DNA from: Picocystis sp. L7
Lineage: Eukaryota > Chlorophyta > Picocystophyceae > Picocystales > Picocystaceae
Assembly (NCBI GenBank): GCA_020975725.1
Contig: QXJR01000010.1
Location: 453,501-517,500, forward strand
Length of the DNA: 64,000 bases
Reading direction: 5' to 3'
Below are positions 1 through 64,000 of this stretch, piece by piece (the stretch's first letter is position 1; each line of letters starts with the position of its first letter). The notes under the pieces were generated by a model. The model had not been told where the DNA came from, did no database searches, and was given only the letters and a program-made list of their open reading frames with translations. The translations under genes were made by a program, and so were the position numbers.

Positions 1-1241
1 ACGGCTGCAACTGGTGTTCTGTCCTGTTCAACAAGACATACAAGCTTCTCGAGCAATTCAAGCTGGCCTTGTTCACTCAATCGACTTATGGCAGCTTCAT
101 GCACAATGTATTGGATGCAAGCCTGGGGATGTGGAAAAAGAGACTTTATATCTAGGTTCTTCCCGGCAGGATTGCAGAACGACTCGAGCATAGACAGCAC
201 CTGCATGGACAGACGAATGGCCTCTCCCTCTGCCATGCCATCATGGACCTTCACTTTCGCACTTTCTCTTATAAATACGACCCATGCTTCTGTCAAGCCC
301 AGCATTTTGTTTCTCTGGTTGGCAGTAGCTGCATCCTTGAATGCCTTCTGCAGCCCGTCTGTTCCAACCTCTGCATGGCTATGTCCCTTAGGCTTGACTG
401 CAGACAAGTTTACCCTTTCTGTGTGGTCCAGTTCAGCATACGCTTTTCCCATTGCTTTTCCTGCAATTTTTCTAATGTACATATTAGGGTCACCCACGAT
501 GATCCCAAGCTGGGCCAGGAACTTGTCCACGTGGCTTTGTTTCTTCCATTGCCTTAAAGTCTTGCTTTCTGCCAATGCCAGGTACAGGCGTGCAGCTTCA
601 GCCCTGGTCTTCTCGTCGGATTCTTTCCCTATTTTATCCATGATTTTAGAAGCTTTGGCGAACGAGTCTTCTTCCACGCTGGATCGATCTTTGGAACCAT
701 TCGTGTTCCCTTCCTTCCCACGGATGGAGTGGGTCCAAGCACGCAGCAAAGCACGCCTTCTGATCCCGCTTTCTTTCTGCAGCTGCCTGGCAGCCATTTT
801 GGCGATTTCTTCAGTTCCTGCTCCCAATTCTTGTCCGAACACATCTGCCATGGCTGCGATCCTCGTCCAGTCTCGCACGTCCTCCGTTCCTGTTTTGCTC
901 TTCCCGAGTCGTTCGATCGTAGCGTTGGCTTCGGCATGGACGCCACCGCGTCCACTTCGACAATAGAACAAGGCTTCGCATCGGGCGCAGAGATCCCGAT
1001 TGGCGCGTCCTTGCACGCGAGGATCGCGCAACGTGGCGATGCAGATTTCCATCGCTTCGGCGAACTCGTGCTGCGTCCCTTCGTCACGCGCCAGCCGCGC
1101 TTCCAGGCGTCGCAGTGCGTCGTGGAAGTCGTGTCGATCGTCTCCTGCTCCTCCAGATCCTTCGCACGTGGATCTTCGAAACGCAGCCTCCGCTTCGGCG
1201 GCGAGAACGCGCACGTCCATGTCGCCATGACGACGCGTCAT
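1..1241 (-). CDS. Large alpha-helical (HEAT-like) protein, N-terminal part, cut by window edge
   Basis: A minus-strand reading frame is open from an ATG at 1241 to base 1 with no stop, giving at least 413 residues. It is helix-rich with alternating charged and hydrophobic stretches, for example around 'DKFLAQLGIIVGDPNMYIRK' and 'SRLSEQGQLELLEKLVCLV', as expected for an alpha-solenoid of HEAT/ARM type. I recognise no catalytic motif. A scaffold such as GCN1 or HEATR5 is a guess from the general pattern only. The first about 70 residues are Arg/Ala/Glu-rich and poorly ordered, so the true start could be the second ATG (1220). The plus-strand open frame over 88-966 is its antisense shadow. Confidence 0.6.
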   Translation of the reverse strand, partial: MTRRHGDMDVRVLAAEAEAAFRRSTCEGSGGAGDDRHDFHDALRRLEARLARDEGTQHEFAEAMEICIATLRDPRVQGRANRDLCARCEALFYCRSGRGGVHAEANATIERLGKSKTGTEDVRDWTRIAAMADVFGQELGAGTEEIAKMAARQLQKESGIRRRALLRAWTHSIRGKEGNTNGSKDRSSVEEDSFAKASKIMDKIGKESDEKTRAEAARLYLALAESKTLRQWKKQSHVDKFLAQLGIIVGDPNMYIRKIAGKAMGKAYAELDHTERVNLSAVKPKGHSHAEVGTDGLQKAFKDAATANQRNKMLGLTEAWVVFIRESAKVKVHDGMAEGEAIRLSMQVLSMLESFCNPAGKNLDIKSLFPHPQACIQYIVHEAAISRLSEQGQLELLEKLVCLVEQDRTPVAA

Positions 1242-1654
1242 GGCGTCTTCGACACGTCTCTTCTGTTCGTTTCCTTTTCCCCCAACTGATGCTCCCTTTC
1301 AAAACGTGAATCGCTCCTTTCCCATCGAAGAAGGGAATGGAAGGACCGTAAAGATAGTGCATGGACCGACGGTCCATGCGGGAATCCTGGCCGAGGGTCG
1401 GTTTCGTTCCCACCAATGCTTCCCAAGTTGGAAGAAGAGACACCGGAAGGTGCGACGCGCATGCAACGCATCCCAATCCATTCCAAACCGCCATTGATGG
1501 ATGGAAGGAGAGCGCACCAAAGATGATGGTCGGGAGTTACAACGAGAGAGCTGGCGCGAGAACAAGCCCAGGGTTGCGCGAGAGGAGGCTCGAACCACCC
1601 CATGGTGGGTGCGAGGACTTGGGTCTTCGATCCAGGAGGAAAGAGAGAGAGTCA

Positions 1655-1688
1655 GGCAGGGAGGTCCTGGATCCATGGGTGGGTGTGG

Positions 1689-1720
<32 letters not shown>

Positions 1721-1742
1721 TCCTGGATCCATGGGTGGGTGT

Positions 1743-1788
<46 letters not shown>

Positions 1789-1858
1789 TCCTGGATCCAT
1801 GGGTGGGTGTGGGAGAGAGAGAGAGAGTCAGGGAGGTCCTGGATCCATGGGTGGGTGT

Positions 1859-1896
<38 letters not shown>

Positions 1897-2108
1897 TCCT
1901 GGATCCATGGGTGGGTGTGGGAGAGAGAGAGAGAGTCAGGGAGGTCCTGGATCCATGGGTGGGTGTGGGAGAGAGAGAGAGAGAGGGAGGTCCTGGATCC
2001 ATGGGTGGGTGTGGGAGAGAGAGAGAGAGAGAGGGAGGTCCTGGATCCATGGGTGGGTGTGGGAGAGAGAGAGAGAGTCAGGGAGGTCCTGGATCCATGG
2101 GTGGGTGT

Positions 2109-2158
<50 letters not shown>

Positions 2159-2220
2159 TCCTGGATCCATGAGTGGGTGTGGGAGAGAGAGAGACAGCCA
2201 GGGAGGGAGGGTCCCTGGAT
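1655..2220. repeat. GA microsatellite interleaved with a minisatellite, about 10 copies
   Basis: About ten tandem copies of a unit with a constant core (tcctggatccatgggtgggt and flanks) followed by a GA run of variable length; some copies carry a 'gtcaggg' variant. Unit length varies from about 45 to 75 bp because the GA run varies. The plus strand is nearly pure purine through the GA runs. The repeat ends about 80 bp before the ATG chosen for the Myb factor at 2303. It keeps several frames open on both strands, which creates long artefactual reading frames. Confidence 0.95.
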
Positions 2221-2302
2221 CCATCGTCCCGAATCGTTTCCACCACCAACGCGGACGCACAACACACGCGACAGACGCGTACGAAAGCAGGATCGTGGGA
2301 CG

Positions 2303-3304
2303 ATGGCGGAGCGTGGGACGTGGAGGAACGACCGCACCTCCGCACACAAGGTGCACGGGACCTTCTCCGAACAAGAGAAAGAGACGCTGAGGAACGCAGT
2401 GCACGAATACGCACAAACACACGGACTCGTGGTCGACGATCGGTGCGAATGGCTCTTCGACAAGAAAAGAAGAGGCGTGTGGAAAGAAGTGGCCAGGAAG
2501 CTGCCTGATCGAACCACCCAATCCGTGTGGGCATGCGGCGTACGCATGTACAAACAAGTGAGGAAAGGGTGAGTGGGAAGAAAGCGAATGGAAAGCGCGA
2601 ACTGCAAACAACCCATGGACGCCTTCGACTGACCGAAACAAACCGAAACGAACGAATGCAGGGTGAAGTGGACGCCGGAAGAAGACGCGAAACTCGTGAA
2701 CCTCGTCGAAAGGAACGGGAAAAAGTGGAAAATGGTGGGAGATGCTCTCGAAAGGTTCCCAGAAGCATGTCGAGATCGATGGAGAGAAATCAAGCTTGGA
2801 AGAGATCAAAAATCTGGAAAATGGACCGACGAAGAAGTCCAAAGACTGGAACAAATCGTCTTCCAAATGATACAAGAAAAGAGAATCGTTCAGGATGCAA
2901 CACAAGGAGATGAGGCAGACAACATGAGGCACCTGTTGCATGACATCAATTGGAACTTAGTGTCCGAAAAGCACGGCACCAGAAACAGCCGACAGTGCTG
3001 CCAAAAATGGTACGACATGAAAGAAACCATCGATGCAGTTGGGCCGTGGGAAACAATAAAAGAGATGGAAATGCTGGAGAACCTTGTGCAGCTTGGTGCA
3101 GAGGAAGAGTTTGAAGTTCCGTGGGACACAATGGTGGAAGACGTCTCTTCCACTGATGCCAAAAGACATTGGAAACTGCTGCAGAGGCAGATACCAAGGT
3201 GCACGAAACGAACCTTGTCTCTTGTTGGACAAGCACAGTATCTCCTGGCCGCCCGCAGAACCCAAGCACTCAAACGAGGGAAAGACACTGCTGAAAATGT
3301 TTGA
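2303..3304 (+). CDS. Reb1/TTF1-like Myb/SANT DNA-binding protein (two exons)
   Basis: Exons 2303-2568 and 2662-3304, 302 residues. The intron 2569-2661 (93 nt, GTGAGT...TGCAG) has a CTGAC branch-like site near 2629. Splicing in phase 2 joins 'MYKQVRKG' to 'VKWTPEEDAKLVNLV', recreating the consecutive Myb/SANT repeats seen in fungal Reb1 and animal TTF-1, which bind rDNA terminators and other sites. Visible units: residues about 15-85 (divergent first repeat, 'WKEVARKLPDRT'), about 88-140 ('WTPEEDAKLVNLVERNGKKW', 'EACRDRWREIK') and about 145-215 ('GKWTDEEVQRL'). The ATG at 2303 is the first after the GA minisatellite and opens on 'MAERGTWRND'. Role in Pol I termination is inferred from the family; another Myb role is possible. 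Confidence 0.82.
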
Positions 3305-4290
3305 AAGGAACAGGACAGAGACGAGATGGACGGAGGACCTCCCCCGTGCATAGCCAGAAGACCGCTGAGCTCGCAACAGCCATACCATACGCAGCATATG
3401 TCTGTTGCAGTAAGGGGCTCGAAGGAACAGATACCACTGTTCACCCTCAGGATCTTCTTCACCTCCAATGGAATAAGTTAGCCCAACACCATATGTTCGG
3501 TGCCAGGGAAAAGTAGCACGGAACGGGCTCAGCTTTTGCCGTCATCACCCATGAAGAATATAGGCCAACATCGACCGTTCAAAGGAACGATTTCGATGTG
3601 GAGGTCAGCCTCAATTTCTTTTGGACTTTCCACGTCTTAGATTGGTCTCTTGCTCATTCACTTCGACAAGTTGCTGGCAATCTCATGGAATATTCTGAAC
3701 TGGTAACTTTACCCATTCTTATCAACAAGGGTCTGTGGAAAGCCTTTCACTTGAATTTTATACATCAGCTTTCATGCACCACATCCTCTCCTATACTGGT
3801 TTGCCAACTTTTACCCATCTATTGTTGTTGCAGTCCACGTCACGATTTCTGATGCCGCCACTGGCAGCGCACCTAGACCCTATAGCTTTGTTTGCATTTG
3901 AAACACGCGCCCCGCTGCTTGCATTCCACACCTCTCACTGTTATGCTTCGATTATCGGAGTGCGTTCGAACCAGATGCCACGGTCAGGTATCTACAAAGA
4001 ATGCCTTTTCATCTCTTGCATGACACAGATGCACCAACGGAACAGGAAGGTCAGTGGAATGCAGCATTTCATTGCATGGAAAGCCAAAGTGCGTTCCGAG
4101 TCTGGAGGCTACGATCGAAAATGCCGAGTGTGTGGACGTCAGTAGTAGCAGATTTCAGGAAATGCCACTGTCGAATTTATTATCGTGGCTGATGAAACGA
4201 CGTTGCTAGGCAATAATTCTTCCAGGCAGGTATTTAATTTTCAAGTAACGATCACTTTCGTCCGTGTTTGCAGCACTCCGTCATTCTCTT
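3305..4290. other. Intergenic/3' flank, no gene supported
   Basis: Roughly 1 kb between the Myb gene stop and the DUF3253 hairpin. Short open frames exist on both strands (for example plus 3735-4145) but none shows a recognisable motif. The left part is presumably the 3' UTR of the Myb gene and the right part the 3' end of the minus-strand DUF3253 transcript. Confidence 0.5.
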
Positions 4291-4291
4291 C

Positions 4292-4350
4292 ACGCGGAAA
4301 TTCAGGCGCCCAGGACTTTCGTTTTCCCTGGAAACCTTCATAAGGTACGT
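4292..4350 (-). promoter_or_regulatory. SECIS-like hairpin in the 3' UTR of the DUF3253 gene
   Basis: Read on the minus strand, ATGA (4341-4338) is followed by 12 nt and then AAAA, and the 3' arm ends in TGAA (4304-4301). This matches the eukaryotic SECIS pattern AUGAN - 10 to 13 nt - AA - KGAW. Between the two GA cores 11 base positions pair with one mismatch (4338/4304 inward to GG/CC around a 12-nt apical loop that starts GAAAA). A short lower stem (4350-4347 with 4295-4292) sits below a 5+5 internal loop. The hairpin begins 29 nt after the stop codon at 4371-4373, where a SECIS would need to be. Found by eye; no folding program was run. Confidence 0.72.
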
Positions 4351-4370
4351 CAGTGCACGCAGTAGTCTCT

Positions 4371-4751
4371 TCAGAAACGGTTATACCTTGTACGAGCTTT
4401 CAGTTTCTGTGTTCTGGATGGATCGCAAACTTCTTGCTTGGGTTTCTCCGCTCTGCTTTTTCCTTCTATGTCTGGGTTGTCCGCCTCTCCTACCTTGAGA
4501 CGCAATCGTATGGGCCCTTTGAAGACTTTGTCTGGATCCAACTCGATTCCTTTCTGTAAGATGGCAATCTTACCTTCCCGTGCCAACTGCTTCGCGACCT
4601 GTCTGGTATCTTCCATCCGCTCCCTCCAGGCACGAGGGAAGAGTGCCCTTGGCACTTCCGAAGGTCAGCATGTTTTTCCAGGCTTACGCTTGCGCAGGAT
4701 ATGCAAGATAGCGCCTCGTATCCGCTCTTCATCTCCCGCAACCAACGCCAT
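4371..4751 (-). CDS. DUF3253-family protein with in-frame TGA, candidate selenoprotein
   Basis: 126 residues if the TGA at 4667-4665 (codon 29) is read through. The frame continues unchanged across it: 'ILRKRKPGKTC', TGA, then 'PSEVPRALFPRAW'. The rest carries the DUF3253 signature (AKQLAREGKIAILQKG, GPIRLRL). From memory, bacterial members have a conserved 'TICPSE' here, so the TGA stands at the Cys of that motif, which is how selenocysteine replaces cysteine. A SECIS-like hairpin follows the stop. The biochemical function of DUF3253 is unknown to me. The start is the first in-frame ATG; about 55 further in-frame codons upstream lack an ATG. A lightly damaged gene is the alternative, but the single TGA, the intact frame either side and the hairpin argue against it. 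Confidence 0.75.
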
Positions 4752-5284
4752 CTTTGGAGGGGTCTTCTTCCTTCCAGGCCGAACACAAGTTAACTCGTGA
4801 AGATTTTTCCACGACCATCCCAGGAGAGGTGGCTTCGAACAGAGGAGCCTCGAGGCTTGTGGCCAACCAAGCGAAAGGAATCCCAGTGCATCAACAAAGA
4901 AAAAGTACGGGAACAAGCGGGCGATTCAACATCCTTCAACATGGCCGGGTCGCGTTGAGAAGGGTGCATGTTTGATGTTTTACGGAACTCGAGGAGCCAA
5001 ACACAAATGTGTTCGTCGAAGATGTACTATCTACGAAGAACAACAAGAACGTTGTCTATAGGCCAGCCATCCATGAGGATATTCAATGCAAAAGATAGTA
5101 CGTGCCTACGGTTTGACGTGCTCTTTAGGACTTCAACCTGAATATAAAATACCCTAGTTGGCTACAATGGCCACCAAGCGTACCATCCCATGGTCTGTGA
5201 TAGTTGGAAAAGCACACATCGTAGCACCACGACGATGACATCTACGTCCCTTGCTACACCAATCATCCTATTGTGCAAGTGTGC
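4752..5284. other. Intergenic, no gene supported
   Basis: Probable 5' region of the DUF3253 gene and 3' flank of the next minus-strand gene. It is somewhat richer in A+T than the flanking coding regions. I see no motif-bearing frame. Confidence 0.5.
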
Positions 5285-5747
5285 TTAATGACGTCCTAGG
5301 GATTGTCCCCCGCCCTTGTTTTCTCGTTCTTCTAGGGTAACAAATGAGGATTGGCCCAATTTGATGCTCATTCCGCCATCCCACGTTAAATTCGTTACAA
5401 GTGGTATGCATTCCGAAAGGTGCTCGAGCAACTCTAATCGAATGTAAGGATGTTGACGTGTAAACTCCCGGAGAGCCTCCTTCTTGGTCAAGAATGTGAG
5501 GGGTTGACTTCCGACAATCCACTTGTGTAAGACGCGAAAGCTATTTTTATAATAAGGCTCCACTTCACTTTGCTTGCCGTGGGTGCCCTTGTCGGGTGCA
5601 CATGTCTGAAGAAAGGACCACCCACCGCGCCCCTCCAACGCCCTTGCGTCGACTCCAGAAGCTCAAGATGGAGTTGAGCACCACCTTCAAGTGCGTAGTC
5701 AAAGCGATTTTCGAAGGTTGATTCTCACGCCCAAAGTTGCCGCTCAT
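5285..5747 (-). CDS. Tentative small two-exon protein, no recognised family
   Basis: The minus-strand frame 5605-5285 encodes a globular-looking sequence ('SFRVLHKWIVGSQPLTFLTK', 'LELLEHLSECIPLVTNL') but has no ATG of its own. An acceptor (pyrimidine-rich, ending TTCAG at 5608-5606) precedes it. A donor AAG|GTGGTG lies at 5684, after an ATG exon 5747-5685 ('MSGNFGRENQPSKIALTTHL'). Joining them is phase 0 to phase 0 and removes 79 nt, giving 127 residues. I do not recognise the family. The model rests on splice-site fit and composition only; transcript data could change it. Confidence 0.35.
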
Positions 5748-6050
5748 AGAGGCATTTGTGGAATTCCCTCAATTGCAACCTTTTCGTGTCGAGAGGGTCG
5801 ATGGAACAACGCGCACACCATTGACCTTCGCCATCTTCTTACCTCTCCCTTCATCGAACGCTTTCGAAAGCGATCGATCTCTTTTCCCAGTTTCCCGAAG
5901 CGTCTGGAAGGATCTCCTTTCTCCACCGGTTTCCTCGCCCTTTCGAAACCGGTGGCAGGTCTCGATCGAACCCGAACATGCCCGGGCTTACTTGGGATCG
6001 AAAAGGGAAGCGTGCCGCCACTCGTCGTGTTGCGCTCGAAAGCGATCGTC

Positions 6051-7994
6051 ATGGCGGAGGAGCTGAAGGTGCGTCGCAAGGACCCTTGCGCGTTGTGATC
6101 CGGATGAAGCAGGAAGCATGGGATGGGCAGATCGGGGAGGGAGGACACGCGTCGGCTTAGACGCGCACGGGACGGAATCTCCATCGCAGACACTTGTCCG
6201 AAGCGGAACCGTCGGGAACCTTCGTCCACGACACGAATGGAAAATGCTTCAATGGCGCCGCTATCGAGTTCTTCCAGCGTCGGAATGTTCATCATCTAAC
6301 CAATAGCTGCCGACTCGTTGCACATGCAGGCGAAAGGGAATGAAGCCTTTGCGGCGAAACGGTTCGATGAGGCCGTGTCCTACTTCACACAAGCCATCGA
6401 TGTCGACCCGATGAATCACGTTTACTACAGCAATCGTTCGGCATCCTACGCGTCCTTGAAGCAGTACGAAAAGGCGCTGGAAGATGCGGAACTGTGCATT
6501 GCTCTGGCACCCGAATGGCCGAAAGCCTTCTCTCGTAAAGGTGCTGCACTCCACGGCCTCGGCAGGCTCGACGAAGCGAAGGAGGTATACCAGGCTGGCC
6601 TGAAACACGACCCCGAAAATGCACTGCTGAAGGAGGGCCTCAAATCCGTGGAGTCGTCAGGCAGGGCGTCTTCCAATCCTGGAAAGTCCATGTTTGACGA
6701 TCCAAGCATGATGGCCAAGATTGCGACCGATCCAAGAACCCGTGAATTGCTTCAGCAACCTGACTTCGTGGCCATGATGTCCGAAATACAAAAGGATCCC
6801 AATGCTATCAGCAAGTACCTTCAAGATCCTCGGATGATGAAAGCTCTGAGTGTGATGATGGGTATCGACCTTTCTGCCCAACCAGCAGGTAACACGGAGG
6901 AACCTCCGCCGCCAGCAGAAGACAAGATGGAGGAAGATGCTGCGCCTGCTCCAGAACCAGAAATGAGCGAGGAGGAGAAAAAGGAGAAAACCGACAAGGA
7001 GAAAGCACAGGAAGAAAAGGCCCGAGGGAATGAGTTGTACAAGCAACGGAAGTTTGAGGATGCCATCCTGCATTATAACCAGGCAATGGAGCTGGACAAG
7101 AAGGACATTTCTTACCTGACAAACAGATCAGCCGTGTACTTTGAAATGGGAGAGTACGACAAGTGCATCGAAGACTGTGATAAGGCAGTTGAGCTTGGCA
7201 GAGAGTTGAGGGCAGATTACAAACTGATTGCCCGTGCCATGACCAGGAAGGGCAATGCCTTGGTGAAGAAAGGTGACCTTGCCGAGGCCCTTACTGTCTA
7301 CGATAAGTCTCTGATGGAGCATCGGAATGCTGACACCCTCAAAAGACTGCAAGAAGTAGAGAAACAGTTGAAAGACGCAGAAGAGAAAGCATACATCAAC
7401 CCAGCTGTGGCGACAGAGGAAAAGGAGAAAGGCAATGCGTGCTTCAAAGAGCAAAAGTACCCAGATGCCGTGGCACATTACACAGAGGCAATTAAGAGGC
7501 TTGGACCTACTGGCGAGGATCTCCACAAGGTCTACAGCAATCGAGCAGCCTGCTACACGAAGCTTGGTGCGTTTTACGAGGCATTGAAGGATGCAAACAA
7601 ATGCATAGAGTTGGAGCCCACATTTGTCAAGGGGTACATCAGAAAAGGGCTGGTTCAATTTTTCATGAAGGAGTTTGACAAAGCGATGGAAACTTACCAG
7701 GAGGGGCTCAAGATTGAACCAAGCAACCAGGAGCTTCAAGAAGGTGTCCGCAAGTCCATGTTTGAGATCAACAAGGCGTCGCGTGGGGAATTGTCACCGG
7801 AAGAGCTGAAGCAGCGCCAGGACCATGCGTTGGCGGATCCTGAGATCCAGAGCATTTTGACGGATCCGGTGATGCGCCAGGTGCTGAACGACTTCCAGGA
7901 GGATCCCAAGGCAGCCCAGCAGCACGCCAAGGACCCTGGTGTGATGGCCAAGCTACAGAAGCTGGTGAATGCGGGCCTGGTCCAGATGCGCTGA
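6051..7994 (+). CDS. STI1: Hsp70-Hsp90 organizing protein (HOP/STI1), two exons
   Basis: Cytosolic co-chaperone that passes clients from Hsp70 to Hsp90. Exon 1 (6051-6068) encodes only MAEELK; the intron 6069-6329 (261 nt, GTGCGT...ATGCAG, CTAAC branch-like site near 6296) is followed by exon 2 at 'AKGNEAFAAKRFDEAV'. The product is 560 residues, normal for the family. Domains in order: TPR1 (about 1-115), DP1 ('DPRTRELLQQPDF', 'LQDPRMMKALSVMMG', about 130-190), an acidic Lys/Glu linker, TPR2A (about 230-350), TPR2B (about 365-480) and DP2 ('DPEIQSILTDPVMRQVL', about 500-555). Without the tiny first exon the start would fall at a weaker internal Met, so the spliced model is preferred. Confidence 0.95.
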
Positions 7995-8176
7995 CCTGTT
8001 CCATCATCTTCCCCCTTTTCATCTCAGCTCCCCATCCATCGTTCCCCTTCCTTCCTAATTAAGTTTCGAAGTAAATCTCCACCTCCCCAGAGTCCGTTGG
8101 TTGGGAACCCGCTTCGGAATTCGAATCTCGCACTTGCGTTCACCTGTCGAATGGCCTTGGACCGCACGCACATCGA

Positions 8177-8971
8177 ATGGAGAAAGACGACAAGAAGCCG
8201 ATGCTTGGTGTGGTGGCGTATGTGAACGTCACCCTGGGAGACGCAGGGATTGTGGTAGATGCCAGTGCTGCAGTGGCCAACAAGATGACGGCCCTCGGAG
8301 GGCAGGCAGTGCAGAAACTGCAACGAAAGGTCACCCACGTCGTGTTCCAGGGAGGAGAAGGAGCACTCGTCAAGCTCTTCGAAAGGATAGATCGATGCTG
8401 GAAAGAAGATCCCGGGTCAAGTCCGTCCGTGGTGTCCACGCCTTGGATCGAACAGGTCGCCGAAACGGACGACCTGACGATCGACGGGTTCGAAATCGAA
8501 CGGCCGAAAGAGGAAACCTTCACCGCACGCCTGCTGCTATCGAACACGACCGCCAAAACTAAGAAGAGAAAGAGGGCCTTGATGATCACGCCAGCCAGCC
8601 AAGCATCCAATCAAATCCAGCTATCAACGAGTCCGCACAGGATCTGTGGCACGCCAGCCTCAGCCGGAGATGAAACCACACGAAGACTGTTCCTCTCACC
8701 GCCACATAAAGCCATGAAACTCAGCATCTGTAGCCCGCCTTCCGGAGAAAAATTCTGCAATTCGAATGCGTCTGATCTGGGCGGTTATCAGGGGACGGAA
8801 GCACCTGCAGCAACACCATCGAAAGCACGGTCTGTAGAGAAGCCAGGTTCGGTCCATTGCTTTCCCCAAGGCCGCCAGCAAGACGGACCGGAGGATGGGG
8901 CGTTGGTTAACGTAGAGAGAGCAGAGACAACCAAAGAAACACGCAAAGTCGAATGGATCGTGATTGATTAG
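8177..8971 (+). CDS. BRCT-domain protein, microcephalin-like N-terminal BRCT
   Basis: 264 residues. Residues about 8-105 form a single BRCT fold: 'LGVVAYVNVTLG', 'MTALGGQAVQKLQRKVTHVV' and 'VVSTPWIEQVAETDDL', the last with the conserved Trp. The 'VTHVVF' stretch and overall layout resemble the first BRCT of microcephalin (MCPH1). The rest is Ser/Pro/Lys-rich and probably disordered, with a basic patch ('TKKRKRAL', about 133-140) that could be a nuclear signal and repeated '(S/T)PxK'-like sites. The gene starts 182 bp after the HOP stop. A role in DNA-damage or cell-cycle signalling is inferred from BRCT biology; no second BRCT pair is present. Confidence 0.75.
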   Translation: MEKDDKKPMLGVVAYVNVTLGDAGIVVDASAAVANKMTALGGQAVQKLQRKVTHVVFQGGEGALVKLFERIDRCWKEDPGSSPSVVSTPWIEQVAETDDLTIDGFEIERPKEETFTARLLLSNTTAKTKKRKRALMITPASQASNQIQLSTSPHRICGTPASAGDETTRRLFLSPPHKAMKLSICSPPSGEKFCNSNASDLGGYQGTEAPAATPSKARSVEKPGSVHCFPQGRQQDGPEDGALVNVERAETTKETRKVEWIVID

Positions 8972-9063
8972 CTGGTACGAGACCAGACAGCAGTACCCCT
9001 CTTGCCCGAGCCATTCCACTTTCTGATTGGGGCTCAGATTCTTCACGCGGCAAGCTCCAGGCT

Positions 9064-9498
9064 TCAATCGTCGTACGTTAGATGCCAACCTAGCTTGCAT
9101 CCGGGCGCATTCGGATCGGATGCGCCGCAGCAGTCCCAGAAGCGGGCCAGTCCTTTTCCATGAATCGCTCCCAGTTGATCTTGTGGTTCAGTGCTTTCCC
9201 TACAAAAGCCTACATATTTGCCCACTTCACCACCTGTGTACATGTCTGGATGATATTGGCACGCACGTGGGCCGTTCTCTCTCGGATCGAACGCTTGCTT
9301 GCAATTCCTACACGTGCGCAGTGGTGTGGTGCTTTCGTTGTCTCCGTTCTGGGCGTATGCTCCTGTGATCCGTCCTCGCGTGCGTCCAACTTCTCGACAT
9401 TTCCCTTTCTGCAGGAGTATCGGACAGATTCTCGCCACGTTGCGACGGCGTATGCCATGGCATCGACCTGTGCTCTTCTGCATCGGCCCGCTCCACAA
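9064..9498 (-). CDS. Cys-rich zinc-binding protein, plant-type 'FWDCCGA' family
   Basis: 144 residues in the unspliced frame. The C-terminal 80 residues carry 'CRNCKQAF', 'CQYHPDMY', 'FWDCCGASDPNAPGCK' and a terminal 'HLTYDD'. From memory a group of plant proteins has the same order of C-x2-C, YHP, DCCG and GC motifs, so zinc binding is likely. The function is unknown to me. The N-terminal 60 residues look unlike protein, and a TAG|G site lies just upstream of 'NCKQ' (near 9309), so the true N-terminus may come from an upstream exon in another frame (for example around 9530-9370). The start is therefore uncertain. Confidence 0.6.
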   Translation of the reverse strand: MWSGPMQKSTGRCHGIRRRNVARICPILLQKGKCREVGRTRGRITGAYAQNGDNESTTPLRTCRNCKQAFDPRENGPRACQYHPDMYTGGEVGKYVGFCRESTEPQDQLGAIHGKGLARFWDCCGASDPNAPGCKLGWHLTYDD

Positions 9499-9787
9499 AC
9501 GTCCCTTGCGATGACCTTCTTTCGCACGAGCAAGGATCGTCGCCGAAGGACGGAGCTTCCAACACGCGCATCGGCCGGTCAGACTTGGTCCAGGTGCATA
9601 TTATCTTCCGTTCCTGTTTCAAGATCGCACCCACATGTGCATCCTTTTTCCCTTATCACGCCACACATCCGACGTTGAATTTGCTTCCAAAAGCGTTCGT
9701 TCGCGTCGTACATGCGGATTCTCGTTTTCCTCCAATCGAAGGACAGATCCGTCCCTTTGGAAAGGAACCCCATCCCCATCGAGAAGG

Positions 9788-9793
9788 AAAAAA
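9788..9793 (-). terminator. Pol III terminator of tRNA-Ala
   Basis: Six A on the plus strand, i.e. T6 on the transcribed-sense minus strand, 29 nt beyond the tRNA 3' end. This is a standard RNA polymerase III stop. Confidence 0.8.
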
Positions 9794-9821
9794 GAAAGGT
9801 GACTCCCGTTCCGATCGGGGT

Positions 9822-9894
9822 TGGAGCTGCAGGGTATCGATCCCTGTACCTCTCGCATGCAAAGCGAGCGCTCTACCATTTGAGCTACAGCCCC
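9822..9894 (-). tRNA. tRNA-Ala (anticodon TGC)
   Basis: 73-nt cloverleaf on the minus strand, no intron, CCA not encoded. Acceptor GGGGCTG/CAGCTCC with one G-T pair, D arm GCTC/GAGC, anticodon arm CTCGC-TTTGCAT-GCGAG, T arm CAGGG-ATCGATA-CCCTG, discriminator A. The anticodon is TGC. The T loop begins with A54 instead of T54, a form I recall from other eukaryotic tRNA-Ala such as that of silkworm. It is a nuclear gene and lies alone between two protein genes. Confidence 0.97.
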
Positions 9895-10165
9895 ATGGAT
9901 AGACGTGTGGCAGGGTGTCCTGCCGCTCGCTTGTACGTGATACGTGTGCACGTGCCCAGAAGGACGATCCCTGCAAATAAGTAGGTCCGTTTCGAGAGGG
10001 AAGGAGGCCAGGCGGTGTGCATCGGAGGAATGCGAAACACGTCCTGGACGCGGCGATCCGTCCGCGAGCGTCATCCCCGACTCGTGATGGCAAGGACTCG
10101 CGACGTGAGGATGAAAGCGATGTTTACAACGTGCACGTGCCGGTGTGAACTTGGGGCGGTGCCGC

Positions 10166-10657
10166 TCAGTCGAAGAAATTCCCGATGTTCTCGGCCGTCT
10201 CTTGGTAACAAGCGTACATCTTTTCCCATCGCTGGAGCTTCTCCTTGTTGGCCTTGTTCCGGCGCTGGGCTTCGAGAATCTGACCCGCCTTGATCACGAA
10301 GTTTTCGGTCAACCTCTTCTCCGTCTGATCCATCCTCGTCGTCAGGCTCTCTTGCACCTGACGCAAGGCTTCTGTGGTCTCCTGCCGTATCCGATCGTAG
10401 GAATGCAAGCAAGTCACAAAGCTTGAGATGCAAACGTACATCTCGTCTTTGACCTCCTGCTCGCATCCATCGAGTATCTCCACGGGGTTCTCACCAGGTG
10501 CTTGTCCTTGAAACTCGGCGATCAGCGCCAAAATGTCTTCCGGACGCGCCCGCAGATTCTGCTCCTTCGATACTTCGACGTTCGATTCCTCTCCTGTCTC
10601 TTTTCCATCCCTAGCAAGTCCCTTTTGCTTCTTCTTCGATCCCGGGTTGTCGTCCAT
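10166..10657 (-). CDS. Small coiled-coil protein, unrecognised
   Basis: 163 residues starting 'MDDNPGSKKKQKGLARD'. A longer in-frame Met exists, but the sequence before 10657 is Cys/His/Arg-rich and looks non-coding. The first 40 residues are Lys/Glu-rich and disordered. Residues about 45-160 are helical with heptad-like spacing ('RQETTEALRQVQESLTTRMD', 'ILEAQRRNKANKEKLQRW'). I recognise no family. It could be a structural or adaptor coiled coil. It ends 'ENIGNFFD'. Confidence 0.65.
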   Translation of the reverse strand: MDDNPGSKKKQKGLARDGKETGEESNVEVSKEQNLRARPEDILALIAEFQGQAPGENPVEILDGCEQEVKDEMYVCISSFVTCLHSYDRIRQETTEALRQVQESLTTRMDQTEKRLTENFVIKAGQILEAQRRNKANKEKLQRWEKMYACYQETAENIGNFFD

Positions 10658-11121
10658 CGCGCTCCGAAACGCAAGAACGTGTGCGCAGCACGACCTCAGC
10701 ACGGACGTGGAGTCGAGGTGTCCCTGCTCCCCTCCACTCGGTTTCCTCCCCCCTTGGAGCCTTCCCAGGGAAGGAAAGAACCTTCCTCGATGGAACCGAT
10801 CCGCATGACTCGTTGCTTCGGACGCATGGGCGAGCTTGAGCTTGAGGCAGGGGCAACGAGCGTGGATGCAGATCAAAGTGGAATGGTGGAGGTTCATCAG
10901 ACATGGACGATGGATGGTCGCGGTGCATGGTCCTTCCAGAATGCCGCTTGTGCACGCGAATAAAGCATGAATGCGAATTCTCCTACGAAATCAAAGTGAG
11001 ATTCAAGGGGGCCACGAACAGAACAGGCGTAGTGTCTGGGAAGACGCCGTGACGTTTACAATCACCTACCACAACAAGCCCCGTGCAAACCTGCTATCAG
11101 CCATACTCCTACTCGGGCACT
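10658..11121. other. Intergenic between two minus-strand genes
   Basis: About 460 bp: the 5' region of the coiled-coil gene and the 3' region of the ferredoxin gene. No separate gene is supported. Confidence 0.5.
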
Positions 11122-12099
11122 TTATGGTTGTTCTTCCGATTCTTCGAATTCGTCCCATTTCTTGCCCATGATGGGATTGGGCTTCCCCTTCTGTCCTGTG
11201 GCACCCCTCCAGCCTTCGCCGGTCACCAACGAGTATCCCCAGTCGCACTGGGTCTCCACCACACAGTCGGAAAGAGGTCGTGACATGCACAAGAGAGCAA
11301 CCCCCTCTTCGATCTGTTCCGGTTCCAACACAAATTCCAGGTCGCTGACGTCGCTCTGATCCACGGTGCCTTCGACGATCCTTCCTGAACAGGTGCCACA
11401 GATACCGCCTCTGCACGTGAACGGAAGTTCCAGTCCCGCCTCGTTGCCCGCGTCCAGGAGGTAGGTGTCTGATGGCACTTCGATCGTCGTCTGTTGCCCT
11501 TTTGCACCCAAAAAAGTGACTTGGTACTTCACGTTGGGATCTCCCTTGTTCCCCTGTGGCACGACCACCATGTCCTTGCACAGCTTCATATCCTTTGCGT
11601 GCGCGAGAACCTGGCGCCGTTCTCTCCCCGATCGGCCGGTGCGTCCCTTTCCCTGACCCCAGGTGCTCTTCCACGAAATCCCAGAGACCACCATGGTCCC
11701 TCTTTCGCGACGCAGCGAAGTCTTTCCTCGTCGAAGCTCGTGCCACGGTGTCGCGGCCGCCGTGTGCCTTCCTGAGCTGCGTTTGCAGATCTCCTGTGGA
11801 TGGGGTATCCAATGAACCCCCCGTTTCAAAGGACGACTGGGTGGAAAAGCCGGTCAAGGGGTCCTTTTCATTGGACGTCTTTCTCCAGTGCAAAGGGATA
11901 GCGATCCCGCATCCAACCGAAACAATCTCAGCCTCACGTGCCAACCCTCGTCGATGTTGGAATGGAGTAAGGGCTTGCTTGGACACCGTTTGGGCGAAGA
12001 GCACGAGGCCTCGGTCCTTCTCGTCCAAGCGTCCCAAAGAAACGAGCGGACCATGGCGAGGGTGAGAAAGGAGGTGGAGGTGGTGGGCGTGTTGATCAT
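11122..12099 (-). CDS. Plastid-type [2Fe-2S] ferredoxin-like protein (two-exon model)
   Basis: Exons 12099-11938 and 11793-11122; intron 11937-11794 (144 nt, GTGAGG...CCACAG), phase 0 on both sides, 277 residues. Exon 1 begins 'MINTPTTSTSFLTLAMVRSF', Ser/Thr-rich as in a transit peptide. The ferredoxin domain ('YQVTFLGAKGQQTTIEVP') has the cluster cysteines in 'CRGGICGTC' and 'ALLCMSRP', followed by 'DCVVETQCDWGYSL'. The gap between the third and fourth Cys is 33 residues, against 29 in ordinary plant ferredoxins. There is also a C-terminal tail of about 40 residues ending in Glu-rich sequence. This suggests a FdC-type or other divergent ferredoxin rather than the main photosynthetic PetF. 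The domain is certain; the exon 1 model is an inference. Confidence 0.8.
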
Positions 12100-13256
12100 G
12101 TAGACATCGCATGGGGACAATTGCGTCCAAGGAATGGACAACCTATACGGGCAAATCTTATCAAGTGCGAGCCGTAGACACACGCATGTTCATGCGCTAA
12201 AAAGTTGCTCGTACGGAAGGAGGGCGGTTGTCCAGCAAGGTTTGAAAAGGATTCCAACCTCACGAGTGGAAACAGAATGGTGGCGATACAATCGTTATGT
12301 GGAAATCGCAAACGTGTGGTTGGTAGTCGCCGGCCACTGGTATTCTCCACCACAAGCCTGTTATTCTAGGCATCAAGAATGCTGCGTGTGGACGTTCTCC
12401 CGGTGCTTCACATTCACGGGGATGTCGCCAATAAAACCGTGTGTCGGACACTGCCAATTTCCAATTGTCCACCCTCCCACGTAGCCAACATGGAGAAGAA
12501 CATTGCAAAACGTCCCCCATCACATTCCCAAATGCTACACCGAAAATTGCAAGACGAATACGCGCAAGGAGTTGATCTAGACATCTAGACAATGATTGAA
12601 GAAGATTTCTACCATGAACGAGCAATGAAGGATTGTGCAAGCACGGCTAACCAGACCAAACTTGTGAAGGATGTGACTTTTGCAAACGGTTGTCCTTCTT
12701 GCGGATGGAGCCGGACAACTCGAACCCTTCTCTTCACAATGAAAGAGGACGCATGCTCTATGCTACATGCACTACATGCTCGGTCAAAAACGTGGTTTCC
12801 CACTGCACCTTGTCAGGTTCTGCCCAGTGATGGATTTCGTCCTTTTCACCTTTCGTTCAAGTGGGAGCACCATGCACTTTTCGTCTTGGATTCGTCACCC
12901 GTAGCCCTACAAGACGTCCCTTGAACCTTCCCGGACCGTGCTTCAACCGCTCTCATGTGCTTACGAGGAAGGAGGTGGATCACCGTTCTCCCATCTGGTA
13001 GGATGTACGGTTGGTTCCATCCGACTTTCTTTTCCTTCCATCGGTTGAGTCCACCCCCAGGTCTTCCCGAGCCAGGAGGGAATATTCTCCACCGATTGGT
13101 GTCGACGGCATTTCCATTTCCACGGCGGAACCGCTTGCGCGTTCCTCTCGAACGCGGCCTCGAATTGGTGCTACGACCTTGACGTCGGGATCTGGGGGGT
13201 GGAGAAGGTCGACCTGGTGGCTTGGAAAGGAGATCCAAGCACGTCGTCCTGCTGGG
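12100..13256. other. Intergenic, divergent promoter region
   Basis: About 1.15 kb between the ferredoxin gene (-) and the CNNM gene (+). Several open frames occur (for example minus 12640-12260) but with no recognisable motif. It probably holds both promoters and 5' leaders. Confidence 0.5.
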
Positions 13257-14788
13257 ATGCGGCTGTGGGTCGAACTCGTACGCGATGGACACGACATCAA
13301 GCCAGGATCCGAAGAGTTCTGGTTCTTCCTGCTCGTGGGAGCGGGATTGGTCTTGTTTGCAGGACTCATGAGTGGACTCACGCTCGGACTGATGTCCCTG
13401 GATGCACTCGACCTGGAGGTACGCGGGAGAATTCGCCACCACGCGCGCGGCACCAACGACGACGACGGATTCCTTTTCACGGCGTGCGACAAGCCTGGAC
13501 GGCGTGCTCGTGCAACAAAGACTGATCGGGACACGTGTGGACAACGCAGGTGTTCCTTCGAAGCGGTACGGAGAAGGAGAGGCAGTACGCGAGCGCCATA
13601 CAACCGGTGGTGAAACGTCCCCACCACTTGCTCGTCACCTTGCTCGTCTGCAACTCGGGTGCGATGGAGGCACTTCCCATCGTGCTCGATCGGATCGTCT
13701 CGCCGGCGCTGGCGGTGGTCATATCTGTATCCGTCGTTCTTTTCTTCGGGGAAATAATCCCACAAGCAGTCTGTTCGAGACACGGACTTGCCATTGGTGC
13801 AATGTCAGCGGGCTTTGTCAAGGTGCTGATGTTCCTCACTGCTCCTGTTTCTTGGCCTATTGCCAAGCTGCTGGACGCGGTCCTTGGAGAGAAACACTCT
13901 GCATTCTTTCGAACAGCTCAGCTCAAAGCTATAGTCGATGTTCACGCTGAATCTCACGGCCAAGGGGGGGAATTGACACATGATGAAACCATGATCATCA
14001 AGGGGGCGATGGATCTGAGGGAGAAAAAAGTGGTGGAAGTGCTGACGCCCTTGGAAAACACGTTCATGCTTCCATCGGATGCAAAGTTAGATCAAGAGAC
14101 CATGATGTCCATCTTGGCCAGTGGGCATAGCAGGATTCCGGTGTATCAATCCGGAATGCGACACAATCTCCTAGGCTTTGTCATTGTGAAAGAGATGTTG
14201 TTGATCAGTCCCGAGCAGGAGACACCGTTGCTTCACATGCGGCTCAGATCTCTTCCAAAGTTACCAGGTGATGCACCCCTTTACGATGTGCTGAATATCT
14301 TTCAAACCGGAAAGAGCCACATGGCTCAAGTCACGGGCTGGGGGAATTGCTCCTGTACTTTGGGCATCGTGACCCTGGAAGATGTCTTGGAAGAGCTGCT
14401 GCAGGAAGAAATCGTTGATGAGACAGATGAGTTTTTGGACAATCTGCGCACGTTTCGAGTCAAGAGGGAGCATGGGCGCCACTCTCCACCATCACCGCTG
14501 AGCGAGCGGAGTTCGTTCGAGAGGAAGCTGGCCAGCAAGAGCAACCACGACCATAAGAGCGTGTTTGTGCGTTCGATTGGTTCACCAGGGTGGCACATCA
14601 CCCACCACAATCCCGAATGTCCCGGCAAGTTCTCTTCGGAAGAAATCACGGAGCAACGTAGTTCTCCGCCTCTACGTGAGACGGTGTTGAAACCTTCCTC
14701 TTGGCACAGCAGCATACACCAGCCCCTCTTGTACACCTACGAGCGCTACGGGTGCAGCGTCCCACCCCATTCAGAACGCTTTCAATAA
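13257..14788 (+). CDS. CNNM/CorC-type membrane protein (DUF21 plus CBS pair), two exons
   Basis: Exons 13257-13418 and 13550-14788; intron 13419-13549 (131 nt, GTACGC...CGCAG), phase 0, 466 residues. Splicing joins 'LMSLDALDLE' to 'VFLRSGTEKERQYASAIQPV', matching the DUF21 family core ('HHLLVTLLVCNSGAMEALP'). About four membrane helices span residues 20-170, with 'FFGEIIPQAVCSRHG' in the fourth. A CBS pair follows (about 205-325; 'RIPVYQSGMRHNLLGFVIVK', 'CTLGIVTLEDVLEELLQEEI'). Relatives (CNNM, yeast Mam3, plant CBSDUF) are tied to Mg2+ or other divalent cation handling. The C-terminal tail of about 125 residues is Ser-rich. The start is the Met before 'RLWVELVRDGHDIKPGSEEF', just ahead of the first helix. 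Confidence 0.9.
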
Positions 14789-14875
14789 ACCATCGTGCAT
14801 TGTTTCTTCTCGTGCTTGGCCATCCCCAGGTGGTGCAGTGGAAGGACGATGGACCACTGCGCCAGGTCTGCAGGG

Positions 14876-16273
14876 ATGCGCACGGCGCTGGTGCGTCCGC
14901 ATGCGTCCACGAGACCTTGCGCGCGTGCGAAGTCGTCCAGCGGCGATCCAGCGTTCTTGGGACTCGATTTCGGGACCAGCGGTGCGAGGGTGTGCGCCAT
15001 CGACGACGAGAAACAGGTGTTGCTGGACGTGAAGAGGACGTATGGCGCCAAGGTAGAGGACGCCAAGGATCCCTACGCGTGGAAAGAAACCATGTTGGGA
15101 CTCCTGGGCGACGTGCCGAGAGAAATCAGAGAAAGGACGGTGTCCATCGCCATCGACGGGACCTCCGCCACCGCACTGCTGGTGGACGAAGCCACCGGCG
15201 AAGTTTTGACCACGCCGAAGATGTACAACGAAGCACAAGAAGCAGACGTGGTGGAACGAGTGAGCCGAATGGCGCCGCCGTTGCACACCACACTCGCAGC
15301 CACGTCCACACTCTGCAAGTTGATGGCCTGGAGAGAAGAAGGAGCGTGGGATGGCGTCCGAAATCCGAGGCTGCTACATCAGGCAGATTGGCTGGCCTCC
15401 ATGCTTCACGGTGTGCGCTCGTGCAGTGACTGGAACAATGCGCTCAAGCTGGGGTTCGAACCTGCCGAAGAAAAGTATGCAGACTGGCTGCTGAAAGACA
15501 AAGAGCTCTCCCCGCTCTTGCCCAATATTGTCGCACCACCCGGAGCACCAGTGGCAGAGCTGTCCCAATCCATGGCCCAACGGTTCATGTTCCCCCCCAC
15601 GTGCATCGTCTGCGCAGGGACTACCGACAGCATCGCAGCCTTTCTGGCGGCTGGAGTTTCCAAGCCTGGAGAAGCTGTGACATCCTTGGGCTCGACCATG
15701 GCCATGAAAATGATCAGCGTCCATCGGGTCAACAACGCGGCGTATGGGGTGTACAGCCATCGCCTGGGTGACGTGTGGCTGGTAGGCGGAGCATCAAACA
15801 CGGGGGGTGCTGTCTTGAGGGCGCATTTCACGGACGATGAATTGACCAAGCTTAGCAAAGAGATGGATCCAAGCACCTCATCCACCCTAGATTACTATCC
15901 GCTGCCATCTGTGGGGGAGCGGTTTCCGATATGTGACCCTGAAATGGCCCCGCGGATGGACCCTGTGCCAGACAGCCGTGCAGAGTATCTAAAAGGCATC
16001 TTAGAAGGGATTGCCAGGATCGAACAACGGAGCTATGCTCTGTTACTGGAGCTTGGAGCATCGCCCTTGCAGCGCGTGGTCACTTGTGGCGGCGGGGCGC
16101 AAAACGATACATGGAATTCCATACGCGAACGGGTGCTGGGGGTTCCCGTTCATAAGTCAGACAACGTAGAGGCTGCATATGGAAGTGCTTTATTGGCATT
16201 GCAAGGATGGCGCCGACGGAAGGTTGGCGAACGCATGGCTGCCAGCCTGCCCAACAACTCAAAGGCATTTTGA
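14876..16273 (+). CDS. FGGY-family carbohydrate kinase, D-ribulokinase/XK1-like
   Basis: 465 residues. The N-terminal ATPase motif 'FLGLDFGTSGARVCAIDD' and the late 'CGGGAQNDTW' and 'EAAYGSALLAL' mark an FGGY sugar kinase. 'SLGSTMAMKM' and 'VGGASNTGGAV' fit the plant/cyanobacterial group that includes the Arabidopsis plastid protein first called xylulokinase-1 and later assigned D-ribulokinase activity. The start at 14876 gives an Arg/Ser/Ala-rich leader ('MRTALVRPHASTRPCARAKS') like a plastid transit peptide. Earlier in-frame Mets at 14795 and 14849 are possible, but 14795 lies only 6 nt after the CNNM stop. It follows the CNNM gene closely on the same strand. Confidence 0.87.
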   Translation: MRTALVRPHASTRPCARAKSSSGDPAFLGLDFGTSGARVCAIDDEKQVLLDVKRTYGAKVEDAKDPYAWKETMLGLLGDVPREIRERTVSIAIDGTSATALLVDEATGEVLTTPKMYNEAQEADVVERVSRMAPPLHTTLAATSTLCKLMAWREEGAWDGVRNPRLLHQADWLASMLHGVRSCSDWNNALKLGFEPAEEKYADWLLKDKELSPLLPNIVAPPGAPVAELSQSMAQRFMFPPTCIVCAGTTDSIAAFLAAGVSKPGEAVTSLGSTMAMKMISVHRVNNAAYGVYSHRLGDVWLVGGASNTGGAVLRAHFTDDELTKLSKEMDPSTSSTLDYYPLPSVGERFPICDPEMAPRMDPVPDSRAEYLKGILEGIARIEQRSYALLLELGASPLQRVVTCGGGAQNDTWNSIRERVLGVPVHKSDNVEAAYGSALLALQGWRRRKVGERMAASLPNNSKAF

Positions 16274-16344
16274 ATGGCCGGACCGATTCTGCCATGCTGA
16301 TGAATGATTTGATTGTCTTGTGTACTGCAGTGATCTGAACGCTT

Positions 16345-16848
16345 CTACTTCTTTTCCTTGTCCCGCTCGCTTTTTTCTGCCTTTTTCTTTCCCTTCTTTG
16401 GAACAAACTTGCCCAGCGGAGTGTACTGAATGGCCCAACCGACGGTTGCAGTAGGCAGCACGTCTGTGAATGGCAGGGCCTCCTTGACAAAGTCGATTCC
16501 AGTGAGCAGTCGATTTCCATACAACGCTTGCACTACCGCAGCCGAGACCGGCGCCCAAACCACATCTTCTACCTCTCCGAGTCCAGGTAGGGCGAAGCTG
16601 CTCCATCCCACCACGTCCACTGCGATCGAGACCAGCAATTTGGCCCATTTTTCTGACTCATTCGTCTCTTCTACCTTTGCTTTCGACATCCTTCGATACC
16701 ATCTCGAAGCCACTTGCACCGCGGCCACCCCCGCCGCCACTTGCCCGAAATTGTGCACGGCCTCTCCTGGATTCGGCAGGGCACGAACGCGAGGCGCATG
16801 TGTCGCTCGAGTCGCCCTCGCACGCCATGAAAGGCTGCGCGCCTGCAT
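16345..16848 (-). CDS. Small predicted plastid membrane protein, conserved-looking
   Basis: 167 residues from the Met of 'MQARSLSWRARATRATHAPR', a basic Ser/Ala-rich leader that suggests organelle import. The mature part has hydrophobic stretches 'AKLLVSIAVDVVGWSSFALP' and 'VVWAPVSAAVVQALYG', then 'LLTGIDFVKEALPFTDVLPT' and a Lys-rich tail. From memory, plant and algal plastid proteins of unknown function share the 'DxxGxSSxxLPGLGExxDxxWAP' pattern. It is convergent with the FGGY kinase gene, with 71 bp between the stops. Confidence 0.7.
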   Translation of the reverse strand: MQARSLSWRARATRATHAPRVRALPNPGEAVHNFGQVAAGVAAVQVASRWYRRMSKAKVEETNESEKWAKLLVSIAVDVVGWSSFALPGLGEVEDVVWAPVSAAVVQALYGNRLLTGIDFVKEALPFTDVLPTATVGWAIQYTPLGKFVPKKGKKKAEKSERDKEKK

Positions 16849-18090
16849 GGTCAACCTTTCCGTTCGGTTCCCCTTCCTCTGCCTACGCGTGTGTCTCATC
16901 CACCCCTTTTGCACTTCAGGGTTGCAACCCTTCGCATGGAACATGGCATGGGATGGAAACGAGACCTATGATCGGTCGATCGGTCGACAGAGAAGAGGAA
17001 GAGGTTTGTGTCTGGATGGAAAGGTGGCGGGAGGGCAGATGCTTGTGAAGGTTCATCCGGCGATTGATGCACACTTCCATGGTTGTTTCCAAGTGCGCTG
17101 CGTTTCATCCCCACACATCCGGTGCATGCTTCCCATCCCGTTTTCATCGCGTTTGGTGCTTCAATCGACGCCATTCAACGCGTTTGTATTGTGTTCCAAG
17201 TCCTCCTTTCCCGCCATCTCCCGCCCATTCGAATTGGCGGGAAGGATCCTCGTTCGCTCGGACCCTCCACGATCCCGTCCATGGAACCGTTCGTTGGACG
17301 ACCCTCGACAGGGATGGATTCATCGGTTGAAAGGATCTCCAGTAAATCCACCGGATTTCAACAGCACCTAAGGAGGAATTGGGTCCTTGCAAGTCCCTTG
17401 TTCGTGAAGTGGTGATCGAAATAATGCATCATGTGTGCTCGGCATGTTAACATGCGAATCCCAACAACCGCCACTACGCCCATCACGTGGCATTGCAAAG
17501 AAGCCTGGTCCTCCGCCCCCCCCCCCAATTGCAACTTGGCATCCGCCCTCTTCGGATGGAGCCCTCCCATCACCCCTAGGATGGAGAAGAAAGTCCCTTA
17601 TGGGCTTGGACCGTGTCCCTTCTCCATCCCCTTAACTCTTCCCGTCCCTTGGTTGACCAAACCATCGTTCTCATTGGGTTTGGATGAGAGTGATCGATCA
17701 CGATCGCCAGTCACTCGCTTCCTAGCACTCCTATTCGAGCTCACGAGCACGCGAGCAGCACAAGCCAGGTTCCGAGTGAGAGTGGGCGTGTACCGACGGT
17801 TCCGTCTGCCGTGCTCTTCCGATCCCTCCTAGCCTCACGGGTCGTTCGCAGGAGCAAGCGTCCACACTTCACTCTCCCGTTCCCTTCTAGCACTCCGCTG
17901 AAACACATCCATTCGCTTGATGCAGTGTTCTATTCCCATGCCCTTCATGGCGCCCACCTCGCCTCTCGTGCACCACCCTTTGACCGAGTGAATTCCAAAA
18001 TCGAACAATCAAACGTACCCCTTCGATTTTTGGTCTTGCTAGTCGTGGAGTGTGTGGGTCATGTACAGACTTCAGAATTTTGTCGTTGAG
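16849..18090. other. Intergenic, no gene supported
   Basis: About 1.2 kb with short, motif-free open frames in all directions. It includes a C13 run near 17515. It marks the end of the gene-dense left part and the start of the transposon-rich stretch. Confidence 0.5.
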
Positions 18091-18859
18091 ACTTTACTCA
18101 AGGCACTAAAGTTTCAGAAAAGTTTACTCCACCGTTCAAATTAGCACGAGCACCCTGCACCGGTGGCTATAGGGTGCAAAACATATGTTCAAGAATAGCC
18201 GTCAGCGTCGTTTGACAGGACCGAGGAATCTCAATCTTGTATCCGAGATAATCCATGACTCTCTGTGTTGATGGCCTGCCTTGCCGGCCGATGATTTGCG
18301 GTCGGGTCTTGCAAACGAAGGAATCTCACGTTGCGGGCAGAATGTCTCAAAGGTGATTCGCTCCCTCGGGTTTTCGAAGAAACGAATGATCATCCACTTC
18401 GGGGCTGGGTCTTGCAACCTCAAACTGGTGCAAGCATTTAAATGCGCATTGTTTCTACACCTTCAATCCAAAGGGCGAAATATCGTGTCCGTGACCGAGT
18501 GTTTCTTTTCCGAAAAGGTCCTGCCCTTCTATGGTTACGCGCTAAGGGGCCAAAAATGTTTCGTTCGCTCAACCTTCAAAAGTTGGAGACATATGTCGCT
18601 CGTGTTGGCTGTCGCCTCCAACGGAAAATTATACCACGAGATCGTCCAAGGAGCCGAGAACACGGTCATATTTGAAGGTTTCATTGACCGCATTCTGTAC
18701 CAAAACACTCCCCTCGTATTGATGGACAACATCGCTTTTCACAAGAACATTCGGAACAACCGGGGGCTCAAATTCATGTACACGCCACCTTATTCAACTG
18801 AACTCAATCTCGTCGAAAACGCGTTTAGTAAATTGAAACAAGGTTCCAAGTTGCAGTGA
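18091..18859 (+). mobile_element. IS630/Tc1-mariner-type transposase relic
   Basis: The open frame 18281-18859 (192 residues) keeps a helix-turn-helix-like N-terminus ('GQNVSKVIRSLGFSKKR') and a DDE core: 'VLMDNIAFHKN' (second Asp) and 'PPYSTELNLVENAFSKLK' (third acidic residue), with 'VLPFYGYALRGQKC' between the first and second catalytic positions. The first catalytic Asp, expected where 'SVTECFFSE' stands, is Thr. The N-terminal helix-turn-helix continues upstream in another frame, so the gene is broken. I found no clear terminal inverted repeats. Plain DNA transposon remnant. Confidence 0.7.
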
Positions 18860-21849
18860 CCTTGGCTGGAGGGAATCAAATCGTCCATCCCGACGATAGG
18901 CGGTCAACTATTCTTAGTGGACGATAAACCGATGCTCGGTGAGCTCGAGAAAATTCAAAACGCAGAGTGCCCGTCGTTTCTCGAGGCGACGGGGTCGATC
19001 ACAAACCAACACCGGCGACAGGAAGAACAAAGACCAGCACAAGCGCCATGCCCAATGTGGGCGCTCGGCAGAGCGAGGGTCGTTCACCCGCAGAAGGAAG
19101 CTAATCATGACGCAAGTGATGACGACATGCGGCCAAAGAACGCACTCTTCCAAGAAGCCCTCGATCATGGTGTCCTCAATGTCAATCGGCTCGTTGCGTC
19201 GGTGGATGTCGATATCCTTATTCAAAAACGGTACTTGAACTCTCTAGACGACAACGCAACTGTGCTCACGTGCATGAGACGACGCTGACGCGCATGAGGG
19301 CGTACTAGAAGCTTGTCTCGAGAGTACGGTCTACCGGCTCCAAGCTTCTGAGCTTGTGCACTATCTAGACCTTCGAACATAGCAGTTTTGATGACGAGAG
19401 AAGCAAGTTCGTGAACGCCGCGTTCTCAAATGAGGCCTTCGTTGAGTGCGAATTGTTGCCTTTCTAGAGCAAGAAAGCCGTCTTTCGCCGCGGCGGCTAA
19501 AACCGTGGTTCCGATATTTTCAAGAGTGTCCTTGCTAACGTACGGCAAGGTTGGGAGCGATGGCCATGGCTACGGGAGTTGTATCCATCCGTCTCGGAGT
19601 TGGCGGACGTTGTGTGGAATCAGGTTCTCAACGACACGGCCACGGAGTTTATGGGCACCTTGAAGGCTCACATCACGACGCACCTTTGACAACGCCTCAT
19701 AGCCTTCCTAAAGAGGACGTTGGACAAATGGAGGGTGCAACGGACGAAGAGATGCGACTTCCTTGTGTTGACACGCCAGATTAGTGATTAGGAAAAGTTC
19801 AAGTTTCATGCTAGCGACGTTTATGCTTTCCTCGAGCGCAGCGATGCTCCAGCGTAACCTCTTCCACATCGCGCCGTTGCGTAGGTCAAAGGCGTCTGTG
19901 CCAACTTCGGATGCAAGGAAGGCGACAACAACTGCAAGGCTTCATAGGTCAGTTGAGCGACGGATCACTTGTTCAGGCTCCATATCCAGATGGCGCGTGA
20001 TGTGGAGGCAATGAACGACGAGCTCCAAGAATGATCACACAAGCGCAGTGTACCTTACAATCACGTGCTACTTGTCAAGACCGGTCGAAGTTTTGCGCCC
20101 CTCGACGAACGAGTCGCAGAGTCCCTTTCGAAAGGAACGGGGCCCAAGAAGCATCGAGACATCAATAGCCATCCATCACCCACCACCCACCATCTCAAAA
20201 GCCGTCTCTTGTGTCGTGGAACGTGGCTAGCGAGAGAGCCCAAAAACTACACAAACGCAAAGGCATCAAGGGTTGCAAGTAGAAGCGCCGTTACGGGGCT
20301 TCTTTTATTCCAATGGATGGGCTAACAGGGCATTTTTGGCGTGTTCCGATGGAGTGGCCATCTGCGTGACGTTGAAGCGGTTGGTGATTGCCAAAAAGGG
20401 TCCGAGTTTTGCCAAACGAGCCTGGAAACGTGAGGAGAATGCCATCGCCAGCGATACATGTTCATTCCACTGTAGCGTCCGATTCATGTGGCACGTGCTC
20501 AGGTTCTCACCAGCACCGACAAGAGTGTCTTCTGAAGGTGACGAAGTAGAGGAGGCGTTGAGAAGGCGGTAGCTCTTCCGAAAGAAAGCAAGAGAACTAA
20601 AAAAGACAAGGGGAGGGACCTAGGGGCCTACCTCTCTCTCAACCGCTCAATGGCGGTTGAAGACAGCCTAGCGGGGCTCCTCAACAACCCACGTGGGGGG
20701 CGGCCAATGCATCGGATGGTCCTAAAGGGTCGTTTGCAAGCGACCTTGGCCTGTCCGTCGCATTGCCACCATTGGGTTGCCCCAGCCCCGCCATCTACAA
20801 GGGATTCCAACCACCACAACCCTTCCATCCCGGTCTGGTTTGTTCAAGTCCTCGATGGGGAGTTCCCTTAGTGAAAGGGTCCTGATTGGACTTGGTCTCA
20901 ACCCAACTTGAAGAGGGGTTTGAAGGCCCCGTCTCATGTATTGGGCCTATGGGGCTACACTTGAGAAGTACAACAACCACGCTAGTGTACCTTCCTAGCT
21001 AGTCGCACATGACCCTGGACGCATGACAATTTTCCAAGCAACAAGATAGACACAAGCAATGCGTTTTGCCGCACGTGCCTCACTCGCTCTTTGTACCATT
21101 GCAAGACCTTGATGGTGCTGCCACTAGAAGTCGACATAGAACATTGAGCCAAGACCCCATTACTAACATTGGCAATCAACGCCCTTTTCAAAGGCACGTG
21201 GAAGATGATGCGTTTGGACCGGAACATACAAATGTTTGACATCGAGGGTTACCACGAGCATGTCTTAGGGCGGGAATTCATGAGGACGACTTGGACGATA
21301 ACTTGCCCGAGAATTTGGACGCACCCATGGGACAGAACATGTTCGAGGCAATAACAAACGATTAGCACCTTTCGTGCGAGAACATCGTGTCCCGCAAGGA
21401 CGGGGACGACATGGTTTGGCTTCTGCAATAGCTCAACGAGGACACCGATATTGTTTTTGAAAACGTCGGCCTAGTTTACAAATATTTTTTGCAAAGTTAG
21501 GAACTTGTATCCGATGACCCATTGACTCTTCGACATGCCGATGACGACAAAGAGGAGGATCACATTTTGGGCACGCCCGCAGGGCATACGCCATACTTCG
21601 TGTACTGGACCACCTTGTTCGTGTAGAAGAAGTTTGGTCGCACCTTGTCGGGGCCGGATCCCGATGGAAATTACACATCTTGATTCGCATCCATCGAAGA
21701 AAACCGCGCGAATCGTCCGATTCTCCATTGACTTATCGAATGTTCGCATTCAGAGAAAGAACCCTCCATTCCGAATGCATAACGGTCCCCCATCGCATTC
21801 ACAAAAGTTTTCCAACGAAACCCTAAACCCTTAACCTTAGTTGTGACGT
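18860..21849. other. Degraded repetitive region, no intact gene
   Basis: About 3 kb of short broken frames. A stretch around 19550-20020 (plus) reads with protein-like composition in one frame between stops ('QRLIAFLKRTLDKWRV'), suggesting an unidentified decayed coding element. Otherwise I see nothing I can name. Confidence 0.4.
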
Positions 21850-24190
21850 ACATACCTCACGTAGAATTGTCGTATGCCTAGGAAGGCCAACTTTTTTTTC
21901 CAGCGATCTGGATTTCGGGAAGTGCGGGTCCTTGTTAAGCTTCTGCAGTACGCACCACAGCCTTGCAGAAAGTCGTCGATGCGTGGCAGAGGGTATCGAT
22001 CTTTTACCGCAACATTGTTCAACTTACGATAATCGAACACCACTCTCCAACCTCCATCTTTCTTGGGGACCAGGATCACTGGTGCACCCCAGGCTGAGCC
22101 TGCACAAACATCCATTTTCCCTGCATCCACATATTCACTCAGCAGCTTACGCAACTCTTCGCGTTCTGTTGGCGACAAGCGATAGTACTGGGTGAACTGT
22201 GGTTTTGCTTCAGATTCCAAGGGGATACCGAAGTTTTCGCCAGGGACCCGTTTCGCGGGTGGGCCCTTCCTTGCCTTAAAGCAGTCTGAATATTGGTCCA
22301 AGAGATTGTCCAACCTCTGCTGTTCCGCTTCTGAGAGCGCGGCCTGCGCACTCAACTGGCTTCTGTCCTGTTGGAGCTCCTGCTCCTCTGTTTCCAATTC
22401 CCATCGCGTGTCCTGCGGTTGCACAATGAGACACAAGCAACCCGGTGTGCGCACCGCTTGCCTAACTTCAGCGGCAGGGACGAGCAAGTCGAGTCGTCGT
22501 GCCTGGATGAAGTCCCCGTCGCCATGCACTGTATGACGACGTCCGGTTGAGTCTTGGAGGATCATGGTCCTTTGTTGCCAATTCACCACCTGCAGGTAAG
22601 AGTTTGAAAAGTCACTGCCCAGGATACACTGAAAATCCTGGAGAGGAGCAATACCAAAGTCATGCCAAACTCTGAAGCTGTCCATACTAAGTTCCAGGCG
22701 CACAATGGGGGCCTTGTGGGTTTCCTTCCCCACAGCCACACCAAATTCCACATACTCATCTGTGGTTTTCCAAGTGATGCCTTGTGCATCAGCCCGTTGT
22801 ATCCTTTGTAACACCTCAGTTGTTACAAAGGAGAAGCTGGACAAAGTGTCTAGGTATGCTTGACTGCTCACCTTCGCTGGTCTGCGACCGTACGAGCTTT
22901 GAGAGGTGAGAAACTCCTTCCTTGGAGCCAAATTATCTATTGCATGCAACGGCAGCACCTGTCCAGGTCTGCGATTGTGGACGGCCTGCAGCTGCAACAT
23001 CTGCAAATCATTCTGCTTGAGTTCTGGTTCCTTCAAGGGGGGCAGGTCCAGGTTAGGGGGAGCGCTCGCTGACGCTCCCGGCTCCATGCGGTCAACCCCC
23101 ATCGACCGCTGAAGCGCGTTCAGTTTTTTGAACTGAACACGGCACGGGCTTTACAGCCGCTGTCGCTCTGGCGATAGCAATGGCAGATATCACACACCGA
23201 GAGCTGGCAGCATCGCTGAAGCAGGTCACCAGGGAGCTTTGCCTTTAGCTCATAGCTCTTAAGGTCTCCTTGGAGGGCCATGACTCATTTTTGGTCCCTC
23301 TCTTCCTGGTCCTTGAAGTGCTTTGACGCGCGCTGGGTCTTTACTGCCTCCTCCTTGAAGGACTTGCTGTCCTTCACAGCCCTGATGCGTCCCGTACGTT
23401 GTGGGCGTTTGGCAGCCTGTCTAGTCTGTTCATTGGAGGAGTTGTGCTCAATGTCCATGGCAGTTCCTGCCGATCCCCAGGGGCTGATGTCCGGGGTCTA
23501 GTGAAGTGTCACCAGTAGTTGATGCTTTTCGCGCATCCGCTAAATCATCCATATCGAGAGCCTGCACGAAAGCGTGCAACCTGTTCCGCATTGGAAATGC
23601 GAGAGACTGTGGGATCCTTGTTGCTGCCTATCACTACTGATAGTGACAGCAACCTATTCAGAAAATCCACCGCTGTCTCGTCCGTTCGCATACGAGTTCT
23701 GAGGAACTCATCGTATGCTTTTGGACGTGGGTCACATCTTTGGGAGATATTCAGCTGTGCGCTGAATATCGCATCCAAAGACTCTAACTTTCCAAGAGTT
23801 GCTGTCTCCATGTTTTCCATTGCATGGCGGGCTTTGCCTCCAAGTGTTTGGAGGGCCATAGCGGCTTGCGGAACGTCCTTCGCCACTCTTGCTTTGACCT
23901 AGCAAGAGGTCTCCTTATACCACGTGTGAAGGGCATAAGGATCCTTATTCAGCTCCTCCTCAGTGAAGAATGTGGGAGACGGCATTACAATGCCTTTGAC
24001 TGCTCCGGACTTTCGGAGGGCTTCAAACATGTCACTGAATTCAGCAGGTTCATGTTTGAAGTCCTCCTCTTCCTCGATGTCTTCGGGAGTGGCCAGCGAC
24101 CTGGCCAAGTCCCTCTCCAGCTCCATGATCCTTCCTTCAAGGCGTGCTAGTGTGGTAGCAGCCAGAACCGAATCTTCTTCCATCACCCCT
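21850..24190 (-). mobile_element. Ty3/Gypsy retroelement fossil, broken
   Basis: On the minus strand a gag-like N-terminal part (about 24186-23545) is followed by a pol part (about 23102-21850) with a protease-like region and the beginning of reverse transcriptase. The rest of pol is not visible and no LTR pair could be made out. The element is broken in several places and incomplete. It is clearly older than the Copia copies at 52-61 kb. Confidence 0.75.
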
Positions 24191-25122
24191 CATGGACTCG
24201 TAAACTCTGTTGTGATTGGTTGGCTCGGGGCAGGCTGTGAAGCGACAGCAGGTCATACAAGCTTCTATTCTTTCGCATGTGGAGAAGGTTCCACGTTGAG
24301 TTGGGAGGTGCGGAGAACCAAAGCGCACTTGGAGCTGAGATCAGGAAGGTTCTAAATCAAATACAAGATCCTCTGGGAAGCCCTAGGTGGCTTCTCACAG
24401 GGGGGGGGTGCTTCCACGCCTTATCCACCATGAGATCTACTAAACAAAGATCTCTTGGCTGGTCTGGTGCCCAACCCAACGGTGAAGATCCGTTCTCTTG
24501 GGGAGCAAGGGCTGCTGAAGCCCTTCTTGCCGTCCGATCCCCTAGGGCAGAGCCTCGGGATTGGGGAACCCTCGATGGAGCACCTTGTTATCCGAGGGCC
24601 TCAAGGTAGGGACCAATTATTGAAGAAGTTAAGTGTAGGACCAGATATAAGTAGTTTACTCTCTACGGGATTGGTCATGTAGGTCGTCCCTTCCGACCAC
24701 GGCAGCCGTACGTTCGGCTGCGTCTGTGGATAGAATACCTAATCCACAGTGCCACGTAGGCATTGTGGCGGCTAGTAGGGCCTATGGGGGCACACCTTGA
24801 ATGAACGTAACGCACTCTTTCTACCCGCGCTCCTCCGTGCACCATCGTGCTTTGAATTCTTAAGCACTTCGACGAAACCCAAATCCTCCAACGCTGCCAT
24901 GTAACCTCACGGTTAAACAACACATCTTTTCAACACACCCGATGGACCCACACCCGTTCCCTTGGGGGCAGGGACCGAGTCGAGTGGAGTGGTGGCTTGG
25001 AGAGCAGGCGTCGCACGCATATTCAAATTGGGTCCGCGCGACGCAAAGGAGAGGAAAGAAACGCGAAGGAAGGGGCACGAGGGATTGGGTGAACATCCAA
25101 GGAAAAAACACAGAAAAGGAAG
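24191..25122. other. Intergenic/repetitive, no gene supported
   Basis: Contains G- and C-run-rich sequence around 24390-24620 that may belong to the Ty3/Gypsy element's end, then the upstream flank of the E3 ligase pseudogene. Open frames lack motifs. Confidence 0.4.
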
Positions 25123-26272
25123 ATGAGTGTGCAGGCGTACGCCATCGCGAGCGCTGGTGTGTTGGGTTGGAGAGCCACGTCCGAAAGCAATGTTTCGATG
25201 GTTTCATGCGAAGGGAAACGCAGACTAGACGCGCTAACAATGATGGTGTTGGAGTTCAGGATCAACACCGTGCTGCTGCTGAACTTGGCCGTCTGCCTCT
25301 TCTCCATGGTTGCGTGCTAGACCACGCACATTTTGTTCGGAAAGCTGACGCACTCAAAACGAAATAAAATCATGGAAAGGTTGGTGAATTTGTCGTTGTT
25401 CAAGGCCGGGCATGTCACATCGGTGGTGAGCCAAGAAGTGGTGGAAATTGCCGTGTGGACGGCGTGGTTTGCCGTGCTCGGATTCCTCATAAGGTTCGCC
25501 GTGTTGGGTTGAGATAGGTCGGAACAACGGTCTTTGACGCCTCCGGCCACCCTGATCACCAATGCGAGGAGCACAGTCCTCCTCCTCCTACTTTTTGCCT
25601 TGGACAGATACTGGCCGCTACTTCCGTAGAGGTCTTCCATCATGTGAGCCAAAGCGACCTCCTCTTGCTCCTTTTGGAGACCGTTGTTGTCGGAATCCAC
25701 ACCACACAAACGCTCATCAAGTATGGGTTATAGCGTGCAAAGTGCTAGAAAACGAGCTTCGCAAGAAGCGAACTTTGTGCGAACGCCGAGAGTCCAACAA
25801 CAACGTGCAATTAGGAACGGAAGAGCACGTTCTTGTACCACGCTAACAATGTGGCCGATGTTTTGACGCTGGTGCTGCCTCTCTTCCATTTTGGTCACAT
25901 CTGGCTGCGACATGGACTCTATTTTCAAGTGATGGATGCCATCCTCCTCTTCAATGTCTGAGGCCTGCTCAAGGCGCTTACACAAAGAATTCGTGGGTAT
26001 GTGAAGCACAAGCAAGCCACCCATAAACTTCGGATGCTCTTTAGGACGTCACCAAACGAGATCTATTGCGATTTGGAGACGGGTGCGCGGTGTGCTGGGA
26101 AAAGATACGTGTGGGGAAGAAGCTCCCTTGCGGTCATGTCTTCCACGTGAGTTGTTTGCGCTCTTGGTTGAGTATTGCCACTTTGGAAAACTATTCTTCT
26201 CCATTGTGTAGGAGATCTCTGGTGTGCAAAAGAACGGAAGAATTGGACGCATGCGTTGCGTTTGAAGTGTAG
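25123..26272 (+). pseudogene. HRD1/AMFR-type (RIN2/RIN3-like) E3 ubiquitin ligase pseudogene
   Basis: Successive plus-strand frames line up with the multi-helix membrane part and RING-H2 domain of ER-linked E3 ligases of the AMFR/RIN2/RIN3 group: 'MSVQAYAIASAGVLGWRATS', 'MERLVNLSLFKAGHVTSVVS', 'VLLLLLFALDRYW', 'DLLLLLLETVVVGIHTTQTL', 'VMDAILLFNV', 'GLLKALTQRIRGYVKHKQAT', then 'CAVCWEKI' and 'CGHVFHVSCLRSWL'. The line-up is broken by in-frame stops (TAG at 25318-25320, TGA at 25510-25512, TGA near 25960) and by frame changes near 25610, 25725 and 26075. Two of the TGA stops stand where relatives have Arg, as expected from CGA to TGA decay at CpG. No intron explains the breaks. Confidence 0.8.
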
Positions 26273-26683
26273 TGAATCGGACCAGTGTCCGTATCTTTTC
26301 ATTTTCCCAACGCAAGCATGGGGTCTTTGCAGGATTTCGCGCCGTCGCACTGCCCATTGATGGAGGGGGTTGTGCATGACGCAACTCCTCCATCTGAAGG
26401 TTTGGGTACAAGCAAGTGTTGGCGTGCAGCGGGCCGTGTCCCTTTGTCCTTCTTAGCGCTCCAGTTGGGTGTGCGGTCGAAGCACTGCGCTGGAGATGGC
26501 TTTGCGAGGACGGTCTGTGGCACTGGTTTGCATCTCTAAACACACATGGCACCCTTGGAGGATATGACTTGGGCATGGATCTACACGGTGTGTGCGAATG
26601 TCTTGTTCTTGGGTTCCCCACCTCGTTTCCCCTCGTTTTAAACCACAACGTGCCAGCAGACACCAGCACGTCCACCACGACAC
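26273..26683. other. Intergenic, no gene supported
   Basis: About 400 bp after the pseudogene with no motif-bearing frame on either strand. Confidence 0.5.
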
Positions 26684-26989
26684 ATGGTGCGTGTGCGCAC
26701 GAGGAGCGAGGAGACGTTGGACAACGAGCTGGGACCAGAACCGACGATATGGCCGCCGAAGGAGCGCCTTCCGCCTCCACACTTGCGTCCTCACGAACCT
26801 GCGACGCAGCCGCAGACGTTGCCAGGCGCGCACTCCGACGCGAAAGTAGACGAAGGCTTGTCCGAATGGGCCACGGACGACGAGCATGGACCGGCGAAGG
26901 AGAAACAAGGACTGCGTGCGAGGCTCAAGTTCGCCGCCATCGCCGCAGGTGCCGCTTTGGCTTGGATGTACGTGATGAGCAGACGTTGA
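26684..26989 (+). CDS. Possible small tail-anchored protein, unrecognised
   Basis: 101 residues. The first 75 are Pro/Glu/Arg-rich and acidic ('DNELGPEPTIWPPKERLPPP'). The C-terminus has one hydrophobic helix ('FAAIAAGAALAWMYVMSRR') with a short basic end, the layout of a tail-anchored membrane protein. I recognise no family and other frames overlap, so this may be chance. An upstream exon is possible. Confidence 0.35.
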   Translation: MVRVRTRSEETLDNELGPEPTIWPPKERLPPPHLRPHEPATQPQTLPGAHSDAKVDEGLSEWATDDEHGPAKEKQGLRARLKFAAIAAGAALAWMYVMSRR

Positions 26990-29900
26990 CCGCGCATGGA
27001 CGGGTTGGACGTCGCACGCGTCCGACGAGCGCGCCAGCCGGCGGCCTTCCTCGAACCGCACGAGCATGAACCTTCCCTTCCAAAGTGTCTAAGGACATCC
27101 GCACGTGTCGTCCCTCGAAACCAACCAGAGCAACGAAAGCGGTCGTGGGCGCGCAGGAAGGCAACCTCGCACGTCCATACGATGGTCGTGGAGGTATGTG
27201 CGGAGAGAAGCACCTGCTCTCCCCGATCGATGCTAGTGTGAAGAAGCAAACCTTGTTCGATACTCGCCTGGAAAACGGAATGCGCACAGGGTGCGTTTGC
27301 TGAGGCATGCTTCTTCTCTGACCGCCATAAATGGCTTTGAACTGGTACGAGCCGATCCTTGTTCCTTTCTGTGGCCACGATGCGTTGTGATGAACACAAT
27401 CCTTTCGCAGCCACCACCACCACCACCAGGTGGCGAGGAAAACGTCGGGACAAGAGCCTATGTAGCACAAACGGGAGCAGGAGGAATCAAGACCCCTCTT
27501 CCTGTGGGAAAAGGGACTCCAAGATGTCGTTGGAGACTCTGTCCTCCCAGCACGTACGGTGCCTGAAGAGCAGCCGTTGATCACCAGGCATGGTCTTTCT
27601 CTTCCAAGAGCAGTGTGTATCCGATGGTAACTGTAGGTAGCTGCTGCAGTGCTTTGAAAATGCTTGACCAGGCAAATCTGCCATTGCAGCAAAACGAACG
27701 TGCATGGCAGCGGTGCACCTCTGCACCATATTGGCCTGCATGCAAAAGGTGTGCGTGGGATGGCCATTCGAATGAAGAGACGTTGTTTTCCACATGGACA
27801 TGTCTGGATGCAGCATCTTGATCATCCAAGAGAGGAGCGCCCTGCTTGTGTTGTGCACTATGAGATGGAATGCTGTAAGAAGCCCGCTTTCCTTTCGGGC
27901 AGAGCACGTTGTTTTGCCATCGATGCCCCACTCGATTGAAAGAAGGATCCATGTGTCATGCATCGAAAACTGCGACGTTGCGGACATTGTCTCCGGTCCA
28001 TCATGCCCACCCTCTCACGTTGTGCAGGTTTGAAAATCGACGAAAGGTAATCGGCCATTTGGGATCTATGCAAGAGTGGTATGAGACGAATCCTCCGGGT
28101 CTTCACACATGATCTTTCGCTGCCTCTCCATCGCTTCTGCGGCGAGCGTTCCACATTGCGGTTCGAACGGACGTCTCGATCAAAGCTCCACTTCACACGG
28201 TCCCATCACCGACGCGAAATCGTCTCCCATGCGTCGGAGGACAGGCACGCGTCCAACTCGACCTCGTGGACGTGAACTTGGCCAGCCACGAAGCCATGGA
28301 TACGTAAGGACGTGCGGAGGTATCGACGCATGGGTGTGGGACGCTCTCGAGGTCCGTTGCGTTCGCGAAGGACGGCAGATCGGCGTCTTGTACGTCTGCT
28401 TGTACGGCGCACGAAGGGACGAACATCCCTCTGGAACGCGGTGCAAGGAGACGTGCGTTCACAAGGACGATTGGATGCGGTGTCAAGGAAACCCACGTGC
28501 ACGCGTGCACGTTCGCAAGACGGTGCGGATCGAAGGGGTCGACGAGGTGGCGATGCATCGAGATGCATCACGAGGACGTCCTTTCGCGATCGGTGCGGTC
28601 GGACCGAACGCGTTGGATCCGTGCGTTCGTCTCCTTCGAGACGTTGGACGTGTGTGACGGTTCTCGTGGGAATGTCGATCCATGCAACCAGCGCCTCGTC
28701 GAATCGAGGACGAACGTAGGTCTCTGCCTCCGGCCATCTCCAATACAAACGCAGCACGCGTCTTCCCTTCGTTGCCATGGTCTCGAAGCAGCCATTCTTC
28801 CCAATTGTGAAAGGGTGGTAGGGTTCCGTACGAAGAAACATTCGAACGTTCGAACCGGGATCCTTCCCGTTCCGGGACAAGCAGGAACCAGGGGAACCTG
28901 CGTACCGGATCGAATCCGTACGAGATTGCAAGATCCGAAAGAGATCCGAACCCGAAGCTACGTGTCCTCGAAGTACACGTCATCGTGTCGTTTCGGATTC
29001 CTCTGCGGGTCCAGGTCCGACGGTTCGGTTCGACCGAGAAGGTGGCGAGCCGTGCGGTCCCACGTTCGAAGGGTGCCCATTCGAACCCGATGGACATCCG
29101 GAAGAGATCCTGGTTGGCAGGGGGGACGCAAGCCGAGGAGGACATCGGGGTCGTTCGGTGGGCAGGAGTGGGCCTTCCGTTCCTCACCGACGAGGACCCC
29201 CGGGCAGGCGATCGACGTGCACCCGATGCACGTGGAGGTTACGTGTACCGGTCTCCTTCCAGGGACCACCCTACGGGTGTTCCTGCCGAAGGATCGAAAA
29301 AAGGTCTCGCAGGTGTGGAATCCAACGTCTCCCAACCCTCGTTCGTTGGAACGACGTGGCGGTTGCGGTACAGCCCCGTCTCCCTGCCAGTGCCACGCTT
29401 CGCCCCCCGTTTCGGGGTGCCGCACACGTGACGGGACTCTCCTTCCAGGGTTCCCCTGGGCCCCACAGGTGTACCCGTCCCACACGTCCGTACGCCCCAG
29501 ATTCGACCGAGGTTCCCCCGGAATCGACGTCTCTTCGAGACCACGGTGGGGTGGAAGATCTCGCCCCGAAATCCACCGGGGAGGACCGACCCGGACCGAA
29601 CCCGTCTGGGATACGCGTACGGTTAGCGGACGCACACACGTGGGGTACGGGGGATCGAAGCCCCCGACCACCTGTCCGATGGATCGATCGATATTCTTCG
29701 TTCGAGAGATATCGATTCGATCGATGGAGATATCGCACGCATTCCCAGGGAGAAATATCCCCCGATCATTGACGGTCCACAACACGCCGCACCCGAGCCC
29801 AGGGAGATCCCTCGAGAACCCCCCTCCTCGAAGGGATCTCCACTCGCCGGCCCCACGTCCTCTGCGAGGGATGGAGAAAGGCTGGCCCGAAATGGACGGA

Positions 29901-30183
29901 CCTCGACGTTCCAAGCGTTCCCTGTGCCTGGAACAGCGACGCCAAGACGTGCAGATTCGCGACACACGCGAGGACAGACACGCCTGTCTCGACGTCCGGA
30001 CTTGCTTCGCCATTCGTGGGCAGTGCTCGAGGTCGGTCGACGAGCGGGACGCAAGTGCGACCCGAACTCGTTCAGGGGAAGGCAGACCCCACCGTCGCCG
30101 GGCTCGTGCACACGACGCCAAGAGTCGAAACTCCGTACGAAAGGGAAAAGAAAGGCACAGATTCTTTGCAGGAGTTTGAAGCG
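26990..30183. other. Long GC-rich stretch open on both strands, no gene assigned
   Basis: About 3.2 kb. From about 28140 to 30180 both strands stay open over long distances (plus 28497-30179, minus 30310-28958) because TCGA/ATCG-type words dominate and TAA/TAG are scarce. Translations are rich in Arg, Pro, Thr and Ser with no motif, so I do not call them genes. The minus frames at 27987-27487 and 28931-28206 were also considered and left unassigned. The right end is probably the leader of the TPR gene. Confidence 0.45.
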
Positions 30184-30903
30184 ATGCGTGTGCACAGGAC
30201 CATGCAACGCAGCGGTGGACTGGCCTCGTGCTGCGGATGCTCGAACTCGGCCAGCAGCAGTGCACCCGAACCGTTCGAACAGCCTCGCCGACTAGGCGAA
30301 CACCGTGCAAGAAAACCGAACGGGTCGACGCACTCGTGGTCCACTCCAGCCTTCAAGTGGCAGATGCCGAGCGTGCCTCGTCATTTCCTCAACCAGAGCA
30401 TCCTGGACAGCAAGCAATTCCACCCGCCGTCCAAAACGGTGACGAAGGAAAATGATGTCCACCTCTTCTTTACGGCCAGTGGACAACTCGTCGAGTGCAC
30501 GTCTAGAGGATGCCGCCCAGTTCTATCCCGGACGGCTACGCAGACCGGTGGGGCAAGCGGTGGGGTTGACGATACGGCCGAGTGCTACGAGTCCGCCCTT
30601 CAGGAGGATCCGCACAACGTAGAGATCCTCTACAAGTATGGAAAATTCCTTTGCGAAAGTAGAAATAATTATGCAAAGGGCAAGGTACTTCTGCAGCAGG
30701 CATTGAAGATTGCACCCTATAATGCAGAAATCCTAGCAGAGTTCGCGCGCTTGTTGTGGGAGCGAGAGAACGACCGGAATAAAGCATCGGAAGTATACGA
30801 GCGTGCCGTGGCGGCAGATCCAGACAACTGTTATGTCCTTGCTTCTTACGCGTCTTTCCTCTGGAAATCAGAGCAAAACCTTGGACTTTGTGCGCATCCT
30901 TAA
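30184..30903 (+). CDS. TPR/HAT-repeat protein, plant-like
   Basis: 239 residues from the Met of 'MRVHRTMQRSGGLASCCGC'. A Ser/Pro-rich N-terminal half is followed by three helical repeats (about 140-235): 'DTAECYESALQEDPHNVEIL', 'GKVLLQQALKIAPYNAEILA', 'ASEVYERAVAADPDNCYVLA'. The 'YxxFLWxxE' signature recalls plant TPR-like proteins of unknown role. The frame stays open upstream to 30016, but that sequence is low-complexity. The protein ends soon after the third repeat ('WKSEQNLGLCAHP'), shorter than plant relatives, so a further exon may exist. Confidence 0.65.
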   Translation: MRVHRTMQRSGGLASCCGCSNSASSSAPEPFEQPRRLGEHRARKPNGSTHSWSTPAFKWQMPSVPRHFLNQSILDSKQFHPPSKTVTKENDVHLFFTASGQLVECTSRGCRPVLSRTATQTGGASGGVDDTAECYESALQEDPHNVEILYKYGKFLCESRNNYAKGKVLLQQALKIAPYNAEILAEFARLLWERENDRNKASEVYERAVAADPDNCYVLASYASFLWKSEQNLGLCAHP

Positions 30904-31185
30904 ATGATAGCCTCTTTGAACGAGGGCAAGCGCCCAGATGCAACCCTTTGGGCACAGGTTCGGCGCCAGCCGTGTCTATCGCACGTGCAATCGCTTTGCA
31001 TTGGGGTGCGGTGGAAGCTTTATGTACAGAAGATGTAAAACATGTGGTGCTCGTGGTAAGTTAATGCATGACACTGCGTATGTGGACTATCGCTTCTTTG
31101 TAAATTCCATTACAAGTACCTGAGCTGCTCCATTCGCCCCATATGTGCCTGTGTCTGCACTGGTCACCTCGTTTTATTTTGGAAG

Positions 31186-31880
31186 TTAGCTGGGCACATA
31201 GCCTTTGCGAATGGGGTTCAAGATCACCGGCTTGTCCGGAGCTCCTTCGCGAGGTTTAGCCTGGCCCAGAGCCTCCTCTGCCTCTCGCCATTCCTCTGTG
31301 AGTGTGGAAGGCACACTTCCTCCGAATATCTTGTAGTCCCTCACCAGGGTGTACATCCCGAAAGCAATGGCCATCCCCGCAGCCTGCAGTACAAATTGTC
31401 AGCATCTGCATGGACTGAGTCTGCAACGAGCTCGCAAATCGACTAGCGCTCTTCATCGAAGACGAAGAACGCATCAACCTCCTAAGGATTCTACCACCAC
31501 AAGCATCTACAACTTACCACCGCTGGGAAGACGTGTTTGAAGGGGGCCAAGTCTTCTCCTGAGGCAAGGTCTTGCACCTTCTCTCCGGACGCCTGCTGGT
31601 GCGTTCCCCGCGATAAAATTGCATCGACACTAAGAGCGTTAGCGACCGTCGAGCTCTATCCTCGCTCTCGCTCGCAAGCCTGGTCGTCTACCGTTCGTTG
31701 CGGGTGCTACTTTAGGTTTTCTTCATCCGTCCGTCGACTCGCATCCTTGCATGTTGACGCGCACGGACACCGTCCGCCTCCCATGCTCACCTTCGAAGCC
31801 GTGGTCATCCTCCTGCTCCCCTGTTGGGCCACATGACCACGTGCGGCGGCCGCAAACGCGGCACGTGCGGAGGCGAGCAT
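31186..31880 (-). CDS. Small single-TM mitochondrial-type protein (three exons)
   Basis: Exons 31880-31791, 31592-31518 and 31383-31186; introns of 198 nt (GTGAGC...CAGCAG) and 134 nt (GTAAGT...CTGCAG), all phase 0, 120 residues. Exon 1 encodes 'MLASARAAFAAAARGHVAQQ', a classic mitochondrial presequence. Exons 2 and 3 give 'LAPFKHVFPAVAAGMAIAFG' (one membrane helix), then 'DYKIFGGSVPSTLTEEWREA' and 'NPIRKGYVPS'. Both introns carry branch-like sites (GCTAAC; GCTGAC close to the second acceptor). Size and layout resemble supernumerary respiratory-complex subunits, but I cannot name it. The first acceptor is a tandem CAGCAG, so an extra Gln is possible. Confidence 0.72.
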
Positions 31881-33135
31881 GGCGTTCGTTCGTGCTTGGT
31901 TCAACTGCACTCTGCTCCACCCGAGTTTACGAACCTGTTAAGCGAGCAGGGTGGTTCGGGGGGACACGAAGGCTCGTCCCCTCACCAGGCCCGAAAGACC
32001 GCGAGGACAGGATTGTGGACCGTATGGACTGCGGTACCCAGGCTTCACAGGTCAAGGCATGGGGTGCGGAGTGAATGGGATGCGCCGCACGCGATGGAAA
32101 GGGGGGAAGCGAGAAAGATGGAAACAGGTGGCTTGGTCCAGGTCGCATGGAGCGTTCGAGGCGGTGCTTCCGTCGTCCCCGCCGGAGCAAGAGACGATTT
32201 GTGGGGAGGGGCGAATGCCGATGACGTTGCAAACATCTTGTTCACGCACGACGAGCGGTCATGTGCTCGCGGGGGAAGACTCTTGGATGGTCCGCCTCGC
32301 TGCGACTTGGGACAACCATTCACCGATGTTGGAGAGGCAAGTGCAATCCGCCACGATCGATCGTACTGTAACGATAGGACACCCTTAATTTGCAAGGATG
32401 GGAACCGCATGCAGCTAGGGATGGTCGTATCACGTCTTGCAGTACGTTTCGAAATCGCATGCGATACATACGTACCTCCTACTTCCCCCGATCGAGAGTG
32501 CGCGCGAGGCTTCCTTGCACCCTCCACCTACGTCGGATCCACCTCTTCCCTCGACCGTTCCACGACTGGGTTCCTTTCTTTTTTTATCGACGAGTTGCAT
32601 CGGTGTTGGACCGGGGATCGACGGGTCTGTTTCTCCACCACAGGTTTCCCACCCACTATCTCCCCCCTTGTGGATGGGAAAGGCCCACAACAAGGGGGGA
32701 CAGACCAGGCCTCCCCTCTCTCCAACGCCATTTCACGCCTGCGCCGACACGCGTGTGGTGGACCACGCCGCCTCTTCCTCGCCAGTCGCACCCACACCCC
32801 CCCCTGGAAGCAAACCGGGAAATCAGAGACCATGCAGGTGAGGTCGAGGACGAAAACAAGGCGGATGCGAACGTGCACATGGCGAAAAACGCAGACGGAC
32901 GCGGCTGGGAAGGCCATGGTTCGGTGCGGGAGGGACCCATCCGAGCACCGTCGGAACGGTGGAAAGCGACGGGACCGTGCGAGCGAGTGCCGAAATGGAA
33001 CCCAGACGATGGTCGTAGGATGTGGGACGAACGCGCACAATCGAGCGGTTCGAGAACACGAAGGGTCGAAACGTCCACCTGCTGACGAGCAGCCACGTGT
33101 CCGTGCGACGACAGATCCAGACGTTGGCGTCTACG
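31881..33135. other. GC-rich intergenic stretch, no gene supported
   Basis: About 1.25 kb between divergent genes. Long frames (plus 31824-33377, minus 33357-32656) are stop-poor overlaps without motifs. Likely promoters and 5' leaders. Confidence 0.45.
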
Positions 33136-33636
33136 ATGCGTTTCGGTGCGCAAGGGAGAAAGAACACGAACGTGCCGCATGCGGGACATCCGAGGCGTTC
33201 GGTGGTCTCCACGCAAAGGCGCGTGGTACGCGTGCACGCCGAGGACGAGAAGAAGGAACCCGATACCGTCGAGGTCAGGTTCGACCTCGGAGAAGCCATC
33301 CAATCCGAATCCGCCAACTCCAGCCGGGGTTACTTGGCCGAAGACTCGGCTGGACAAGAGAACATTTTTGCCGTTGAACCACGCGTATACGTAGCCGGTT
33401 CAGAGATGGACGATGGACAGGGTCAAGGTAGCTCGGTGCTAGGGGCCGTGTTGGGTCTTGTCGCGGTGGGCTTGGTAGGCAGCGTGTTGTTTTTGCTCAA
33501 AGACCAGCCATCTACGCCAGTTGAGGGAAGCGGAGTGGAGGAGATCAGCTCCACCATCAGTGCCAGCGAACCAACTGCGCCCGAGAAGGTAGAAGAAGAG
33601 GCTAGCCAGGTGGCCCCGGAGGTGGTTGCAGACTAG
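33136..33636 (+). CDS. Predicted plastid protein with one membrane helix
   Basis: 166 residues. The N-terminus 'MRFGAQGRKNTNVPHAGHPR' plus 'RRSVVSTQRRVVRVHAED' is basic and Ser/Val-rich, like a transit peptide ending near 'VHAED'. Then an acidic stretch, 'GQENIFAVEPRVYVAG', one hydrophobic helix ('VLGAVLGLVAVGLVGSVLFL') and an acidic Glu/Ala/Val tail. Thylakoid or envelope location is inferred. No family is recognised. The frame is open further upstream, but that sequence is unlike protein. Confidence 0.6.
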   Translation: MRFGAQGRKNTNVPHAGHPRRSVVSTQRRVVRVHAEDEKKEPDTVEVRFDLGEAIQSESANSSRGYLAEDSAGQENIFAVEPRVYVAGSEMDDGQGQGSSVLGAVLGLVAVGLVGSVLFLLKDQPSTPVEGSGVEEISSTISASEPTAPEKVEEEASQVAPEVVAD

Positions 33637-34183
33637 GAGTCTACGGGTGGTCATCTGGTTAGCAACAGACGAGGGACGTGGCTGTGGACGAGATCAACCA
33701 CTTGTTGTTTCGCATCTTCATCTCTGTCGCATTGTTTCTGTCACGAATCGATTGTTTCTTGTTTCCGGGGTTCCGTGAGGCTCACCTGCCACCATTCACT
33801 GCGCGTCAGCCGACCGTCGCGGGTCTCTCTCTCCGCGTTGCCTCCTTCCCCGTTCGTTCGAGGCCTCAGTGCAGTAGTTCATTCAACACCAAGCCAGTTG
33901 GCTTTGTCTTGACAATGTAGATAAGGTGATGATTTTCGGAGTCCTCCTTGGCCGAACCGCTTCCCTTCGCCGAGGCTTCGTCTGACGCACCTCTTTCGGC
34001 TTGGATCTACCCTTGGATCCTCTCGCCTTCCTCCGCTTGCACGGCACACTTCCGTTCCCCTTCAGAGGTCAATCCATGGGAAGTACTCGGATCGGCTCGC
34101 GTGATCGTACAAGGCGTCCGTTCCAACGCCTGTGTGAAACGAACAAGCATCGGTGCGCCTGGTGGCGGCGTTCGACCCTCCTG
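33637..34183. other. Intergenic, no gene supported
   Basis: 3' flank of the plastid protein gene and upstream region of RBM22; no motif-bearing frame. Confidence 0.5.
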
Positions 34184-34410
34184 GACCGTCTCTTTCCTTC
34201 TGATGGACCGTCTCTTTCCTTCTGATGGACCGTCTCTTTCCTTCTGATGGACCGTCTCTTTCCTTCTGATGGACCGTCTCTTTCCTTCTGATGGACCGTC
34301 TCTTTCCTTCTGATGGACCGTCTCTTTCCTTCTGATGGACCGTCTCTTTCCTTCTGATGGACCGTCTCTTTCCTTCTGATGGACCGTCTCTTTCCTTCTG
34401 ATGGACCGTG
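34184..34410. repeat. 22-bp tandem repeat, about 10 copies
   Basis: Near-perfect copies of a 22-bp unit (ctttccttctgatggaccgt plus ct) end at 34410, 235 bp before the RBM22 ATG. The unit is pyrimidine-rich on the plus strand. As 22 is not a multiple of 3 and no frame contains a stop, all three minus frames stay open across it, producing spurious frames. Confidence 0.96.
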
Positions 34411-34644
34411 TAGGGACCGTTTCGAGGATCGATCGAGGTCGATCGCCCAGGCCAGCAAGTCGGATGGAGAGTGCGAATATTCGGGAATCGAGCACGTCCA
34501 ACGCCGCATCGTCGCGTCACACGAGCGCGCAACGCGTGTCGCGATCGCTCGCATCTCTCCTCCTCGCCTGATTTCGGTCCGTGGGAAGGGATTGAAACGG
34601 TGCACAAGGGAGGTTGGTCGAATCACGGGTTGGGTAGTGCGGCC

Positions 34645-35748
34645 ATGGCGCACCGCGCGGGACGAGATGTAGAAGAAGACGGCTGGGAAAGAAGCGACTT
34701 CCCCATCCTGTGCGAAACGTGTCTGGGACCGAATCCCTTCGTCAGGATGACCAAATCAGACTATCATGCAGAATGCAAGATATGCACGCGTCCGTTCACC
34801 GTGTTCCGCTGGAAACCTGGTGCAGGAGCGAGGTACAAAAAGACTGAAATCTGTCAGACTTGTTCCAAGGCGAAACACGTGTGCCAAACCTGTCTTCTGG
34901 ACCTCCAATACAACCTTCCCGTGCAAGTGAGGGATACCGCGCTTGGAATCACCGAAGAGGAAGCCGAGCAAGCAGTACCCAAGAGCCAGGTGACCCTCTT
35001 GCACTGGGCAGAAGAGCAAGACAGATTGGCCCTCACAGGACAAGATCAAGGGACCATCACCTATGGAAAGGCACCCAGGAACGATTTGCTCGAAAGAATG
35101 AAGAGGACAGAACCCTACTACAAAAGGAACGAAGCCAGGATATGTAGCTTCTTCGTGAAAGGTTGTTGCAAGAGGGGGAAGGAGTGTCCGTACCGGCACG
35201 AAATGCCACAAACCGGAGAACTTGCCAACCAAAACATGAAGGATAGATACTACGGGGTCAATGATCCAGTGGCAAGAAAACTCATGAGAGGTGACAAGGA
35301 AAGGAACAACCTCGAGCCACCGGAAGATGAGAGTGTCACCACGTTTTTCGTGGGAGGGCTGGAGGAAGGAATGGGGAAAGAAGACCTGGCGGGTATGTTT
35401 TACCCGTACGGAGAACTGAGATCGGTGAATTTGGTGCCTCTGAAAAGATGCGCCTTTGTCACTTTTACTTCCCGGGCTGATGCTGAGAGGGCAGCGGATG
35501 CCCTTTCTGGGAACCTTGTGGTTAAGGGGAAGAGACTCAAGCTCATGTGGGGCAAACCCCTTAAAGGAAGGGGTGCACCGAAAGGGTCAGGCCATAGAGA
35601 AGGAGCACATCACATAACGCCGCCTGCTCCACCACCTCCACCACCTTCCTTTGGGGCAGGTGCAGGTACATCATACTACCCTTCAATGGACCCACAGACG
35701 TACGGAAGCAAAATTCATCTGCCTGCGGAGGATAAAAGCCAGGATTGA
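34645..35748 (+). CDS. RBM22: Splicing factor RBM22/Cwc2-Ecm2 family
   Basis: 367 residues. The N-terminal Cys-rich domain ('CETCLGPNPFVRM', 'CKICTRPFTVFRWKPG', 'CQTCSKAKHVCQTCLLDLQY', about 20-90) binds zinc. A CCCH finger ('CSFFVKGCCKRGKECPYRHE', about 170-190) is followed by an RRM (about 230-305; RNP motifs 'TTFFVGGLE' and 'CAFVTFTS') and a Pro/Gly-rich tail. This is the RBM22 architecture, which contacts U6 snRNA and the intron in the spliceosome active site; yeast splits it into Cwc2 and Ecm2. The start is the Met of 'MAHRAGRDVEEDGWERSDFP'; upstream in-frame sequence is non-protein-like. It is convergent with the subtilase gene (248 bp between stops). Confidence 0.95.
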   Translation: MAHRAGRDVEEDGWERSDFPILCETCLGPNPFVRMTKSDYHAECKICTRPFTVFRWKPGAGARYKKTEICQTCSKAKHVCQTCLLDLQYNLPVQVRDTALGITEEEAEQAVPKSQVTLLHWAEEQDRLALTGQDQGTITYGKAPRNDLLERMKRTEPYYKRNEARICSFFVKGCCKRGKECPYRHEMPQTGELANQNMKDRYYGVNDPVARKLMRGDKERNNLEPPEDESVTTFFVGGLEEGMGKEDLAGMFYPYGELRSVNLVPLKRCAFVTFTSRADAERAADALSGNLVVKGKRLKLMWGKPLKGRGAPKGSGHREGAHHITPPAPPPPPPSFGAGAGTSYYPSMDPQTYGSKIHLPAEDKSQD

Positions 35749-35996
35749 AAATTGGCATTTTGATCGGTGTAGAGGGTCTACATACAAGAGCAAACACATG
35801 TGGTATTGAAGTTTGTGGATGACACCTCACTGTTGGTCTGAGCGGATAGTTTGTACCAACTGGCTGCCCAGTTTCATCAAGACCGCCCGTGGTGCTTACA
35901 GCTGTTGTGCGAGACAGAATGGAAGCGCACTTTGGATGCATCGCTGTGGGAATACAGCAAAATATTCAAAATTCATTCTCATGCAACAAAGATCAC

Positions 35997-38900
35997 TCAA
36001 GGCGTGCATTCACGCCAGCCAGCCCCGTTGAATGCCTCTGATACCATGTACTGGTCTTCAGAGCAAGAAGCAGGATCTTTTACGTAGCAATAATAAGTTT
36101 GGTCACCATTGGTGTCCAACAGGAGCTGTTGGCAGCCAACAACACCAGTATCACTCCCTCCAGAGAGTCCGTCCGTGCTGCATGGGCACTTTTGTTGGAG
36201 CTCTTCTGTTGTGCTACAAACTCTCCAAGACGCGCCCTCGAATGCCCCAGATGGGGTGGCTGACTCGCATGACAACGGATCAACCACGTAGCAGAAAGGC
36301 TCCTCTCCTTCGATATGTACATCGCAGCTTGGACGATCCGTCGACACTCCACCACTCACACCATCGGAGGAACACCTGCAGGGGTCCTCTTGCGCATCCT
36401 CTGCAAGGCTGGTGGCATTCTCCTCCTGCACTTCTGCTTGGGGGCTACCCCAAGCGGAAGCCAGTTGCTGAAGCCCATTGGAAACGAGGTTCATGGAACT
36501 TGTGACTAGTTCTTGAAGGTCCTCCGCCGAGTCTAAGCGAGCCCTACTGCTCAAAGGGCACTCGTCAAATTCCTTCGACCCCATCAGTCCAGCAGGCCCG
36601 CTTACCACCAGAGCGTATGGCTGTCCAACGGTAGTGGATTTTTCCCAATTCACAGAGTGGCCTCGGACTCGGACTTTGTAGGAGGCGCCAGGATCTGGAT
36701 GGTAGACAAAGGCCTTCTCAACATTGTTGCTTCTGTCAGGTACGTTTGCTGACCCAAAGCTTGCTTCAGCAGCACCTGGTGGCACTTCCACTTCCAAGTC
36801 AAGGTCATTGATGAGTGCCGAACCTCTTGTGAGGATGTTTGCAGGTGGATCCATCCAGACAAGCGTCACCCGTAATTCTACAATGTCATCTTCGGAAACA
36901 TCCTCTGGTATCTGGATGCAGTACTCATCCACATCGCCAGTAAAAACCGAACCACGGTCCTTCACCCACAGGCCTAGGTGACGGCCTGGAAGGGCAATCG
37001 AGTTTGAGACATCTACTCGGCCATATCCTTGCCTAAATGAAGGAGCTTGTTCAAGTGGCAAACCCCTCTCAGTGAAACCTTGCATTTCCACAGCACCGTT
37101 GATAAGAACAGCTTTGATGAGAGCCCCAGATGGATTATCAATGACATTCTTGTCATTGTCTTTGTAGAAGCCATCCGTGAAGTATTGGCGCACCAGTAAA
37201 GCAGCACCTCCTACAAGTGGAGTTGCCATAGATGTCCCACTAAGTGCAGATACATCACAGTTGTTGGTGTTAAGAAGGCCGTCAGACCCTGCTGAAACTA
37301 CGTTCTGTCCTGGTGCCACAAGGTCTGGCTTCACTCTTCCATCAATTGTTGGACCGAAAGAGCTGAATTCAGCAATACTCTCCCAGGGAGGGAGGTCTTC
37401 AATCCCAACGTCTGATGTAAACGCAACAACAACCTGGTCATTGCTGTCACCAGCATTTGTAATCATCCGTTGGAAGCGCCGACCAGTGCTCTCCGGCACA
37501 GCAGCCGAGGGGATGCGAATATTGGATGTGTCGCCATCACTTCCCATCACGTAAAAAGCGCCACTTCCGGACTGTTCATTGTTTGAGACAATGGTGCCAG
37601 CGGCCCCTGCTTCCTGTGCATTTCTAATCTTCTCGTAGAATGGGCAGTTTCCTCGTTTCATAAGAACAATATTGCCTTCTACATTTGATGTTATGGAACT
37701 GCATGCATCTTCAGGGGTCGACAGCACAATGCGGAACTCCTTTCCAATCAGTGTATCCATAGAGGGGCCAATAACACTTGACATTGCACGGTAAGACTGT
37801 CCTACTGCAGATGCAGGCTCTTTCACTTCCATCCTCACCACTGCTGTATCGAAGGTCTTGACTGGACGCCCCCCTGAACCTAGTGTGGCGCCTATTGCCA
37901 GTCCGTTCTTGGAGTTAGCAGGCGTTGTGACCGTGCTGGTTATTTGGCTCAAGCCTCCACTATTGCCAGCTGCTATAACAACCAAATAATCATCATTCGT
38001 CCACAGATATTCGTCTAAGGCGCGTGATTCTGATGTGTAGACATTAGTGTTTCCACCCCAAGAGTCACTTTGCACCCTCGCCCCTTTTGCGTGAGCATAC
38101 TCATAGTACTCAAACATTCCGTTTACGGGAGAAAGAAGGCGGCCATCGTCGGGATCACCAATGCCCATGTCAGTGAACACTATTCTTGCATCAGGTGCCA
38201 CCCCATTGTGACGCGATCCCTCGTGGTATCCCAGGACGGACCCTGCAACATGGGTTCCGTGGCCTGAATTATCCACTCCATCGCCAAACACTCTCAAGTC
38301 GATAACCTTGCGGTGTTCGGGACTTGGGGTATTGTGCTCATCATCGCGAAAGAAACAAGAGTCATAATCCAAACCAGTATCCCCAACTGCAGCAACTTGG
38401 TCGCCTCCCCTTATGCCAGCATCCCAGATAGGACGTGACGTTTCCACTGAAAACGATCTTGCCAACTGCCCACCCTGTACCAGACCTACAGAAAACTGGT
38501 TGGATGCTCGCATCCTTGGTTTGGCTTCGATGAATATCACATAGCTCTCTTCCGCAAGACTCAATACAATGTCTCCTGCATCAGGTGGCCAGCAAGCAGT
38601 CACAACATCCACCACACGAGCCCCGTTTTCTACCATTGGGACACTGCCTGGCACGAAATGGCTGGTACGCTCGGGACGATACACCGTGGAAGCTGCCTTG
38701 GCTTTGGGTGAGCTGTTTCCTTCGAATATACTTTCAAGGCGATCCATGGTAACTTCCAGGTCTTCTGGTGACAGCACGACGATCTCGACTTCCACCAGGA
38801 TCCGTTTTTCCTCATCCAAGGCCACCCCTTTGACGACGTCTTCTAGGAGGTGCTCTTCTTCCCAAGCGCTGATCTGACCGTCCCACCACGTGATTTGTTT

Positions 38901-39452
38901 TTCCTTTTCTTCTTCCACGATCTGCAACAGCTCGACCAGTCCGGGTGCTACTTTATCCCTGGGTTGGAGTGCAAACACGGACTGGACCTGTTCCATGTTT
39001 TCCATGGTTTCGATGTCTTTTTCTCCTGCGTGCACCAGGTATGCGTTTCCATTCAGGTACTGTACGATGGTTCCTATTGGCATGTTGTCTCTCATGGTCC
39101 GTAGCGTTCCTTTGGGCATGGGTTCCACCATCTGGACCACGAATGGTCGTTTGTTTCCGGTAGGACTATCGGTCCATTCCGTGACGTTCATTCGTCTGGT
39201 TCCGTTCCATTGTTGGTGTTTGAATCCCAACCCGTGCCGTTCCGTGTCGTCTCCTTGGTCTCTGTTCCCATGCTTCGTGTGTCCAGTTTCGCACCTGCTC
39301 TTCAGCCACACCCCTGGACACGACGTTCGGATCGGTGCGTTTTCTTCCCCGTCTCTCGCGTGTGCGTCTTCTGCACGTGCTGCCTTTCGTATCCCCAGGA
39401 TCAGTGCCAGGAACAGCAGGCGCATTGGCAAAGACAAGAGACGAGCCGCCAT
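35997..39452 (-). CDS. Large secreted subtilisin-like serine protease with C-terminal Cys-rich pair
   Basis: 1151 residues, no intron. 'MAARLLSLPMRLLFLALILG' is a signal peptide. After a pro-region of about 330 residues comes an S8 domain with Asp ('AAVGDTGLDYD', about 357), His ('SGHGTHVAGS', about 401), Asn ('AAGNSGG', about 494) and Ser ('LSGTSMATPLVGGA', about 738). A PA-type insert ('GNIVLMKRGNCPFYEKIRNA', about 600) lies between Asn and Ser, and a beta-rich C-domain ('VELRVTLVWMDPPAN') follows. The end has two copies of a Cys-rich module ('CRCSSDGVSGG...FEGASWRVC' and 'CPCSTDGLSGG...FNGAGWREC'). The frame is open upstream to 40592, but only through the tandem repeat, so the Met of the signal peptide is chosen. 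Divergent with the M3 peptidase. Confidence 0.92.
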   Translation of the reverse strand: MAARLLSLPMRLLFLALILGIRKAARAEDAHARDGEENAPIRTSCPGVWLKSRCETGHTKHGNRDQGDDTERHGLGFKHQQWNGTRRMNVTEWTDSPTGNKRPFVVQMVEPMPKGTLRTMRDNMPIGTIVQYLNGNAYLVHAGEKDIETMENMEQVQSVFALQPRDKVAPGLVELLQIVEEEKEKQITWWDGQISAWEEEHLLEDVVKGVALDEEKRILVEVEIVVLSPEDLEVTMDRLESIFEGNSSPKAKAASTVYRPERTSHFVPGSVPMVENGARVVDVVTACWPPDAGDIVLSLAEESYVIFIEAKPRMRASNQFSVGLVQGGQLARSFSVETSRPIWDAGIRGGDQVAAVGDTGLDYDSCFFRDDEHNTPSPEHRKVIDLRVFGDGVDNSGHGTHVAGSVLGYHEGSRHNGVAPDARIVFTDMGIGDPDDGRLLSPVNGMFEYYEYAHAKGARVQSDSWGGNTNVYTSESRALDEYLWTNDDYLVVIAAGNSGGLSQITSTVTTPANSKNGLAIGATLGSGGRPVKTFDTAVVRMEVKEPASAVGQSYRAMSSVIGPSMDTLIGKEFRIVLSTPEDACSSITSNVEGNIVLMKRGNCPFYEKIRNAQEAGAAGTIVSNNEQSGSGAFYVMGSDGDTSNIRIPSAAVPESTGRRFQRMITNAGDSNDQVVVAFTSDVGIEDLPPWESIAEFSSFGPTIDGRVKPDLVAPGQNVVSAGSDGLLNTNNCDVSALSGTSMATPLVGGAALLVRQYFTDGFYKDNDKNVIDNPSGALIKAVLINGAVEMQGFTERGLPLEQAPSFRQGYGRVDVSNSIALPGRHLGLWVKDRGSVFTGDVDEYCIQIPEDVSEDDIVELRVTLVWMDPPANILTRGSALINDLDLEVEVPPGAAEASFGSANVPDRSNNVEKAFVYHPDPGASYKVRVRGHSVNWEKSTTVGQPYALVVSGPAGLMGSKEFDECPLSSRARLDSAEDLQELVTSSMNLVSNGLQQLASAWGSPQAEVQEENATSLAEDAQEDPCRCSSDGVSGGVSTDRPSCDVHIEGEEPFCYVVDPLSCESATPSGAFEGASWRVCSTTEELQQKCPCSTDGLSGGSDTGVVGCQQLLLDTNGDQTYYCYVKDPASCSEDQYMVSEAFNGAGWRECTP

Positions 39453-39696
39453 GACGAAGCACGTCGTCCGTCGACGAACGAGCACGAATGGATCGAGGGA
39501 AGAGGAAGAGAAAGGGGTGCACACACGCACTCCCTCTCCCCCCCCCTCTCCCTGTCTCCCTCCCCGGAAGAGGAGGGGTGTAACTGCAGGTGGGGTGTGG
39601 GTGCGCCCCCCGTGCTTGTCCGCCCTTCTCCTCCTTCGATGACGAAGACGACAGGGGGGGCTGTAGCAGGTGGGTGGGGAAGGGGACGGGTCCCTT

Positions 39697-40035
39697 CCTG
39701 CCCTTTCCCTTTGTCCCTTTGTCCCTTTCTGCCCTTTCCCTTTGTCCCTTTCTGCCCTTTCCCTTTGTCCCTTTCTGCCCTTTCCCTTTGTCCCTTTCTG
39801 CCCTTTCCCTTCGTCCCTTTCTGCCCTTTCCCTTTGTCCCTTTCTGCCCTTTCCCTTTGTCCCTTTGTCCCTTCCTGCCCTTTCCCTTTGTCCCTTTCTG
39901 CCCTTTCCCTTTGTCCCTTTCTGCCCTTTCCCTTTGTCCCTTTCTGGACTTTCCATCTCCCTTTGTCCCTTCCTGCCCTTTCCCTTTGTCCCTTTCCCTT
40001 TGTCCCTTTGTCCCTTTCTGCCCTTTCCATCCCCC
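39697..40035. repeat. 23-bp polypyrimidine tandem repeat between divergent genes
   Basis: About 14 copies of a 23-bp unit (close to ccctttccctttgtcccttt plus ctg), some missing a block, lie between the subtilase start (39452, minus) and the M3 peptidase start (40102, plus). The plus strand is almost pure pyrimidine with scattered G. All frames are open on both strands, which artificially lengthens both flanking frames. Confidence 0.96.
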
Positions 40036-40101
40036 TTTCGACAAAGAAAGAAAGAAAGGAACCCATCCCCTTTTTGGGGAACCGGAAAGGAGACCCCATC
40101 C

Positions 40102-42417
40102 ATGCAGTCACATCCCAACCTGTTCGCGCGTGCCTCGATGCGAACTGGAAGGAAAACAAGCGCACAAGCATGGAAGAAAGCAATCGAAAGGTGCTGGAAC
40201 CGTGCAAGGAAGAAGAACGCTTGGATGGACCCTTTCGCCTCGATGGAAGAAACGTGGCGTGATACCCTGGAAAGGAAATCATCCACCATGAGTAGGACGA
40301 CAATGGAGACAGAACCGTGGAACAGCCAGGTTCCGTGGTGCTCGTGCACGTGGAAACGAAACGAAAGTGAGCGGAAGACGGAACGGATGGGAGCGCACAT
40401 GGAAGACGTTGGGCTTCGCGCCCAAACCAACGCCGGACTGCTCGGAATCGAGGAACTGAACCAGCACCCTACCAGCCTCCAAACATGGGCGAACCAGTCC
40501 ATGAATAGGAGCACGGCGATGGCCAACGATGCACTACGGGAAGAACCATCTCCAAGGGTGATCCATGTCCTGGATGAAATCTCAGACACCATCTGCCAGG
40601 TCCTGGATGCCGCGGAACTCCTAAGAAATGTGCACCAGGATCGGGCCTACGTGTCCATGGCACAATCCGTGTGCGAGGAATTGACCAGATTCGTGCATGG
40701 ACTCAATTCCAATGCCGAGCTGTACAGAGCAGTCAAGCGCACACTGGATGTCATGAATGCACAGGGATGCACGGGCGACTGCGAAACCTTCCTAGTGGGC
40801 AAGTCCCTGAAGACGGAGTTCGAAGCAGGAGGGGTGCATCTATCCGCATCTGCGAAGAAGGAACTGCGGGAATCGCAAGAACTAGAGTACCGTGCCGCCG
40901 CTTCCTTCTTGCGTAACTTGACGGATCGCACGAAGCTCGGGAACATGGAGTTGCCCGTATCTACGATGGAGTCCCATCTGCCCAAGCACGTGCTGAGGAC
41001 CATTCTAGATGGATGCCCTGCAGTTTCTGGTGGAGTTGCTCGTATTGCGACTGATAGTTTCAACGTGTCGCAAATTCTCAAGTGGATCCCCGACGAAACA
41101 ATCAGGAAACAAGCATATATGACCTCCGTGAGTACTCCTCTCGAGAACCAACCAGTCCTGGACACCATCCTCGCGGAGCGGTCCAAGCAGGCTCGATTCC
41201 TCGGACACGATTCCTACCGGGAACTCGTTGCGAAAGAGAGGATGGCAAAGAACTCCGATGCGGTGGTTCGTTTTCTGAAGGAGTTAAGCTCGGAAATAGG
41301 ACCACAGGCACTCGATGAATACGACTACTTGAGTCGTTTTAAGAAAGCAAAGACAGGGGATGGCAAGGTATATGTGTGGGACTATGCATTTTTCTCGGGG
41401 ATGGCTAAGGCAGAGGCTTGCAGCATCAGCGCTGGCGAGGTGAACGCTTATTTTCATGTCCAAAACTGCATGGAAGGTATGGGGGTGCTGGCCGAACGCC
41501 TCTTTGGGCTGAAGGTGAAGGGGTCCGATCCTTCTACGGCGGAGGTATGGGCGGAAGGAGTAAGGCGGTTGGATTTTACTGACAAGTGGGGTCAACACGT
41601 GGGGACCATGTACTTGGATTTGTATCCGCGCCTGGGAAAGTTCAACCATGCTGCGCACTTCACGGTGCGCTGTGGAATTTACACCAAGGAAGGTGTGGTG
41701 CGCCCACCCATTGTTGCCCTGGTGTGCAACTTTCAAGACTCCAATGCCCACCTTCTGACACACCAGGAAGTGGAAACACTCTTTCACGAGTACGGCCATG
41801 CGATGCACTCACTGCTCTCACGAACCAGGCTACAGCACTTGTCGGGTACTCGTGGTGCCCTAGACTTCGTCGAGATCCCTTCACACCTTTTTGAGCACTT
41901 TGCATGGGATCACCGTTTTCTTCGATGCTTTGCAAGGCACCACGAAACGCAAGAAGTTATCCCGCGCCGTGTGGTCGAACAACTTCGATCGAGCAAGAAG
42001 ATGTTTCACGCAATGGATATGCAGACGCAGATCGTGTATGCGATCTTCGACCAATGCATTCATGGTGACCCTCCTCCAAAAGGCAAAAGCTGCTCTACGC
42101 TCTTTCGAAATCTGCACAATAAACACTCTGTACTCGAGCAACCAGCGGATACAAATTGGCATCTACGTTTTGGACACGTCTTGAATTACGGAGGTGCTTA
42201 CTACTCTTATGTCCTGGCAAGAATTTTGTCGAGGCTCATGTGGGATACTCACTTCGACGCAGACCCCCTCTCCGAGGAAGCTGGACAAAATCTCGCGAAC
42301 AAACTTCTTGGTTGGGGTGGAGCCAGAGACCCCTCTGTTCTCCTGCAGGACTACGTGGGTCGGCAAGGTATGAAAGACCAACCGAAACTCTCCCACTTTC
42401 TGGTGGACATGAGCTAG
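40102..42417 (+). CDS. Mitochondrial intermediate peptidase-type M3A metallopeptidase
   Basis: 771 residues. Zinc site 'LFHEYGHAMHSLLSR' (HExxH, about 562-566) with the downstream Glu in 'LDFVEIPSHLFEHFAWD', the form typical of mitochondrial intermediate peptidase (MIP/Oct1). MIP removes octapeptides from imported precursors in the matrix. The N-terminus ('MQSHPNLFARASMRTGRKTS') is basic and Ser-rich, fitting a presequence, and 'TNAGLLGIEELNQH' matches where the mature family begins. A late 'FGHVLNYGGAYYSYVLARIL' is the conserved C-terminal catalytic segment. Length is normal. The Met at 40102 is the first after the tandem repeat; later Mets (40150, 40170) are possible. Convergent with zeta-carotene desaturase (235 bp between stops). 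Confidence 0.93.
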   Translation: MQSHPNLFARASMRTGRKTSAQAWKKAIERCWNRARKKNAWMDPFASMEETWRDTLERKSSTMSRTTMETEPWNSQVPWCSCTWKRNESERKTERMGAHMEDVGLRAQTNAGLLGIEELNQHPTSLQTWANQSMNRSTAMANDALREEPSPRVIHVLDEISDTICQVLDAAELLRNVHQDRAYVSMAQSVCEELTRFVHGLNSNAELYRAVKRTLDVMNAQGCTGDCETFLVGKSLKTEFEAGGVHLSASAKKELRESQELEYRAAASFLRNLTDRTKLGNMELPVSTMESHLPKHVLRTILDGCPAVSGGVARIATDSFNVSQILKWIPDETIRKQAYMTSVSTPLENQPVLDTILAERSKQARFLGHDSYRELVAKERMAKNSDAVVRFLKELSSEIGPQALDEYDYLSRFKKAKTGDGKVYVWDYAFFSGMAKAEACSISAGEVNAYFHVQNCMEGMGVLAERLFGLKVKGSDPSTAEVWAEGVRRLDFTDKWGQHVGTMYLDLYPRLGKFNHAAHFTVRCGIYTKEGVVRPPIVALVCNFQDSNAHLLTHQEVETLFHEYGHAMHSLLSRTRLQHLSGTRGALDFVEIPSHLFEHFAWDHRFLRCFARHHETQEVIPRRVVEQLRSSKKMFHAMDMQTQIVYAIFDQCIHGDPPPKGKSCSTLFRNLHNKHSVLEQPADTNWHLRFGHVLNYGGAYYSYVLARILSRLMWDTHFDADPLSEEAGQNLANKLLGWGGARDPSVLLQDYVGRQGMKDQPKLSHFLVDMS

Positions 42418-42652
42418 CCAAGGGGACTTGAGCATGAATCGTGCCCACAAGATGTGCATTTTGCTTACAACGAAATTGGGACGTTCTACTGCACCACGAA
42501 ACGTACCCCTCATAGTAGGATTGCATACAGAAGTGACACCATTACACGAGTAGATTGCTGCAGGGATGACATACCCTGCCAGTCAAAATACAACGACGAC
42601 ACACAAAACCACTTGCAAGCCATCACAGATGCCTTGCCACCTTGCAGTGGGC

Positions 42653-44446
42653 TCATGCAGTGACTGCTTCCTTGGAGTCCTTCACCGACAGGATTTTCGG
42701 AATCGATTCAGAGATTGCTGCTGCACACTGTCTCCCGCTGAGCGTTGCTCCTTCCATGCTGTCTATGTAGTCCTGCTTCGTGTACGACCCTGCAAGGAAG
42801 AAGTTAGGGACAGGGGTGGTTTGATCTGGCCGGAAGGGGTCCATCCCAGGTGCCTCCCTGTACAGGCTCTGGGATATTTTAACAACGTTCCCCCACTTAA
42901 GGGTGAGGTCTCTTGCTGAAGGGAACAGATCCATTGTCTGCTCGTGCACTTTTTGAATGATTTGATCGTTGGTCATGGGCATATATGGGTCTGCCGGTGT
43001 AAGGACGCACTGCATCAAACTTCCCTCGCCGTCCTTGTAGTAGTCCTCCGGAGAAGTCAGGGCCAAATCTGCAAAGCAGCTATAGTCTACGTCTGCACTG
43101 TAGAGGAGGTTGTCAATGCCTTGAGGCGGCGCCGTCTGACGTTTGCCAGTCTGACGCTTCAAAGTCTCATCTTTCATCTCCGTAACCCACCCATCATATC
43201 TCAACTGGACTGTGCACACTGGCACACCAACCAGCATGTGGATGTTGTCAAACATCGGAAACTTCCTCCACTCCCCTGGAATCAGGCGTTTCGCACCCGG
43301 TACATCCAGTGCTGCTACATATGCATCTGCTGTGACAATTTTTTCCTCCCCGCTCTTGGTGAGTCTAAGCCCCTTCACGATCGGGGTCCCTGACCCGTCA
43401 AGTTCGTATTGCACTTCTCTGCATCCCCACCTGGTGTGTACCTTCCCTCCTCGCTCTTCGATGTACTTGACTATGGGACCCACCAGGTAGTTTTCTGGAG
43501 AGCCACAGAGCATGCGCAATACAGAAGCATCCGTCTTGGTGGCAAAGAACTGGAAAATGGTCAACATGCACCTGGCAGAGATATTGTCGCAGTCGATGAA
43601 TCCAAGAGCATAGGCGATGGGATCCCACATCTTGTCGATGCTTCCTCTTGACCCACCGTTTCCTATGAACCATTCTGAAAAGGAAACGCTGTCCAGCTCG
43701 CGAATGTCCTTGAGCGCCCCTTCTGGATCGTATAGAGCTTTGACCACCGGGGAGAAGGCCAAGGCCAGGGCGTTCTGCGCCTTGTCTTGGACGGTGAGCT
43801 GCGGCGTGGTGAAAAACGCTTTCAGACCGTGAAAGGGAGCGCCGATCTTGAGATTGTTCAGGAAGAACCTGAAGTCCAGTTCTTTGACATCTCCACCTTT
43901 GTTGCAGAAGGTGTGCGTGTGTTCTTTGACGAGTAGGTTGTCCACGGCTCCACATTTGGCCAGCAACCGAAAGAGATTAAAGTAACACCCGAAGAAGACG
44001 TGCAGTCCCATTTCGACGTGGTTTCCGTTTTTGTCTTGGAAGGAGGCGACTTTACCGCCTACGAATGGTCTCGATTCGTACACTTCCACGTGGTGTCCTT
44101 GATCGAGCAGTTCGACGGCGGTAGAGAGTCCTGCAAGTCCGCCGCCCACCACGGCCACGCGTAGTGCAGGTTCGTTTCCTTTCCTCTTGGTGGGTTCCTT
44201 GGGGAAGAGGGACGGAAGCGGCGCATCTTTCGGGCTTGCATCTTTCACTTGTTTGGACAGCTGTGGGGGTGTTGGGTTGGCGATGGCGTTCGTCCACCTT
44301 CCTCGTCTCTTTGGTCTTGACTGGATGCTTGGGTTGTCTCGTCGACCTACCATCCCCGCTTTTCCCTCTCCGTCTTGGGTTCGATTCCATCCCCATCCGA
44401 TCGAGGTGTTTTTCGCGACGGCCATTCCCAACCTCAGGTGCGCCAT
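42653..44446 (-). CDS. ZDS: Zeta-carotene desaturase (plastid)
   Basis: 597 residues, no intron. Converts zeta-carotene to lycopene via neurosporene in the plastid. FAD-binding '[18 protein letters not shown]' (about 100) and the family block '[20 protein letters not shown]', '[20 protein letters not shown]', '[19 protein letters not shown]' identify ZDS rather than phytoene desaturase. The C-terminal FAD motif is '[20 protein letters not shown]'. The leader from '[20 protein letters not shown]' to about residue 90 is Lys/Arg/Pro-rich and acts as the transit region. The frame is open to 44635, but the extra 63 residues (a hydrophobic run and Pro/Gly-rich sequence) look like 5' UTR. Confidence 0.96.
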
Positions 44447-46719
44447 GGGGGGGGGAGAACACGTGGACGTGTGTCGCTCCTGACCTTCCACCCCCCATCC
44501 ACTCCTTTCCCCCACGGTCGGGTCCGAAGGTGGGAAAGGATAGGGTAGAAGGAACAGAAGGAATAGGATTAGAAAGGAAGGAAAGGGACCTATGATGGTG
44601 CTCGCTCTTACCTTCCGAACTGATCCCGAACTCAACGAAGGAGGTTCGACAGGAGAGCACAGCTACCTGGGAAATAGGGGTAGAGTGTCCCGAAGATGGG
44701 GCGGTTTCGGTAGCGGGACAATGGAGGTGGAGTTGTCCTTCTTCCCAACGAAAGTGTCACAGACGCGTGGGTGGATGAGCGCTTCGTCAAAGCAAGAAGA
44801 TTCTGTCTTTCTGTTTCAAAATCCAGTGGGGGGGGTCCTCAGAGGCCTCGCACACAGGGATGGTCTCGTAAGACCAAATCCACCTGGGACGGCTCAAAGT
44901 CAGAAGATCCTGACCGTTCTTGTGTTATATCAAACGGTGCAGCACAAATGCCGTGGCTGAAGAGATCGGGTGGGCCACTCCTGGCCGTTCGATCCCAGGG
45001 GTTCGTATCCCTCGATTCGGGCCCCGATCTCGACTGATGGAACATGTGGAGGACAATCGACCTGTGGATCGATTCCTCCACCTGGTAGTGGCCCCGCTCG
45101 GGCCTCAACTGCGCCCATAACATGGGCCCGCCGCCCTTGTCCGTATTCTACGGAGGGGAGATTCCTTGTGGAGAGGAGCCGCCCCAATCCCATCCATCCA
45201 CTCAAACGTGCCACGCCATGCCAACCGTTCCGGGTCTACGTTGCGGAGGGTAAGAAGGAAGAAGGAGGCTCCTCATAGGAAGAGCGTGGGATTGTTGGTC
45301 CCTTACACTGAAAAGGCGGTGTTAAATTTCTGGGGAGGTGCAGGGCACCACTATCCCCAACCATGGATCGGATCCATCGAATCAAAGACAACGAAGGGGA
45401 CCCCCACCCGGATTCGCCCCCCTTCTTGGAAGGGAAAGACAACACGACCAATCCAAGACCAGATCCTGCGTTGCCTTAGGAACGAAATGATCCATGAAGG
45501 GAAGCAATGGTACGTGTGCATCTATTGGTGGATGCAAGACGACGAATGCAAGAGTCCGTCTCGTCGCGTACGAACAACCTAACAAGCAAGTGGAAAGAAA
45601 TGCATTTGCTTCCTACGATCCACAAGATCCCCGAAAGACAGATTTGGAAATCGACCAAGGCATGCAATGAGACGATTGCAAAGGAAGATCCATGCGTACG
45701 TGTGTCCCCTCATTCCTTATTGGCACGCCCATCAAACCAAGGAGGATCAAAACGATGCCATAAAAAAATATGCACGCGTTTAGGCCTTTTCACGCTTGTT
45801 CCGGGGTTTCAAAACGGATCCATACACAATCAATGGGATGTGTCGAATCGTGGTCTATATCGTCTCACGTCTCTCGTCTCTCTTCTCGTGTGTGACGGTC
45901 CCCGCAGAGACAATCGTGAAAGGCCAAGCGTGTGATCGGATTTAACCGTGGGTCATGTTCTCTTCGATGGATGGAGAGGATGGTTGTGGTTGTCAAAGAT
46001 AGTTGATTTATGTTACCATTGTGCGTGCTTGAGTCGTTTGCACTCGAAAAAGGCTGGATGACCGAGCAATTTGGAGAAGAAAGACGGGTTCGGGATCCTC
46101 TTCCCCATGCCACCACACGCCCCCACCTCGATGGAAGGGTGGATCGGAATGTTCGGGATGGAACGAGGACGAATCCGGTGCAATTGGGAGGGTATCCTCT
46201 CTTCTTCTTCGGTCTCCTTCCGCCTCGGGACGATCCCAAGGCCAAGACCTTCGGGTTGCGGGCAGGGGACACCAGGTGCGATCCGCCAAACCCAGGTCTG
46301 ATCGGGTCGGGTCCCCCCCCTTCTCCCCTCCTCCCACCAGCCCTGACGGTGGTGGGTGGTTCCTTCTGGCTTGGCTCCAACCCCCCTTTGGTTTCCCACC
46401 TCCATCCCGTTGGATCCACGGACTGCTGGTTCTTCGATCGGTGGGATGGGGACCCATCGATGGGTTGTATCGTCGAGGCGGCCTCGTCAGGAACCTCTGC
46501 CTTTGGATTGGGTACGAAGGGTGGGTTCGAACCGACGCAGGATAGGAGATCCCAATCGACACCACCCTTTTCGTTCAGGAGCGAAACCGAGGGAGAGGGG
46601 GTTCGATCCTCTTCCACGAACCACTCGTGTCTCCTTCTTGGACTGTCGCACAAGACCACGCGTGCGAAACTCGCGCGTAGAGATCCGCACGAGGCGAAAG
46701 CGAGCACAAGGACGTCGAC
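44447..46719. other. Intergenic, no gene supported
   Basis: About 2.3 kb between divergent genes. The right part (about 46000-46700) is GC-rich with motif-free frames open on both strands, as before other genes here. The left part (about 44830-45170) is direct-repeat-poor but has GGG/CCC-rich words that could be an old mobile-element end. Nothing is assigned. Confidence 0.45.
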
Positions 46720-48093
46720 ATGAGCTACGGGAACCAGGCCGCCGGATACGGGAACCATCCCAACCCCATGGGATTCAGGAACGAAACCAGGACACCGGTC
46801 ACCGTCGAACAGTACTCGCAGCAATTCTTCGCCAAGGTGCTGCGCAAGGGCTTCGCACACGACGAGAAAGAAAACAACAAACTGTCCGCCCGACACTTCC
46901 TCAACCTGGCCAAGAAACTGGCCGCCGCTGGAGAAAGGGAAGACGTCAAGGTGCCCTTGCGCGTGCTGCGTGATGAAATCGCGAACGTCTACAAAACCTA
47001 CCCCAGAAGCACCAGGGATGGAGCGGTGGAACAGCTCTTCCAGTTGTACGACGGACTGAACGAAGAGCTACGACACGACGCCTTGAGTAGAAACGTGGTC
47101 TCCGAAGAAGAAAACAAGCAGGTCGACATGATCTACGAGGAGCTCCGACTCAGGGTGTACCTGCTGGTCACCGGAGAGACCTGGCAAAAACTGCCGCAGC
47201 TGAAAATGATCGCCCTGAAGAAACTCTACAAGTACATGATGGAAGAGATCGCCTTGTCCAGGACCGGAAGTGGACCCCGGATCGTGCACTCCGTCTCCAA
47301 AACCAGGCAGCTCAGCCGGAAAATCAGCCATAAGATTGTGGGACCAGATGCGAGGACCTGGGAGAACGTCTTCGCTGACCTCTGCAAAGCCAGCGGGACG
47401 AAACTGGTGCCACTGATTCGAAACCTGCTAGACGAGGTGGATGTCTTGCAGATGAAACTGGAATCCGCCATGGAAACCATTCACGCTTCCGGGACAGAGA
47501 TAGCCAGCGAAAACATCCCAGATCCTGTGCGAATATCGGAATCCAGCACGCCCACCACCGACGGCGGGAACGAGTCCAGCGATGTCAATCTCAGCAACGT
47601 CCTGCTTGGATTGAGCCAAGACACGTCCCAAGACAGGGACGAAGTGGCCAGCTCTCAGGCGCCCCCGAGGCAGGCGGAGTTTCCCGAGGTGTTTGATCCC
47701 TTTCCACCTGTCCAGGAATCGTTTTTCTCCTCACAGGGAAAGTACGAACCTGGACAAGGTTCTACCGCCAGGACCTTGATACCCACCCCTCGGAACGAGA
47801 ACTGGTTCGAAGCACCTGGGGCATCACAGCGACGGGTGCACGACGATGCCTTGCCTTCCGCGAGGAACGGACAGACCCACAGCAACAAACCAGAGCGCAC
47901 GTTCCCTGGGCAGCAACCGGCCGGCACACGTGCCAGGTCGCATCCATCTTACCATCCCACCTACAACATGCAAGGCGGTGCCATGAATCCAGCAGCGGTT
48001 CAACGGGCTCCATACGGAAACCAGGCCTCCGGAAGTGGCGCTGTTGCCCCTAAAAAAGACTCGTACGGCCTGGAGAACTTGCAGCTGTTTTGA
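46720..48093 (+). CDS. Uncharacterised protein: helical N-domain, disordered tail with FDPF motif
   Basis: 457 residues. A Gly/Asn-rich start ('MSYGNQAAGYGNHPNPMGF') leads into a helical domain (about 25-240): 'YSQQFFAKVLRKGFAHDEKE', 'VPLRVLRDEIANVYKTYPRS', 'MIALKKLYKYMMEEIALSRT'. The remainder is Ser/Pro/Gln-rich and disordered, with 'EVFDPFPPVQESFFSSQG', a DPF-type short motif of the kind that binds the AP-2 ear in endocytic proteins, and ends 'YGLENLQLF'. I recognise no family. An endocytic or membrane-trafficking role is only suggested by the motif. Confidence 0.75.
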   Translation: MSYGNQAAGYGNHPNPMGFRNETRTPVTVEQYSQQFFAKVLRKGFAHDEKENNKLSARHFLNLAKKLAAAGEREDVKVPLRVLRDEIANVYKTYPRSTRDGAVEQLFQLYDGLNEELRHDALSRNVVSEEENKQVDMIYEELRLRVYLLVTGETWQKLPQLKMIALKKLYKYMMEEIALSRTGSGPRIVHSVSKTRQLSRKISHKIVGPDARTWENVFADLCKASGTKLVPLIRNLLDEVDVLQMKLESAMETIHASGTEIASENIPDPVRISESSTPTTDGGNESSDVNLSNVLLGLSQDTSQDRDEVASSQAPPRQAEFPEVFDPFPPVQESFFSSQGKYEPGQGSTARTLIPTPRNENWFEAPGASQRRVHDDALPSARNGQTHSNKPERTFPGQQPAGTRARSHPSYHPTYNMQGGAMNPAAVQRAPYGNQASGSGAVAPKKDSYGLENLQLF

Positions 48094-49950
48094 TACATGG
48101 AACAGCATCCCTTTCTTAATCAGGCGTTTCAACCGTGAACGTAACTGCTTCGAAAGAAGTGATGTTGGTGTCGAAGCTGCTGCAGATACACAGGCGGTTG
48201 GTGCTGCTCAACCGTGACATTAGTGCGCGTCCTCCAGACGTCCTCTTGAAGATGGGATGTAGAATGCTTGTAGCGGGCACGGCCGTAAACTGGTGACGTG
48301 ACCTTTTGTATTTGCAATGGGAGCTATACGAGCGGTGCATTTGTTCTCCAACAAGTCTGCGTTCGAATGCCGTGGACGAAAACTCCTGCAATTCAAACTT
48401 TCACATTGCAACGTCGACAAACAAGCGAAGATCTACTGCTTTGGACTGCAAGTTGGTAGATGGCTCGTTTGATTTCCATCATCCTAGTGGAGAGACCATT
48501 CGTGTGGTCTCGTCCTCATCAGGCTATCCCTGGGTTCACCACGCCGGGGCTCTCCGCTTTTGAGAGCTGGTAGAAACGTATCATGCACAAACTGTGCAAC
48601 GAATGTTCGAACAGACCATTCGAAAGCGCCATCGTTGGTACGTCTCTCCATATTCGAGTCCCAGTGTTCTCTTTGGGCTCCGACCATCCTTCAAAATCTC
48701 ACGAACAGAACGTCGACATCGAGGTAAATCTAATTCATCCATCGTGAATCGGTCTCTTTGTCGCGCTTGATTGTACGTCCATGTTGATAACTTGAAATCA
48801 AACGGCCGTTCCATCCATGCATTCAGGCACGTGAAAATTCGCAATCCTTACAGAGAGTGAGAGATAGCGAAGCGATTACGTTCAAGAATACGATGGTTGT
48901 TTTCGCTGCGGATTCTCGCGCGAGTTTGACGGCCACACTTACGTGCTCCACACAAAGTCGGAAGCGACATGTTACCCGACTTCCGTTTCTCCGACGACTG
49001 TACACCTATCGTCGTTGCAAACTTCAATTAACTTTGGCCTACTCCATAGTCGTGCTATCAAAGCAATCGTTTGTCTCCGTCCTATGCTAACTCAAGTACT
49101 CCAATGATGCATGCTCGGTCCAGAAGAGGTTCATCAGCAAGGCCGTACTCCAATCCGCGAAGGTTTAAGATATTTACGACACTGGTCCAACGGCCAATGG
49201 CAACTATCGCGGATAGGACCATTGTTACTTTTGGAAAAAATCTTGCGTGCGGGACATGCAAGCTGCCAACAAAAATAAAATCAAGAAGAGGATGTCCGGT
49301 GTTCTTGCTTGGTCGATTGCCCTCTTTCGACAAAATTGAGTAAGGATGGGTGCACACATCTAGCGTACACACCAACAAATGCAAAGCGTCGCTCGGACCC
49401 TCCTGTTCCCATTTCGAATATTGTGGAAATCACCGCGGGCACCGTGTTGGTTGTCTATGATACCAAGCCAACTCGAAAGGTAAAAGCTTACTTTTCTCTA
49501 GGATCATCGGATCCTATTCTACATGCAAGCTTGAAGTGATCCGCGATGAATAAAGATATCGTCTAGTGTATGATTTTTTTCTGGAGGAGTTGAGAACCGG
49601 CGTGATGTACACATGTTGGTAAAGTGTGCTTGTTTCACTTACGTCTGATATATCGTAGGCCATGGAGTCTCATTTCAGTCAACAACAAGTAGTAATCAAG
49701 CCTTGCATTCAATGATTTGTTATGAACGGTAAATTGCCTTTATGAACTTCTCAAGCTCTTATTAGAAAATTTGTTGTTTACATGAATGAGGGGCAAGATC
49801 GCTCATTTCAAAGACGCGGATATTCCATATTACGTACTAGACAAGCAAGAAAGAGCAATGTTGCACCTTGGTACTCCCCATGGTTCCACATTAGCCACGA
49901 TCGTTTGGCGACGACGAGTATGATCCACCCGATCGTGAGGGTTGGGAGGG
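48094..49950. other. Intergenic, no gene supported
   Basis: 3' flank of the preceding gene and AT-richer sequence. Short frames around 48116-48390 (minus) and 48581-48844 (minus) have protein-like patches but no motif and no convincing splice structure. Confidence 0.4.
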
Positions 49951-49951
49951 T

Positions 49952-50072
49952 GCTAGGAGGGAAGCTCCTTGCTCTTGAACTCCGTCGGTACGGAGGAAGT
50001 TGCCTCGGAGGTTGAGGAGGCGCTTGGGAGGCGGCTCTACCTTCGAGGTCAAGATCAACTTAATTACAAGGA
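49952..50072. repeat. Degraded direct repeat, left copy
   Basis: Similar to 50915-51036 in the same orientation: both run from 'tgctagga' through 'ggaagttgc' to 'aagatcaactt'. The copies are about 965 bp apart and diverged. Confidence 0.5.
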
Positions 50073-50914
50073 GTGAGAGAGAGAGGTTAAGTACTCCTCT
50101 CCATAGAGGAGTAACTATCCATTGAAGGGATTCAATGGGTGAGGAATCAAGGGGGGGTGCCCAGGTTCCTAACAGAGGGTATCTCAAGATTGTTCGAGTT
50201 CTAGATGAAGGACCCGTTTGTGCTTGCAAAGAACGCCCAGCGTGAGGCCATTTCACGGGGAAGAGCAATGCATGCACCTCGGAACGGGTAAGTTGAGTGT
50301 ATAACCCCCCATGTGCCCTAAATATAGGATAATGGGCTAGAAAGTTGTACAATACGATTGTCTACGTATCAAAAACAATATCCGCCCGGGTCTTGGACTA
50401 CTCCGAAATGTGAGTTTATAAACGCGTCAAAATCTTGCTTATGCATTGGAAAAAAACACGCATGGACGTCAATGGCCATGTCGTTATTGCAAAGGCTTTG
50501 TTGGGCGCTAGTTTAGGTGATGGACATTTATAAAGGCTCATCTAGAGATTGATGCAATCGACGTGAATAGGCCAAGTTTTATTTAGTACCTACCTCATAT
50601 ACATTAAAAGTAGATGCAACAACGCAAGTGCATAAGCCGCGTTACAAAGGGTGGCACTCGATGAGCAAATATTGGTTGCCAAGTAACACTTTTACTTCTT
50701 TCATTTCAATATGCCTATGGAGAGATGAGAAAGTAACTTGAGTACATGGTGGCGTAGTTAAAATTTTTGCAAGCCATGCATTTGGAATACGTTCGTCCCG
50801 AGTTGGCAAAAGTAGATGCGTTTACAACTCTTGAAATTGGTCGGATGTAGGTATGCATAGCGAAGAAACCAAGTGATCGCAAAGTGTACGGACCTATTCT
50901 GCGTATTGTTCATT
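50073..50914. other. Spacer between degraded direct repeats
   Basis: AT-rich and full of stops on both strands. It could be the eroded inside of a mobile element. Confidence 0.35.
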
Positions 50915-51036
50915 TGCTAGGAGGTTGTTCCTCCGGTCTTGAGCTTCACCTGTGTGAAGGAAGTTGCAACGAGAGGGAGAGGTGATTAAAAAAGGTGGCT
51001 CATTACTTTCAAAGCCAAGATCAACTTGCTTACGGT
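50915..51036. repeat. Degraded direct repeat, right copy
   Basis: Partner of 49952-50072. The pair may be the eroded ends of an old element. Confidence 0.5.
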
Positions 51037-52185
51037 GTTTATTTCGGGAAGGTTACTTTTCTCCCGTCCCTGAGCTTCCCCGCATGTAGCCTTGAGTGAG
51101 TGGGAAGTCGGGATGACCACTTGCCAACATCAGCTTATAGGTTACCTAAGCGTCCGTGAATATTGGACACCCACGTATGTGAATTGGAAGCGAGTTTGCT
51201 CGAGCGAAGGATGAGAGAATTACCTGTTTTTCGGCAAGTAGAACAAGCTCCCCTTGTTCTCGGGAGAATGCCCCCTTTGCGGAATCCATACCTCTAGCCC
51301 AGAGATGTGGGTTTCTTGAGTGTATGTTAGGTGCGTGAACTTCAAAAGTGCGCGAAGGAGATGCACACTTTGTGGTTGCAAAGTCGAAAGCTTTTCTAAG
51401 TCAAATGGATCCCTCTTCTACGATCCCCTGAAGGTGGGAGGCGCGCACTTAGTCCCTCAAAGCACGCGCGGCATGCGAGGACAACTAGAGATCCATGGTC
51501 ATCCATCGCACGGGCGGGGATATCACTCTCGCTCGCCCTTGTCTTCGTCGTTTTATCTGCACCCTCAATCCAATTTGCGATTCTACAAGGAAGTATATCC
51601 CGTGGATATTCGGAGTTAAATCTCCTTTTAATCAAAAGGCACTTCCAATCGCCGTTATCCTTCACCAAGATCTTGCCCAGATAAACCGGCTTGCTTAGTT
51701 GAGGGTTACACGCTCACTACATTGCTTAGCCTTTTGAACTATGTCGGTCCGACATCCCAGTCTTAATCACCTGGTTTTATTCGGAGGGTCGCTAATCAAC
51801 AACGCCTCGCCTCGTACACAGGTGGAGGACATTGCCATATGTAACCTTGAGACGTAATCCTGGCGCTCCATGTTTACTAGATAAAGATTGTGAAGATGAA
51901 CACATATATGAGGTCCATCTTTTGCTATCAGGAGTCTCCGTCCTGCCAACTCTCGTTGACTTGAATAAAGTCCGTGCGCTCTATCAATTTGCTCAATTCT
52001 AATAAAACACAAATGATAACGATTCCTTGATCGTATGAAATGCTTTCATTCATAAGGGGAGTAGTTACTCTTCAGATATTTCAACTATTTCCAATGCTTT
52101 CTGTGTTTAGCATATTGGAGATCTACCAAGTTGTGTTGAAGCTCGTTGGCCACTTTCATCTACGAAATCCTTATCAAGTCCAATT
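51037..52185. other. Intergenic, possible non-LTR remnant
   Basis: No intact gene. A minus-strand patch near 51668-51580 ('WKCLLIKRRFNSEYPRDIL') weakly resembles the C-terminal zf-RVT region of plant LINE elements. The resemblance is too short to call. Confidence 0.3.
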
Positions 52186-52481
52186 TGTAAGAAGCAGGGT
52201 GTTGACTTTGGATACGTTCGTGGGTTGCCACCTTCGTAGTTGTGTATTACATGCAAGAATGAGTGGTGAGTATCCACACTCAATGGCGGCTTCATCGACC
52301 GCAGAGGACCTCTCAGTAAACCGGGATCCCTCCTCGTCGGTATCGAACACTGCAGGAATGGGCATCGCCCTTCGAGGACCCACAGAGGGCCCCATACTCC
52401 TCGAAGGTACTCGACCGAAACTCGGTCGTGGTCCCTAAGGGATTCGACCTCCTAGGGACCAGGGCTTGAGCAGCCTCAACA
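52186..52481 (-). repeat. Copia LTR, inverted relative to its neighbour
   Basis: A copy of the about 295-bp LTR in reverse orientation, starting TGTAAGAAG and ending CTCAACA. It directly abuts the 5'-shortened older Copia copy. Its outer 10 bp are the inverse of the 10 bp outside the LTR at 60868-61162. Confidence 0.9.
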
Positions 52482-54121
52482 CAATCGGAAAAGGCATTGG
52501 CACTCATGTGCTTGTGTGTGAGCAATGAGTATGTGGATTTGGTGGCGAACTCTGAATCTGCGCAGCATGCGTGGACGATGCTCGAGGACATGCATGCGGG
52601 TCAAACCGCCGCACGCCGTCTCACCCTGCGCAAGGAGTTAACAGGACTTACCAAGAAACCGGAGGAAAGCATGATGAGCTTCATCATGCGTGGAAAGCAG
52701 ATCTGCACCAACCTGCGCGCGATCGATGGGTCGGTGACCGACATCCATCTGATCGATGCGATCCTATCTGGCCTGCCGGAGGAATCTGCCAACAAGGTAG
52801 AGATGTTGACTACCTTGGGAGAGACAGACATGCTCAAAATCCAGAATCAGCTTCTCCAGGCAGAAAGTGCCATCACCGTGCGAGAGACATCGAGAGGCCA
52901 GGTTGCTTTCGCTACGCAGAACCGACGCCCGAAGTTTACCTGCAGCTATTGTGGCAGAATTGGACATGGCCGCGAAAAATGCTGGTACCTGAACGGATTG
53001 CCTCCACATCTGCAGAAACAACCCAGAAACGATAGGGAGACGGATGAAAAGGTTGCACTTGTCTCTTACGCTTTTGAATGTGGAGAAGCAAACTGTTTGG
53101 AAAACATCTGGATCGTGGACAGCGGCGCCACCGCTCATGTTTGCGCTCAACAAGCGATGTTTACATCGCTGACACAAGAAGCATCGCCGCAGTCCATCTT
53201 GGTTGGAAATGGAGAAGTAGTGCACGCCAAGCAATCTGGAACCGTTGCTCTTGCTGAAAACGTGGAATTGCAGAAGGTGTTGTTTTGTCCGGAACTACGG
53301 GTGAACTTAATCTCGGTTCCAAAACTGATGGAACGTGGATGCAACGTGTACTTTGAAAATGGGGCATGTGCGATTTGGAAAGGAAAGCAGAAAGTCCTCA
53401 GTGCGGTGCAGAAAAATGGTCTTTACGTGATCTGTGGAAAAATGGAAAACGTTTTCTCAGCCATGGAGTGGCACAGAAAATTGGCTCATTTTGGCCAGAT
53501 GGAAAAGCTGCACGACACCGTGGTAGGTGTACCAGACAATCTAAAGTGGACCAAAAACAGCTGTGAAACGTGCATTCAAGCCAAACAAGCCAGATCTGCC
53601 ATCCCCAAAGGAAATGAAGAAAATCTGGCAAATGTTGGAGAATTGTTGTATATGGATTTGATGGGACCTATCACGCCTGCTGGAAAGAACGGAGAAAAAT
53701 ACATTGTCAGCATTCTGGACAAGAAGAGCAAACTAGGGGTTGCAAAACCTATTTGCAACAAATCACAAGCAGCAGCTGTCATCAAAACGGTGATTCGGAT
53801 GATAGAGAAGCAAACTGGAAATGCTGTGAAGTTTGTGCGTTCGGATCGTGGAACCGAATTTCTCAATGCAGAACTACAAAACTTCCTACAAGAAAATGGC
53901 ATCCAGCAACAGACGAGTGCACCATACACTCCACAACAAAATGGAAACGCAGAACGATATAACAGGACAATTCTGGAAAAAGTGCGCGCAGTGCTCTTGG
54001 ATGGTGGTCTGGACAAACGTTTTTGGAACTTTGCCGTGCAATATTGTGCTCTTGTCAGAAACCGTGTGCCTTGCGAACCTCATGGCCGTACACCCTACGA
54101 AGCAGTTTTGGTAAAAAAAAG

Positions 54122-54416
54122 TGTTGAGGCTGCTCAAGCCCTGGTCCCTGGGAGGTCGAATCCCTTAGGGACCACGACCGAGTTTCGGTCGAGTACCTTC
54201 GAGGAGTATGGGGCCCCTGTGGGTCCTCGAAGGGCGATGCCCATTCCTGCAGTGTTCGATACCGACGAGGAGGGATCCCGGTTTACTCAGAGGTCCTCTG
54301 CGGTCGATGAAGCCGCCATTGAGTGGGGATACTCACCACTCATTCTTGCATGTAATACACAACTACGAAGGTGGCAACCCACGAACGTATCCAACGTCAA
54401 CGCCCTGCTTTTTACA
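54122..54416 (+). repeat. Left LTR of the young Copia element
   Basis: 295 bp, TG...CA ends, followed at once by the tRNA-Met primer site. Confidence 0.97.
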
Positions 54417-54529
54417 TGGTATCGGAGCACGTTTGAAGCAGAAGAAAGCAGAAAACAACTGAAAATCTAAACAGAAAGAAAACGCAAAAAAAAAACAAAA
54501 AAGAGAACAGAGAAAAACAAAAAAACAAA

Positions 54530-57500
54530 ATGGAAGGAGTGAATTTCGAGAAACTGAACTCGGAGAACTTCCCGATATGGAAACATCGGATGAAAGCTTT
54601 GCTGGTCACCAAAGGAGTTGGTGATGCTATCACAAACAAAGACAGTGAACACTCCGAAAAGGCATTGGCACTCATGTGCTTGTGTGTGAGCAATGAGTAT
54701 GTGGATTTGGTGGCGAACTCTGAATCTGCGCAGCATGCGTGGACGATGCTCGAGGACATGCATGCGGGTCAAACCGCCGCACGCCGTCTCACCCTGCGCA
54801 AGGAGTTAACAGGACTTACCAAGAAACCGGAGGAAAGCATGATGAGCTTCATCATGCGTGGAAAGCAGATCTGCACCAACCTGCGCGCGATCGATGGGTC
54901 GGTGACCGACATCCATCTGATCGATGCGATCTTATCTGGCCTGCCGGAGGAATATGCCAACAAGGTAGAGATGCTGACTACCTTGGGAGAGACAGACATG
55001 CTCAAAATTCAGAATCAGCTTCTCCAGGCAGAAAGTGCCATCACCGTGCGAGAGACATCTAGAGGCCAGGTTGCTTTCGCTACGCAGAACCGACGCCCGA
55101 AGTTTACCTGCAGCTATTGTGGCAGAAGTGGACATGGCCGCGAAAAATGCTGGTATTTGAACGGATTGCCTCCACATCTGCAGAAACAACCCAGAAACGA
55201 TAGGGAGACGGATGAAAAGGTTGCACTGGTCTCTTACGCTTTGGAATGTGGAAATGCAAACTGTTTGGAAAATATCTGGATCGTGGACAGCGGCGCCACC
55301 GCTCATGTTTGCGCTCAACAAGCGATGTTTACATCGCTGACACAAGAAGCATCGCCGCAGTCCATCTTGGTTGGAAATGGAGAAGTAGTGCACGCCAAGC
55401 AATCTGGCACCGTTGCCCTTGCTGAAAACGTGGAATTGCAGAAGGTGCTGTTTTGTCCGGAGTTACGGGTGAACTTAATCTCGGTTCCAAAACTGATGGA
55501 ACGTGGATGCAACGTGTACTTTGAAAATGGGGAATGTGCGATTTGGAAAGGAAAGCAGAAAGTCCTCAGTGCGGTGCAGAAAAATGGTCTTTACGTGATC
55601 TGTGGAAAAATGGAAAACGTTTTCTCAGCCATGGAGTGGCACAGAAAATTGGCTCATTTTGGCCAGATGGAAAAGCTGCACGACACCGTGGTAGGTGTAC
55701 CAGACAATCTAAAGTGGAACAAAAACAGCTGTGAAACGTGCATCCAAGCCAAACAAGCCAGATCTGCTATTCCCAAAGGAAATGAAGAAAATCAAGCAAA
55801 TGTTGGAGAATTGTTGCATATGGATTTGATGGGACCCATCACGCCTGCTGGAAAGAACGGAGAAAAATACATTGTCAGCATTCTGGACGAGAAGAGCAAA
55901 CTGGGGGTTGCAAAACCTATTTGCAACAAATCACAAGCAGCAGCTGTCATCAAAACGGTGATTCGGCTGATGGAGAAGCAAACTGGAAATGCTGTGAAGT
56001 TTGTGCGTTCGGATCGTGGAACCGAATTTCTCAATGCAGAGTTACAAAACTTTCTGCAAGAAAACGGCATCCAGCAACAGACGAGTGCACCATACACTCC
56101 ACAACAAAATGGAAACGCAGAACGATATAACAGGACAATTCTGGAAAAAGTGCGCGCAGTGCTCTTGGATGGTGGTCTGGACAAACGTTTTTGGAACTTT
56201 GCCGTGGAATATTGTGCTCTTGTCAGAAACCGTGTGCCTTGCAAACCTCATGGCCGTACACCCTACGAAGCAGTTTTTGGTCAGAAACCGGATGTTTCCA
56301 ATATGCACATATTTGGTGAAACGTGTTATGTGCTGAAGAATCCAACTGAGACCACTGGAAAAATGGATGCAAAAAGTAAGCCAGGTCATTTCGTTGGATT
56401 CGAGCCTGGAACAAAAGACACGTACCGTATTTGGTGTGGTGAAAAATTGGTACTGTCCAGAAACGTCACTTTTCTTGGTGTGGCAGAGAAACCTACAGCA
56501 TCGCCAGATGACACTCAGGAAGACATAACGCCTATGCCTACCGCGTCAGAAACATTGGAACCTGTTTCGTTGGGGGAGAGGCAGAACAGTACGCTTGAAA
56601 ATGTGGAATTACCAGAGCACGAAACAACCGAGGGAATGGAAGATGCAGAAAACATCACCAATACGGCTGCTGAAGAAAGGCGCTACCCACTTCGTGAACG
56701 TCGTCCACCACCGCCATATTGGACTGCAAATGTTTGCTTGACCGATCCTTTGACTTTGGATGAGGCTTTAGGTAGCCCCCAGCACGATGATTGGAAACTG
56801 GCCTTGCAGGAAGAAGTATCCAGTTTGAGCGAGCAGGATGTTTTTGATGTGGTGGACCGAACGCCTCAGATGAAGACTCTGCCTTGCAAGTGGGTCTTCA
56901 AGGTAAAATACGACCAAGATGGGAATATCCAACGTTTCAAGGCTCGTCTGGTTGCTAAAGGATTCAAACAGGTGGCTGGAATTGATTTTGGTGAAACGTT
57001 TGCACCGGTGGCAAAACAGAGCACTTTACGTTTACTTTGGACCTTGGCTGCTAAACGAGACTGGGAAGTCGAAAACATTGACATCAAAACGGCTTTCCTC
57101 AACGGTGATCTGGACGAAGAAATCTACATGGATATGCCCCCTGGTTTTCAGGTGGATGGCAAAGTTTGGAAATTGAAAAAGACCCTGTATGGTCTTAAAC
57201 AAGCCCCACGTGCCTGGCACATCAAACTCACGGATGTTTTGGAAAAGCTTGGATTCAGATGCTCCACTGCAGATCCGGGCTTATACGTGGGTGAAGACAT
57301 GTTGCTGATGGTCTACGTGGATGACCTGTTGCTTTGTGGAAATGGCAGATCAAAAGTGGAAAATGTCAAGCAATCCTTGCTGACCACCTTTGAAGGCAGA
57401 GACCTTGGGCCCACGGATCACTTTCTGGGAATTAAAATGGAACGTGACCGAACTGGAAAAACGGTCTTTCTCAGTCAAGAGACCTACGTGAACAACGTGC

Positions 57501-58285
57501 TGGAAAGGTTCAGAATGGCAGATTGTTACAGTGTTTCTACGCCATTGGAACCTGGAACAAAATGGACCTCAGATGCAACAGCCACAGAATCCAACTTTCC
57601 ATATCAGGAATTGGTTGGGTGTCTCATGTACCTTGCAGTGTCCACAAGACCAGACATAGCTTATGTGACCAATCGTCTGGCCCGCTATGTCTCTGCACCA
57701 ACCAGCAATCACGTGGCCGTGGCCAAGAGGGTCCTGAAATACCTGAATGGCACAAAGGCAGTTGGTATCTTGCTGGGTGACAGCTCCCCAAGTTTGCTGG
57801 AAGGCTATTGTGATGCCAATTACGGAGGCTGTGAAGAAACCAGACGTAGCACAACTGGCTACGTGTTCACTTTGCATGGCAGTTTGGTTTCCTGGCAGAC
57901 AAAATTGCAGAAAACAGTTGCCGTGTCCACGACGGAGGCCGAGTATATGGCTGCTGCTTCTGCAGCAAAAGAAGCGTTGTACCTGAGAAAGGTGTTGAAT
58001 GATATTGGATTTGGGGCCCAATGCATCACCATTCATTGTGACAATCAAGGTGCTGTGAACTTGACTAAGAACGCTCTGACGGTGTCCCGTACGAAACACG
58101 TCGACATCGCACACCATTTTGTGCGGAACCGCGTGAGTCGGGGAGAGCTGAAATTCCAGTACATCAGCACAAATGAACAGCTGGCAGATTTCCTGACCAA
58201 GGCCCTGGGGCCCACCAAGTTGCAAGCTGCATTGAAGACATTGGGCTTGTTGGAATACCAGGCCATGAGCAGGGGAGAGTGTTGA
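54530..58285 (+). CDS. Copia gag-pol polyprotein
   Basis: One frame of 1251 residues in the usual Copia order: gag with a CCHC knuckle ('CSYCGRSGHGREKCW', about 205), aspartic protease ('IWIVDSGATAHVC'), integrase (HHCC region, then the DDE core with 'VRSDRGTEF' and 'YTPQQNGNAER'), reverse transcriptase ('LLMVYVDDLLLCG') and RNase H ('ISTTEAEYMAAA'-like site near the end). It ends at the border of the right LTR. Part of a mobile element, not a host gene. Confidence 0.96.
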   Translation: MEGVNFEKLNSENFPIWKHRMKALLVTKGVGDAITNKDSEHSEKALALMCLCVSNEYVDLVANSESAQHAWTMLEDMHAGQTAARRLTLRKELTGLTKKPEESMMSFIMRGKQICTNLRAIDGSVTDIHLIDAILSGLPEEYANKVEMLTTLGETDMLKIQNQLLQAESAITVRETSRGQVAFATQNRRPKFTCSYCGRSGHGREKCWYLNGLPPHLQKQPRNDRETDEKVALVSYALECGNANCLENIWIVDSGATAHVCAQQAMFTSLTQEASPQSILVGNGEVVHAKQSGTVALAENVELQKVLFCPELRVNLISVPKLMERGCNVYFENGECAIWKGKQKVLSAVQKNGLYVICGKMENVFSAMEWHRKLAHFGQMEKLHDTVVGVPDNLKWNKNSCETCIQAKQARSAIPKGNEENQANVGELLHMDLMGPITPAGKNGEKYIVSILDEKSKLGVAKPICNKSQAAAVIKTVIRLMEKQTGNAVKFVRSDRGTEFLNAELQNFLQENGIQQQTSAPYTPQQNGNAERYNRTILEKVRAVLLDGGLDKRFWNFAVEYCALVRNRVPCKPHGRTPYEAVFGQKPDVSNMHIFGETCYVLKNPTETTGKMDAKSKPGHFVGFEPGTKDTYRIWCGEKLVLSRNVTFLGVAEKPTASPDDTQEDITPMPTASETLEPVSLGERQNSTLENVELPEHETTEGMEDAENITNTAAEERRYPLRERRPPPPYWTANVCLTDPLTLDEALGSPQHDDWKLALQEEVSSLSEQDVFDVVDRTPQMKTLPCKWVFKVKYDQDGNIQRFKARLVAKGFKQVAGIDFGETFAPVAKQSTLRLLWTLAAKRDWEVENIDIKTAFLNGDLDEEIYMDMPPGFQVDGKVWKLKKTLYGLKQAPRAWHIKLTDVLEKLGFRCSTADPGLYVGEDMLLMVYVDDLLLCGNGRSKVENVKQSLLTTFEGRDLGPTDHFLGIKMERDRTGKTVFLSQETYVNNVLERFRMADCYSVSTPLEPGTKWTSDATATESNFPYQELVGCLMYLAVSTRPDIAYVTNRLARYVSAPTSNHVAVAKRVLKYLNGTKAVGILLGDSSPSLLEGYCDANYGGCEETRRSTTGYVFTLHGSLVSWQTKLQKTVAVSTTEAEYMAAASAAKEALYLRKVLNDIGFGAQCITIHCDNQGAVNLTKNALTVSRTKHVDIAHHFVRNRVSRGELKFQYISTNEQLADFLTKALGPTKLQAALKTLGLLEYQAMSRGEC

Positions 58286-58574
58286 GGCTGCTCAAGCCCT
58301 GGTCCCTGGGAGGTCGAATCCCTTAGGGACCACGACCGAGTTTCGGTCGAGTACCTTCGAGGAGTATGGGGCCCCTGTGGGTCCTCGAAGGGCGATGCCC
58401 ATTCCTGCAGTGTTCGATACCGACGAGGAGGGATCCCGGTTTACTCAGAGGTCCTCTGCGGTCGATGAAGCCGCCATTGAGTGGGGATACTCACCACTCA
58501 TTCTTGCATGTAATACACAACTACGAAGGTGGCAACCCACGAACGTATCCAACGTCAACGCCCTGCTTTTTACA
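58280..58574 (+). repeat. Right LTR of the young Copia element
   Basis: 295 bp, identical by eye to the left LTR; followed by the target duplication AAAAG. Confidence 0.97.
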
Positions 58575-59549
58575 AAAAGGATGTTTCCAATATGCACATA
58601 TTTGGTGAAACGTGTTATGTGTTGAAGAATCCAACTGAGAAAACTGGAAAAATGGATGCAAGAAGTAAGCCAGGTCATTTCGTTGGATTCGAGCCTGGAA
58701 CAAAAGACACGTACCGTATTTGGTGTGGTGAAAAATTGGTACTGTCCAGAAACGTCACTTTTCTTGGTGTGGCAGAGAAACCTACAGCATCGCCAGATGA
58801 CACTCAGGAAGACATAACGCTTATGCCTACCGCGTCAAAACATTGGAACCTGTTTCGTTGGGGGAGAGGCAGAACAGTACAATTGAAAATGTGGAATTAC
58901 CAGAGCACGAAACAACCGAGGCAACGGAAGATGCAGAAAACATCAGCAATACGGCTGCTGAAGAAAGGCGCTACCCACTTCGTGAACGTCGTCCACCAAC
59001 GCCATATTAGACTGCAAATGTTTGCTTGACAGATCCTTTGACTTTGGATGAGGCTTTAGGTAGCCCCCAGCACGATGATTGGAAACTGGCCTTGCAGGAA
59101 GAAGTATCCAGTTTGAGCGAGCAGGATGTTTTTGATGTGGTGGACCGAACACCTGAGATGAAGACTCTGCCTTGCAAGTGGGTCTTCAAGGTGAAATACG
59201 ACCAAGATGGGAACATCCAACGTTTCAAGGCTCGTCTGGTTGCCACAGGATTCAAACAGGTGGCTGGAATTGATTTTGGTGAAACGTTTGCACCGGTGGC
59301 AAAACAGAGCACTTTACGTTTATTGTGGACCTTGGCTGCTAAACGAGACTGGGAAGTCGAAAACATTGACATCAAAACCGCTTTCCTCAACGGTGATCTG
59401 GACGAAGAAATCTACATGGATATGCCCCCTGGTTTTCACCTGGATGGCAAAGTTTGGAAGTTGAAAAAGACCCTGTATGGTCTTAAACAAGCCCCACGTG
59501 CCTGGCACATCAAACTCACGGATGTTTTGGAAAAGCTTGGATTCAGATG

Positions 59550-59844
59550 TGTTGAGGCTGCTCAAGCCCTGGTCCCTGGGAGGTCGAATCCCTTAGGGAC
59601 CACGACCGAGTTTCGGTCGAGTACCTTCGAGGAGTATGGGGCCCCTGTGGGTCCTCGAAGGGCGATGCCCATTCCTGCAGTGTTCGATACCGACGAGGAG
59701 GGATCCCGGTTTACTGAGAGGTCCTCTGCGGTCGATGAAGCCGCCATTGAGTGTGGATACTCACCACTCATTCTTGCATGTAATACACAACTACGAAGGT
59801 GGCAACCCACGAACGTATCCAAAGTCAACACCCTGCTTCTTACA
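59550..59844 (+). repeat. Solo Copia LTR inserted in the older copy
   Basis: 295-bp LTR of the same family, in the same orientation, inside the reverse transcriptase region of the older copy. It is flanked by the 5-bp duplication AGATG (59545-59549 and 59845-59849). A solo LTR arises when the two LTRs of a full insert recombine. Confidence 0.95.
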
Positions 59845-60867
59845 AGATGCTCCACTGTACATCCGGGCTTATACGTGGGTGAAGACATGTTGCTGATGGT
59901 CTACGTGGATGACCCGTTGCTTTGTGGAAATGGCAGATCAAAAGTGGAAAATGTCAAGCAATCCTTGCTGGCCACCTTTGAAGGCAGAGACCTTGGGCCC
60001 ACGGATCACTTTCTGGGAATTAAAATGGAACGTGACCGAACTGGAAAAACGGTCTTTCTCAGTCAAGAGACCTACGCGAACAACGTGCTGGAAAGGTTCA
60101 GAATGGCAGATTGCTACAGTGTCTCTACGCCATTGGAACCTGGAACTAAATGGACCTCAGATGCATCAGGGACAGAATCCAACTTTCCATACCAGGAATT
60201 GGTTGGGTGCCTGATGTACCTAGCAGTGTCCACAAGACCAGACATAGCTTATGTGACCAATCGTCTGGCCCGCTATGTCTCTGCACCAACCAGCAATCAA
60301 GTGGCCGTGGCCAAGAGGGTCCTGAAATATCTGCATGGCACAAAGGCAGTTGGTATCTTGCTGGGTGACAGCTCCCCAAGTTTGCTGGAAGGCTATTGTG
60401 ATGCCAATTACGGAGGCTGTGAAGAAACCAGACGTAGCACAACTGGCTACGTGTTCACTTTGCACGGCAGTTTGGTTTCCTGGCAGACAAAATTGCAGAA
60501 AACAGTTGCCGTGTCCACGACGGAGGCCGAGTGTATGGCTGCTGCTTCTGCAGCAAAAGAAGCGTTGTACCTGAGAAAGGTGTTGAATGATATTGGATTT
60601 GGGGCCCAATGCATCACCATTCATTGTGACAATCAAGGTGCTGTGAACTTGACGAAGAACGCTCTGACCGTGTCCCGTACGAAACACGTCGACATCGCAC
60701 ATCATTTTGTGCGGAACCGCGTGAGTCGGGGAGAGCTGAAATTCCAGTACATCAGCACAAATGATCAGCTGGCAGATTTCCTGACCAAGGCCCTGGGGCC
60801 CACCAAGTTGCAAGCTGCATTGAAGACATTGGGCTTGTTGGAATACCAGGCCATGAGCAGGGGAGAG

Positions 60868-61162
60868 TGTTGAGGCTGCTCAAGCCCTGGTCCCTGGGAG
60901 GTCGAATCCCTTAGGGACCACGACCGAGTTTCGGTCGAGTACCTTCGAGGAGTATGGGGCCCCTGTGGGTCCTCGAAGGGCGATGCCCATTCCTGCAGTG
61001 TTCGATACCGACGAGGAGGGATCCCGGTTTATTGAGAGGTCCTCTGCGGTCGATGACGCCGCCATTGAGTGGGGATACACACCACTCATTCTTGCATGTA
61101 ATACACAACTACGAAGGTGGCAACCCACGAAAGTATCCAAAGTCAACACCCTGCTTCTTACA
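60868..61162 (+). repeat. 3' LTR of the older Copia copy
   Basis: 295 bp, preceded by the same purine tract as in the young copy, followed by AATTG. Confidence 0.95.
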
Positions 61163-62274
61163 AATTGGACTTCACTACTACAGTTTCTGAACACCAGGTG
61201 ATTTCCATCTTTTTTACGCACAGATTTTCAATCACATTTACGGCTCAAGCATCGCATTCACTTGTTCCTACTACTTATGTTCTCGGGTAAACCAGTTGTT
61301 CTTTCGATCCCGTATTTTCTTGATTTACAAAATCAATTGTCTTTAGTTGAAAAAGTCTTTGCTTTGGGGAATGAAGGCAGACTTTTACACCTTTCGAACT
61401 CTTGCTCTACCTTTATGAGACGTAACAAAACGTGTATTGAACCAGTAAGCGACATACCTTCGGTAGGCTACAGTTTAAATCTGCACAGAATAAAAGTAGC
61501 TGGTTTGTCAAGAAATCTATCACCTTGTGGGGATGCACTCGCGGGACTTGCTGCAGTCCTTCAACTTCTTTTTTTCTTGCATACTTCGGCTCTTACATGG
61601 AAGCCTAGTGGTTCATTCCTGTCAATTTCTTCATCAAGTTGCCCTTTGAGATAAGTATTCTGATGTCAATCTCTCCATCTTCCAAAATGTGATTGGCAGC
61701 CTGATCCAACAGCCAATCCATTGTGCTTGATTAGATCACTGGTAGGAACGATCCATTGAATACAATTTGTGAAACGAGACAAACCTCCTTCGCGTTCTAT
61801 CGTGAGATAAAGCGTAGTATCTTTCTATCTGCAACATATGTGTCCCTGACAAAGCATTTCAGAGGAGACATCTTGCGTTACGTATTCCGTTCACTACATC
61901 AAAGATAATCTGGTCCCCCAGGCTGAATTACTTCCATCAACTCCTCCTTGATGTCATCGCTTTGGTAGTCTGTGACTGACTCTACAGCTGTGTTCGAACG
62001 AGCCACTCATGCATTTGCAGTCCAATTAGGGTGTGGTGTATTACATCTACGTAGTGGACGACTTCGGCTCTCTATACTAGGACTAAACTTTTCCAGTAGC
62101 CGCTCTTTCAATCGAGACATTTCTTTATTTCAAAACTGAGAACGAAACCTAAAGACCGCTTTAGCTTTGCCTAGTTTATGTTTGATCTATACCGTGACGG
62201 AAGGATTGACACTTCGTAGATTTGTTTCATCCTATTTTGAACGAATTATCTGAATGTGTCAGGGCAACAAATGT
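61163..62274. other. Intergenic, AT-rich, no gene supported
   Basis: Flank beyond the Copia nest. The longest frame (plus 61262-61654) has no motif. Confidence 0.5.
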
Positions 62275-62588
62275 GGCGTGCCGGAAAATGTGATGTGCAC
62301 GGTGTTGTGTGTTGATACACTTGTGTGTGGCAAACTTCAATCTTGTATGGTACATTTAGAGAATATGTTGGGGGCATTCCAAGCTAGAGGAGGCATTAGC
62401 GACTGCGGAGGATCACGCACTAAACCTGGACCCTTCCTCGTCTTTTTGATCTCTGCAGGTGTGGGAGTGGACCTCGGAAGGTCAGTTAGCCCCCAATTCT
62501 CCTCGAAGGTGCACGATCCACCTCAATTGTGCTCACTTGGGGATTCTGCTTTTCTTAGGATCCGGGGCTTAAGAAGCCTGAGCCAATA
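62275..62588 (-). repeat. Ancient, diverged relative of the Copia LTR
   Basis: Collinear with the reverse complement of the LTRs at 52-61 kb but heavily diverged: shared blocks include 'gcggagga', 'ccttcctcgtc', 'ctgcagg', 'ctcctcgaagg' and 'ccggggcttaagaagcctgagc'. No inner part is visible beside it. Probably an old solo LTR of a related lineage. Confidence 0.6.
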
Positions 62589-64000
62589 ACACAACGATTT
62601 CATCACTTTACACATATTTTTGGACCCAGTTCAAAACGAAGGGAGAGCACACTTATGCTCTAGTTGTCCATTTTCGCTGGCACTCCCATGGGATTCTCCG
62701 AAACAGAGCAATTTTCTCCGAAATTGTTCCATTCGCAAAGATCCCTCAATTCAAAAACCATTCTATGCATGGCGTGCGCTTTATTGGGTTCCATGGAGCA
62801 CGGATTTTGACATAGGACCAAGGCTCGAAAGCCATTCACCTGTCGATCCTTCTTCATGCAAGGGTCCCGTAGTGTAAGTCCAAACGTTTCAAAACGATTA
62901 CAGATTTTAGCTATTTTGCTCATTTTCTTGTGGTGTGATCGCTGTAACTTGGAAGAGGGACGTAGGACGACTTCTGGGACGTCAGCTCTCCGCCAAGGTA
63001 GAGGACCGATTCTCCGTCGTGGTCCGCTTCCCATATGACATCCACAGGACCACGAATGGAGCAACCTCGACATTGTCCCATAGACCTTCTCTTGTTACTA
63101 TCCTTTTTTGACGGTAAGACTTATTCACCGATTGTGAAGGTTTTGCGGGTTCCTCCTTTGTGTACGGGTTCGTCCCTCGAGACTTATTTTTTTCTAGTCG
63201 CAGTGCCCATTGTTTGGCACATGTTATGGGGAAGGGTAGTGCTCTTTCCTTGGCGTGGGCTGGTCTGGGCAATCAGTGGGTTTGCCCCTGGTGTCGCCTC
63301 GTTGGCTCGAGAAAGGCAAGGTCGAGTTCGAAGGAGACGCCGATTTCACCTTTGTGACTCCGTATGGACTAAGGCCCCCACGGTTTCCTTGCTTTTGTTG
63401 CGGTTTCGTGCCTCAAACGGCCTTTTCAACCGCGACCTACTGGTGTGTCCGTGATGTCAGAGATCTTCTCAAGTCCGGAAGCGCGGAGAACCGGCGAGCA
63501 CGCACGGGAGTTGATGTCAAGATAGGTTCTAGTTCTATTTCAAGTTCATGGGGGAGGCCATAGAGGCCTCGTCCGTGTGGATGGTCTTTCACACCTTATC
63601 CGCCAAGATATGGTGGGGAAGAGAGAGAGAGTTGTCCTTCGTCAACGGGGGACACCGATTGGTGGTCTTGCCTCGATGGGATACGGAATCTTCCGAGATT
63701 CCGAATGCCCCATCCCCATCCACGTAGGTCATGCAAATCCAGAAACGAGTAGCCGCTTGAGGGTTCAAGGTTAGTAAGGAGAAACAAAGGTTCCTCATAG
63801 ATGGACATGGGACTATTAGTCCGTTTCACTTTTGGCATTCCGCTACCGAATAGGAGCATTTGGGGAAGCACGAGCAAATCTCCTCGCATTCTGAGGGACG
63901 TCGTATGCCGTCCCCTTGCCGGAATTCTCTCCGTCATCACATTCGTATGTAAATGCAAGTGCGAGATGGGATTTGCATGGGAGTTGCTCTGTCCACTTGT
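62589..64000. other. Intergenic to window end, no gene supported
   Basis: Short motif-free frames on both strands. Sequence around 62960-63060 and 63540-63620 has LTR-like words, but I could not pair it with another copy. Confidence 0.4.

Follow-up and report, generated by a model that had tools for sequence, protein, structure and literature searches.

Forty-two selenoprotein families have been counted in algae (PMC7539508). Three hypothetical selenoproteins are reported from Ostreococcus (PMC2375036), and another three, GOS_A to GOS_C, in PMC2398784. In some described proteins selenocysteine (Sec) lies outside the classical redox enzymes, as in the FmdB family and in methylated-DNA-protein-cysteine methyltransferase, and vicinal Cys-Sec (CU) motifs are listed for other families (PMC13188914, PMC7539508). 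Here we describe a gene of the alga Picocystis sp. L7 that resembles these cases in placing a proposed Sec outside the classical redox enzymes but differs from them in its domain, DUF3253 (Pfam PF11625), which the DUF entries in the accessible passages of the same two papers do not include. The gene very probably encodes a DUF3253 protein whose codon 29, UGA, is decoded as Sec by eukaryotic machinery with the help of a SECIS element 30 nt past the stop codon.

A Sec-containing branch of DUF3253 is apparently unreported. The initial annotation knew of no such form, and in agreement with it neither DUF3253 nor PF11625 was mentioned in the literature searched, a body of text outside which lie most subscription papers and all preprints. 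We saw no DUF3253 in the accessible parts of PMC13188914, PMC2398784, PMC6627142 and PMC2375036. As far as PMC7539508 is accessible, 'DUF' is absent from its main text and no such family stands in its abbreviation list; its DUF3253 domain apparently sets the present gene apart from the algal selenoproteins described there, which include a family named 'Hypo'. Four DUF3253 proteins run against NCBIfam matched none of its families.

A DUF3253 frame with TGA at a cysteine column

The candidate coding sequence occupies positions 4371..4751 on the minus strand of the window, by which we mean the whole 64,000-nucleotide stretch analysed. It runs from an ATG at 4749-4751 to a TGA stop at 4371-4373 and would yield 126 residues. 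The 127 codons read from 4751 to 4371 contain stops only at codon 29 and at the terminal TGA, and an upstream in-frame stop lies at 4928. With the internal TGA read through, the product matched positions 2-80 of the 81-position Pfam DUF3253 profile at 81.7 bits (E 4.4e-23), above the curated cut-off of 22.1 across the domain, which covers residues 9-85 (4497..4727, minus strand) and is modelled with confidence by AlphaFold2 over residues 11-70. The match spans the TGA, and there is neither a frame change nor any sign of an intron at that codon, just as expected from the initial annotation, which had described a single minus-strand frame with family-like sequence on both sides of one TGA. Searched in all six frames, the assembly with its 30 contigs and 20.5 Mb yielded one DUF3253 place, this gene, with a single TGA inside the domain; in the control, the genome of Caulobacter vibrioides gave a DUF3253 match.

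Codon 29 (4665..4667, minus strand), the proposed Sec codon, is embedded in the residues KTC-TGA-PSEVPR. A search with the window protein yielded eight relatives from 12 candidates, and one with an alignment yielded 1,266 at E ≤ 0.001 from 8,000 candidates scored, 120 of them listed. We aligned 124 sequences (P0002-P0125), a sample biased toward those having words in common with the query. Four sequences had no residue at the TGA column; the 120 homologues with a letter there had Cys in 119 cases and Ser in one (P0009), whereas the alga has TGA preceded by Cys. That preceding residue is Ile in 83 of the 120, Cys in 21, Leu in 13, Val in two and Met in one. Throughout residues 23-37 the candidate is equal in length to all homologues with letters, except for P0004 and P0086, which carry one or two extra residues.

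Many of the aligned homologues read SICPSE or TICPSE at this site. The family extends to Nannochloropsis oceanica, which reads TICPSE, and to Mytilus, which reads TCCPSE. Cys also occupies the TGA column in the solved chain 2NS0, a phmmer match at E 1.4e-11. The candidate shares with the family the whole domain and the CPSE-type motif, together with R50, G68, G79, I81, R82 and R84, which are invariant in 53 aligned sequences. The initial annotation gave TICPSE as the reading of bacterial DUF3253 proteins, with TGA replacing its Cys, and would have counted other residues or stops at random in close relatives against a Sec reading; the column bears out the Cys, and the Ser of P0009 is the one departure from it.

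In bacteria, none of the 56 DUF3253 matches from 54 of the 398 genomes of one phylum contained an internal stop, at least one of these matches being partial (profile 46-77) and not reaching the Cys column. A prokaryotic Sec form of DUF3253 gave no sign of itself in these 398 genomes.

Neighbouring genes in the window, named from Pfam, encode a Myb-like protein (2663-3304), an STI1/HOP-like co-chaperone (6318-7994) and a 2Fe-2S ferredoxin-like protein (11122-11829). A GA-rich repeat region at 1500-2250, with several open frames on both strands, is probably a minisatellite.

Selenocysteine machinery and the downstream element

Judged from its gene content, the genome of the alga is one that makes selenoproteins. 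A tRNA-Sec was found at 76.2 bits (cut-off 47), to which ARAGORN assigned the anticodon TCA, and four weaker tRNA-Sec matches proved to be tRNA-Ser or tRNA-Trp. Both SelD (6.4e-88) and SepSecS (3.0e-112) are present. Nothing exceeded the cut-off of the selB family model (best 183.6 versus 242.25); the best place, though, contains the eukaryote-specific domains euk_SelB_III and eEFSec_4th above their own cut-offs, which identifies it as eEFSec. For PSTK there were only weak partial matches below the cut-off. The dependence of any Sec reading on machinery encoded in the same genome had been pointed out at the start, and of that machinery tRNA-Sec and eEFSec are present.

Other genes of the assembly carry TGA in Sec-type positions. 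One in-frame TGA occurs in two of three places of the Rdx (SelW-like) family (YCVRU, YCGAU) and in four of six glutathione peroxidase (GPx) places (NVASEU). Four GPx genes lie on one strand at G000:C15:307697-313359 (L013, L014, L015, L017), three with the in-frame TGA and one with Cys there. The SelD gene (L007:1393-3669) is a frame of 758 residues in which a pyridine nucleotide-disulphide oxidoreductase-like domain precedes SelD.

Downstream of the candidate gene, in what is presumably its 3' untranslated region, lies a SECIS-like element (4290..4353, minus strand) that starts 30 nt past the stop codon. Its parts are the quartet ATGA (4338-4341), a 12-nt 5' arm (4326-4337), an apical AAA (4323-4325) in a run reading AAAA, a 3' arm ending at 4304 and a GA at 4302-4303. 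The same ATGA-N12-AAA arrangement was found in all five 3' regions read from other genes of this genome (two SelW-like and three GPx genes), and the candidate has the same spacing; in this, as in its in-frame TGA, it resembles the known algal GPx and SelW selenoproteins. Reading the region of the fourth TGA-containing GPx gene (L018) disclosed no convincing SECIS element.

How specific is this geometry? A strict scanner, built from general SECIS knowledge after the element had been seen, gave a single hit on the two strands of the window, the candidate's element, at -13.1 kcal/mol. Dinucleotide shuffles amounting to 2.56 Mb gave it 30 hits, and nine of these reached -13 kcal/mol or below. On both strands of 436,546 nt of loci the scanner returned the candidate element, one GPx element that two overlapping loci share, and a further sequence, found twice on a mitochondrial-like contig; the rest of the GPx and SelW elements escaped it. 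Relaxing the scan gained the L015 element, but at the cost of 24 hits in the window. Of the 15 ATGA-N12-AAA sites in the window, five form a helix of at most -7 kcal/mol; the candidate has the lowest energy (-13.1), followed by a site at -11.9. In 5.12 Mb of shuffles this test passed 54 sites with the limit at -7, and 11 sites got down to -12 or below. The folding energy of the 64-nt element is unremarkable (z -1.19; 29 of 200 shuffles as good).

A search with covariance models, suggested by the initial annotation as a check on the SECIS, gave a divided answer. For a model of the five other SECIS elements of this genome (R1), in which the helix suits the GPx sequences more closely than the two from SelW, the candidate element was the best match of the window, with 16 bits and E 0.12 (the next match 9.5 bits); in an unfiltered search of 1.6 kb its E was 0.0032. 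Over 22 loci the candidate, at 16 bits, ranked below the training elements (38.7-65.2 bits) and just above a background match of 13.9. With a model of the three GPx elements only (R2) it was again the best match, with 13.4 bits and E 0.28 over 95 kb, the two SelW elements being out of reach at E 10. Rfam SECIS_1, on the other hand, did not match the candidate element. This silence is weak evidence, because the same model, in a control on the five other elements, matched three below its gathering score (30.1, 26.1 and 22 bits) and missed two, of which one was hit by SECIS_5 only, at E 9.6, and the other by nothing.

Thus the Cys column, the SECIS models drawn from the alga's own genome, and tRNA-Sec with eEFSec all support the original proposal that the TGA stands for Sec. 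From these features we infer the translation itself: the eukaryotic Sec machinery of the alga would read UGA at codon 29 as Sec, its insertion directed by the SECIS element 30 nt downstream of the stop.

The assembly offered some organellar observations as well. The mitochondrial-like contig (G000:C29, L019-L028; 66% G+C) has frames that recur at a spacing of about 37 kb, also in inverted orientation, and is therefore a repeated or concatenated assembly. A plastid-like contig (G000:C30, L029-L035; 26% G+C) bears chlB, psbA and ndhB-like and ndhD-like genes; to our knowledge, green algae seldom have ndh genes in their plastids. Together with a frame that we take to be tufA-like, these plastid genes point to a green alga.

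Relatives that start past the TGA codon

Five predicted proteins (P0002, P0005, P0006, P0008 and P0126) lack the first half of the domain and start with MEDTRQ at a Met aligned with Met46, the first Met past the TGA codon; four of them (P0002, P0005, P0006 and P0008) are the 4 of 124 aligned sequences without that half. P0002, with six members on four contigs from the sources jgi and lgn, is 98% identical over the aligned part. Other relatives are about 54% identical and share the start Met; P0005 is named as an MMETSP transcript frame and has a longest contig of 2,025 nt. By eye, the more divergent P0128 also starts at the corresponding Met. Such starts are to be expected if TGA interrupts these genes too, and for relatives known as predicted proteins alone a TGA at the same codon would be the simplest cause. 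Four scans of viral contigs and one of genome contigs found no DNA of these relatives. The predicted proteins may hence serve as a warning that relatives can be cut at the same codon.

Against this background, could the gene be a decaying one, in which a chance nonsense mutation struck a conserved Cys codon? It is the sole DUF3253 place found in the assembly and its protein is known from sequence alone, as a pseudogene would allow. However, a single internal stop in 126 codons, located at the Cys column and accompanied by no other damage, does not look like decay, nor would decay account for the SECIS-like element adjoining the gene. Moreover, the relative that is 98% identical keeps the downstream frame and those at about 54% share its start Met, and we regard a pseudogene as very unlikely. 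A sequencing or assembly error concealing a Cys codon, TGC or TGT, has a smaller chance still. TGA is one third-position base away from either, yet P0002, which comes from other public data, also begins past the codon, and this argues against an error because a Cys codon would not force such a start; a chance error, besides, would not bring a SECIS-like element with it. Equally improbable is a functional protein that starts downstream, at Met46 or a GTG at 4653-4655, with the upstream half unused, since despite the Met46-aligned starts of the relatives that half carries the beginning of the domain in frame, and a product from Met46 would be without the first two predicted helices.

Predicted fold and possible redox role

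Translation of UGA as Sec would create a Cys-Sec pair, and the pair foreseen in the initial annotation is present in the sequence as Cys28 (TGC, 4668..4670, minus strand) followed by the TGA of codon 29. AlphaFold2 modelled the protein with a mean pLDDT of 78.6 and block means of 91-95 over residues 11-70. The model has helices at residues 5-21, 32-37 and 46-58 and strands at 62-66, 69-71 and 82-85, an order reminiscent of the winged helix, with its three helices and a beta hairpin after them, so that the domain may be winged-helix-like; residue 29 falls just before the second helix. On our reading, the predicted fold is not thioredoxin-like.

The position of Sec next to Cys28 suggests a redox centre, and we propose with some reserve that Cys28-Sec29, just ahead of helix 32-37 in a small domain that may be winged-helix-like, may be a fast one. 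Such a centre would react with peroxide or a disulphide and then form a Cys-Sec bond. It could switch a domain that binds nucleic acid or protein, or the whole could be a small reductase.

Bacterial gene neighbourhoods are weakly informative about function, and they are biased by lineage. In the 80 neighbourhoods analysed of 409 loci, mostly from Acetobacteraceae, Methylobacterium or Methylorubrum according to record titles, a merged DUF3253 and DUF1499 cluster was present in 66, an SbmA/BacA-like ABC transporter in 52 and an FAD amine-oxidase-like protein in 36, each cluster being named from one Pfam representative. DUF3253 may also have a link with DUF2256 and photolyase genes.

Most Cys residues that give way to Sec are catalytic or redox-active, so a Sec form provides a functional clue for DUF3253 as a whole. 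More tentatively again than for the redox centre of the algal protein, we suggest that DUF3253 may be a redox-active family of ancient origin and wide distribution, winged-helix-like in fold and with the invariant Cys as its functional centre. In the alga, and probably in a second clade of relatives, this centre would have become a vicinal Cys-Sec pair, yielding a redox switch or enzyme that depends on selenium and has a fold other than that of thioredoxin. If the Sec reading is true, the eukaryotic selenoproteome would gain one more family. Furthermore, for a family of unassigned role that extends from bacteria to mussels, the Sec form names the residue to test.
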